From Gammaproteobacteria bacterium (GTDB lineage: Bacteria; Pseudomonadota; Gammaproteobacteria; UWMA-0217), in assembly GCA_026981985.1 (NCBI GenBank), contig JALSHZ010000130.1, positions 1 to 40,879 on the forward strand: a stretch of 40,879 nt of DNA. Direction: 5' to 3'. The stretch's first letter is position 1; every line of letters starts with the position of its first letter. A program made the translations under genes and the position numbers. Shown here in pieces: positions 1 through 40,879 of the stretch. Under the pieces are notes generated by a model. It saw only the letters and a program-made list of their open reading frames with translations, was not told the origin of the DNA and did not search any database.

Positions 1-1329
1 TATGTATTTATCGCGGACGATCTGCACCACCAGAAAGCCAGCCGACCCGGCAATCCCGAAGGCGGGCTGCTATGCCAGGACTGTCACACCTCGGTGGATA
101 TGCACGGTGATGGCAATATCCCCGGCACTACCCTGGCCCAGGTCGAAGTCGAGTGCGAGGATTGCCACGGCACACCTGAAAAAGCACCGTGGGATCTGCC
201 CCTTGGTTATGGCGAGGAGTTCCAGAAGAGCATTGGCGACAAGCCACGCGGCTTGACCAAGGACCTGCCGGCATTCATGACCATGGGAACGGTCTACCCA
301 CCCCAGGATGGCTACCTGCTAACCGCACGCGGCAACCCCTTTGGCAATGTCGTGAAGAAAGGTGATGAAGTCATCGTGCATTCGGCCTCGGGCCTCGACT
401 TCAAGGTGCCCGTACTGAAAACGATCAATGACAGTGACAGCTGGGTCAACGAAGACGCCAAGATCGCCATGACCAGCATTCCGGGGCACATGGAGAAGCT
501 AGAATGCTATGCCTGCCACGCCGACTGGGCGCCCCAGTGCTACGGCTGCCATGTTACCGTCGACTACTCCAAGGGCAAGACCGATGTCGACTGGATCACC
601 AACGGCAACAACGTCGGCGCCGATGGGCAGACTACCGATCATCCGCTGGGTACGAACGGTCTCACAAGCCCGGGCAAGGTCAGCGAGACCCGCTCTTATC
701 TGCGCTGGGAAACGCCGATTCTCGGCATCAATGGCGAAGGCCGCGTCAGCCCGCTGATGCCGGGCTGCCAGGTCATCACCACAGTGATCGACAAGACCGG
801 CAAGACGGTCGCAAAGAACGTCATCTGGAACACGCCGGAAGGCAAGGGCATCGACCACGCCGCGGTGCAGCCACACACGGCCGGTCGCAAGGCGCGTAGT
901 TGCGAGTCCTGCCACAACAATCCGAAGACACTGGGTTACGGTATCGAGGATGGCCGTTTCATGCATGGTTATGACAAGGGCTTGGTGGTCGACCTGCAAA
1001 CCGCTACGCTGGATGTGATTCCGAAACAGTTCACCAAACAGATCCAGGCAGTACCCAAGCTCGATCACGACCTGTCGCAGATCGTCACCCGCGACGGCAA
1101 GCAACTGGTCAGCGTTGGCTCGCACTGGGAGCTGACCGGGCCGCTGCCGCAGGAAATGCGTGACAAGATGGAGCGCAGCGGCCTGTGCAAAGGCTGCCAC
1201 AAGAACATGTCCAACAAGGCACTCTGGTCCAAGGTCGATTCCAAGCCGCAGGGCTGGATCACCAATAAAGAACACCAGGATCTGATGGACAAGTTCATCA
1301 AAGATGCGGCCAAGGCCGCCAGCAAATAG
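1..1329 (+). CDS. Multiheme c-type cytochrome, 5' end missing (at least six hemes)
   Basis: The frame is open from the first base, so the gene begins upstream of the window. The 442 visible codons carry six CxxCH heme-attachment motifs: CQDCH (73-87), CEDCH (154-168), CYACH (505-519), CYGCH (538-552), CESCH (901-915) and CKGCH (1186-1200). They fall in an N-terminal pair, a tightly spaced central pair and two C-terminal singles, so the full protein may carry more. CxxCH proteins mature in the periplasm; the ccm operon that begins 0.7 kb downstream encodes the machinery that attaches such hemes. An electron-transfer or oxidoreductase role in inorganic sulfur or nitrogen metabolism is an inference from the sox genes at the other end of the window. 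I do not recognise the exact family. The C-terminus is Lys/Ala-rich, and the next gene starts 10 bases on, probably in the same transcript. Confidence 0.9.
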   Translation, partial: YVFIADDLHHQKASRPGNPEGGLLCQDCHTSVDMHGDGNIPGTTLAQVEVECEDCHGTPEKAPWDLPLGYGEEFQKSIGDKPRGLTKDLPAFMTMGTVYPPQDGYLLTARGNPFGNVVKKGDEVIVHSASGLDFKVPVLKTINDSDSWVNEDAKIAMTSIPGHMEKLECYACHADWAPQCYGCHVTVDYSKGKTDVDWITNGNNVGADGQTTDHPLGTNGLTSPGKVSETRSYLRWETPILGINGEGRVSPLMPGCQVITTVIDKTGKTVAKNVIWNTPEGKGIDHAAVQPHTAGRKARSCESCHNNPKTLGYGIEDGRFMHGYDKGLVVDLQTATLDVIPKQFTKQIQAVPKLDHDLSQIVTRDGKQLVSVGSHWELTGPLPQEMRDKMERSGLCKGCHKNMSNKALWSKVDSKPQGWITNKEHQDLMDKFIKDAAKAASK

Positions 1330-1339
1330 GAGACACAGT

Positions 1340-1720
1340 ATGAAACGGTTACAACACCTGCTACTGGCAGCATGTCTCGGGGCTGGCCTCACCGCCGCGC
1401 CACTACAGGCTGCCAATGAAGTCAGTGGCTATACCGTCAAGCAACTGCTCGAAGTCTGCATGGAGGGCGCCAATGACGCCCGTGAAGGCGCCACCGACGA
1501 ACTGGCCTGCGACCAGTACATCCGCGGTGTCACCGACACCGTCGTCATCCTGAGAATGGACACTGGTTTATGTTTGCCAAAGGCCGATGGCGCACGCTCG
1601 GGAGACCTCAGCCGCGCCTTCATCAAATGGGTCTACGACGACTTCAGCCGCCGTGACCTGCCAGCCGCGCAAGGCGTGCTGGAGACACTGATAGAGAAGT
1701 TCGCCTGTTCTGGCGAATAG
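1340..1720 (+). CDS. Small secreted Rap1a/Tai-like protein
   Basis: A 126-residue protein with a clear signal peptide: two basic residues, a Leu/Ala-rich core and a cleavage region near ALQAAN (about residue 24). The mature part has the layout of the Rap1a/Tai family: LLEVC, a second Cys followed by YIRGV, a third Cys before P, an amphipathic helix and a final FAC. The four cysteines probably form two disulfides. Rap1a and Tai proteins are periplasmic immunity proteins of type VI effectors in Serratia, but most family members lie far from T6SS genes and have no known function. No effector is visible here. The ATG at 1340 follows GGAGA with good spacing; an in-frame ATG at 1304 lies inside the cytochrome gene and is less likely. 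Probably co-transcribed with the cytochrome, 10 bases upstream. Confidence 0.75.
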   Translation: MKRLQHLLLAACLGAGLTAAPLQAANEVSGYTVKQLLEVCMEGANDAREGATDELACDQYIRGVTDTVVILRMDTGLCLPKADGARSGDLSRAFIKWVYDDFSRRDLPAAQGVLETLIEKFACSGE

Positions 1721-1728
1721 ACTTGCAG

Positions 1729-1793
1729 GGTGGGTACCGCCCAGGTACCCGCCAGCACTACGACCTGGTGCGCACGCTTGTGGCGTGCACACC
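1729..1793. repeat. Two adjacent stem-loops downstream of the Rap1a-like gene
   Basis: Two inverted repeats lie side by side. The first has arms 1729-1738 (GGTGGGTACC) and 1744-1753 (GGTACCCGCC) with a 5-base loop. The second has arms near 1767-1777 (GGTGCGCACGC) and 1782-1793 (GGCGTGCACACC). Neither has a T-run, so they look more like REP-type extragenic palindromes or a Rho-dependent 3' end than intrinsic terminators. With the hairpin at 1841-1865 they fill much of the 323-base stretch between 1720 and 2044. The rest of that stretch should hold the ccm promoter, but I could not pick one out with confidence. Confidence 0.55.
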
Positions 1794-1840
1794 CTACGAG
1801 AAGCCGGTCAATAGTTTTGTAGTCGCTGCAATTTCACCTT

Positions 1841-1865
1841 GAGGGTGTCGTTTTACGACACCCTC
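1841..1865. repeat. Perfect 11-bp inverted repeat, 3-base loop
   Basis: Arms GAGGGTGTCGT (1841-1851) and ACGACACCCTC (1855-1865) pair perfectly around TTT. The short direct repeat CACCTTG lies at each side (1836-1842 and 1865-1871). No U-tract follows on either strand. It may be a factor-independent 3' end, an extragenic palindrome or a binding site upstream of ccmA. Confidence 0.55.
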
Positions 1866-2043
1866 ACCTTGCGAGAGAGGCCGAAGAAAGGCGACTGGCA
1901 ATTACGGTCTTGTCAGAAATCAAGGATCTGCTCGCAGCAACCGCTACAATCGGTTATCCTTCGGCCCCGTTGCCGCAACCCTGGATCTGCCTGAGTAAAA
2001 CAATGCTGAATACCACCGCCACCATGGTTGAGAAAGGCTGACG

Positions 2044-2667
2044 ATGCTGGAGGTGCACGGGCTCGCCTGCGAGCGGGGTGAGAGACTGCTGTTCGAGGAT
2101 CTGAGCTTCTCAGTACGCGGCGGCGAGTTGCTGCGCATCGCGGGTGTCAATGGCAGTGGCAAAACGACACTACTGCGCTTGCTCTGCGGGCTAGCACTGC
2201 CGGACGAAGGCGAAATTCACTGGGATGGCGACAAAGTCAGAACCACCAGCGAACAGTGGCGGCGACAGACCAGTTATATCGGTCATAACCTCGGCGTAAA
2301 GCTCGAACTCACACCGCTGGAGAATCTCGAATTTTCCCGCGCCATCAGCGGCGCCAACAGCACCGAACCACTGGAGGCTTTGCTGGATCGGGTCGGGCTC
2401 TATGGTTTCGAATATGACCCCTGCCGCACGCTGTCACAGGGGCAACGCCGCCGCGTTGCACTGGCCCGCTTGATGTTCACGCAGACGCGGCTGTGGATTC
2501 TCGACGAACCCTTCGTCGCGCTGGACGTGGCCGGCATCGAATTCGTCGCCTCGCTGTTGAAACACCAGACCGATCAGGGTGGCATGGTCATCCTGACCAC
2601 CCATCAGGACACCCCGCTGCAAAACAAGATCATCAAAGAACTCAGTCTCGATGCAGGCAATCCATGA
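2044..2667 (+). CDS. ccmA: Heme exporter ATP-binding protein CcmA
   Basis: First gene of the cytochrome c maturation operon: the ATPase of the CcmAB(CD) ABC complex. It hydrolyses ATP at the inner face of the inner membrane to release holo-CcmE from CcmC. In 207 residues it has Walker A GVNGSGKT (34-41), the signature LSQGQRRRVALARL, Walker B LWILDEPF, and the switch His in TTHQD near the C-terminus. The length is normal for CcmA. The family-typical HNLGVKLELTPLENL stretch follows the Q-loop region. The start at 2044 follows a modest AAAGG element. The stop overlaps the ccmB start by four bases (ATGA), implying translational coupling. The operon order ABCDEFGHI leaves little doubt about identity. 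Confidence 0.97.
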   Translation: MLEVHGLACERGERLLFEDLSFSVRGGELLRIAGVNGSGKTTLLRLLCGLALPDEGEIHWDGDKVRTTSEQWRRQTSYIGHNLGVKLELTPLENLEFSRAISGANSTEPLEALLDRVGLYGFEYDPCRTLSQGQRRRVALARLMFTQTRLWILDEPFVALDVAGIEFVASLLKHQTDQGGMVILTTHQDTPLQNKIIKELSLDAGNP

Positions 2668-3362
2668 ATCAACCAGCGTTCCATGAACCCGGATTGTTCG
2701 AGGTTATCAGGGCCGTGCTGCGGCGCGAGATTACACTCGCCTACCGGCATCGCGGCGAACTGATCAACCCACTGATGTTCTTTGTCATCGTCATCACACT
2801 GTTTCCGCTCGGCATCGGGCCAGAACTGAACACGCTACAGCGCATTGCACCCGGGATTATCTGGGTGGCAGCATTATTGGCAACGCTGCTATCGCTGGAC
2901 ACCGTTTTCCGATCGGATTTCGAGGACGGCTCACTGGAACAGATGGTGCTCAGCCCACAACCCCTGCCGCTGATCGTCCTCGCCAAGCTCACCGCGCACT
3001 GGATGCTGGCCGGTCTGCCGCTGATCCTGCTGGCGCCGCTGCTGGGATACATGCTGGCGATGCCGCTGGACGCGTTGCCACCGCTGATGGCAACGCTGGC
3101 ACTGGGCACCCCGGTGCTGACATTGATCGGCGCGATCGGCGTCGCCCTCACCGTTGGGTTGAACCGCGGCAGCGCACTGTTGTCTCTGCTGGTATTGCCG
3201 CTATATATTCCGCTGCTGATCTTCGCCGCCAGCGCGGTTGATACCGCAGCCTCCGGCATGTCGATCACCGGCCACCTGCTGATTCTGGGTGCGCTGCTGG
3301 TGTTCACACTGACCCTGGCGCCGCTGGCGATATCCGCAGCGCTACGCATCAGCACAACCTGA
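2664..3362 (+). CDS. ccmB: Heme exporter membrane protein CcmB
   Basis: A polytopic inner-membrane protein of 232 residues and membrane partner of CcmA. It has about six hydrophobic segments. The N-terminal region, containing EITLAYRHRGELINPLMFF, is characteristic of CcmB, as is the FRSDFEDGSLEQMVLSPQPL loop after the second segment. The ATG at 2664 overlaps the ccmA stop (ATGA) and gives the normal family length. The open frame extends further upstream only as a shadow of ccmA. Confidence 0.97.
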   Translation: MNQPAFHEPGLFEVIRAVLRREITLAYRHRGELINPLMFFVIVITLFPLGIGPELNTLQRIAPGIIWVAALLATLLSLDTVFRSDFEDGSLEQMVLSPQPLPLIVLAKLTAHWMLAGLPLILLAPLLGYMLAMPLDALPPLMATLALGTPVLTLIGAIGVALTVGLNRGSALLSLLVLPLYIPLLIFAASAVDTAASGMSITGHLLILGALLVFTLTLAPLAISAALRISTT

Positions 3363-3388
3363 CCTGAATGCAACAACCGGAAAAACCG

Positions 3389-4129
3389 ATGTGGAAATTC
3401 ATTCATAAATTTGCCTCGCCGAAATATTTCTACAATATTTCCGGGAAGATTCTGCCACCGCTGGGCTGGGTCACGCTGGCACTGTTCATTGTCGGCCTGG
3501 TCGGCGCGCTGTTCCTATCGCCGCCTGACTATCAACAGGGCGAAAGCGTGCGGATTCTCTATATCCACGTTCCCGCCGCCATGCTGTCGATGTCCTGCTA
3601 TGTGGCGATGGCCATTACCGCTGCCATTGGCCTGATCTGGCGCATCAAGCTAGCCGATATCGTCGCCTGGGCCATTGCCCCGATCGGCATGACGATGACC
3701 ATTATCGCGCTGATCACCGGCTCGGTCTGGGGCAAGCCGATGTGGGGTACCTACTGGGTGTGGGACGCGCGGCTGACATCCGAGCTGATCCTGCTGTTCC
3801 TCTACCTCGGCTTCATCGCGCTGCAAACCGCGATCGAAGACACCCGCAGCGCCGCCCGCGCCAGTGCAATCCTGGCGCTGGTGGGACTGGTCAATATCCC
3901 GATCATCAAGTATTCGGTCAACTGGTGGAACACGCTGCACCAGCCTGCCACGATCAGCAAGATGGGCAAGCCGTCGATCGATGCAAGCATGCTCTGGCCA
4001 TTGTTAATCATGATTGCCGCGTACATGTGCTACTTTGCGTGGATTACCCTGAAGCGCTCTCGCTGCGAACTCATCTATCGTGAGCGCAACAGTTCCTGGG
4101 TCAAGAAAATGGTCAAGGAGGCATCATGA
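3389..4129 (+). CDS. ccmC: Heme exporter protein CcmC
   Basis: An inner-membrane heme-handling protein of 246 residues. It presents heme on the periplasmic side for covalent attachment to CcmE. It has about six membrane segments and the tryptophan-rich heme motif WGKPMWGTYWVWDARLTSE. Two His residues expected as axial ligands lie in periplasmic loops: one in the YIHVPAAM segment and one in WWNTLHQ. I place the start at the ATG at 3389 (MWKFIHKF), which matches the usual CcmC N-terminus and follows CGGAAAA. An in-frame ATG at 3368 would add seven residues but lacks a ribosome site. The stop overlaps ccmD by four bases. Confidence 0.96.
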   Translation: MWKFIHKFASPKYFYNISGKILPPLGWVTLALFIVGLVGALFLSPPDYQQGESVRILYIHVPAAMLSMSCYVAMAITAAIGLIWRIKLADIVAWAIAPIGMTMTIIALITGSVWGKPMWGTYWVWDARLTSELILLFLYLGFIALQTAIEDTRSAARASAILALVGLVNIPIIKYSVNWWNTLHQPATISKMGKPSIDASMLWPLLIMIAAYMCYFAWITLKRSRCELIYRERNSSWVKKMVKEAS

Positions 4130-4308
4130 AAGAGTTCTTTGCCATGGGCGGCTACGGCTTCTATGTCTGGCTTTCCTATGCCGTTGCGCTCGGCGGCCTG
4201 CTGGCGCTATATCTGATGACTCGCGGTTGCGAAAGCCGCGTGAAAAGGCAGCTGGAAAAACGGCTGCGTCTCGAACAGAGGAGGAAATCCCGTGACACCA
4301 CGTCGTAA
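4126..4308 (+). CDS. ccmD: Heme exporter protein CcmD
   Basis: A small single-span membrane protein of 60 residues. It opens with the family-typical FFAMGGYGFYVWLSY, continues through one hydrophobic helix and ends in a highly basic cytoplasmic tail (RRKSRDTTS). CcmD stabilises the CcmABC complex and helps release holo-CcmE. Its start overlaps the ccmC stop (ATGA) and its 3' end overlaps ccmE by 17 bases, so position and coupling support the call despite the short length. Confidence 0.93.
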   Translation: MKEFFAMGGYGFYVWLSYAVALGGLLALYLMTRGCESRVKRQLEKRLRLEQRRKSRDTTS

Positions 4309-4723
4309 GAGAATGATTCTGGTTGGTATTCTGCTCACCGGCATGGCCATCACCGCCGTACTGCTGATCAGCGCCTTCAAGCAGAACCTGTTGTATTTCT
4401 ACACCCCAACCCAGATTGCCAATGGCGAAGCCAGCATCGACAAGGGTATCCGCATCGGTGGGCTGGTCAAGGATGGCTCGCTACAACGCAAGGAGGGTAC
4501 GCTGGAAATCAACTTTTTGGTCACCGACGAGGTCAATGAGTTCCCGGTAACCTACAGCGGCATTCTGCCCGATCTGTTCCGTGAGGGTCAGGGCATCGTC
4601 GCCCGCGGCAAGATCAATTCACAAGGCGTGTTCGTCGCCGATGAAATCCTCGCCAAACATGACGAGAACTATATGCCACCGGAAGCTCAGGACGCGCTCG
4701 ACGCCGCCAAGACGCTGAAATAG
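4292..4723 (+). CDS. ccmE: Heme chaperone CcmE
   Basis: A periplasmic heme chaperone anchored by one N-terminal membrane helix, 143 residues. It binds heme covalently through the His of the conserved HDENY motif (His123, Tyr127) and passes it to the CcmFH ligase. The central OB-fold region includes IRIGGLVKDGSL, FLVTD and the YSGILPDLFREGQGIVARG stretch, which contains the usual CcmE landmarks. The start is a GTG at 4292, set by a strong AGAGGAGG seven to eight bases upstream inside ccmD. The HxxxY form is the common bacterial type, not the CxxxY archaeal variant. Confidence 0.97.
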   Translation: MTPRRKRMILVGILLTGMAITAVLLISAFKQNLLYFYTPTQIANGEASIDKGIRIGGLVKDGSLQRKEGTLEINFLVTDEVNEFPVTYSGILPDLFREGQGIVARGKINSQGVFVADEILAKHDENYMPPEAQDALDAAKTLK

Positions 4724-4757
4724 ACCGACAAACCTACCACCGACTGAGGTTACACCG

Positions 4758-6731
4758 ATGATTCCCGAATTAGGATTGTTTTCACTGATACTCGCATTGT
4801 CGGTTGCCCTGGTGCAGGCGACACTGCCGCTGATCGGCGCTGCACGCGGCATCGAGAGCTGGATCACGCTGGCCCGACCCGCAGCCTTTGCCCAGGCGCT
4901 ATTCCTGTTCTTTTCCTTTGGCTGCCTGACCTGGTCATTCATCCACTCCGATTTTTCGGTGCTCTACGTCGCCTCCAACTCCAACACGCTGATGCCGATG
5001 ATGTACAAGGTGTCAGCGGTCTGGGGCGCACATGAAGGCTCACTGCTGCTGTGGGCCTGCATTCTCGCCGCCTGGGGACTTGCGGTGGCCTTGTTCAGCC
5101 GACGCCTGCCCGATGCCTTCGTCGCCCGCGTACTGGCGGTGCTCGCAATGATCAGCATCGGCTTTCTGCTGTTCATGCTGCTGACCTCCAATCCCTTCGC
5201 GCGTCTGCCCAATCCGCCGCTCGAAGGCCGCACGCTCAATCCACTGTTGCAGGATTTTGGACTGATCATTCATCCCCCTCTGCTCTACTTCGGCTACGTC
5301 GGTTTCGCCGTTGCCTTCTCCTTTGCCATTGCGGCCCTGCTGGGACGCCAGATGGACAGCACCTGGGCGCGCTGGGCTCGACCATGGACAAACATCGCCT
5401 GGGCTTTTCTGACGATTGGCATCGCACTGGGCAGCTGGTGGGCCTACTATGAACTCGGCTGGGGCGGCTGGTGGTTTTGGGATCCGGTCGAAAACGCCTC
5501 GTTCATGCCCTGGCTGGTAGGCACCGCCCTGATCCACTCGCTCGCGGCCACAGAAAAACGTGATGCGCTCAAAGCCTGGACTGTGCTGCTCGCGATCTTT
5601 GCCTTCTCACTGAGCCTGCTTGGCACCTTCCTGGTTCGCTCTGGAGTGCTGACTTCGGTCCACGCCTTCGCCACCGACCCGGCACGTGGTGTTTTCATCC
5701 TCGCCTTTCTGATTGCCGTCATCGGCGGCTCGCTGACGCTCTATGCCATGCGCGCGCCCGATATCCGCTCAAAGGCGCGCTTCGACCTCGTGTCGCGCGA
5801 AGTCGGCATTCTGATCAACAATGTACTGCTACTGGTAGCCACGCTGACGGTGCTGCTGGGTACGCTGTTCCCGCTGATCACCGATGCGCTGGGCATTGGC
5901 AAATACTCCGTAGGCCCACCTTACTTCAACGCCGTATTCCTGCCCGTTACCGCCCCGCTGGCGGCACTGGTCGGACTCGGCGCGCTGATGCGCTGGAAGT
6001 CGGATAGCTTCGGGCGCGTGATGAAACCGCTACTCATTCCACTGGTCGTCTGCATCGCCGCCGGCTTCGCCTTCCCGTCGCTGGTGATGGGGCGCGCCTC
6101 GGTTAGCGCTTCGATTGGCATGACACTGGCATTCTGGGTGGCGTGGACCACGCTCTATGGCGTATGGGCCAGAATTTCGTCGAAGAGCAACCGGATGCAA
6201 GCCCTGGTGCGGCTGCCACGCGGCTTCTGGGGCATGACCATTGCGCACTTTGGCATCGCCGTATTCATCACCGGCATCACGCTGACCAGCATCTACAGCC
6301 ACGAAAAAGATGTCGGCATCAAGGCTGGGGAAAGCTACGTCCTCGGCGAACATGAGTTCATCTTCGACGGCATCAAGCAGACCCGCGGCCCCAACTACAC
6401 CGCCATGACCGGAACGGTTCGTGTGCTCGAAAACGGTGAGCTGTTGACCACCCTGCACCCCGAAAAACGCAACTACGGCCCGGGCGCCATGCCGATGACC
6501 GAAGCGGCCATCGATCCCGGCCTGTTCCGCGATCTCTACGTTGCCATCGGCGAACCAATCGGCCAGGACGCCTGGGCGCTGCGGATCTACAACAAGGTTT
6601 ATATCCGCTGGATCTGGCTGGCCGCTATTTTCATGGCTTTCGGTGGCGTGCTTGCGGCTACCGACCGGCGGTATCGCAGCGTACGCATTGGTGACAAACA
6701 AGCGCAAACACAACAGACGGTTACCGCATGA
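4758..6731 (+). CDS. ccmF: Cytochrome c heme lyase subunit CcmF
   Basis: A large polytopic protein of 657 residues and the core of the CcmFHI ligase that joins heme from CcmE to CxxCH motifs of apocytochromes. It has the WWD domain (GWGGWWFWDPVENASFMPWL, about residues 234-253), many membrane helices, and conserved His residues such as those in WGAHEGSLLLW and IIHPPLLYFGY, which serve as heme b or WWD-heme ligands in the family. A periplasmic domain follows near residues 500-620 and a final membrane helix ends the protein. It starts 34 bases after ccmE, and its stop overlaps ccmG by four bases. Confidence 0.98.
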   Translation: MIPELGLFSLILALSVALVQATLPLIGAARGIESWITLARPAAFAQALFLFFSFGCLTWSFIHSDFSVLYVASNSNTLMPMMYKVSAVWGAHEGSLLLWACILAAWGLAVALFSRRLPDAFVARVLAVLAMISIGFLLFMLLTSNPFARLPNPPLEGRTLNPLLQDFGLIIHPPLLYFGYVGFAVAFSFAIAALLGRQMDSTWARWARPWTNIAWAFLTIGIALGSWWAYYELGWGGWWFWDPVENASFMPWLVGTALIHSLAATEKRDALKAWTVLLAIFAFSLSLLGTFLVRSGVLTSVHAFATDPARGVFILAFLIAVIGGSLTLYAMRAPDIRSKARFDLVSREVGILINNVLLLVATLTVLLGTLFPLITDALGIGKYSVGPPYFNAVFLPVTAPLAALVGLGALMRWKSDSFGRVMKPLLIPLVVCIAAGFAFPSLVMGRASVSASIGMTLAFWVAWTTLYGVWARISSKSNRMQALVRLPRGFWGMTIAHFGIAVFITGITLTSIYSHEKDVGIKAGESYVLGEHEFIFDGIKQTRGPNYTAMTGTVRVLENGELLTTLHPEKRNYGPGAMPMTEAAIDPGLFRDLYVAIGEPIGQDAWALRIYNKVYIRWIWLAAIFMAFGGVLAATDRRYRSVRIGDKQAQTQQTVTA

Positions 6732-7264
6732 AAGCCAAGTTCCTGATTCCACTGCTGATTTTCCTGGTCATCTCCGGCTTTCTCGGCGTCGGGCTGGTGC
6801 TCGACCCGAAAGAAGTACCCTCACCCCTGGTGGGCAAACCCGCACCAGCATTGTCGCTACCGGCATTGGACAATCCCGAGCGCATCGTCACCACCGAGGA
6901 GTTTCTGGGAAAACCGTGGATGCTTAACGTCTGGGCGACCTGGTGTGTCTCCTGCCGCGCCGAACACCGGCTACTCGTCGAGATGGCCAAGCATACCGAC
7001 ATCCCGATCGTCGGCCTGGACTACAAGGATGATGCTGACGATGCCAAGCAATGGCTGCGACAGCTCGGCGACCCCTACGCGGTTACCGCCTTCGACGAAA
7101 AGGGCCGCATTGCCATCGACTGGGGTGTTTACGGCACACCGGAAACCTATTTGATCGATAAAGAAGGCATCATCCGCTTCAAGCAGATCGGCCCAATCGA
7201 TGCAAAAGTTATGCAAGAGAAGATCCTGCCGCTGGTCAAACAACTACAGGAGGAAGCGGCATGA
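6728..7264 (+). CDS. ccmG: Thiol:disulfide oxidoreductase CcmG/DsbE
   Basis: A membrane-anchored periplasmic thioredoxin-like protein of 178 residues that keeps apocytochrome CxxCH cysteines reduced for heme ligation. It has an N-terminal anchor (FLIPLLIFLVISGFLGVGLVL), the GKPWMLNVWATWCVSCRAEH active-site region, and the cis-Pro loop with the CcmG-type YGTPETYLID. The active site reads WCVSC rather than the more common WCPTC or WCVPC; both cysteines are present, so activity is expected. The ATG overlaps the ccmF stop, and the gene overlaps ccmH by four bases. Confidence 0.96.
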   Translation: MKAKFLIPLLIFLVISGFLGVGLVLDPKEVPSPLVGKPAPALSLPALDNPERIVTTEEFLGKPWMLNVWATWCVSCRAEHRLLVEMAKHTDIPIVGLDYKDDADDAKQWLRQLGDPYAVTAFDEKGRIAIDWGVYGTPETYLIDKEGIIRFKQIGPIDAKVMQEKILPLVKQLQEEAA

Positions 7265-7701
7265 AAAAGCTGATTTTGACCACCCTGCTTCTGCTCAGCT
7301 GGGCTGGCGTGTCACTTGGTGGCATCGAAACACGCCAGTTCGAATCGCCCGAACAGGAAACCGCCTACAAGGAGCTGGTCTTCGAACTGCGCTGCCTCGT
7401 GTGCCAGAACCAGAACCTTGCCGACTCCAATGCCGAACTCGCGGTGGACCTGCGCAATGAGGTTTACCGGATGCTCAAGGAGGGCAAATCGAAGCGCGAG
7501 GTGCTCGATTTCATGGTGGCGCGTTATGGCGAATTCGTACTCTATCGCCCGCCGGTCGACAAGGCCACCGCACTGCTGTGGTTCGGCCCGGTGATCATGC
7601 TCGCCATTGGCCTGTTGATTGTGATTCTGTTTATTCGCCGTCATCGCAACCGTCCCGGCGAAAACGACCCTGACGAGATTATTCCCGAGGACGATTACTG
7701 A
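7261..7701 (+). CDS. ccmH: Cytochrome c maturation protein CcmH (CcmL-type)
   Basis: A periplasmic protein of 146 residues anchored by a C-terminal helix, with a cleavable N-terminal signal. It carries the family motif LRCLVCQNQ followed by DSNAELAVDLRNEV; the two cysteines of LRCxxC exchange disulfides with apocytochrome c and CcmG. The C-terminal helix (LLWFGPVIMLAIGLLIVILF) is followed by a basic stretch. This is the short form; the TPR part found fused in E. coli CcmH is a separate gene here (ccmI). Its stop overlaps the next start by one base (TGATG). Confidence 0.96.
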   Translation: MKKLILTTLLLLSWAGVSLGGIETRQFESPEQETAYKELVFELRCLVCQNQNLADSNAELAVDLRNEVYRMLKEGKSKREVLDFMVARYGEFVLYRPPVDKATALLWFGPVIMLAIGLLIVILFIRRHRNRPGENDPDEIIPEDDY

Positions 7702-8918
7702 TGATTCTGTTTTCAATTGTTACCGCAGCGCTGGTATTCATCGCGCTGCTCTTCCTGCTGCCCCCGCTGCTCGGCAAGGCGCGCAATAACGCTGTCGAAG
7801 AAAAAGCGCGCGCGGCACGCAAGGCGCTAAAAGAAGCCGACGGCGCCGACCGCAAGCGCATCGCCGAAGAGCTGCTTGCTTCCATCGAAAGCGAACAGGA
7901 AGCCAGCACGGCATCGGTGTCGAAGGTCGGCGCCGCAGTGATCGGGCTGGCGGTACCGCTGCTTGCGCTGGGAATGTACGCCTGGCTCGGCTCACCGGCA
8001 CTGATCGATGGCAAGCCCGGTGCCACGACGGCCGCTGCAACCTCCCATGAGGGCGGCATGACCATGACCGAGGCCATTGCCAAGCTTGAAGAGCGCTTGC
8101 AGGAGAACCCGGATAATGCCGAGGGCTGGTACATGCTGGCACGCTCCTATGTATCGCAACAGCAATTTGGCAAGGCGGCCAGCGCGATGGAGCGGGTTAT
8201 CAAGCTGGAAGGTGAGAACGACCCACATCTACTGCTGCAATATGCCGATGCACTGGCGATGGCCAACGATGGGCGCGTCGCAGGTAAGCCCGAAGCCATT
8301 ATTCACAAGGCGCTCGAACTCAAGCCAGACTACCCCGAAGCGCTATGGCTGGCCGGTATTGCTGAAAGTCAGAATGACCGCATCGCCGAAGCGCTCGGCT
8401 ATTGGCGCAAAGCAGTTGCGCTGCTGGAAGACCAGCCCGAAGCCCAGGCTGAGCTGAAAAACCAGATTTCGCTGGCAGAAAAGAAATTGACCTCGATGGG
8501 TGGACAACCCGCACCAGCTACCACCCTTGCGGCTGCGCCCCAAACCAAGCCAGCTCCCGTCGCAGCAAATACCGGGGCGAGCATCAGCGTCACCGTTTCG
8601 CTCGCTGAAAGCATGGCGTCCAAGGCCAACCCCAACGATGCTGTTTTCATCTATGCGCGCGCCGTGAGCGGCCCACCAATGCCGCTGGCAGCAACACGCA
8701 CTACGGTTAGCGCATTGCCCGTCACCGTCACATTAGACGACAGCCAGGCAATGATGCCGCAAATGAAGCTGTCATCGTTTCCGCAAGTCATCGTCGGCGC
8801 ACGAATCTCCAAATCCGGCCAGGCCATCCCGCAGCCCGGTGACCTCGAAGGCATCAGCGGACCGCTCGATGTGAGCACAACAACAGAGACCAGCGTGACC
8901 ATCGACCGGATTCGCTGA
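7701..8918 (+). CDS. ccmI: Apocytochrome c chaperone CcmI (TPR protein)
   Basis: Last gene of the ccm operon, 405 residues. The N-terminal part has two membrane helices flanking a charged cytoplasmic helical loop (about residues 30-70). It is followed by a periplasmic region with TPR repeats (EGWYMLARSYVSQQQFGKAASAMERV and the next two units, about residues 130-250), a Pro/Ala linker and a C-terminal beta-rich domain (about 290-405). CcmI binds the C-terminus of apocytochromes and delivers them to CcmFH. The one-base overlap with ccmH supports coupling. No T-rich terminator is obvious in the 228 bases before csrA. Confidence 0.93.
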   Translation: MILFSIVTAALVFIALLFLLPPLLGKARNNAVEEKARAARKALKEADGADRKRIAEELLASIESEQEASTASVSKVGAAVIGLAVPLLALGMYAWLGSPALIDGKPGATTAAATSHEGGMTMTEAIAKLEERLQENPDNAEGWYMLARSYVSQQQFGKAASAMERVIKLEGENDPHLLLQYADALAMANDGRVAGKPEAIIHKALELKPDYPEALWLAGIAESQNDRIAEALGYWRKAVALLEDQPEAQAELKNQISLAEKKLTSMGGQPAPATTLAAAPQTKPAPVAANTGASISVTVSLAESMASKANPNDAVFIYARAVSGPPMPLAATRTTVSALPVTVTLDDSQAMMPQMKLSSFPQVIVGARISKSGQAIPQPGDLEGISGPLDVSTTTETSVTIDRIR

Positions 8919-8962
8919 TACATCGAATAATCCAGGCGCTTTGTTGTGCTTGCACCAACCCC

Positions 8963-8992
8963 CTGGTTGAAGGGCTTGAATACTGGTATCAT
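8963..8992 (+). promoter_or_regulatory. Candidate csrA promoter with extended -10
   Basis: TGGTATCAT at 8984-8992 is an extended -10 (TGn plus TATCAT). A weak -35-like CTGGTT lies 18 bases upstream at 8963-8968. It is the best promoter-like sequence between ccmI and csrA and would give a leader of roughly 145 bases. CsrA genes commonly have long regulated leaders. This is pattern matching only. Confidence 0.4.
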
Positions 8993-9115
8993 TTAACGAC
9001 TGGTTGCACTTAGGCATGCGAATTACTGTGCGCCTTATTTTTGCAACCAAGATCCACCACCTTATCCCTGGCGTCGGAAACGCCTGAGATCAATATGATT
9101 TGATGGGGGGAAATA

Positions 9116-9193
9116 ATGATCCAAAAAAAACACCCACGGAACAACCATGCTTATTCTTACGCGCAAAACCGGGGAAACGCTCAGAATCGGTGA
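9116..9193 (+). CDS. Possible 25-codon leader ORF overlapping the csrA start
   Basis: ATG at 9116 lies five bases after GGGGGGA, a stronger ribosome-site candidate than anything before csrA. The frame reads [19 protein letters not shown] and ends with TGA at 9191-9193, overlapping the first 47 bases of csrA in another frame. The peptide is basic and Asn-rich and resembles nothing I know. It could be a translated leader that couples or limits csrA translation, or the GGGGGGA could instead be a CsrA-binding site. Only the Shine-Dalgarno-like spacing supports translation. Confidence 0.3.
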
Positions 9194-9347
9194 CGATGTC
9201 ACGTTGACGATTTTGGGTATCAAGGGAAATACCATCAGAATCGGTATTTCTGCACCTCAGGATGTCGCCGTACACCGCGAGGAAGTCTATCTTCGCATCA
9301 AGAAGGAAAACGAAGCGGCTGCCGACGAAGACGACGAGGCCAGCTGA
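9147..9347 (+). CDS. csrA: Carbon storage regulator CsrA
   Basis: A 66-residue RNA-binding dimer that controls translation and stability of target mRNAs at GGA motifs. The sequence opens [18 protein letters not shown], contains the conserved [14 protein letters not shown] and the VHREEVY segment with the critical Arg44 region, and ends in an acidic tail ([11 protein letters not shown]) typical of CsrA from some gammaproteobacteria. It stands alone, 228 bases after ccmI and convergent with the M48 protease gene. The SD is weak (ACGGAAC) and includes a GGA, as expected if CsrA represses its own translation; that is an inference. Confidence 0.97.
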
Positions 9348-9362
9348 CCCTCTACGCCAGCG

Positions 9363-11264
9363 TTACATGCTGCCATCAGGATGTCCGATCAACGGCAGCG
9401 GCACATGCAGCGACGCACAAATCACGCGCATCAGCTCCGCTTCTTCAGGAACCAGTTTTCCATCCATGCTCGCCGTGACCATCAAGGCTGCAATGAGCCG
9501 TTGCTTATCCTGAATCCGCAGTTCATCCAGGGGGCCGAGCGCTTCATCGAGTACGGTTCGCCAGTCATCAGGAAAGGCGCGGTCGAGAGCATCCGGCAAT
9601 CCCAGCGCCTGCAAGCCCTTTTCAATTGCCGCCTCAATCTGGGCGCTATCCTGATGCCCCTGCCGCGCCAGCACGACAATCAGGGCCGCAGCCTCGCTGC
9701 GCAGGGACTTGAGCTTGCGTGTTCGCTGGTAGCTGGCGGACGGCGGATCGAGCAGATCGTCGATCATCACACCCAGCATTTTCGCCACAGCGTATTCGAA
9801 CACATCGATATGATCGTCGATGGCGATCAGCGCATCGATCAGGCCTTGCAGCTGGCGCAAATCCTCCAGCGGGCGACGTTTCAGCGCTGGAAAGGTCATT
9901 TCGATCAGCGGTAGCTTCTGCGTCGGTTCGATATTGCGTAGATCCTGCCAGATATATCGCAGCTGCTGCTCACTCTCATGGCCCAGCGTTTGCGCGACGA
10001 TCAACAGCTGCTCATCGCGCAAAGACTGGTTCCGATCCAGTAGCAGCGCGAGTAACACTTCCGGCGCCCATTCCACCGAATGCGCCGCATGCTGGATCGA
10101 TGGGCTCAGCGATGCCGACAGCAGTGCGGCCCACAAAAGCTGTTGACCATCCGGATTGCCGATCTGCCCGATCCAACCAGCGGCATTGAAATCAGTGGCG
10201 GCCGACTCGACCGGCGGTGGTGTTATGGTCTGCGCCAGCTCGGCCTTTCGCCGCTGCGCCATGCGCTGGGCGAAAGCCTCGAGATCCTGCTCGGAAAAAT
10301 CGGGCTGAATACGGCGGATGCGCTCCAGTAGCGGCGGATGGGAGGCGAACAGGCGTGCGGCCGAGGCTTCTTCGAACATCATGTGATTCACCTCCTCGGT
10401 ATCGATCGAGAGCAGACCATGCTGACTGTCGACGGCGATCTGTTTCAGCGCCCCGGCGATGCCGTCCGGATTGCGCGTGAACTGCACCGCCGACGCATCC
10501 GCCAGAAACTCGCGCCGACGCGACACTGACGCCTTGATCCAGCGCGCCATGAACAAGCCGAGGTAGCCGATAGCGGTAATCGCCAATGCCAGCATGACAA
10601 TCCCGCCGCGGCCATCATTCCTTGAGCGGAAGCCGCGGTGGCGCATGGCGAGCATGCGGCGGCCAATCACGGCGATCACCAGAATCCCGAACAACACGCC
10701 GATCATGCGAATATTCAAGCGCATGTCGCCATTGAGAATATGGCTGAATTCATGGGCGATCACACCCTGGAGCTGCTCGCGATTGAGCTTTTCCAGCGTA
10801 CCGCGCGTGACCGCGATCGCGGCATCAGAAGTGGTGTAGCCAGCGGCAAAGGCGTTGATGCCCGATTCGCGCTCCAGCACATAGACATCGGGCACCGGCA
10901 CGCCCGATGCCAGCGCCATTTCTTCGACCACATTGCGCAAACGCTGACGCAGCGGATCAGCGGTATCCGCATCGACCCGCACCCCACCCAGCTCAGTCGC
11001 GACCGCCGCGCCGCCGGAACGCAATGTCATCGTGCGATACAGGCTGGCCAGCAGAATCACACCGGCGACGACAACACTGGTGCCCGCCAACGGCAAAATG
11101 AGATCCTCGCTGGCGACCTGGCCACGCCCATCGGCCAGGCCACCCATCGCCACCAGTAACACGATGTCGATCACCAGCACGAACAGGATGGTTGCCACCA
11201 CGAAAGCGACGATCAGCCAGCGCGTCTGACGCCGCGCTCGGGCCTGATGTTCGAAGAAGTTCAC
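9363..11264 (-). CDS. HtpX-like M48 family metalloprotease with TerB-like C-terminal region
   Basis: A 633-residue integral membrane zinc protease. It has two N-terminal membrane helices (about residues 16-42 and 55-75), then the M48 catalytic region with HEFSH near residue 170, further membrane helices, and the Glu ligand region RREFLADASAVQFT. About 300 further residues are unlike plain HtpX. The last 60 (QDKQRLIAALMVTASMDGKLVPEEAELMRVICASL) have the two-helix acidic pattern of TerB-like domains. It follows lemA by 10 bases on the same strand; lemA-M48 pairs are common and are thought to act in envelope protein quality control. Substrate unknown. The gene is about twice the length of E. coli HtpX, so I give no symbol. 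Confidence 0.9.
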   Translation of the reverse strand: MNFFEHQARARRQTRWLIVAFVVATILFVLVIDIVLLVAMGGLADGRGQVASEDLILPLAGTSVVVAGVILLASLYRTMTLRSGGAAVATELGGVRVDADTADPLRQRLRNVVEEMALASGVPVPDVYVLERESGINAFAAGYTTSDAAIAVTRGTLEKLNREQLQGVIAHEFSHILNGDMRLNIRMIGVLFGILVIAVIGRRMLAMRHRGFRSRNDGRGGIVMLALAITAIGYLGLFMARWIKASVSRRREFLADASAVQFTRNPDGIAGALKQIAVDSQHGLLSIDTEEVNHMMFEEASAARLFASHPPLLERIRRIQPDFSEQDLEAFAQRMAQRRKAELAQTITPPPVESAATDFNAAGWIGQIGNPDGQQLLWAALLSASLSPSIQHAAHSVEWAPEVLLALLLDRNQSLRDEQLLIVAQTLGHESEQQLRYIWQDLRNIEPTQKLPLIEMTFPALKRRPLEDLRQLQGLIDALIAIDDHIDVFEYAVAKMLGVMIDDLLDPPSASYQRTRKLKSLRSEAAALIVVLARQGHQDSAQIEAAIEKGLQALGLPDALDRAFPDDWRTVLDEALGPLDELRIQDKQRLIAALMVTASMDGKLVPEEAELMRVICASLHVPLPLIGHPDGSM

Positions 11265-11274
11265 TGCTGCCCGC

Positions 11275-11859
11275 TCAATCGAAGCTTATCTTGGGCACCT
11301 CACGCTTGCCCACGTCCTCGATCTCCAGCAGCTGCGCCGGCTGAAAGTGGAAACGATCCGCGATCAGGTTGGCCGGAAAGCTCTCACGGCGCGTGTTGTA
11401 GTCCATTACCGCGTCGTTATAGGCCTGACGCGCAAAGGCAACCTTGTTTTCGGTCGATGTCAGCTCTTCCGAAAGCTGCGCCATATTGGCACTCGCCTTC
11501 AGATCCGGATAGGACTCGGCCAGTGCGAACAGCCGTCCCAGCGCACCACTGAGCCCCTGCTCCGCCTGTGCCAGCTGCGCCATCGTCGCCGGATCACCCG
11601 GATTCCCCTTGGCCGCATTCAAGCCTGATACCGCAGCATTGCGCGCGCTGATGACGGCCTCCAGCGTTTCGCGTTCATGCTTCATGTATCCCTTGGCGAT
11701 TTCCACCAGGTTCGGCACCAGGTCGTGCCGACGTGTCAGCTGCACATCGATTTGTGCAAATGCATTCTTGAAGCGGTTACGACCGGAAACCAGTCCGTTA
11801 TAAACAGAAATGCCATAGATCACCGCGACAACGGCAATGGCCAAAACAACCCATCCCAT
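11275..11859 (-). CDS. lemA: LemA family protein
   Basis: A 194-residue protein with one N-terminal membrane helix (WVVLAIAVVAVIYGISVYNGLV), followed by a long helical domain with the LemA signature RNRFKNAFAQIDVQLTRRHD and LVPNLVEIAKGYMKHE. The C-terminal FPANLIADRFHFQPAQLLEIED segment is also family-typical. The start at 11859 follows GGAG with good spacing; the frame extends 36 codons upstream, but that part is Cys/Ser-rich and unlike the family. LemA proteins are membrane-anchored coiled bundles of uncertain function, often coupled to M48 proteases, as here. Confidence 0.93.
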   Translation of the reverse strand: MGWVVLAIAVVAVIYGISVYNGLVSGRNRFKNAFAQIDVQLTRRHDLVPNLVEIAKGYMKHERETLEAVISARNAAVSGLNAAKGNPGDPATMAQLAQAEQGLSGALGRLFALAESYPDLKASANMAQLSEELTSTENKVAFARQAYNDAVMDYNTRRESFPANLIADRFHFQPAQLLEIEDVGKREVPKISFD

Positions 11860-12142
11860 GATTTCACTCCTTGACCGGCAAACCGGCGACATCAAACTCT
11901 CTCGCATTGTAGACCAGCTGCAACAGGAAAATGCGGGTACGCCGACAACCGGCAGCCACGCACACACAAACAGGAGGCAGACAAACGAAAAAAAACCTAT
12001 ACTCCCGGCATATTGTGAAATGTTCTTAAAACTGTTCGTAACTGTATTCGGAAAACCTCAGTAGCGTACCCAGATAGGATCAGGGTACACGGAACCAATC
12101 CCCGAACACGCGTTACGCCCCAAACCGACAAGGCGGCTCGAA

Positions 12143-12823
12143 ATGGATTCACCGACCTGTATTATTCACCTGCCCGAGCGGCAGCCCGATTCCGCGATCA
12201 TCTGGCTTCACGGCCTTGGTGCGGATGCGCATGACCTCGAACCGATCAGCGCTGCGCTGGCGCTGGATACGACGAGATCACTGTTTCCCAATGCGCCACG
12301 CCGAGAGATCACCATCAACAATGGCACGGAGATGCGTGCCTGGTTCGATTTCACATCACTGGACTTCTCCGGCGGCGAAAACACCGAACATATTGCCGCG
12401 TCCATCGAGCGAGTCGAAACGCTCATCAACGCCCAGATCGACCAAGGCATGGCGGCGGAACGCATCATACTCGCCGGCTTCTCCCAGGGCGGCGTCATTG
12501 CGCTGATGACCGGGTTGGGCTTCGACCAACCATTAGGCGGGATCATGGCGCTGTCGACCTATATCCCGGAGCAGATCCCGCTCGACATCGAACAACTCAT
12601 TCCGGTCATTCAATGCCACGGCATCAATGACAGCGTCATACCCTATGAAGTCGGTCAGCTGACCAGCAAACGCCTGCACGCCGTACTCGGCGAACTGCAC
12701 GAATGGCGTACCTACCCGATGGAACACGAAGTCAGCGGACAGGAAATCAGCGATCTGGCCAATTGGGCACAACGATTGCTGGGCTCACCCGCATCGGGAC
12801 AAACACAGCAGGGCGTCGGCTGA
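12143..12823 (+). CDS. Carboxylesterase/phospholipase (alpha/beta hydrolase)
   Basis: A 226-residue cytoplasmic serine hydrolase of the acyl-protein-thioesterase-like carboxylesterase family. The oxyanion region is IIWLHGLGADAHDL (19-32) and the nucleophile is Ser114 in GFSQGG. The acid is the Asp in HGINDSVIP, and the catalytic His lies in MEHEVSGQE. The MRAWFDF segment (64-70) is typical of the Pseudomonas EstB-like members. It hydrolyses short-chain or lysophospholipid esters in characterised relatives; the natural substrate here is unknown. The gene starts the plus-strand run after the divergent lemA. A short inverted repeat (GTACCC 12066-12071, GGGTAC 12083-12088) lies upstream. Confidence 0.92.
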   Translation: MDSPTCIIHLPERQPDSAIIWLHGLGADAHDLEPISAALALDTTRSLFPNAPRREITINNGTEMRAWFDFTSLDFSGGENTEHIAASIERVETLINAQIDQGMAAERIILAGFSQGGVIALMTGLGFDQPLGGIMALSTYIPEQIPLDIEQLIPVIQCHGINDSVIPYEVGQLTSKRLHAVLGELHEWRTYPMEHEVSGQEISDLANWAQRLLGSPASGQTQQGVG

Positions 12824-12833
12824 CCACGGGAAA

Positions 12834-13718
12834 ATGATGGACATCTGGTCAGAAATCGCTTCCCGCATTTCAAAGGCCGTCGGCGGCGACTGGCACCAAG
12901 CGACACGCCAACCGGTAGCAGGCGGCAGCATCAACCAGAGCTTTCGCCTCAGTCATGGCGGCGACAGCTGGTTCGTCAAACTCAACCATGCCGACCGGCT
13001 GGAAATGTTTGCCGCCGAAGCGGAAGGGCTGCAAGCGCTGGCAGCGGCAAAGGCGATTCGTGTACCCGAGCCGCTGGACTGGGGCAGCTACGGTGAGCAG
13101 AGTTTTCTGATCCTCGAATACATCCCGCTTGGCGGCAGTCCAGACCCCGCGACATTTGCCACTGCACTGGCGCGGATGCACCAGCACAAACAATCGCAAT
13201 ATGGCTGGCACCGCAACAACACCATCGGCTCGACACCGCAGGACAATACCCAGTGTGATGACTGGGTGACGTTCTGGCGCGTCCACCGGCTGGAGTTTCA
13301 GCTGCGACTGGCACAGCAAAATGGCGCACCAGCACGTCTTATCGACCAGGGCATGGAGCTGGCGGAACAGAGCGCAGCCTTCTTTACCCGTTGGACACCC
13401 GCAGCATCGGTTCTGCACGGTGACCTCTGGTCCGGCAACTGGGGAGCCGATGACGCGGGCAAGCCCGTCATTTTCGATCCCGCCGTCTATTTCGGCGACC
13501 ACGAAACCGATCTGGCGATGATGACGCTGTTCGGTCATCCCGGCAGATCATTTTTCGCGCACTACAACGCGGTTTTCCCCATTGATGACGGCTTCGAGCA
13601 GCGCAAAACGCTGTACAACCTCTACCACATTCTCAATCACTTCAACCTGTTCGGGGGCGGCTATGCCCAGCAGGCCGAGGGCATGATCCAGCAACTACTC
13701 GCGGAGCTGTCGGGCTAA
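12834..13718 (+). CDS. Fructosamine/ketosamine-3-kinase family protein
   Basis: A 294-residue small-molecule kinase with the aminoglycoside-phosphotransferase-like fold. The N-terminal glycine-loop region VAGGSINQSFRLS, the FVKLN lysine, the Glu in AEAEGLQAL, the catalytic loop VLHGDLWSGNWG and the metal-binding IFDPAVYFGDHETDLAMM match the family. Characterised members phosphorylate C3 of protein- or amine-bound ketoses or ribulosamines so the adduct falls apart, a protein-repair role. It starts 10 bases after the esterase gene. Two adjacent ATGs (12834 and 12837) are possible starts. Confidence 0.92.
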   Translation: MMDIWSEIASRISKAVGGDWHQATRQPVAGGSINQSFRLSHGGDSWFVKLNHADRLEMFAAEAEGLQALAAAKAIRVPEPLDWGSYGEQSFLILEYIPLGGSPDPATFATALARMHQHKQSQYGWHRNNTIGSTPQDNTQCDDWVTFWRVHRLEFQLRLAQQNGAPARLIDQGMELAEQSAAFFTRWTPAASVLHGDLWSGNWGADDAGKPVIFDPAVYFGDHETDLAMMTLFGHPGRSFFAHYNAVFPIDDGFEQRKTLYNLYHILNHFNLFGGGYAQQAEGMIQQLLAELSG

Positions 13719-13791
13719 GTTCAGGGCGAGTTAAGCGCCGCAGGCGCAGAGTGTCTCCATTCTCAACTGACAGCACGATCAGGAGGCCACC

Positions 13792-14340
13792 ATGCAAAAA
13801 CACTTCGCACTGTTCACCACGATTCTAGTCACGGGTCTGATGGCCTCACAGAGCACATGGGCCGACAGGCGTCACCGCATCGACAACGAAAGCTTCACCG
13901 ACACCGCCAAGGTGATCAGCGTGACCCCGATCTACCGCAGCATCTCCAGCACCCGACCACAACGCGAGTGCTGGGAAGAAGAGGTCTTCTATTCAGAAGA
14001 TGCAGGCGGTGACAATACCGCGCTCAACATGATCGTCGGTGGTGCGATCGGTGGCGCACTGGGCCACAACATCGGCCGCCACTCGGACAGCGCCAAGATT
14101 GCCGGTGCGGTCATCGGCTCGGCAATTGGGTATGATAGAGCGCAACGCCATCGTGGCAGGCACAAGCTTCGCCGTGGTGTGGAAGAACGCTGCCAGACCG
14201 TTTACGAGCAGGTTTCCCATGAGCGCCTCGACGGCTATCGGGTCACCTACCGCTATCGCGGCCAGACGTTCACGACCATCACCGATGAAGACCCCGGCAA
14301 ACGCCTGCGCCTGCGTATCACCCTCACACCCCTCGACTGA
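13792..14340 (+). CDS. Glycine-zipper 2TM-domain envelope protein
   Basis: A 182-residue secreted protein. A signal peptide ends near STWADRR (about residue 25). A central glycine-zipper segment (NMIVGGAIGGALGHNIG... IAGAVIGSAIGYDRA, about residues 80-118) is flanked by Arg-rich regions. The C-terminal CQTVYEQVSHERLDGYRVTYRYRGQ pattern is common in proteins annotated as glycine zipper 2TM or SlyB/Rcp-like. Such proteins insert or oligomerise at the outer membrane; specific function unknown. The start follows AGGAGG with ideal spacing. It lies just upstream of a PepSY protein and a two-component system, so it may belong to the same stress or envelope regulon (inference). Confidence 0.82.
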   Translation: MQKHFALFTTILVTGLMASQSTWADRRHRIDNESFTDTAKVISVTPIYRSISSTRPQRECWEEEVFYSEDAGGDNTALNMIVGGAIGGALGHNIGRHSDSAKIAGAVIGSAIGYDRAQRHRGRHKLRRGVEERCQTVYEQVSHERLDGYRVTYRYRGQTFTTITDEDPGKRLRLRITLTPLD

Positions 14341-14346
14341 AGCGGA

Positions 14347-14586
14347 ATGAGAACAACAGTTTCCAGCATGATATTGATGCTCGCGGTTTCGACCACCGCG
14401 CTCGGTGCCAGTCAGACAAGCGTTCTGACAGCGGCGGAAGCAGCCAGCCTGGCGCAGCGCCAATACGGCGGCAAGGTACTCGATATCCGCCTGCAGAAGA
14501 ATGGACGTTACCGGGTGAAAATGCTCAAGGATGGGCGTATTCGCGTGATCAATATCGAACGTCACCGCCGCAAGGGAGGAGAGTGA
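14347..14586 (+). CDS. Small secreted PepSY-like protein
   Basis: A 79-residue protein with an N-terminal signal peptide ending near LGASQ. The rest matches a single PepSY-like unit: LTAAEAASLAQRQYGGKVLDI followed by RYRVKMLKDGRIRVINIE. PepSY modules are small periplasmic domains thought to inhibit proteases or modulate sensors. Here the gene overlaps the response-regulator gene (TGATG), and the sensor kinase follows, so it may modulate that kinase's periplasmic domain. That link is inference from gene order. It begins six bases after the glycine-zipper gene with AGCGGA as SD. Confidence 0.8.
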   Translation: MRTTVSSMILMLAVSTTALGASQTSVLTAAEAASLAQRQYGGKVLDIRLQKNGRYRVKMLKDGRIRVINIERHRRKGGE

Positions 14587-15269
14587 TGCGCATTCTGCTG
14601 ATCGAGGACGAACCGTCGCTACAGCACCAGCTCCAGGCCGCGTTACAGGAACATGGCTTCATCACGGATGTCGCCAGTGACGGTATCGAGGGGGAGTGGA
14701 TGGCGAAGGAATTCCCCGTCGATGCGGCGATCATCGATCTCGGCCTGCCGGGCAAGAGCGGCATCGAGGTCATCGAATCACTGCGTCAGCATGGGCGCGA
14801 CTATCCGGTGCTGATTCTCACCGCACGCGACCACTGGCAGGACAAGGTCAACGGCCTCGAAGCCGGTGCCGACGATTATCTGGTCAAGCCCTTTCACATG
14901 GAAGAACTGCTGGCGCGTATCCGCGCATTGATTCGTCGCAGCGGTCGCTGGACCCAGGCCGATATCAGCAGCGGCCCGTTCACGCTGAATACGCAAGAGC
15001 AGCAAGTCCAGCGCGATGGCAAGCCACTGACGCTGACTGCCTACGAATACCGCCTGATCGAATATCTGATCCTCCACGCCGGCGAGGTGTTGTCGAAAGC
15101 GCGCCTGACCGATCACCTCTACGCCGAGGGCGACGAGCGTGACAGCAATGTGATCGAGGTGTTCATTCGCCGCCTGCGCAAGAAGATCGACCCCGACAAC
15201 AGCTTGAATCCAATCGAAACGCTGCGCGGCCGCGGCTACCGCTGGGGGCTGGCGCGCTCCAGCGGCTGA
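14586..15269 (+). CDS. OmpR/PhoP-family response regulator
   Basis: A 227-residue DNA-binding response regulator. The receiver domain (1-115) has the acidic pocket in LLIEDEP, the phosphoacceptor Asp51 in IIDLGLPGKSG, the Thr in ILTARD and the Lys in DYLVKPF. The C-terminal winged helix (about 125-222) has the OmpR pattern LTAYEYRLIEYLILHAGEVLSK and VIEVFIRRLRKKID, ending RGRGYRW. The sequence is PhoP/QseB-like. The ATG at 14586 overlaps the stop of the PepSY gene; a GTG one codon earlier is also possible. Partner kinase is the next gene, two bases downstream. Confidence 0.94.
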   Translation: MRILLIEDEPSLQHQLQAALQEHGFITDVASDGIEGEWMAKEFPVDAAIIDLGLPGKSGIEVIESLRQHGRDYPVLILTARDHWQDKVNGLEAGADDYLVKPFHMEELLARIRALIRRSGRWTQADISSGPFTLNTQEQQVQRDGKPLTLTAYEYRLIEYLILHAGEVLSKARLTDHLYAEGDERDSNVIEVFIRRLRKKIDPDNSLNPIETLRGRGYRWGLARSSG

Positions 15270-15271
15270 TC

Positions 15272-16603
15272 ATGCTGCAACTTGCAACATCGCTGCGCGC
15301 CCGCCTGCTCGCCAGCGCTACGGCCATCCTGCTGCTATTCATTGTGCTGACCGGCCTGGCGCTGGATCGCGCCCTGGATGCTTACACGCGACACGCCGAA
15401 TTCGACCGGCTGCAGGGACTCGTCTATAGCCTGCTCGGTGCCGCCGAGATCGATGTCGATGGCACCGTGAGCGTGGCCTTGAGCCGGATTCCCGCGCCAC
15501 GCCTGCAACAGCCGGACTCAGGCTTGTTCATCACTATTTTCAGTACCGACCGAAAGCTGGTATGGCAGTCGCCATCATTGCTCAGCAAGCCTGAAACCCT
15601 AACCTTTCCCGGCATCAATCAATGGCATTTCAGCACCGATAAGGGGTTCTCGCTCGCCTACGGGCTGGAGTGGCTGGTTGGCGAGAATCCGCAGCGAATC
15701 CAACCCTTCACTATTGTCGTGACCGACCTCGCCAGCCCGTTACAGGCCGAAACCGCACGACTCAGTCACCGGCTCTGGGTCTGGCTGGCGGCGATCTGCG
15801 CCTTGCTACTCGCTACGCTATTGGCGCTGATGTACTGGGGGCTGAAGCCACTACAGGCCATTCGCAGCAATCTCGACGATATCCGCAGCGGCAAGGCCAA
15901 ACGCCTTGATGTGACAGTGCCGGACGAGATTCGTCCCCTGACCCAAAGCCTCAACGAGCTGATCGAGCATCTGGAGCGGCAGCAACACCGCTTCCGCGAT
16001 GCCCTGGCCGATCTTGCCCACAGCCTGAAAACGCCGCTGGCCGTGATGCGCAACACCCCGGCGGCCACTGACGACCCACAGCTGCGCCAGCAACTGCAAC
16101 GCATCGACGAGATCATCAGCTACCAGCTCAAGCGCGCTGCCTCGACCGGCAGCGGTGGCCTCACCGCCCCCATTCGCGTCAACCGAGTACTCACCCGCCT
16201 GCAACGCGCCCTGTCGAAGGTATATGCCGGCAAAGGGGTATCATTTTCCAATCACGTTCCCGATTCATATCGGCTGCGCATCAGCGAGGACGACCTGATG
16301 GAGCTGACTGGCAACCTGCTCGACAATGCGGCCAAATACGGGCGCTCGCAAGTGACCATCCTGGCACAGGGTAACGCATTGGTGATCGACGACGACGGCG
16401 ACGGCTTCCCCGCCGACACGGAAGCACTGCTGCGACGTGGTCAGCGTGCCGACCGCCGCCAACCCGGCCAGGGCATCGGCCTGGCCGTGGTCGATGATAT
16501 CGCCCGGGCCTGGGGCTTGAAACTGCTACTGACGAAGAACGAACAGGGTGGGGGGCGTGTAGTCATCATGCCGAATGGCGATGCGGAAGCCTATCCGGAT
16601 TAA
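15272..16603 (+). CDS. PhoQ-like sensor histidine kinase
   Basis: A 443-residue inner-membrane sensor. TM1 spans about 12-30, a periplasmic domain about 31-165, TM2 about 168-190, HAMP about 190-243, and the dimerisation helix carries His250 in DLAHSLKTPLAVM. The ATP-binding domain has the N-box NLLDNAAKYG, G1 DDDGDGFP and G2 GQGIGLAVV. The HSLKTP form of the H-box, rather than HELRTP, is typical of PhoQ-type kinases. The periplasmic part contains no motif that reveals the ligand. Paired with the response regulator two bases upstream. Confidence 0.93.
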   Translation: MLQLATSLRARLLASATAILLLFIVLTGLALDRALDAYTRHAEFDRLQGLVYSLLGAAEIDVDGTVSVALSRIPAPRLQQPDSGLFITIFSTDRKLVWQSPSLLSKPETLTFPGINQWHFSTDKGFSLAYGLEWLVGENPQRIQPFTIVVTDLASPLQAETARLSHRLWVWLAAICALLLATLLALMYWGLKPLQAIRSNLDDIRSGKAKRLDVTVPDEIRPLTQSLNELIEHLERQQHRFRDALADLAHSLKTPLAVMRNTPAATDDPQLRQQLQRIDEIISYQLKRAASTGSGGLTAPIRVNRVLTRLQRALSKVYAGKGVSFSNHVPDSYRLRISEDDLMELTGNLLDNAAKYGRSQVTILAQGNALVIDDDGDGFPADTEALLRRGQRADRRQPGQGIGLAVVDDIARAWGLKLLLTKNEQGGGRVVIMPNGDAEAYPD

Positions 16604-16609
16604 AGTGCG

Positions 16610-16870
16610 TTATGCGGCTGACTCTTGCTCTAGGTCCCAACCAGGAAACACCAGCACCGCCGGATGACAATGCAACGCTCTCGCCAATACCTTCGCCCTC
16701 TCAACACCCAACCGGACCCTATCGTTTTCTATTGCCGAGATAGTAGACTGGGGTATACCAGTCAATCTGGCCAGCTCATTTTGGCTCAGCCCCTGAAATT
16801 CCCTGAGAATCCTTACAGACTCACCAACTGATACTTCAATTGATTTTTTAGCCTTACGATAATCTTTCAT
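16610..16870 (-). CDS. HigA-like XRE-family antitoxin
   Basis: An 86-residue helix-turn-helix protein that should bind and neutralise the toxin encoded just before it and repress the operon. The HTH lies at about residues 22-65 (GLSQNELARLTGIPQSTISAIENDRVRLGVERAKVLARAL), followed by a short C-terminal tail. I chose the ATG at 16870, which has a strong GGAGG seven bases upstream and begins one base after the toxin stop; an upstream in-frame ATG at 16891 lies inside the toxin gene. Toxin-first order is the HigBA arrangement. Codon use is more AT-rich than in the flanking genes, suggesting horizontal acquisition. Confidence 0.88.
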   Translation of the reverse strand: MKDYRKAKKSIEVSVGESVRILREFQGLSQNELARLTGIPQSTISAIENDRVRLGVERAKVLARALHCHPAVLVFPGWDLEQESAA

Positions 16871-16871
16871 G

Positions 16872-17153
16872 TTACTTCCTCCGATAGTCATGGGGCGTAA
16901 CGTTTACCACTTGAACAAGAACTCGATCCTGATCAATCTTGTAGATAACTCGATATTGGAGGTTTAAGCGAGAAGAACGATGACCTTTCCACTCACCACT
17001 TAATGATTCATCTCTTAACCCCTTGATTTTTCTAAGCCCTTGTGGGCCTGAAAGATATACCACATCCTTCCACTTTTCGTACCTTTTCAGGACATCAGAT
17101 GGAATAGATCCTAGCTTACGCACTACCCGCCTATGCTCGTATATCTCCCACAT
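16872..17153 (-). CDS. HigB/RelE-superfamily mRNA interferase toxin
   Basis: A 93-residue basic protein of the RelE/ParE fold. The layout fits HigB-type ribosome-dependent mRNases: an N-terminal helical part, then SLSGEWKGHRSSRLNLQYRVIYKID and a C-terminal VQVVNVTPHDYRRK. The RVIYKI strand and the HDYR ending are family landmarks, with His and Arg/Lys residues suited to RNA cleavage. No ribosome site precedes the ATG at 17153; the promoter -10 is only nine bases upstream, so the mRNA may be almost leaderless. A GTG at 17123 preceded by AGGCGGG is an alternative start but would trim the fold. The HigA-like antitoxin follows one base later. Confidence 0.87.
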   Translation of the reverse strand: MWEIYEHRRVVRKLGSIPSDVLKRYEKWKDVVYLSGPQGLRKIKGLRDESLSGEWKGHRSSRLNLQYRVIYKIDQDRVLVQVVNVTPHDYRRK

Positions 17154-17156
17154 ACC

Positions 17157-17190
17157 ATATGAAGCATATATACCAAAAACGATATGTCAA
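17157..17190 (-). promoter_or_regulatory. HigBA promoter with operator palindrome over the -10
   Basis: On the minus strand a consensus -35 TTGACA (plus 17185-17190) is followed after 16 bases by TATGCT (plus 17163-17168). A perfect palindrome, ATATG-AAG-CATAT on the plus strand (17157-17169), covers the -10. Repressor binding there would block polymerase, which fits autoregulation by the HigA-like protein. The start codon at 17151-17153 lies nine bases from the -10. Confidence 0.65.
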
Positions 17191-17219
17191 TGTTTTCTGG
17201 CACATACAACGCATTCACA

Positions 17220-17930
17220 ATGACGCCAATCGGGATCGTCCATTCCCCGTTCCATGAAAAGTTCGGCATTCCCCGTCAACCGGGGCTGGTGCCCCAGGTC
17301 AAAGGCCACATCGAACTGCTGCCACCCTGCAATCACGCTGACTGTGTGCGGGGGCTGGAAGCGTTTTCGCACATCTGGGTGCTGTTTCTGTTTCACAACA
17401 CGGCAGGGGATGGCTGGCGACCTACCGTGCGCCCACCCCGGCTCGGTGGCCGGAAAAAGGTGGGTGTGTTTGCCAGCCGCTCCAACTTCCGACCCAACCC
17501 GATTGGGCAATCGGTTGTGCGACTCGACGATATCGACCTGTCTGGCGGCAAGGTGATCCTTAACATCTCCGGTCACGATCTGCTCGACCAGACGCCCGTG
17601 CTCGATATCAAGCCATATCTGGGCTACGCCGATTGCATAGCCGATTCACGCGACGGCTATGCCCAGGCGGCACCCGCTTCGCTGGAGGTGATCTTCAGTG
17701 CCGACGCACTGGCTCAATGTCGCGAACTGGAACGCACCGGTAGCGGCGATGTGGTCCAACTTCTGCGCGCACTATTGGTACAGGATCCTCGTCCTGCATT
17801 CCACAAACGCCGATATCCCGACAAAACCTACGGTATGACGTTCGGCGACTTCGACATCAAATTCGAGGTGAGCGGGAACACCCTGTGCGTCACTCGGGTA
17901 ATTACTGAAACCGGCGACGACAAAAGGTAG
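17220..17930 (+). CDS. trmO: tRNA (N6-threonylcarbamoyladenosine37-N6)-methyltransferase TrmO
   Basis: A SAM-dependent enzyme of 236 residues, formerly TsaA/YaeB, that methylates t6A37 in ACY-decoding tRNA-Thr. The start MTPIGIVHSPFHEKFGIPRQPGL is characteristic, as are FSHIWVLFLFH, the R-rich GVFASRSNFRPNPIGQSV segment, HDLLDQTPVLDIKPYLGYAD and the C-terminal YPDKTYGMTFGDFDIKF. The ATG at 17220 matches the family N-terminus; an ATG at 17184 would add 12 unlikely residues inside the promoter region of the divergent toxin gene. No strong ribosome site is seen. Confidence 0.95.
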   Translation: MTPIGIVHSPFHEKFGIPRQPGLVPQVKGHIELLPPCNHADCVRGLEAFSHIWVLFLFHNTAGDGWRPTVRPPRLGGRKKVGVFASRSNFRPNPIGQSVVRLDDIDLSGGKVILNISGHDLLDQTPVLDIKPYLGYADCIADSRDGYAQAAPASLEVIFSADALAQCRELERTGSGDVVQLLRALLVQDPRPAFHKRRYPDKTYGMTFGDFDIKFEVSGNTLCVTRVITETGDDKR

Positions 17931-18090
17931 TTTTTTGGTGATGAAACTCTCCTCGTCACGTCCAAGGAGGAGTAGGATTTGGTTCTCGCCTTCACAATCT
18001 GAAACAATCAGGCACGGGCCACCCAGTGGTTGCCAATGGCTGTTGCAGCATGTGGAGAGGACCCCCATCCAAGCTGACAAAGGTGATGCC

Positions 18091-18462
18091 GTGGCAACAA
18101 GGGAATGCCAGACACTGAAGACCCTGCTGTCGTTACTCTATAAATCAGCGGCGCTGGCAGGCATCGTGACCATTGTTGTCACACTGGATGTTGCCCTTTC
18201 GCTAGCCGTGATTGTCGGTGCCTTTTCGCTATATTACGTCTCAAGAGCCATTGTCGCCCGCCTCTGCCCAACGCATGACCGTGACGAACATCAGGATGTC
18301 GTCCGCTCCCTGCGTCCCTCCCGCCAGCAAATCGAAGCCGCAAGCAATGGCATCAGCCCGACCTACACCAATAACGTGACGCCATTGCGGCGCAACACAA
18401 CCAGCAAACACCGGGCATCAGGCCGCCAGTTGCCAGCTGAGCTGAAGGTCAAGCGCCGGTAG
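18091..18462 (+). CDS. Small membrane protein of unknown function
   Basis: No family recognised. From a GTG at 18091, preceded by AAAGGTGA, the frame gives 123 residues. A hydrophobic stretch of about 45 residues (SLLYKSAALAGIVTIVVTLDVALSLAVIVGAFSLYYV) could form two close membrane helices, followed by a basic, Ser/Thr-rich cytoplasmic-type tail ending KVKRR. The frame is open back to 17935, but the upstream part is Arg/Ser-rich and looks non-coding. The stop TAG is the first codon of the palindromic element at 18460-18513. Existence rests on the coherent hydrophobic segment and the SD, so confidence is moderate. Confidence 0.45.
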   Translation: MATRECQTLKTLLSLLYKSAALAGIVTIVVTLDVALSLAVIVGAFSLYYVSRAIVARLCPTHDRDEHQDVVRSLRPSRQQIEAASNGISPTYTNNVTPLRRNTTSKHRASGRQLPAELKVKRR

Positions 18463-18520
18463 CCCGGATTTCTCAGCCGCCTCGCTACGCGACCCGGTGA
18501 GAATCCCGGGCTAGCTTTTT
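18460..18520 (+). terminator. REP-like palindrome and probable terminator between convergent genes
   Basis: The arms are TAGCCCGGATTTCTCAGCCG (18460-18479) and CGGTGAGAATCCCGGGCTA (18495-18513). They pair over about 18 bases with one or two mismatches around a 15-base loop, and TTTTT follows at 18516-18520 on the plus strand. The element contains the stop codons of both flanking genes: TAG of the plus-strand gene at 18460-18462 and TAG of folA at 18511-18513. The core resembles extragenic palindromes scattered in many proteobacterial genomes (established knowledge, from memory). Confidence 0.7.
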
Positions 18521-19002
18521 CGCCGCAACAGCCCGATGGTAAAGTCGTTGCTGTTGTTTTCGTCCTGCGGGTAAATGCCCAGCATCTCCTCATCCCAGCC
18601 CGACAGATCGAACTCGGGAAACCAGGTATCGGCGTCTTCGACCGACGTATTGACCTGAGTGATGAACAACCGGCCCGCCTGCGGCAGGAACAGCTTATAG
18701 ATCTCCGCCCCACCGATCACCATGACTTCTTCCACATCACCTGCCGCCTCAAGCGCCTGCTCGGGGGAATGCACCACCGTGGCGCCTTCGGCCTGATAGT
18801 CTTGCGCATGTGTGAGCACGATATTTTCCCGCCCGGGCAGCGCACGCCCCAGCGATTCCCAGGTTTTGCGCCCCATGATGATGGGCTTGCCCATTGTCAC
18901 GTTCTTGAAGAATTCCATGTCCAGTGACAAACGCCACGGAACCTCTCCATTGCGGCCAATGGCGCGATTGCGATCCATGGCGACGATCAGCGAAATGACC
19001 AT
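18511..19002 (-). CDS. folA: Dihydrofolate reductase
   Basis: A 163-residue NADPH-dependent enzyme that reduces dihydrofolate to tetrahydrofolate, replacing cofactor oxidised by ThyA. The N-terminus ISLIVAMDRNRAIGRNGEVPWRLSLDMEFFK carries the Met20-loop region and the catalytic Asp of the LDMEFF helix. MGRKTWESLGRALPGRENIVLT, VMVIGGAEIYKLFLP and the final FTIGLLRRK are family-typical. The start at 19002 follows AGAGG. It lies 15 bases downstream of thyA in the lgt-thyA-folA cluster. The stop codon is part of the palindromic element at 18460-18513. Confidence 0.97.
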   Translation of the reverse strand: MVISLIVAMDRNRAIGRNGEVPWRLSLDMEFFKNVTMGKPIIMGRKTWESLGRALPGRENIVLTHAQDYQAEGATVVHSPEQALEAAGDVEEVMVIGGAEIYKLFLPQAGRLFITQVNTSVEDADTWFPEFDLSGWDEEMLGIYPQDENNSNDFTIGLLRRKS

Positions 19003-19017
19003 GCAGATTACCTCTGT

Positions 19018-19812
19018 TCAGACGGCGACGGGCGCCTTGATGTGCGGATGTGATTCATAACCTTCGAGCGTGAAATCCTCATAGCGGAACGCGAACAGGT
19101 CGCTGACCTCGGGATTGAGCTTCATCCGTGGCAGCGGCAACGGCTCGCGGCTGAGTTGCAGGTCTGCCTGCTCCAGGTGGTTCAGGTAGAGGTGCGCATC
19201 CCCCAGCGTATGGATGAACTCGCCGGCTTCGAGCCCGGTCACCTGCGCCATCATCAGCGTCAGCAGTGCATACGAGGCGATATTGAAGGGCACGCCCAGA
19301 AAGATATCGGCACTGCGCTGATATAGCTGGCAGCTCAATTTCCCATCCGCCACATAGAACTGGAAAAACGCATGGCAGGGCGGCAGGGCCATATTGTCGA
19401 GTTCACCGACATTCCACGCCGAGACGATGATCCGGCGCGAATCCGGCGTCTTGCGCAACTGCTCCAGCACCTGCGAGATCTGGTCGATATGACCACCATC
19501 GGGGGTCGGCCAGGAACGCCACTGCGCGCCATAGACCGGCCCCAGATCGCCATTGTCATCAGCCCATTCGTCCCAGATCGACACGCCGTTGTCGCGCAGA
19601 TAGGCGATATTGGTATCACCACGCAGAAACCACAACAGCTCGTGAATAATGGAGCGCAGATGCAGTTTTTTTGTGGTGATAGCAGGAAAACCCTCGGCGA
19701 GGTCGAAACGCATCTGGTAACCGAAAACCGACTTCGTGCCGGTGCCGGTACGGTCCGTTTTCTCCACACCGTGATCGCGCACATGGCGCATCAGGTCGAG
19801 ATACTGCTTCAT
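19018..19812 (-). CDS. thyA: Thymidylate synthase
   Basis: A 264-residue cytosolic enzyme that methylates dUMP to dTMP using methylenetetrahydrofolate. The active-site Cys is in [14 protein letters not shown]; the dUMP-binding Arg residues lie in [16 protein letters not shown] and [22 protein letters not shown], and the C-terminus ends in the expected IKAPVAV. The start at 19812 ([11 protein letters not shown]) matches the family and overlaps the lgt stop by four bases; eight extra upstream codons are unlikely. The 264-residue length equals that of E. coli ThyA. The neighbouring DHFR regenerates the cofactor. Confidence 0.98.
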
Positions 19813-20594
19813 GCCTGCTGTCTCCTGGACGCCCAAAAATACAAACCAAGCCCCGCCGCAATCATCGGCAGCGACAGCAACTGCCCCTGCGTCATCCAGT
19901 CGAAGGCAACGAAACCGAGTTGCGGATCGGGCTGACGAAAGAATTCGGCGACGAATCGGAACACCCCATAACCGAGCAGGAACAGACCCGATACACTACC
20001 CCGAGGCCGTGGCTTCAACGCAAAAACCCACAGAATCACGAACAGCAACAAGCCTTCCAGCGCCGCCTGATAGAGCTGCGAAGGATGCCTCGCGAGCTGA
20101 TCGACGTGGGGAAACACCATGGCCCAGGGCACATCGGTCGGACGCCCCCAAAGCTCGCCATTGATGAAATTGCCAATCCGCCCCGCCAACAAACCCAGCG
20201 GTGCCATGGGCGCTACGAAATCTGCCATTTCCAGAAAACTGGTGTTCAGCTTGCGCGCATACAGGAATACCGCGACCGCGACGCCCAGCAGGCCGCCATG
20301 AAAACTCATGCCGCCTTCCCAGATGCGAAACAGATACAGTGGATCGCGCAGCAGATCATCGAATGCGTAGAAAAAGACATACCCCAGACGGCCACCAATC
20401 ACTACCCCCATCGCGCCATAGAACAGCAGATCAGACACTTCATCCGGCTTGATGACAAAATCGCTGCGCCGCGCCCGCAACCTGCCGAGCGCCCAGAATG
20501 AGGCAAAGCCCACCAGATACATCAAACCGTACCAGTGAATCTTCAGTGGACCCAGCTGCAATGCAATCGGGTCGATTTGGGGAAAGGTCAGCAT
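19809..20594 (-). CDS. lgt: Prolipoprotein diacylglyceryl transferase
   Basis: A 261-residue inner-membrane enzyme that transfers diacylglycerol from phosphatidylglycerol to the lipobox Cys of prolipoproteins. It has about seven membrane helices. The motif [12 protein letters not shown] includes the essential His-Gly region, and [25 protein letters not shown] is the Lgt signature, with the essential Arg near its start. The C-terminal helix and the preceding [11 protein letters not shown] segment are conserved. The start at 20594 has only a weak SD. It heads the lgt-thyA-folA minus-strand cluster, with a structured repeat just upstream. Confidence 0.97.
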
Positions 20595-20634
20595 GGTGCG
20601 TCAGCTTGTTGGTGAATTTGAGGGACCGGCATTC

Positions 20635-20755
20635 GTAACTGCTCAGCTCACCACTGAAACACGCCATCTCTGCGTTGGGAAATGGTCATTTACACTCGTA
20701 AACTCACATTTCCCGCCTTGATCTGACGCGTTTCAGCGGCAATCTGAGCGGTTAC
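20635..20755. repeat. 121-bp structured palindromic repeat, copy 1
   Basis: The ends are GTAACTGCTCAG (20635-20646) and CTGAGCGGTTAC (20744-20755), which pair as a 12-bp terminal inverted repeat with one G-T wobble. Inside are CTGAAAC (20654-20660) with GTTTCAG (20730-20736), GGGAAATG (20677-20684) with CATTTCCC (20707-20714), and a central hairpin TTTAC-ACTC-GTAAA (20689-20702). A second copy of equal length lies at 39936-40056. It sits about 70 bases beyond the rlmI stop and 40 bases before the lgt start, so it would be transcribed between these minus-strand genes. No transposase lies near. Confidence 0.85.
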
Positions 20756-20823
20756 GGTTCTATTTTTCTACCTACGGAATAGTTACCGGCATTCTAACCC
20801 GAATTTCTCACTGGGTCGGCGAG

Positions 20824-22026
20824 TCAGCGGGTAATACGACAGACCACGGCCTTCAAATACGCTGTCTCTGGAATGGCCGGATGAATGGGGTGGTCGGCGG
20901 CCTGCCCGCCCTGCCACAGAATTTGCAACTCTCGCCCGCCGATGTGCCGAACAGCGCGGTTGAGCGCCTGGATCAGATCTGCCCTGCTCAGGTGATGTGA
21001 ACAACTACAACTGATCAGAATACCGTCGCGGTTCAGCAGGCGCATCGCCAGGCCATTGATGCGCTGATAGGCGTCGAGCCCTTTGCGAAAATCCTTCTTG
21101 CGCTTGATGAAGGCCGGCGGATCGACCACGACGACATCAAAGCTCTCATCCGCGTGCTTCAGCGATTTCAGTGCGGAGAATGCTTCTTCGCGCAATACGC
21201 CAAGCTGCGTCTCCATGCCGTTGAGCGCCGCATTGCGCTCGACATACTCGATGGCCAGCGGCGACTCATCGATACACAGCGCCGACTCGGCCCCATGGCG
21301 CAATGCCTGAATCCCCCAGCCGCCGACGTAGCTGAACACATCCAGCACGCGCGCGCCCTGCACCCAGCGAGAAAGGTCGCGACGGTTATCCTGCTGGTCG
21401 AAGAACCAGCCGGTTTTTTGCCCGCCCGCGAGCGGCGCGACAAAACGCGTGCCATGCTCGATCAGCTCGACCGTCTCCGGCAGCTCGCCCAATGCCACCT
21501 CGACATAGCGGTCCAGCCCTTCGAGGTCGCGGATTGCATTGTCGTTACGCATGACGATGACCCGTGGCGCCAGCACTTTCACCAGCGCATCGACAATCTC
21601 CTGGCGCTGCCGCTCCATGCCGGCCGTCGCGATCTGCACCACCAGCACATCATCGAAGCGATCGACCACCAGACCCGGCAGGCCATCACTCTCGCCAAAT
21701 ACCAGGCGGTAATACGGCGCTGGGAATACCCGCTCTCGCATCGCCAGCGCCACCTTGAGGCGATGCACGATCAGCGATCCGTTGAATGGATAATGGCGGT
21801 CGCGGCTGACCAATCGCGCCGAAATCAGCGAATGGGGATTGACGTAGCCGGTGCCCAGCGGTTTGCCGCGAGCGTCCTGAATCTCCACGACCTCACCCGG
21901 TTCGAAGGATTTCAGCGGGGTATTGGTGGTATCGACCTCGTTGCTGAAAACCCAGCAGTGTCCCTGGCGGATGCGGCGGTCTTCGCCGCGTTTCAGTTTG
22001 AGTACGGGCAGCGCGGAAGAGCTCAT
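20824..22026 (-). CDS. rlmI: 23S rRNA m5C1962-type methyltransferase RlmI
   Basis: A 400-residue SAM-dependent methyltransferase. An N-terminal PUA domain (about 1-75, LKLKRGEDRRIRQGHCWVFSNEV) is followed by a linker domain and a Rossmann domain. Landmarks are TGWFFDQQDNR, motif I VLDVFSYVGGWGIQAL, VVVDPPAFIKRKKDF and the Cys-rich LISCSCSHHL that supplies the catalytic cysteine. In E. coli RlmI makes m5C1962 in 23S rRNA; equivalent activity is expected from the full-length similarity. The start overlaps the stop of the acyltransferase gene (ATGA), so the two are probably coupled. Confidence 0.93.
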   Translation of the reverse strand: MSSSALPVLKLKRGEDRRIRQGHCWVFSNEVDTTNTPLKSFEPGEVVEIQDARGKPLGTGYVNPHSLISARLVSRDRHYPFNGSLIVHRLKVALAMRERVFPAPYYRLVFGESDGLPGLVVDRFDDVLVVQIATAGMERQRQEIVDALVKVLAPRVIVMRNDNAIRDLEGLDRYVEVALGELPETVELIEHGTRFVAPLAGGQKTGWFFDQQDNRRDLSRWVQGARVLDVFSYVGGWGIQALRHGAESALCIDESPLAIEYVERNAALNGMETQLGVLREEAFSALKSLKHADESFDVVVVDPPAFIKRKKDFRKGLDAYQRINGLAMRLLNRDGILISCSCSHHLSRADLIQALNRAVRHIGGRELQILWQGGQAADHPIHPAIPETAYLKAVVCRITR

Positions 22027-22967
22027 TGGATATCCTTGTTGTAGATGTTGGCGGCGTCGGGCTGAGACAGAAAGCGCTTGTAGTTCCAGTTGTACTGGTC
22101 GATCCGGCTACGGATCAAGGTTTCGATCGCAGCGTTCATCGCAGCGCAGGCAGTGGCGGCATCGTCACTGTAGATCTCGTTGTCGGCGCGACGCTGATGC
22201 AGACGATAGCGCCCGCCGGGCAAACGCTCGGCAAAGACGAACAATACCGGTGTACGCCTTTTGCGCACCAGCCGCGGCAGCAGAAACATGGTGTAGGCCA
22301 GGCGACCAAAGAAAGGCGCGTAAATGCCATTGCCATCGTCCGGCTCCTGATCCGGCAGTATGCCGACGCATTCCCCCTTCGCCAACGCTTTGCTCAATAT
22401 TCTGACACCGCTGGCATCGGTCGGCGCCAGCGAAAAACCGGCATTCTCGCGCTGCATGCGAATGTATCTGCCGACCGCCGGATACTTTGGCGGCCGGAAC
22501 ATGTTCGTCATCCGCGCTGCTGTTGCGATGACGCTGCCTGCGTATTCCCAACTACCGAGGTGCGGCGACGCGATGACCAGCCCCCTGCCCTCACGGTAAA
22601 CCTGCAGAATCGCTTCAAGCGCGTCGGGGTTGTCGAGACGCGCCAGCAACTCGCGCGGCGACATGCGCCAGATACGCGGCGCCTCGAACAATGCCTCGGC
22701 CATGGATGCCAATGCGGCACGTGCCTGGTCGCGATGCCAGTTTGCATCCCGGTCGGGAAAACAGAACGCCAGATTCCTCAGTGCCACTGTTTTCTCCCGT
22801 CCACCGAGCCGCCAGAACAGCGCTCCAACCCTGCGCCCTAACCAGAGGTTGAACCGCAGCGGCAGCCGAGCAAGCAGTCGCAACAGCCACACGACCAACG
22901 GATCCAGCCAGCGTCCACTCTGTGACCGAGAGGAATTGGAAGAGCTGCCCTCGTCCACCGTCAACAC
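22023..22967 (-). CDS. LpxL/HtrB-family lipid A acyltransferase
   Basis: A 314-residue membrane-associated acyltransferase. An N-terminal hydrophobic helix (LVVWLLRLLARLPLRFNLWLGRRVG) precedes the HLGSWE catalytic motif (HxxxxE, near residue 150), GILPDQEPDDGNGIYAPFFG and the C-terminal Pro-Glu-Gln-Tyr-like region INQYNWNYKRF. Such enzymes add a secondary lauroyl or myristoyl chain to Kdo2-lipid IVA at the inner leaflet. Which position and chain it uses cannot be told. It overlaps ttcA by seven bases upstream and rlmI by four downstream. The start is a GTG at 22967, with GTG 22958 an alternative. The first 20 residues are Ser-rich and poorly conserved. Confidence 0.88.
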   Translation of the reverse strand: MLTVDEGSSSNSSRSQSGRWLDPLVVWLLRLLARLPLRFNLWLGRRVGALFWRLGGREKTVALRNLAFCFPDRDANWHRDQARAALASMAEALFEAPRIWRMSPRELLARLDNPDALEAILQVYREGRGLVIASPHLGSWEYAGSVIATAARMTNMFRPPKYPAVGRYIRMQRENAGFSLAPTDASGVRILSKALAKGECVGILPDQEPDDGNGIYAPFFGRLAYTMFLLPRLVRKRRTPVLFVFAERLPGGRYRLHQRRADNEIYSDDAATACAAMNAAIETLIRSRIDQYNWNYKRFLSQPDAANIYNKDIQ

Positions 22968-23725
22968 GACTCGGGCAACCCTTGACGCATCAGTGGCATC
23001 ATCGTTGTCTTCAGTGTTTTGAACAGGTTCGGGTTGCCGGCCTCCTCCTGCGCCAGCAACTGCTTCATGTGCTCGCGCTGTGTCGGCATGGCGAAACAGG
23101 CGGGACAGTTCTCCGCGATCACCGGCAGCGCTGCCGACGCTGCGAAATCACGCAGCTGGCGCTCCCGCGCATAGATCAGTGGCCGGATCATGCGCAGATC
23201 ACCCGCATCGATCTGGTAGTGCCCCTTCATCGTCTTCAACTGGCCACCGTGGAAGGCTGACATCAGAAAGCTCTCGGCAAGATCATCGAGATGCTGCGCC
23301 TGCGCCAATACATTGTAGCCATGCTCGCGGCAGGTCTTGTACATCAGGCCACGCTTCATCCGCGCGCAGAAAGCACAGTAGGAGTTATTGCTCAACTTGC
23401 TCTCGGCCATCGACACGATCGGCTCTTCGACATAGAAATACTCGACTCCGAGCGCCGCCAGATAGGGTTTCAGCGCCGCAGGCGAGAAGCTTTCACTCAT
23501 CGGGTCGATGGTCACCGCCGCATATTCGAAATGAATGGGCGCATGACGGCGAAAATGTTCGAGTATGTGCAGCAGACTGAGCGAGTCCTTGCCACCGGAA
23601 AGCCCCAGCAGCACGCGATCGCCCTCGCGAATCATATTGAAATCGATCAGCGCCTTGCCCGTCACCCGGAGCAGGGATTTTGGCGGGCGCACAAAAGCAG
23701 CGGTTTGAGACAATGTATCCGGCAT
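22961..23725 (-). CDS. ttcA: tRNA 2-thiocytidine biosynthesis protein TtcA
   Basis: A 254-residue ATP- and [4Fe-4S]-dependent enzyme that thiolates C32 of certain tRNAs. The PP-loop is SGGKDS (43-48). The cluster cysteines are the pair in YCAFCARMKRG and the later NCPACF; TtcA uses three of these. The core QHLDDLAESFLMSAFHGGQLKTMKG is family-typical. It is slightly short compared with E. coli TtcA, mostly at the C-terminus. It is first in a minus-strand group with the acyltransferase and rlmI. The divergent gene starts 194 bases away. Confidence 0.95.
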   Translation of the reverse strand: MPDTLSQTAAFVRPPKSLLRVTGKALIDFNMIREGDRVLLGLSGGKDSLSLLHILEHFRRHAPIHFEYAAVTIDPMSESFSPAALKPYLAALGVEYFYVEEPIVSMAESKLSNNSYCAFCARMKRGLMYKTCREHGYNVLAQAQHLDDLAESFLMSAFHGGQLKTMKGHYQIDAGDLRMIRPLIYARERQLRDFAASAALPVIAENCPACFAMPTQREHMKQLLAQEEAGNPNLFKTLKTTMMPLMRQGLPESC

Positions 23726-23918
23726 GGGTCAGCAGCAGGGCCACGATTGCGACAGCGGGGCTACAGAATACCCCGGCAGAACTGTGAAGGCGACACAGCA
23801 TTGTCTGTTTCGCTATTGCCAACCGACGGCGATTGGTGAACTCCTCGGCTGACAGCGCATGAGCGTGGGTAGAGAATAGGCCACCACTAACAATAACAAA
23901 TCCTGCACAGGAGGAACC

Positions 23919-24242
23919 GTGAAAGTTTCTGACCTCATTCCCAATTGGGAAAAGACTGCTGGCCACCGCAGCCTCAACAGCCAGTTTACAATCGACCTGC
24001 CACCCTTCGAAGCCGCACGCGTTCATGCACTGGCACAGATGTACCGCGACAAGCAACCGGAAGAGATCATCCACGACCTGATCATCGCCGCCCTGAACGA
24101 GCTGGAATCAACAATGCCCTATGTACCGGGCTACAAGGTCATCAGCAAGGATGATACCGGCGAACCCATTTATGACGACATCGGCCCCAGCCCGCTGTAT
24201 CAGGCGCTGACGAAGAAGCTGTTGTCTTCGGCGAGCGCGTAG
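23919..24242 (+). CDS. Conserved small protein, sometimes annotated type 1 pili tip component
   Basis: A 107-residue soluble protein with no signal peptide or membrane helix. The pattern MKVSDLIPNWEKTA, then FTIDLPPFEAARVHALAQMYRDKQPEEIIHDLIIAALNELE, then GYKVISKDDTGEPIYDDIGPSPLY is conserved in gammaproteobacteria. Database entries often carry the name type 1 pili tip component, which I consider unsupported. The middle part resembles a ribbon-helix-helix-like helix pair followed by a short beta-hairpin. The GTG start at 23919 has an excellent AGGAGG site. No operon partner; convergent with sthA. Confidence 0.75.
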   Translation: MKVSDLIPNWEKTAGHRSLNSQFTIDLPPFEAARVHALAQMYRDKQPEEIIHDLIIAALNELESTMPYVPGYKVISKDDTGEPIYDDIGPSPLYQALTKKLLSSASA

Positions 24243-24260
24243 CCAACTCCCTCTTCCCCT

Positions 24261-24284
24261 GCCCTCTCCCCACGAGGAGAGGGC
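24261..24284. terminator. Stem-loop between convergent genes
   Basis: GCCCTCTCC (24261-24269) and GGAGAGGGC (24276-24284) pair perfectly with a 6-base loop. It lies between the stops of the 107-residue protein gene (24242) and sthA (24292). There is no U-tract on either strand, so it may serve as a 3'-end-stabilising hairpin for both transcripts. The sequence is also a common extragenic palindrome type. Confidence 0.5.
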
Positions 24285-24291
24285 GTAACAC

Positions 24292-25662
24292 TCACCGCTC
24301 GCCATTGATCTCATGCAATACGGTATAGGCTGCCTGCCGATACAGTGCGCTCAGCGACGGCAGGTTGAAGACGAAGCGGGTCAGGTCTTCTGCGGTGCCG
24401 CCATACTTGATCACCGCCAGGGCAAAATGGATCAACTCGGTGGCCTGGTTGCCGACAATGGTGGCGCCCAGCAGTTTTCCGCTGCTGCGGTCGGCGACGA
24501 GCTTTACCATGCCGCGTTCATCCCCCAGCATTGGCGCGCGGACGTTTTCACGATACGCCGCCACACCGCAAACCGGATCGAAGCCGGCCTTGCGTGCGGC
24601 ATCTTCGTCCATGCCGATGGTGGAGAGCTCGGGGATGGTGAAGATGCCGCCGGGAATCAGTTCATCCACCGAACCGCGGTCATGGCCGAACATGTGCGCC
24701 GCCGCGCTGCGCCCCTGCTCCATGCCCGCCGAAGCCAGTGACGGGAACCCGGTGACATCTCCAGCGGCGTAGATATGCGGCACCGAGGTCTGCATATGCT
24801 TGTTGACCTCGATGGTGTTCCAGTCGGTGAGCTGTACACCAGCCATATCGAGGTCGAGCCCGTCCACTGCCGGTACCCGCCCCAGCGCGACAAAGACAGT
24901 TTCGGCTGCGGCCACAGTACCGTCATCGAGATAGACTTCGACTTCACCCTGATGTACGCGGTCGATCCCTTCGGCCCGTACGCCATGGCGCACGACCATG
25001 CCGGCATCGACCATGGCTGCTTCGAGAAACGCGGTGATTTCCGGATCGACAAAACCCAGCAGCCGGTCCCGGCCATTGAGCAACGTGACCTGGACTCCCA
25101 GCGACTGGAAGATCGACGCATATTCGCAGGCGATAACGCCGCCGCCGAGCACCACCATCGATTGTGGAATGTTGTCGAGATTGAGGATTGTTTCGGAATC
25201 ATGCACCCACTGGCCATCGACCGGCAGCTCCGGCACGTTGCGCGGCAGCGAGCCGGTAGCAATCAGAATATGCCGCCCCTCGACCTCGTGCGCATCGCCC
25301 ACCGCCAGCCGATGCGGTGTGACAAAGCGCGCTGCACCACGCATTCTGGCAATATCATGGGAGCGGAAGTTCTGCTCGATCTTGCCGCGCCAGCGGGCAA
25401 CGAGATGACGTTTCAGCGCCATGAAGCCGCGCACCGTCGGCTGCGCGGTGGGATCATTGAGCACCCCGCCACGCCGCCCCCGCGCCAGAAACAGCGCCGA
25501 TTCACGCAGCGTCTTCGACGGAATGGTGCCAGTATTGACCCAGGCGCCACCGGCGGGCCCCTTGTCGATCACGCAAACCGACTGGCCATAGTAGGCCGCC
25601 TGCAACGCCGCCTTTTCGCCAGCCGAACCGCTGCCGATCACCACCAGATCATACTTGTCCAT
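24292..25662 (-). CDS. sthA: Soluble (Si-specific) NAD(P)+ transhydrogenase-type flavoprotein
   Basis: A 456-residue flavoprotein of the pyridine nucleotide-disulfide oxidoreductase family. The FAD-binding loop is VVIGSGSAGEKAALQAA, the NAD(P)-binding loop VVLGGGVIACEYASIF, and the second FAD motif VPHIYAAGDVTGFPSLASA. In place of the redox Cys pair of lipoamide dehydrogenase it reads WVNTGTIPSKTLRE, with no Cys, as in SthA enzymes that move hydride between NADPH and NAD+. I prefer the second Met (25662): GGGAG lies eight bases before it but only two before the Met at 25668. Divergent from dnaG, 60 bases apart. Confidence 0.85.
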   Translation of the reverse strand: MDKYDLVVIGSGSAGEKAALQAAYYGQSVCVIDKGPAGGAWVNTGTIPSKTLRESALFLARGRRGGVLNDPTAQPTVRGFMALKRHLVARWRGKIEQNFRSHDIARMRGAARFVTPHRLAVGDAHEVEGRHILIATGSLPRNVPELPVDGQWVHDSETILNLDNIPQSMVVLGGGVIACEYASIFQSLGVQVTLLNGRDRLLGFVDPEITAFLEAAMVDAGMVVRHGVRAEGIDRVHQGEVEVYLDDGTVAAAETVFVALGRVPAVDGLDLDMAGVQLTDWNTIEVNKHMQTSVPHIYAAGDVTGFPSLASAGMEQGRSAAAHMFGHDRGSVDELIPGGIFTIPELSTIGMDEDAARKAGFDPVCGVAAYRENVRAPMLGDERGMVKLVADRSSGKLLGATIVGNQATELIHFALAVIKYGGTAEDLTRFVFNLPSLSALYRQAAYTVLHEINGER

Positions 25663-25689
25663 TGCCATCTCTCCCGTTCACAGGTGACA

Positions 25690-25695
25690 TATAAT
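25690..25695 (+). promoter_or_regulatory. Candidate dnaG -10 element
   Basis: TATAAT at 25690-25695 is a consensus -10 lying 27 bases before the dnaG ATG. No convincing -35 is placed 16-18 bases upstream, so it would be a weak or activated promoter. It lies in the 60-base divergent region shared with sthA. Confidence 0.4.
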
Positions 25696-25722
25696 ACCTT
25701 TAGTCAATCATCGTAGCTGCCC

Positions 25723-27447
25723 ATGACGGGAAGAATCCCACGCGACTTCATCGACAACCTGCTCGCCAAGACGGATATCGTCGAAGTCATCAACCGGCGC
25801 GTACCGCTGAAAAAGCAAGGTCGCGAATACGCCGCCTGCTGCCCGTTTCACAGCGAAAAGACGCCATCATTCACCGTCAGCCCGGCAAAACAGTTCTATC
25901 ACTGCTTCGGCTGCGGCGCCCACGGCTCGGCCATCGGCTTTCTGATGGAATATGACAACCTCGATTTCGTCAGTGCCATCGAGACACTGGCCGCCGACCT
26001 TGGCGTGGACATGCCAAGAGAGTCGGATGGGCACAATCACGAGCCGCGCGAAAACCTGCAACCCATCTATGATCTGCTGGCAGAGGCCGCCGCTTACTAC
26101 CAGCAGACCCTGAAAGACTCACCGGTTGCCGTCGAATACTTAAAACAACGCGGCCTCAGCGGTGAAGTTGCACGTGACTTCATGCTCGGCTATGCACCAC
26201 CGGGCTGGGACAACCTGCTCACCCACATGCAGGGCAAATACGACCGCTCACAGCTCGCCAAGGCCGGCATGACCAGCAGCAACGAGAAAGGCCGCGTCTA
26301 CGACAAGTTCCGTGAGCGCATCATGTTTCCGATCCGCGATCGGCGCGGTCGCGTCATCGCCTTTGGCGGCCGCATTCTGCAACAGGGCGAGCCCAAGTAC
26401 CTGAACTCCCCGGAAACCCCGGTGTTCAACAAATCGGCAACGCTCTACGGCCTGTATGAAGCCACCCGCGCCCGAACCCGACTGGACCGGCTGATCGTCG
26501 TCGAAGGCTATATGGACGTGGTAGCACTGGCGCAGTATGGCGTACGTAATGCCGTGGCGACACTCGGGACAGCAACCACCACCGACCATGCCCGCCAACT
26601 ATTTCAACTGGTGCAGCGCGTGGTGTTCTGCTTCGACGCCGACCGCGCCGGGCGTGAAGCGGCCTGGCGCGCGCTCGGCAACAGCATGGGCGCGCTGCGT
26701 GACGGCAAGGAAATCGATTTTCTGTTTCTGCCCGAGGGCGAAGACCCCGACAGCTTCGTGCGCCGGGAAGGCGCCGAGCGCTTCAACCAGCTCGTCGATG
26801 CGGCGACACCGCTGTCTGCCTATTTTCTCGACAACCTCAAGACCCGCCACGACATCACCCGCATGGAAGGTCGCACCAGCCTGATGCTGGAGGCGCGTGA
26901 ACTGCTGAAACCACTGCACCCGGGCCTGCTTCGCAGCCAGATCGAGGCCGAGCTTGAACGTGTCACCACCATTCCCAGCGAAAAAGCCGTCGCCACCCCG
27001 CCGCCGAAAAGGCGTGCCAGACAAGGCAGCCTGCACGTGACGCCGATGCGCCTGGTCATCGCCGGCTTGCTCCAGCACCCGGCACTGGCAGAGCTTGCAT
27101 TCCGCCATGCCGACCCCATGATACAGGCGTTGCCGGGGCATGAGTTGCTCGATGAGATCCTCCAAACCCTGAAAGACAAGCCGGAGCTGACCCCCGCCAT
27201 GCTGGTAGAGCGGTTTCGGGACACGCCACAGGCGGCGGTCGTCAACCGATTGGCCAGCTGGCAACCACCGATCAGTGGCGACGAAGCCCATGAAGACTGG
27301 GCACGACTGATGGAAGATGCGTTTCACCGCCTGTTGCAACAGGCACGCGAGCATCGCCTGGAAGAACTGCTGCATCGTGAAGCGTCAATGGGAGAAGCTC
27401 TCTCCCCACAGGAAAAAGAGGAACTCGTCACACTTCTGCGTCAGTGA
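25723..27447 (+). CDS. dnaG: DNA primase
   Basis: A 574-residue enzyme that makes RNA primers for DNA replication. The N-terminal zinc ribbon has Cys40, His43, Cys61 and Cys64 (CPFHSEKTPSF, HCFGCG). The RNA polymerase domain includes KFRERIMFPIRDRRGRVIAFGGR, and the TOPRIM domain has VVEGYMDVVALAQYG with downstream FCFDADRAGREAAWRAL. The C-terminal helicase-binding domain (about 430-574) ends ELVTLLRQ. The length is normal. In most gammaproteobacteria rpsU precedes dnaG; here the upstream neighbour is the divergent sthA. rpoD follows 143 bases later with its own promoter. Confidence 0.98.
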   Translation: MTGRIPRDFIDNLLAKTDIVEVINRRVPLKKQGREYAACCPFHSEKTPSFTVSPAKQFYHCFGCGAHGSAIGFLMEYDNLDFVSAIETLAADLGVDMPRESDGHNHEPRENLQPIYDLLAEAAAYYQQTLKDSPVAVEYLKQRGLSGEVARDFMLGYAPPGWDNLLTHMQGKYDRSQLAKAGMTSSNEKGRVYDKFRERIMFPIRDRRGRVIAFGGRILQQGEPKYLNSPETPVFNKSATLYGLYEATRARTRLDRLIVVEGYMDVVALAQYGVRNAVATLGTATTTDHARQLFQLVQRVVFCFDADRAGREAAWRALGNSMGALRDGKEIDFLFLPEGEDPDSFVRREGAERFNQLVDAATPLSAYFLDNLKTRHDITRMEGRTSLMLEARELLKPLHPGLLRSQIEAELERVTTIPSEKAVATPPPKRRARQGSLHVTPMRLVIAGLLQHPALAELAFRHADPMIQALPGHELLDEILQTLKDKPELTPAMLVERFRDTPQAAVVNRLASWQPPISGDEAHEDWARLMEDAFHRLLQQAREHRLEELLHREASMGEALSPQEKEELVTLLRQ

Positions 27448-27545
27448 TTGACTATACTTTCAAACATTCACGCAAATGCCTGTCTAAGCATTTGGTAACT
27501 CATCACCAGTAACACATAAAGCTGGTGTATTTCCCTTGGTGAACA

Positions 27546-27551
27546 TATAAT
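27546..27551 (+). promoter_or_regulatory. Candidate rpoD -10 element
   Basis: A perfect TATAAT (27546-27551) lies 38 bases before the rpoD ATG; the -35 region (CTGGTG or TGGTGT near 27522-27528) is poor. A second TATACT lies at about 27453-27458, just after dnaG. The rpoD start itself lacks a recognisable Shine-Dalgarno sequence; the bases before the ATG read CGTATATAT. Confidence 0.45.
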
Positions 27552-27589
27552 CGCCGGTCCATTTTTGTCGGCCAGACAAACGTATATAT

Positions 27590-29413
<1,824 letters not shown>

Positions 29414-29424
29414 TCCACCGCAGT

Positions 29425-29450
29425 TGGGCAGCCCCAATCGGGGCTACCCA
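29425..29450 (+). terminator. Stem-loop after rpoD
   Basis: TGGGCAGCCCC (29425-29435) pairs with GGGGCTACCCA (29440-29450) with one internal mismatch and a 4-base loop. It lies 12 bases after the rpoD stop and 36 before the tRNA. It lacks a T-run, so it may be a partial terminator or an mRNA-processing structure. Confidence 0.45.
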
Positions 29451-29485
29451 AGTCGCACTCCATATCAGATAATCCCACCCCTTGC

Positions 29486-29562
29486 GGGCCCGTAGCTCAG
29501 TTGGTTAGAGCAGTCGACTCATAATCGATTGGTCGTAGGTTCAAGTCCTACCGGGCCCACCA
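29486..29562 (+). tRNA. tRNA with CAU anticodon, probably tRNA-Ile2
   Basis: A 77-base cloverleaf. The acceptor stem GGGCCCG pairs with CGGGCCC, the D-arm is GCTCAGTTGGTTAGAGC, the anticodon loop is CTCATAA, and the T-arm GTAGGTTCAAGTCCTAC has a perfect stem. CCA is encoded. CAU may be elongator Met or the isoleucine tRNA whose C34 is changed to lysidine to read AUA. The variable-loop region TTGGTCG and the TTCAAGTCC T-loop match bacterial tRNA-Ile2 rather than elongator Met (GGGGTCA, TTCGAATCC in E. coli), so I favour Ile2. A T-rich stretch follows at 29565-29569. Confidence 0.93.
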
Positions 29563-29617
29563 TATTTTTCAGTTAGTTACAACACAAGCTCTCAACGAGA
29601 ATCAGGCCAAGCGGCGC

Positions 29618-29640
29618 ATTGGGTCGGGTATTGGGTCGGT
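29618..29640. repeat. Short tandem repeat after the tRNA
   Basis: ATTGGGTCGGGT (29618-29629) is followed directly by ATTGGGTCGGT (29630-29640). It lies in the 110-base stretch between the tRNA and the chemoreceptor gene, which holds nothing else recognisable. The 3' ends of tRNA genes are common integration sites, so this could be a scar, but no integrase or duplicated tRNA end is visible. Confidence 0.35.
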
Positions 29641-29671
29641 ATTGTGCCTGGTAAGGCGCGCTGGATAGCCG

Positions 29672-31477
29672 CTACGCGCATCTGCTCCCATGAGTATGCT
29701 CGTGGCCGTTTTCAGCTGACAACCGAACCCGCGCCAAACCCTGATCAGAACGTGCCCGTAGCAGATCCCTCAGCTGGGTACTGTGGCTGTCGAGCGCTGC
29801 GGCGAGTCGGTCCAGTTGTAACAGCTCCTGATCCAGATCTTCTGGCAGACGCTGCAACTGCACTGCTTCTTCACGCAACACAGCGGCGTCATCTCTCACA
29901 CCCCCTGTTGACTGCGATTTTTCATCGCTGCTTTTCAGTTCGCCAATTGAGCCAGCCAGACCTTTGACCTCGGCGACGGATTCGAGCACCAGCTGCTTGA
30001 TGTCTTCTACCTGGGCGATGGATTCGGTAATCAGCTCACGGATGGTGCTGGCGGACTCGGTACTGCGCTGGGCGAGTTGCCGCACTTCGGCCGCGACGAT
30101 TGCGAAGCCGTTCCCCAGCTCCTGGGCATGGGCGGCTTCGACAGCGGCATTGAGCGCCAGCAGGTTGATTTCAAAGGCAATATCTTCCACTTCAGCAATC
30201 GCCTTGTTGATCCGGTCACAGGACTCACCGACCTCGGTCACTTGCTGCAGCTGCCGATCGAGCGTTGCGGCAATACGCCCGGTGGCGGCGGTACACGGTC
30301 TGACAACTTCATCGACCGTCCTGGTTGTGGATTGTGGAGACACCCGGCTCAGCAGCAGATCGTTCAACTGGGGAACTACCCCTCGACAGGCCTGACCCAG
30401 CTGGGACAGACGCTCAATCGCGGCCACCATCTCGGAATAGACTGTGTGCAGGGCTTTTACCGAATGGCGGGCGTCGTCGAAAAAACCATCTTGAGGCATT
30501 GCGGACGCGGCTTCCGGTGCCAATTGCAACACGGCCGGATCGCGCCGGGATGTACGCCGAAAACCAAGATAACCCAGGGTGGCAATCGACAGGGCAAGCA
30601 TCGCACTGGTCCAAATCGGCCACACGGAAGCCACCGGCACCGCTGCCGGCTCAGTGGACAGCAATTGCAACAACAGCCTGGATTGTCCACGCAACGCCTC
30701 CACGAGCGTTTGATGCTGTGATGTTAGCGCCGCGGCAGCCTCGGCTCGCTCCTGTAGCAAATCGGCAAACCCACCGCTGGCTGCTACCTGACGAGCGATA
30801 GCATCCAGTTCAGCACGGAGCTGATCACGCCCCTGCTCATCGACCCTTGTTGCTGCCTCGATAGTCTCCACCATACGGTTCAGCAATGGCCCAAGCTGCT
30901 CTTTCGAGACACGTTCCGCCGTTGTCTTCTCTAATGCCTTGAGATACTGGCCAAGATGGATGGCAAGGCGTGCCGCCTGTTGCGGCAGCTGTGGCACCTG
31001 GGGCGACAATTGGCGACTCCATTGCTCGGTCTTCCAGGCTTCTTGCCGGATCTTATCGGCAAGGAAACGGTGCTGCTGGTCGAGTACAAGCCAGCGATCG
31101 ACGGCCTCCTGCAACTGGCCCTGCAACTTGTCCAGCTGGCTGTTCCCCGCCAGCAGCGTAGCGACAACGGATGAACTGATCTGCTGCGGATGCCTGGACT
31201 GTAACTGCATCAGCCGCTGCCGAAACATCTCCGTCGCGAACAACTGCCCGGTCTCTCCCGCTGCCAGCCGTTGCAACTGACCACGGTAGTCATTGATCAG
31301 GTTGAACAGTGGACTCAGCATGGCGGGTGCTGCCCTATCGGTCACAGCCTGGGCGGCGACATTGCGTGAAGCAGCACCCTTCGATAGCTGCAACAGCAAC
31401 AGGCTGGCCACAACACCCAGGAGCGTCAGCATCACGATCAGTGCTGGCTGTGTAAGATTCGGCAGTTTCCTGTGCAT
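29672..31477 (-). CDS. Methyl-accepting chemotaxis-type receptor without HAMP
   Basis: A 601-residue membrane receptor. TM1 lies at about residues 11-30, followed by a mostly helical, Gln/Leu-rich periplasmic region (about 31-280), TM2 (about 284-304, SVWPIWTSAMLALSIATLGYLGF) and a cytoplasmic coiled coil. The signalling tip reads EVEDIAFEINLLALNAAVEAAHAQELGNGFAIVAAEVRQLAQRS, close to the MCP consensus (IAxQTNLLALNAAIEAARAGE) but with FEIN and HAQ changes also seen in relatives. No HAMP is visible after TM2. The tail holds HEHTHGSRC and has no CheR/CheB pentapeptide. It probably signals through a CheA/CheW or Pil-Chp system encoded elsewhere. Start at 31477 follows AGGGAA. Confidence 0.9.
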   Translation of the reverse strand: MHRKLPNLTQPALIVMLTLLGVVASLLLLQLSKGAASRNVAAQAVTDRAAPAMLSPLFNLINDYRGQLQRLAAGETGQLFATEMFRQRLMQLQSRHPQQISSSVVATLLAGNSQLDKLQGQLQEAVDRWLVLDQQHRFLADKIRQEAWKTEQWSRQLSPQVPQLPQQAARLAIHLGQYLKALEKTTAERVSKEQLGPLLNRMVETIEAATRVDEQGRDQLRAELDAIARQVAASGGFADLLQERAEAAAALTSQHQTLVEALRGQSRLLLQLLSTEPAAVPVASVWPIWTSAMLALSIATLGYLGFRRTSRRDPAVLQLAPEAASAMPQDGFFDDARHSVKALHTVYSEMVAAIERLSQLGQACRGVVPQLNDLLLSRVSPQSTTRTVDEVVRPCTAATGRIAATLDRQLQQVTEVGESCDRINKAIAEVEDIAFEINLLALNAAVEAAHAQELGNGFAIVAAEVRQLAQRSTESASTIRELITESIAQVEDIKQLVLESVAEVKGLAGSIGELKSSDEKSQSTGGVRDDAAVLREEAVQLQRLPEDLDQELLQLDRLAAALDSHSTQLRDLLRARSDQGLARVRLSAENGHEHTHGSRCA

Positions 31478-31540
31478 TGCATTCCCTGGCTCAAGCTTCG
31501 CCCCGCAATTGCAAATCCGTGCAACATGCGGTCGTCAGAC

Positions 31541-31546
31541 TATAAT
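31541..31546 (+). promoter_or_regulatory. Candidate -10 for the moxR-bat operon
   Basis: TATAAT at 31541-31546, 96 bases before the moxR-like ATG, lies in the 164-base divergent region with the chemoreceptor gene. The -35 at the right distance (GTGCAA, 31519-31524, 16-base spacing) is weak. Confidence 0.4.
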
Positions 31547-31641
31547 AGCCGCCCTCACCCACTTGTTTTTGTTACCCAAACGCCATCCACGTGTAGGCTG
31601 GCGACAGGCTGATGGAATTACCGGATCAGGAACGGAACCAC

Positions 31642-32613
31642 ATGACGCCACATCAACAGATCAGCCAACTGATGTCGTGGCTGCAATCCGAAATCATCGG
31701 CCAGGAACGATTGGTCCAGCGCATGCTCGTCGCACTGCTCGCCGATGGCCATCTGCTGGTCGAAGGCGCACCGGGGCTCGCCAAGACACGCGCCATCAAG
31801 GCGTTGAGTGACGGCATCCAGGCAAGCTTTCATCGCGTTCAGTTCACGCCCGACCTGCTGCCAGCCGATCTCACCGGCACAGACATCTACCACCCCGAAG
31901 ACGGCACATTTCAGTTCGCCAGCGGCCCGATTTTTCATAACCTGATTCTCGCTGACGAGATCAATCGCGCGCCGGCGAAAGTGCAGTCGGCATTGCTCGA
32001 AGCAATGGAGGAACGCCAGGTCACGGTCGGCGCCTACAGTTATGAGTTGCCCCGGCTGTTTCTGGTAATGGCGACGCAGAACCCGATCGAACAGGAAGGC
32101 ACCTACCCGCTGCCCGAGGCGCAGCTCGACCGCTTCATGCTGCATGTCAGCGTTGGCTACCCGGACAAAGCCGCCAGCCAACGAATCCTGCAATTGGCCA
32201 GACGCGAAGCCTTGGAGGCACTGACGGGTTCCGCTGGCGACGCCATCGAACCGGTGGCACAGGAGGTCATTTTCGCCGCAAGGCGAGAGGTGCTGGAACT
32301 GTTCCTGTCAGAATCGGTAGAGGAGTACATTCTCGAAATCATCGAGGCGACGCGCGACCCAAGCCGCTACAGCGAGCAGATTGCCCCCTGGTTACGCTGG
32401 GGCGCCAGTCCACGCGGCGCAATCGCGATCGAGCAGACCGCGCGCGCGACCGCATGGCTGGCAGGACGGGATTTCGTCACCCCCGAGGATGTTCGCAGCG
32501 TCAGCGCCGATGCCCTGCGCCACCGCATTCTGCTCGACTACGCTGCCGAAGCCGAAGGCATCACGCCGCAGATCTGTATCGAGGCCATTCTCGGTGTGGT
32601 ACCCGCACCATGA
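31642..32613 (+). CDS. MoxR family AAA+ ATPase
   Basis: A 323-residue AAA+ ATPase. Walker A is EGAPGLAKTRA, Walker B LILADEINRAP, and the sensor segment is ATQNPIEQEGTYPLPEAQLDRFM, a MoxR hallmark. The C-terminal lid includes WLRWGASPRGAIAIEQTARATAW. MoxR ATPases are thought to act as chaperones that load or mature partners with VWA domains, and two VWA proteins follow in the same operon. The ATG at 31642 with AGGAACGG upstream is preferred over 31612. First gene of a six-gene run to 38437. Confidence 0.95.
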   Translation: MTPHQQISQLMSWLQSEIIGQERLVQRMLVALLADGHLLVEGAPGLAKTRAIKALSDGIQASFHRVQFTPDLLPADLTGTDIYHPEDGTFQFASGPIFHNLILADEINRAPAKVQSALLEAMEERQVTVGAYSYELPRLFLVMATQNPIEQEGTYPLPEAQLDRFMLHVSVGYPDKAASQRILQLARREALEALTGSAGDAIEPVAQEVIFAARREVLELFLSESVEEYILEIIEATRDPSRYSEQIAPWLRWGASPRGAIAIEQTARATAWLAGRDFVTPEDVRSVSADALRHRILLDYAAEAEGITPQICIEAILGVVPAP

Positions 32614-32623
32614 CGGCAGCAGG

Positions 32624-33523
32624 ATGACGCAAAGCGGCGACACACAACTCGATCTCGACGCCATGATCAAGCTACGGGAAAAGGCACGCGGGCTGGTACC
32701 CGGCTTGCGCAGCCAGGCACTATCGCCGGCGCCATCCAGCCGCCGCTCGCTCCTGCGCAGTCGCGGCATGGAGTTCGACGAGGCACGGCTCTACCAGCCC
32801 GGCGACGATGCACGCAATATCGACTGGCGCGTCACCGCACGCCGTGGGGAACCCTATACCAAGCTGTTCCGGGAGGAGCGCGAGCGCCCGGTTTTCATTC
32901 TGGCAGACCTCCATCCCGGCATGTACTTCGGCACCCGCCGGGTATTCAAGGCCACGTTGGCGATGGAGCTGGCGGCGCTGATCGCCTGGGCAGCCGAAGC
33001 AGCCGGGGATCGCGTGGGCGGCCTGGTCGCAGGCGGTGAACACCACGACGAACTGCCACCGCGCAGCCGTCAGCCCGGCGTGCTGCAACTGCTGCACAGC
33101 CTGGACCGGCTACAACCGCGGCGACCCGGCGAGCTTCGCAGCGGTCAGCTCGATACCGTGCTGGGCCGGCTGCAACATATTGCCCACCCCGGCAGCCTGA
33201 TCATCGTGCTCAGTGACTTTCAGCAGATGGGGCCGGCGCTGCGAGCCAGTATCAGCGCGCTACGACAGCACAACGACCTGCGTATCGGCTTCATCAGCGA
33301 CCCTCTGGAAGCGCAGGCTCCGCACGTGGGTCGGCTACGCCTGGGCAGCCCTGAACGGCGCATCGAGGTCGATACCGATTCGCCGCGGCTACGCCAGCAG
33401 TGGCAGGCGCTATTCCAGCAGCGACTCGACGAGATCAGCGATATCTGCCGCCAGACCAGAACACCGCTGCAGCGGTTCGAAACCGCGGATGATCCGCTGC
33501 CATCATTGCGGGGACTGCTCTGA
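32624..33523 (+). CDS. DUF58 domain protein
   Basis: A 299-residue protein of the DUF58 family that regularly follows moxR. The signature GMEFDEARLYQPGDDARNIDWRVTARRGEPYTKLFREERERPVFILAD is intact, and the last two thirds have a VWA-like layout starting at that ILADLHPGM strand. Some DUF58 proteins have an N-terminal membrane pair; this one does not, so it is likely soluble or peripheral. The ATG at 32624 follows AGCAGG, 10 bases after the moxR stop; the open frame extends upstream only as a shadow of moxR. Confidence 0.93.
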   Translation: MTQSGDTQLDLDAMIKLREKARGLVPGLRSQALSPAPSSRRSLLRSRGMEFDEARLYQPGDDARNIDWRVTARRGEPYTKLFREERERPVFILADLHPGMYFGTRRVFKATLAMELAALIAWAAEAAGDRVGGLVAGGEHHDELPPRSRQPGVLQLLHSLDRLQPRRPGELRSGQLDTVLGRLQHIAHPGSLIIVLSDFQQMGPALRASISALRQHNDLRIGFISDPLEAQAPHVGRLRLGSPERRIEVDTDSPRLRQQWQALFQQRLDEISDICRQTRTPLQRFETADDPLPSLRGLL

Positions 33524-33524
33524 C

Positions 33525-34010
33525 ATGGCGGCGACAATCGATCCACTGGCTGAACTGCGGCCGATCCACTGGCCGGAAGCCATCTCGTGGTGGCCACCGG
33601 CGCCCGGCTGGTATCTGCTATTGCTACTGCTGTTGCTGGCATTGGTCACGGGGCTGCTGCTTCGCAAGCGCCACCAAAAACCTTCGACACGATCCGAAGC
33701 ATTGGCACTGCTCCGCCAGCTCGCACAGCATGACGGCGACGACCGCGCCTTTCTCGCCGAGCTGAATCAGCATCTCAAGCGTATCGCGCTGGCCCGCTTC
33801 CCACGCCAGCAGGCTGCCGGACTCTCGGGCAGGTCATGGCTGGTATTTCTCGATGACAGCAGTGGCGGCGATGCCTTTACCACCGGGCCGGGGCAAGCAC
33901 TGGGGCAGGCACCCTATCAACGCAGGGTGCAGCTCGACGACCGCAGCGAACTGCTGGCACTGTGCGAACAGTGGGTTGAGGCAACCTGGCAGCAGGACAG
34001 AGCGCACTGA
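33525..34010 (+). CDS. DUF4381 domain membrane protein
   Basis: A 161-residue protein of the DUF4381 family, found only in MoxR/VWA operons. It starts with LAELRPIHWPEAISWWPPAPGWYLLLLLLLLALVTGLLL, a Trp/Pro-rich lead into one membrane helix (about 27-45). The cytoplasmic helical region contains the LNQHLKRIALARFPRQQAAGLSGRSWLVFLD motif. It probably anchors or scaffolds the MoxR complex at the membrane; no direct function is known. The start ATG at 33525 comes one base after the DUF58 stop, and the stop overlaps the next start by one base (TGATG). Confidence 0.9.
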   Translation: MAATIDPLAELRPIHWPEAISWWPPAPGWYLLLLLLLLALVTGLLLRKRHQKPSTRSEALALLRQLAQHDGDDRAFLAELNQHLKRIALARFPRQQAAGLSGRSWLVFLDDSSGGDAFTTGPGQALGQAPYQRRVQLDDRSELLALCEQWVEATWQQDRAH

Positions 34011-34987
34011 TGTTCCTTTTCCACTGGCCAATCCTGTTTCTCGCATTGCCGCTGCCCTGGCTGCTGCGCGCACTGCTACCCGCGGCACACAGCAGAAATG
34101 CGGGATGCCTGTATGCGCCGTTTGCAATACAGCTCACCGCCACCAGCGGCCACGGCCACCAGCGGCTACTGCAATGGCGCTGGTGGATACTGCTGCTGAT
34201 CTGGCTGCTGCTAATCGTCACCGCGGCACGCCCGCAGTGGCTGGGGGAACCCATTAGGGTGCAGGAAAGCGGACGCAGCCTGATGCTGGCCATCGATGCT
34301 TCCGGCAGCATGGCAACCACCGATCTCGATCCAGCGAAAAAAGAATTGTCGCGACTGGAGGTGGTCAAGCAGCTGGCTGGTGATTTCATCGCCCGCCGCT
34401 ACGGTGACCGCATTGGCCTGATCCTGTTCGGCAGCAATGCGTATCTGCAAGCGCCGCTGACCTTCGACCGCAGCACCGTGAAAACGCTGCTGGAACAGAC
34501 AATGGTCGGCGTCGCGGGGCGTGAGACGGCCATCGGCAATGCATTGGGGCTGGCAATCAAGCGCTTGCGCAACGCCCCCAAAGGGAAAGGCGTACTCATC
34601 CTGATGACCGACGGCGCCAATACAGCCGGCATCGTATCGCCACGCCGGGCGGCCGAGTTCGCGGCTTCGCAGGGACTGCGTGTCTACACCATTGGCGTGG
34701 GCGCGGCGGCGGTGTCGATGTCATCACTGCCCAGCACACCCGTGATCAACCCCGCCGCCGATCTCGACGAGACGCTACTGCAATACATCGCGGAGAAAAC
34801 CGGCGGCCGCTACTTTCGCGCCACCGACAAGGAACAGCTGCGCCAGATCTATCGCCTGCTCGACAAGCTCGAACCGGTCGTGGGCGGCGCCGATATCGTG
34901 CGCCCAGTGACCGAGCTGTATCCCTGGCCACTGGGATTGGCATTGCTGTTCAGTTTTGCGCTCTCGGCCAGGCCACTGCGAGGGTGA
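34010..34987 (+). CDS. VWA-domain membrane protein (BatA-like)
   Basis: A 325-residue protein. It has two N-terminal membrane helices (about 4-24 and 59-76), a von Willebrand A domain (about 88-285) and a C-terminal helix (about 302-320). The MIDAS motif is complete: LAIDASGSM (DxSxS) with the later Thr of TAIGNALG and Asp of LMTDGAN. This metal-binding face is intact, unlike in the following gene. BatA proteins act with BatB-D in aerotolerance or envelope functions in Bacteroides and Leptospira, where tested. The gene overlaps DUF4381 by one base and the next gene starts four bases downstream. Confidence 0.92.
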   Translation: MFLFHWPILFLALPLPWLLRALLPAAHSRNAGCLYAPFAIQLTATSGHGHQRLLQWRWWILLLIWLLLIVTAARPQWLGEPIRVQESGRSLMLAIDASGSMATTDLDPAKKELSRLEVVKQLAGDFIARRYGDRIGLILFGSNAYLQAPLTFDRSTVKTLLEQTMVGVAGRETAIGNALGLAIKRLRNAPKGKGVLILMTDGANTAGIVSPRRAAEFAASQGLRVYTIGVGAAAVSMSSLPSTPVINPAADLDETLLQYIAEKTGGRYFRATDKEQLRQIYRLLDKLEPVVGGADIVRPVTELYPWPLGLALLFSFALSARPLRG

Positions 34988-34991
34988 TGAG

Positions 34992-36728
34992 GTGATCAAC
35001 GATTTCAGCCAATTCCATTTTCTGCGCCCGCTGTGGCTGCTGGCGCTGATTCCGGCCGGCTGGCTGCTATGGCGCCTTCGCAAAGCTGCATCGGGGCAGG
35101 CACAGTGGCGGACGTTCTGTGACGATCACTTGCTGCCACAGCTATGGCTGGAACCGCCTGGGAAAGCATCACGGCTACCGCTGGCACTGCTGGGGTGCGG
35201 CTGGCTGCTGGCGATCATCGCACTGGCCGGACCCGCCTGGCAGCAGCTACCGCAGATCAGCTACCAGACCCATCCGGCACGGGTCGTAGTGCTCGATCTG
35301 TCCGCGGCGATGAACGCCACCGACCTCACGCCTTCCCGACTCGACCGCGCCCGCTTCAAGATCCAGGACATGCTCCAGGCCGCAGGCGAAGGAGAAACCG
35401 CACTGATCGCATTTTCCGGCGAAGCCCATGTGGTGACACCCCTGACTGACGATACTGAGACCATCAGCACAATGCTTCCCGCGCTGTCGAGTGAGATCAT
35501 GCCAGTACAGGGCGATGCGGCCACACCAGCGCTGCGACTGGCCGCGAAGCTGCTCCGGCAAGCGGGTTACCCTCGGGGCGACATCGTGCTACTCACCGAG
35601 GGCGTTGGTGATCAGGCATCGACACTCAATACCGCCGCAGCGCTGGCCGACGAAGGCTACCGAGTGTCGGTACTGGGCATTGGTACCGCGGCGGGTGCCC
35701 CCATCCCTCTGGCCGAAGGTGGCTTCGGGCCGATGAGTCGGCTCGACGAAACATCACTACGAGAAATTTCACACCAGGGTGGCGGGCACTATCATCGCAT
35801 CACCGCCAGTAACGACGATCTCAACAGCGTGCTTCCGAATCTTAGCCTGCTCGACGTCAACGCCAGCGAGGCAAGCAGCCACAGCCTGCTGCGCTGGGCT
35901 GAACATGGTGTCTGGCTACTGCTGCCGCTATTGTTGCTGGCGGCGGCCGGCTATCGCCGTGGCTGGCTCGGCGTGCTGCTGCCGCTGTTGCTGCTGCCAC
36001 CCCCCGGACAGGCTGGCGATTGGCGCGCACTGTGGCTGAACCAGGATCAGCAAGCTGCCGCGCTACTCCGGCAGGGAGACGCCCAGGCTGCTGCCGAACG
36101 TTTCCAGCGACCAGACTGGCGTGCCGCCGCACTCCATGCCGGCGGTGACTATCAGGCTGCCGCAGACGCCTGGCATGCGCTGGCGGGCAGCGAGGCACGC
36201 TATAATGAAGGCAATGCGCTCGCACGCCTGGGACGCTATCACGACGCCATCGAAGCGTACGACGCCGCGCTCTCAATCGATCCCGGCCATGCCGATGCCG
36301 CCGCCAACAAGGCGCTACTGGAAAAGCTGCTGCACCAGCCCCCGCCCGCCAGCAACCAGCAAACAGCGGGCAAAGGCAGGGCCGGAGACGGTGGCGGCTC
36401 GACCCAGGCTGACAACGGCAACAATGCCACTGGGTCAGGCGGCCAGGGGCAGCCGCAGCAAAGCTCGGCTGCCACATCACCCAATGAACAACAGGCCAGA
36501 GAAGCACCTGGTGCGGCAACCGGGCGCCACCAAGGCGATACCATAACGCCGCGAGATGACACAGAAGCGCAAACAGGTGGTGAAGGCAACGCCGGCGACC
36601 CGCCACCACCACACTACGACGACAACATTGCACTGGAACAGTGGCTGCGACAGATACCCGATGACCCGTCAGGGCTGTTGCAGCGCAAGTTCCTGCTCGA
36701 ACATCTACAAAGAAAACAGCCACGATGA
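34992..36728 (+). CDS. VWA-TPR fusion protein (BatB plus BatC)
   Basis: A 578-residue fusion. N-terminal membrane helices are followed by a VWA domain (about 80-290). Its MIDAS reads LDLSAAMN instead of DxSxS, so metal binding may be lost or altered. A transmembrane segment (about 313-345) leads to a TPR region (about 385-450: RYNEGNALARLGRYHDAIEAYDAALSIDPGHADAA). A long Gln/Gly/Asn-rich low-complexity linker and a final acidic segment IALEQWLRQIPDDPSGLLQRKF follow; that segment ends most BatC-type proteins. The start is a GTG at 34992 four bases after the previous stop. It overlaps batD by four bases. Confidence 0.9.
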   Translation: MINDFSQFHFLRPLWLLALIPAGWLLWRLRKAASGQAQWRTFCDDHLLPQLWLEPPGKASRLPLALLGCGWLLAIIALAGPAWQQLPQISYQTHPARVVVLDLSAAMNATDLTPSRLDRARFKIQDMLQAAGEGETALIAFSGEAHVVTPLTDDTETISTMLPALSSEIMPVQGDAATPALRLAAKLLRQAGYPRGDIVLLTEGVGDQASTLNTAAALADEGYRVSVLGIGTAAGAPIPLAEGGFGPMSRLDETSLREISHQGGGHYHRITASNDDLNSVLPNLSLLDVNASEASSHSLLRWAEHGVWLLLPLLLLAAAGYRRGWLGVLLPLLLLPPPGQAGDWRALWLNQDQQAAALLRQGDAQAAAERFQRPDWRAAALHAGGDYQAAADAWHALAGSEARYNEGNALARLGRYHDAIEAYDAALSIDPGHADAAANKALLEKLLHQPPPASNQQTAGKGRAGDGGGSTQADNGNNATGSGGQGQPQQSSAATSPNEQQAREAPGAATGRHQGDTITPRDDTEAQTGGEGNAGDPPPPHYDDNIALEQWLRQIPDDPSGLLQRKFLLEHLQRKQPR

Positions 36729-38437
36729 AGCGACTGACAATCATGCTGTTACTGCTGGTGTCGAACCAGAGCGCGCTCGCGGGCATCAGCGCCTGGCTCG
36801 ACAGTTACCAGATCGAGGAAGGCGAGATCCTGCGTCTGACGATTGAAGCCGAAGGCGACGTTCCCGGTGATCCCAACACGGACCCACTGCTGGCGGACTT
36901 CGAGGTTCAGGGTATCGCCAACGGCCACCGCCAAATCCGCGGCGCCAACGGCTTCATCAACTACTCGACCTGGAGCATTTCCCTCAAACCGCGTCACGCC
37001 GGTGTGCTACAACTCCCATCACTACAGGTCGCAGGCCAGTCGACACCGCCTTTGGCCGTGGAAGTGAGGGCGACCAAGGCTGCACGAACCGATCAGGGCG
37101 AGGTGCTTGTCCTTGCCGAGGTCAGCAACCGCCAACCCTGGGTGCAGAGCATGGTGACCTACACCGTCAGCATTCTCTATAACACCCCCATCGCCGAGGG
37201 CACACTGACGCTGCCCGAGATACCCAATGCGCTGGTGCATCGGCTCAAGGGCGATCGCATCGCCACGATCGAACGCAATGGTCAGCGCTACAAACATATC
37301 GAACGACGCTATGCGCTGTTTCCGCAATCCAGCGGGCGCCTCACCATTCCAGGCCCGGTACTCAACGCCAAGGTGCCGGCAGCCAGCCAGGGTGGACGGC
37401 TCGACGCCGACAGCAACCCACTGCAAAGCGGCAGCGGCGATTTCGATACCTTCGTGACCGCAACCCGTTCAGTGCGGGTCAGAGGTGAAAACCTGACGCT
37501 TGACGTTGCAGCGCCAGCCAGCGAGTTTGGTGTCAATGGTTGGCTCCCGGCCCAGCGCATCGAACTGACAGAGACAACGGATCATGGCCAGATCACCATT
37601 CGTGCCGGCGAACCGGTGACCCGCACCATCACGCTGCGCGCATACGGCCTGCTGGCCGAACAGATCCCGCCACTGCAACAACCGGGTGACAGCCATGATG
37701 GCATCTATTTCGACAAACCGGTCAGACACAACCGCATCGATACTGATGGTGTTGTCGGCAGCCTGACGCAGCGCGTGGTGTATGTGCCGCGCAAAGCTGG
37801 CAGCCTCGAATTGCCCGAAATAACGGTTCGATGGTGGGATGTCAACGCAAACCGTGAAAAGATCAGCACGTTGCCAGCGCAGCACTACAAGGTTATCGCC
37901 GCAGAAGGCGAAAAGGCTGCTGCAGCGACTAAAGCGCCGTTACCGGCAGAGGCAACCACGGCATCGACCGATAGCAGCCAGGATTTCCGCTTCCACCTGT
38001 CTCAGCCCAAACCATGGCAATGGCTCAGCGCAACCCTGGCATCGCTGTGGCTGCTGACACTGCTGCTGTGGCTGCGTGAGCGCGGAGATTGCCGCACGGC
38101 GAAAACCCGCCACAACAAGCCACCGAGCAACACACTGGCCAGAAAGCGCTTCCAGCAAGCCTGCCACGAGAACCTCGCCGGCCCTGCCAGACACTACCTG
38201 CTCGAATGGTGCCAGTCACACTGGCCAGACAACCCGCCAATCGGCCTGGAAGACCTCGCCCAGCGCATCGGCAACGACAAGCTGACGCCCCTGCTGCAGC
38301 AGCTCGACAAAGCCGTCTATGCGGGCAAAAAGCACAAATGGCGCGGCCGCAAACTAGCCGGGAAACTGAAAAAGCTGCCCCGACTCCGGCCCCGTGAAGA
38401 AACAACTGGAACACTGCCACCATTGTACCCAGGCTAA
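36725..38437 (+). CDS. BatD-like oxygen-tolerance protein
   Basis: A 570-residue protein with a signal peptide ending near SALAG. The extracytoplasmic part (about 20-430) consists of beta-sandwich repeats, with BatD landmarks such as ILRLTIEAEG, DFEVQGIANGHRQIRGANGFINYSTWSISLKPRHAG, VTYTVSILYN and YVPRKAGSLELPEITVRWWD. A single C-terminal helix (about 437-455, LSATLASLWLLTLLLWL) precedes a basic cytoplasmic tail of about 115 residues with a helical DUF-type region. It ends the Bat operon. Family proteins are thought to form a periplasmic complex with BatA-C; no enzyme activity is known. Confidence 0.9.
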   Translation: MKRLTIMLLLLVSNQSALAGISAWLDSYQIEEGEILRLTIEAEGDVPGDPNTDPLLADFEVQGIANGHRQIRGANGFINYSTWSISLKPRHAGVLQLPSLQVAGQSTPPLAVEVRATKAARTDQGEVLVLAEVSNRQPWVQSMVTYTVSILYNTPIAEGTLTLPEIPNALVHRLKGDRIATIERNGQRYKHIERRYALFPQSSGRLTIPGPVLNAKVPAASQGGRLDADSNPLQSGSGDFDTFVTATRSVRVRGENLTLDVAAPASEFGVNGWLPAQRIELTETTDHGQITIRAGEPVTRTITLRAYGLLAEQIPPLQQPGDSHDGIYFDKPVRHNRIDTDGVVGSLTQRVVYVPRKAGSLELPEITVRWWDVNANREKISTLPAQHYKVIAAEGEKAAAATKAPLPAEATTASTDSSQDFRFHLSQPKPWQWLSATLASLWLLTLLLWLRERGDCRTAKTRHNKPPSNTLARKRFQQACHENLAGPARHYLLEWCQSHWPDNPPIGLEDLAQRIGNDKLTPLLQQLDKAVYAGKKHKWRGRKLAGKLKKLPRLRPREETTGTLPPLYPG

Positions 38438-38438
38438 C

Positions 38439-38469
38439 CCGCGTTTCTCGTAGCTGGCGAGGAATGCGG
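38439..38469 (+). terminator. Stem-loop after batD
   Basis: CCGCGTTTCTCG (38439-38450) pairs with CGAGGAATGCGG (38458-38469) as a 12-bp RNA stem with two G-U pairs and a 7-base loop. It starts one base after the batD stop. No U-tract follows, so it may protect the 3' end or work with Rho. Confidence 0.45.
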
Positions 38470-38492
38470 ATCAAGACAGGAACCCCTCCCAC

Positions 38493-38522
38493 TTGACACC
38501 TCAACAACCAATATTGTTCAAT
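38493..38522 (+). promoter_or_regulatory. Promoter of the wHTH-MntA/HepT operon
   Basis: A consensus -35 TTGACA (38493-38498) is followed after 18 bases by TTCAAT (38517-38522). The -10 region is enclosed by AATATT-GTTC-AATATT (38510-38525), a perfect inverted repeat. The operator at 38522-38540 begins where the -10 ends. Together these fit an autoregulated toxin-antitoxin promoter. Confidence 0.55.
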
Positions 38523-38540
38523 ATTCACGAAACGCGAATA
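38522..38540. promoter_or_regulatory. Operator-like palindrome upstream of the MntA fusion gene
   Basis: TATTCACG (38522-38529), AAA, CGCGAATA (38533-38540): 8-base arms with a single mismatch and a 3-base centre. It lies directly after the -10 and six bases before the start codon at 38547, where a bound repressor would block transcription. The encoded protein has an N-terminal winged helix that is the natural candidate to bind it. Confidence 0.6.
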
Positions 38541-38546
38541 CTGAAC

Positions 38547-39422
38547 ATGACACTAAAACCACAAGACATCCTGGTTGCTCTGAAACTGGTAGTGATCGGA
38601 AGTGCCCCCTGGACATACAACTGGCTGGCTACTGAACTCGGCATGAGTGCGGCGGAGGTTCATGCAGCTGTAAAGCGCCTGCTCACTGCCCAACTGATCG
38701 TCAAACAAGAAAAATCATTGCTACCGAACCTCAAGAACCTTGAGGAATTCCTCGTCTTCGGCCTGCGCCACGTTTTTGTGGCGGACTGGGGACAGGTTAC
38801 TTCTGGCATACCCACCTTGCATGGTGCACCGCCGCTGCGCGACAAGATCGCGGCTTCATCCAGCCCCATTCCCGTGTGGCCAGACCCTGATGGAGAAACC
38901 GAGGGCATCTCATTTTCCCCGTTGTACAAATCAGTAACAAAGGCAGCGAAAACGGATCCGGCGCTGTACGAACTCCTTGTATTGGTCGACGGCCTCCGCG
39001 CAGGCGGCAGCCATGAAAGGACGCTAGCAGCTGCAGAACTGCATCATCGCTTCTACCCTGAAAGCGCAACGACACATGAAAAGCCGCACGATGAACCAGA
39101 TACACTGTGGATATCAAGCAACCTTTCCGTTTCCCATTCAGCCCTTAGCAAACTGGCCCAAAGGTACCATATCAGCCGTCTGCAACTGTTCGGATCAGCG
39201 GCACGAGGCGAACTACAGCCCGGCAGCGATATCGACCTGCTGGTGGAGTTTAAGACCGACGAGGGGCCCTCACTCTGGGGAATGGTGGGACTTCAAGACG
39301 AACTATCCATGTTATTTGGTGGCCGAGCGGTTGATCTTGCGACTCCGGAAATATTGGAAAACCCCTATCGACGCCGCACGATTGAACCCGATTTGAAGCT
39401 GCTGATCGATGAAGCCACCTGA
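38547..39422 (+). CDS. Winged-helix regulator fused to MntA-type nucleotidyltransferase antitoxin
   Basis: A 291-residue two-part protein in one uninterrupted frame. Residues about 4-55 form a winged helix-turn-helix (IGSAPWTYNWLATELGMSAAEVHAAVKRLL). Residues about 56-175 match the rest of a stand-alone wHTH regulator family that I know from its TSGIPTLHGAPPL, PVWPDPDGE and PLYKSV...DPALYELLVLVDGLRAG pattern. The C-terminal part (about 198-291) is a minimal nucleotidyltransferase with GS-x10-DxD (GSAARGELQPGSDID, from residue 216). MntA antitoxins AMPylate the HepT toxin on a Tyr. The following gene is HepT and overlaps by 14 bases. The fusion would put DNA binding and toxin modification in one antitoxin. 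The ATG at 38547 is preferred; an alternative TTG at 38493 lies on the -35. Confidence 0.85.
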   Translation: MTLKPQDILVALKLVVIGSAPWTYNWLATELGMSAAEVHAAVKRLLTAQLIVKQEKSLLPNLKNLEEFLVFGLRHVFVADWGQVTSGIPTLHGAPPLRDKIAASSSPIPVWPDPDGETEGISFSPLYKSVTKAAKTDPALYELLVLVDGLRAGGSHERTLAAAELHHRFYPESATTHEKPHDEPDTLWISSNLSVSHSALSKLAQRYHISRLQLFGSAARGELQPGSDIDLLVEFKTDEGPSLWGMVGLQDELSMLFGGRAVDLATPEILENPYRRRTIEPDLKLLIDEAT

Positions 39423-39756
39423 GCGCGATGCCGCCCATCTATATGACATGCTTGCTGCAGCGAAAGAACTGGAACAGATGCTCGAGGATCACGACCTGGC
39501 AGCCTTTCTCAACGACCAGGTGCTGCGGCGAGCTGTCGAACGGATAAGCGAAATCATCGGCGAAGCCGCCAGGCGCGTATCGCCGTCATGCCGGCAAATG
39601 TATGCTGACATTCGATGGCGGGAGATCATTGGTCAACGGAATATCACCGCCCATGAGTATGGCCGGATTGACCACGCGCTACTCTACCGAACAGCCATGC
39701 AAGACATCCCCGTACTGATTAAGCAACTTGAATCGCTGTTACGTCTATTAGACTAG
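39409..39756 (+). CDS. HepT-like (DUF86) ribonuclease toxin
   Basis: A 115-residue all-helical protein of the HEPN/DUF86 class. The active-site motif RNITAHEY (Arg77, His82, Tyr84) matches the R-x4-H-x-Y consensus, where Arg and His cleave RNA in a dimer interface and the Tyr is the residue MntA-type partners AMPylate. The WREIIGQRNITAHEYGRID context is typical. The start overlaps the antitoxin gene by 14 bases, implying coupled translation. Expected to be toxic when free of its partner; the target (mRNA or tRNA 3' end) cannot be told from sequence. Confidence 0.9.
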   Translation: MKPPERDAAHLYDMLAAAKELEQMLEDHDLAAFLNDQVLRRAVERISEIIGEAARRVSPSCRQMYADIRWREIIGQRNITAHEYGRIDHALLYRTAMQDIPVLIKQLESLLRLLD

Positions 39757-39789
39757 TCGGAATAACGCTGCAAAACAGAAACAACAGAC

Positions 39790-39817
39790 AAAAAAATGGG
39801 CGCTTAAAAAAGCGCCC
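39790..39817 (-). terminator. Rho-independent terminator (minus strand), probably of soxYZ
   Basis: GGGCGCTT (39798-39805), loop AAAA, AAGCGCCC (39810-39817): a perfect 8-bp stem. On the minus strand it is followed by T-rich sequence (plus A-run 39790-39796). It is well placed to end the soxY-soxZ transcript; from the plus side it lies 41 bases after hepT but lacks a T-run. Confidence 0.8.
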
Positions 39818-39888
39818 TAAGCTAAAGGAGAAATAAGCCCGGAACCACCCGGAACAATCTACTTTAACAACCTTTCCTTCAATTGCCC

Positions 39889-39921
39889 GGCGCTGGCCCA
39901 ATCCATTACAAGGCCAGCGCC
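39889..39921. repeat. Perfect 10-bp stem-loop
   Basis: GGCGCTGGCC (39889-39898) pairs perfectly with GGCCAGCGCC (39912-39921) around a 13-base loop. It stands between the minus-strand terminator and the 121-bp repeat copy. With those two it accounts for most of the 331-base gap between hepT and soxZ; I see no gene in that gap. Confidence 0.6.
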
Positions 39922-39935
39922 AGTCAAACTTGCAT

Positions 39936-40056
39936 GTAACTACTCAGCTTACCTCCTTATTTGCGCCAACTCTGCGTTGGAAGTGCTCATTTACACTTGT
40001 AAACTCCGCGCTTCCGCCTTGATTTGACGCAAAACGGAGGCAATCTGAGCAGTTAC
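39936..40056. repeat. 121-bp structured palindromic repeat, copy 2
   Basis: Equal in length to the copy at 20635-20755 and collinear with it. The ends GTAACTACTCAG and CTGAGCAGTTAC pair with one mismatch. Inside, CCTCC (39952-39956) pairs with GGAGG (40036-40040), TTTGCG (39960-39965) with CGCAAA (40028-40033), GGAAGTGC (39979-39986) with GCGCTTCC (40008-40015), and the centre is TTTAC-ACTT-GTAAA (39990-40003). Several stems differ in sequence from copy 1 but remain paired. It lies 31 bases downstream of the soxZ stop, inside the presumed soxYZ transcript. Confidence 0.85.
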
Positions 40057-40087
40057 TGGGATTGTGCTAAGTGGTTATACACTTGCA

Positions 40088-40399
40088 CTACTTGATTTTG
40101 GCCTCGGCGGAATCCGACGCGCCGGTGTTGTCGACCCACGAAATTTTCACGGCGTCGCCCTTGGCAGCTCCCTTGAACTTGAACGAGAGGTAAGGGTTCT
40201 TGGAAACACCACCACTCCAGTAAGAGGTCAGTACGTTCTTGCCCTTGGACTCGGCCTTCACTTCCTGAATGAACTTGGCAGGAATGAGCTTGCCGGTTTT
40301 TTTGTCCTTGCGCTGTCCGGTTTCCATCGGATGGCTGATCAGACATTTGACGGTGACAACGCCACCTGCTTCTTTTGCACGAATCTTGATTGATCCCAT
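40088..40399 (-). CDS. soxZ: Thiosulfate oxidation carrier subunit SoxZ
   Basis: A 103-residue periplasmic protein that pairs with SoxY as the sulfur-compound carrier of the Sox system. It is a single beta-sandwich with the SoxZ pattern IKIRAKEAGGVVTVKCLISHPMETGQRKD, KLIPAKFIQEVKAE and SWVDNTGASDSAEAKIK near the end. It has no signal peptide; SoxZ travels through the Tat pathway with SoxY. It lies 18 bases downstream of soxY. The transcript probably ends at the terminator 39790-39817. Confidence 0.96.
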   Translation of the reverse strand: MGSIKIRAKEAGGVVTVKCLISHPMETGQRKDKKTGKLIPAKFIQEVKAESKGKNVLTSYWSGGVSKNPYLSFKFKGAAKGDAVKISWVDNTGASDSAEAKIK

Positions 40400-40417
40400 T
40401 GTGATAACTCCTCTTGC

Positions 40418-40879
40418 TTAGCCGCCGCAGCCGCCGATGGTGACTTTTACCTGCTTCTTGGCGGAATAGAGTTTTCCGCCAGCCTTAACGACCGCAACCA
40501 CGTTGCCGGTCTTGCCCATCTTGATGCGGGAAGCGATATAGGGCAGTGCGCCCTCGCCAAGCATGGTGCTGGAGATCAGGGGCAGTGGATTGGCCTCGGC
40601 GACCAGCGAGATGCTCTCGACGTCGGCCATGTCGGTGGAGATGGTGACAGGAACGACCGCGCCGTTCTCGGCGATATCGGGTGCCTTGATCTTGATGTCA
40701 GCCGATTCGGTGGGTGCGCCACCGCCAATAGCCTTGATGGCGTCTTCGGCCTTCTTGCTCTCGAAAGCAGCCTTGGGCCAAGCGGCCAGGACAGCGCTGG
40801 GGGTCAACAGGCCAGCGGATGCAGCGACGCCCGCTGCGCCGGCAGCCAGGCTGCCTCTCAAAAATAGTCTGCGTTGCAT
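40418..40879 (-). CDS. soxY: Thiosulfate oxidation carrier protein SoxY
   Basis: A 153-residue periplasmic carrier. The N-terminus has a Tat signal (RRLFLRGSLAAGAAG) with cleavage near AVLAAW. The mature beta-sandwich ends in the GGCGG swinging arm, whose Cys151 carries the sulfur substrate as it moves between SoxAX, SoxB and SoxCD. The start codon is exactly at the window edge, so the ribosome site cannot be seen and a slightly longer N-terminus is possible. The other sox genes are not in the window. Its presence, with SoxZ, indicates thiosulfate or sulfide oxidation. Confidence 0.95.
   Translation of the reverse strand: MQRRLFLRGSLAAGAAGVAASAGLLTPSAVLAAWPKAAFESKKAEDAIKAIGGGAPTESADIKIKAPDIAENGAVVPVTISTDMADVESISLVAEANPLPLISSTMLGEGALPYIASRIKMGKTGNVVAVVKAGGKLYSAKKQVKVTIGGCGG

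Follow-up and report, generated by a model that had tools for sequence, protein, structure and literature searches.

A HepT/MntA operon of a gammaproteobacterium whose antitoxin probably carries its own winged-helix repressor

The DNA analysed here, referred to as the window, is a contig of 40,879 nucleotides from Gammaproteobacteria bacterium (JALSHZ010000130.1). On its forward strand, an open reading frame runs from the ATG at 38547 to the TGA at 39420-39422 and encodes 291 amino acids with zero internal stops. The PADLOC model of the winged-helix (wHTH) family PDC-M21A (PDLC04515) matched residues 22-169 of this fusion protein (P0001) with an E-value of 4.3e-39, the Pfam search matched NTP_transf_2 (PF01909) to residues 202-281 (E = 4.5e-12), and PADLOC PDC-S09 models matched the minimal nucleotidyltransferase (MNT) part. 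The earlier note had described a wHTH domain ahead of a GS-x10-DxD domain in one frame, and the single reading frame with its PDC-M21A and PF01909 domains confirms this. From the PADLOC match and AlphaFold2, the PDC-M21A-type winged-helix domain was placed at residues 1-172 (38547-39062), with the recognition helix at residues 35-47. The linker, at residues ~173-185 (39063-39101), was placed from AlphaFold2 and comparison with relatives, and the MntA-type minimal nucleotidyltransferase, at residues 186-291 plus the stop codon (39102-39422), from PF01909, Foldseek and an alignment of 13 relatives. The GS-x10-DxD catalytic motif is intact (GSAARGELQPGSDID from residue 216; residues 216-230, 39192-39236) and is conserved in the MNT alignment of these relatives.

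The AlphaFold2 model of the fusion protein has two confidently predicted domains (mean pLDDT 94.3, pTM 0.67). The predicted wHTH has helices at residues 5-17, 24-31 and 35-47 and wing strands at residues 51-54 and 57-60. The MNT fold comes after a linker near residues 170-185, where the confidence is lower. The MNT half resembled solved HEPN-MNT antitoxins in Foldseek, namely 8xeh and 8xeo of Legionella, 7bxo of Shewanella, and 7ae9.

The second gene runs on the forward strand from the ATG at 39409 to 39756, overlaps the fusion gene by 14 bases (39409-39422) and encodes a predicted HepT-like HEPN RNase toxin of 115 amino acids (PF01934, E = 7.6e-23). Its RX4HXY motif, RNITAHEY, occupies residues 77-84 (39637-39660). 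The intact RNxxxHxY, the overlap of 14 bases and the numbering of the tyrosine as Tyr84 were all as previously claimed. Tyr84 is the predicted AMPylation site, following the work in which GSX10DXD transfers AMP from ATP to the tyrosine of RX4HXY and thereby disarms the HepT RNase (PMC7641770).

The pair has the sequence features of type VII, an antitoxin with NTP_transf_2 and GSX10DXD and, adjoining this MNT, a toxin with PF01934 or PF08780 and RX4HXY. At 291 aa, the fusion is larger than a bare minimal nucleotidyltransferase of ~100-150 aa, a size that is typical and not a published criterion. Scores of 33.5 bits against NF047752 (MntA) and 31.3 bits against NF047751 (HepT) were below the NCBIfam equivalog cut-off of 60, which is a naming threshold outside the published type VII definition; the window MNT and HepT are therefore divergent family members. 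With the HepT/MntA systems (Class I HEPN/MNT, e.g. Shewanella oneidensis SO_3166/SO_3165), the window operon shares the PF01909/PF01934 pair, both motifs, the order with the antitoxin gene first, the gene overlap and the MNT fold seen in solved antitoxins. It differs in that its antitoxin adds a 172-residue wHTH and a matching operator, whereas MntA as characterised consists of the minimal nucleotidyltransferase alone. The same genome holds a second, distant MNT-HepT pair, which is solo and has no regulator domain (L002 1471-2144; G000:C98, about 45.8 kb).

The module is flanked by a bat-type operon and soxYZ-like genes, and no defence or prophage genes were found beside it. Its GC content is ~0.52-0.53, compared with ~0.61 in the adjoining bat genes, which suggests a recent arrival but falls short of proof.

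Directly upstream, a 33-bp palindrome, TGTTCAATATTCACG-AAA-CGCGAATACTGAACA (38515-38547), abuts the start codon of the fusion gene and is a candidate operator, recognised both as an inverted repeat (11/12; 0/60 shuffles) and by a matrix of M21A promoters. The two arms are complementary at 13/15 positions and form a 15-pair stem when G-T is counted. A candidate -35 element, TTGACA, lies at 38493-38498 on the forward strand, with a weak -10 that is either TTCAAT (18-base spacer) or TGTTCA (16); these were placed from the sequence and the upstream regions of relatives, in which TATTCT stands in the place of TGTTCA. A strict promoter scan found no promoter. The fusion start lacks an obvious ribosome-binding site, as the operator directly adjoins the ATG.

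A palindrome with the core TTCGCGAWTCGCGAA was found upstream of most M21A genes. With up to 2 mismatches allowed, this 15-base core occurred in 31/42 upstream regions of stand-alone M21A genes and in four of the six fused genes; the palindrome of L004 is related but scores lower (18.8 bits). In the closest relatives, the outer arms of the palindrome (TATTCT...AGAATA) overlap the -10 region. The outer arms in the window differ from this consensus symmetrically (TATTCT/AGAATA to TGTTCA/TGAACA), which is what a site maintained as a palindrome would show. Since the core was originally spotted by eye among the upstream sequences of all genes, fused ones included, its count carries less weight than the test with a symmetric matrix, which was trained on 36 stand-alone M21A sites with no fused gene included. 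The matrix gave 29.5 bits at 38515-38547 and 3.5 at the next non-overlapping site in 40.9 kb, and over 670 kb of loci its top sites lay just upstream of M21A genes. The repression by the fusion that the earlier note had suggested is, as a prediction, supported by this conserved candidate operator next to the start codon. A search of the window's own genome with the core pattern gave only one other core with 1 mismatch (C141), which was rejected as a second operator, as it lies inside a coding region and has no outer arms.

In L019, L020 and the fused L034, the recognition helix is LSRFEAHAAVQRL in place of MSPSEVHAAxKRA, and the upstream palindrome also differs (ATGCTATATGCATATAGCAT in L020). 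Shuffle tests of these differing palindromes gave 0/300 for L020, 1/300 for L034 and 26/300 for L019, the last of which is not significant. The window protein belongs to the TTCGCGAA subclade and the L034/L019 type to the ATGCTATATGCAT subclade. This joint change of helix and palindrome is the strongest indication that the wHTH would bind this DNA.

Stand-alone M21A genes encode ~170-215 aa; as a rule, the next gene encodes ~235 aa and matches PDC-M21B (2.9e-66). Compared with the stand-alone consensus, the window wHTH has 8/13 recognition-helix and 5/12 wing positions equal, and it lies on a long branch (0.93) in the wHTH tree. One M21B-type protein tested gave no match in Pfam; another member was modelled with AlphaFold2 (pLDDT 90.4), and its nearest folds were the nucleotidyltransferase toxin MenT1 and JHP933. 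Judged by this model, M21A/M21B looks like a regulator-nucleotidyltransferase pair of the AbiE/MenAT type. The fusions have MNT-HepT in the usual position of M21B. The N-terminal half of the window fusion is thus the regulator of PDC-M21, a PADLOC phage-defence candidate of genes A and B, together with the operator of that family, whereas the M21B gene (a MenT1/JHP933-like nucleotidyltransferase by fold) is absent downstream and MNT-HepT is in its place. As the earlier note stated, stand-alone regulators occur beside other nucleotidyltransferase genes, the usual partner being the MenT/AbiEii-like PDC-M21B. Of the proposed fused two-gene regulator-antitoxin module, the fusion itself stands, with both catalytic motifs intact, but a pre-existing pair of regulator and MntA does not, since the partner is PDC-M21B. 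No paper that treats PDC-M21 by name was found in the literature searched, which covered few subscription papers. The stand-alone M21 loci L011, L026 and L028 adjoin hsdM-like genes of type I restriction systems.

The same in-frame fusion was found in five other gammaproteobacterial genomes (L003, L004, L032, L033 and the distant L034). Among 369 genomes of the class, full-length matches were limited to the window's own genome, G227 (L003, 51%) and G228 (L004, 52%), with the regulator half alone in roughly forty genomes and the MNT alone in many; a further scan, covering 84,980 species genomes, turned up L032, L033 (Candidatus Thiodiazotropha) and, as a more remote member, L034. An intact HepT gene follows the fusion in the window, L003, L004 and L032. 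The HepT gene of L033 is interrupted by ~260 bases after about the 40th codon, with the fusion reading frame still open (L033 4860-5484), and in L034 the MNT is partly masked and HepT is not recognisable.

In the orders of four genomes with the fusion or its MNT clade, members were present in 1/5, 1/4, 1/17 and 2/11 genomes, a sporadic occurrence that fits mobility, and no further members were found in the wider orders of the fusion-bearing genomes. Relatives of the same genus or family were searched for an empty site, and their contigs break near batD or soxY. No phage record matched the fusion, and the IMG/VR viral contigs contained no fusion and only three weak matches to the MNT clade; a phage or viral origin was rejected on these grounds. 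The fusion protein matched 125 plasmid records, none over more than 80% of the query. Among the matches listed, the plasmid sequences cover the wHTH half only, and plasmid MNTs are distant from the window MNT. Genes resembling REP-associated (Y1-type) transposases lie near fused and stand-alone M21A loci (L003 425-1171, L004 2690-3544, L009 2286-2759).

In the MNT tree, which rests on 98 columns, most members of the window's clade are fused to a DNA-binding protein, and about sixty further MNTs are solo. Besides M21A, the fronts in this clade are a PDC-M05A-type MarR-like wHTH, a complete AbiEi and an Xre-like HTH. The PDC-M05A-type front precedes the MNT in L029 (1174-1821), L048 (654-1295) and L128 (1498-2127), and in the more distant L053 (3749-4441) and L057 (3605-4279), where the gene may be split by a stop. 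Repeated CCCAATATGGG-like sites near the start in L029 and L048, and TGTTCTC...GAGAACA inverted repeats near the start in L053/L057, are candidate operators of their own. In L050 (3215-4363; Gammaproteobacteria bacterium RBG_16_51_14), AbiEi and MNT are joined in frame and followed by a partly masked HepT. This front matched PADLOC AbiEi over residues 5-263 (1.3e-112) and Pfam AbiEi_4 above the cut-off; the protein unites a type IV with a type VII antitoxin. In L052 (997-2023), the Xre-like HTH (HTH_31, 1.7e-5, just under the Pfam cut-off) is fused to the same MNT subfamily, with HepT following.

The solo members of the clade stand behind an hsdS-like gene (L030), behind a Shine-Dalgarno-like sequence of their own (L051) or behind an M21A-M21B pair (L054). 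In L030, the MNT (1489-1824) and HepT (1143-1607), both on the reverse strand, lie directly behind the hsdS-like reading frame. In L054 (2291-4291), the MNT comes ~350 bases after M21A and M21B, an arrangement that could precede fusion. In the genome G209, a solo MNT with a PDC-M05A-like wHTH-nucleotidyltransferase gene behind it occurs twice at nearby positions (L129 1399-2557, L139 1471-2797).

The linker contains an ATG 33-35 residues before LFGSAARG in 7/11 fusions, and a GTG at that place in L032 and L052; the solo MNT genes of the clade start 32-35 residues before LFGSAARG. A Shine-Dalgarno-like stretch before the linker start is kept together with this start in L003, L034 and L029, so free MNT may still be made there. 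In the window linker, the former MNT start codon has been lost.

The fused proteins are scattered among the stand-alone ones in the wHTH tree, and a single clade was rejected both for all six (p = 2e-9) and for the five close fused proteins (p = 5e-4). The MNT tree forces at least 2 changes for M21A, and the AbiEi-, Xre- and M05A-MNT fusions fall in the window's MNT clade. Repeated capture of DNA-binding fronts seems the simplest reading of these trees; the same pattern would result if recombination had later exchanged fronts between copies with and without a fusion.

We consider it likely that the window holds a type VII HepT/MntA operon with an antitoxin that carries its own repressor, and that it works and arose as follows. 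The fusion protein is probably both the repressor of its operon and the enzyme that disarms HepT through AMPylation. In the mechanism that we infer, DNA binding by the N-terminal wHTH at the palindrome (38515-38547), a site that lies across part of the promoter and adjoins the start codon, would repress the operon, and the C-terminal MNT would move AMP from ATP onto Tyr84 of HepT and switch off its toxic RNase activity. If the fusion protein were lost, the operon would be derepressed and newly made HepT would be unmodified; repression and neutralisation would fall together because both reside in one chain. In the order of events that we infer, an MNT-HepT pair would have taken over the position of the nucleotidyltransferase gene in a PDC-M21 operon, downstream of its promoter and operator and in frame with its regulator, and the same MNT clade would have done likewise more than once, also with other DNA-binding proteins of the antitoxin type.

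The earlier note had gone further and suggested sensing and a possible response to phage. M21A residues ~62-170 would then sense a ligand or phage product, upon which the fusion would release HepT as a defence. These residues are well conserved with no assigned role, PADLOC lists M21A as a phage-defence candidate, and type I restriction genes lie beside some stand-alone M21 loci (L011, L026, L028). However, a candidate label in PADLOC is not a tested function, the Pfam search shows no known ligand-binding domain, the module lies between bat-type and soxYZ-like genes with neither defence nor prophage genes as neighbours, and the fusion is absent from phage records and viral contigs. The suggestion is unsupported, and we regard such a trigger as improbable.

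It is also unlikely that the wHTH is a passenger that plays no part in DNA binding within an otherwise ordinary HepT/MntA pair. The divergence of the window wHTH (branch of 0.93) and the weak operator match of L004 (18.8 bits) would agree with a passenger, but AlphaFold2 predicts the wing and the recognition helix with high confidence, the adjoining operator has been kept palindromic with symmetric changes in its arms, and the fusion is kept in six genomes. A domesticated regulator, in which a HepT that is no longer toxic would serve only, by binding or by being AMPylated, to adjust the fused transcription factor, is very unlikely. Domestication of MNT-HEPN into regulatory enzymes has been proposed (PMC3710099), and in L033 the fusion frame is open with an interrupted HepT next to it; yet the RX4HXY of the window is intact, whereas the proposed MNT-fused domesticated forms typically lack the RNase residues (PMC3710099). 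The concern that a sequencing or assembly artefact joined two genes in this draft assembly of 149 contigs can be dismissed, since six genomes share the in-frame fusion and three of these represent separate families within the class sampled.

Compared with other known systems, the preferred reading of a type VII operon with a built-in repressor has partial counterparts. PDC-M05, a PADLOC candidate, has a profile (M05A) that spans a MarR-like wHTH and a nucleotidyltransferase domain in one chain as in the window, and L029, L048 and L128 have an M05A-type wHTH ahead of an MNT of the window's subfamily and a HepT. A wHTH-MNT fusion as such is therefore already known, in that this profile joins another wHTH to a nucleotidyltransferase domain. 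The wHTH of the window, however, belongs to an unrelated family, and the M05A models match only the nucleotidyltransferase motif of P0001 (~1e-4). In AbiE (type IV, AbiEi/AbiEii), the wHTH antitoxin AbiEi represses its operon via inverted repeats over the -35 and -10 elements (PMC3985639), and self-repression via promoter inverted repeats is likewise predicted for the window fusion. The window differs from AbiE in its predicted neutralisation by a covalently modifying enzyme, not by a non-interacting antitoxin, and in its toxin, a putative HEPN RNase; no AbiEi model matches P0001, and the next gene is HepT in place of AbiEii. The literal fusion of AbiEi with MNT is that of L050. In the census of Makarova et al. 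2009, MNT-HEPN seemed to be without a DNA-binding antitoxin, and a component acting in trans was suggested (PMC2701414). The literature searched, with few subscription papers covered, contained no description of an M21A-MNT or AbiEi-MNT fusion, of the operator or of repeated capture.

On balance we favour, with some reserve, a wider reading in which a single clade of type VII antitoxins would act as a portable module for neutralisation and would repeatedly have captured the promoter-operator-repressor halves of other toxin-antitoxin or similar systems, with the original second gene replaced. The captures would number at least two for PDC-M21A and at least one each for PDC-M05A, AbiEi and the Xre-like front. 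Newer fusions with an internal MNT start may yield two products, a free antitoxin as well as the repressor-antitoxin; the window fusion, having lost this start, would be locked.

Because a subset of MNTs has a DNA-binding part on the same polypeptide, and a candidate operator can be recognised, the transcriptional control of type VII systems becomes directly testable. The AbiE-type and other captures suggest that toxin-antitoxin types, which are defined by the chemistry of neutralisation, can exchange regulatory halves. If this is true, the resulting chimeric systems would be controlled like one type of toxin-antitoxin system and neutralise by the chemistry of another.
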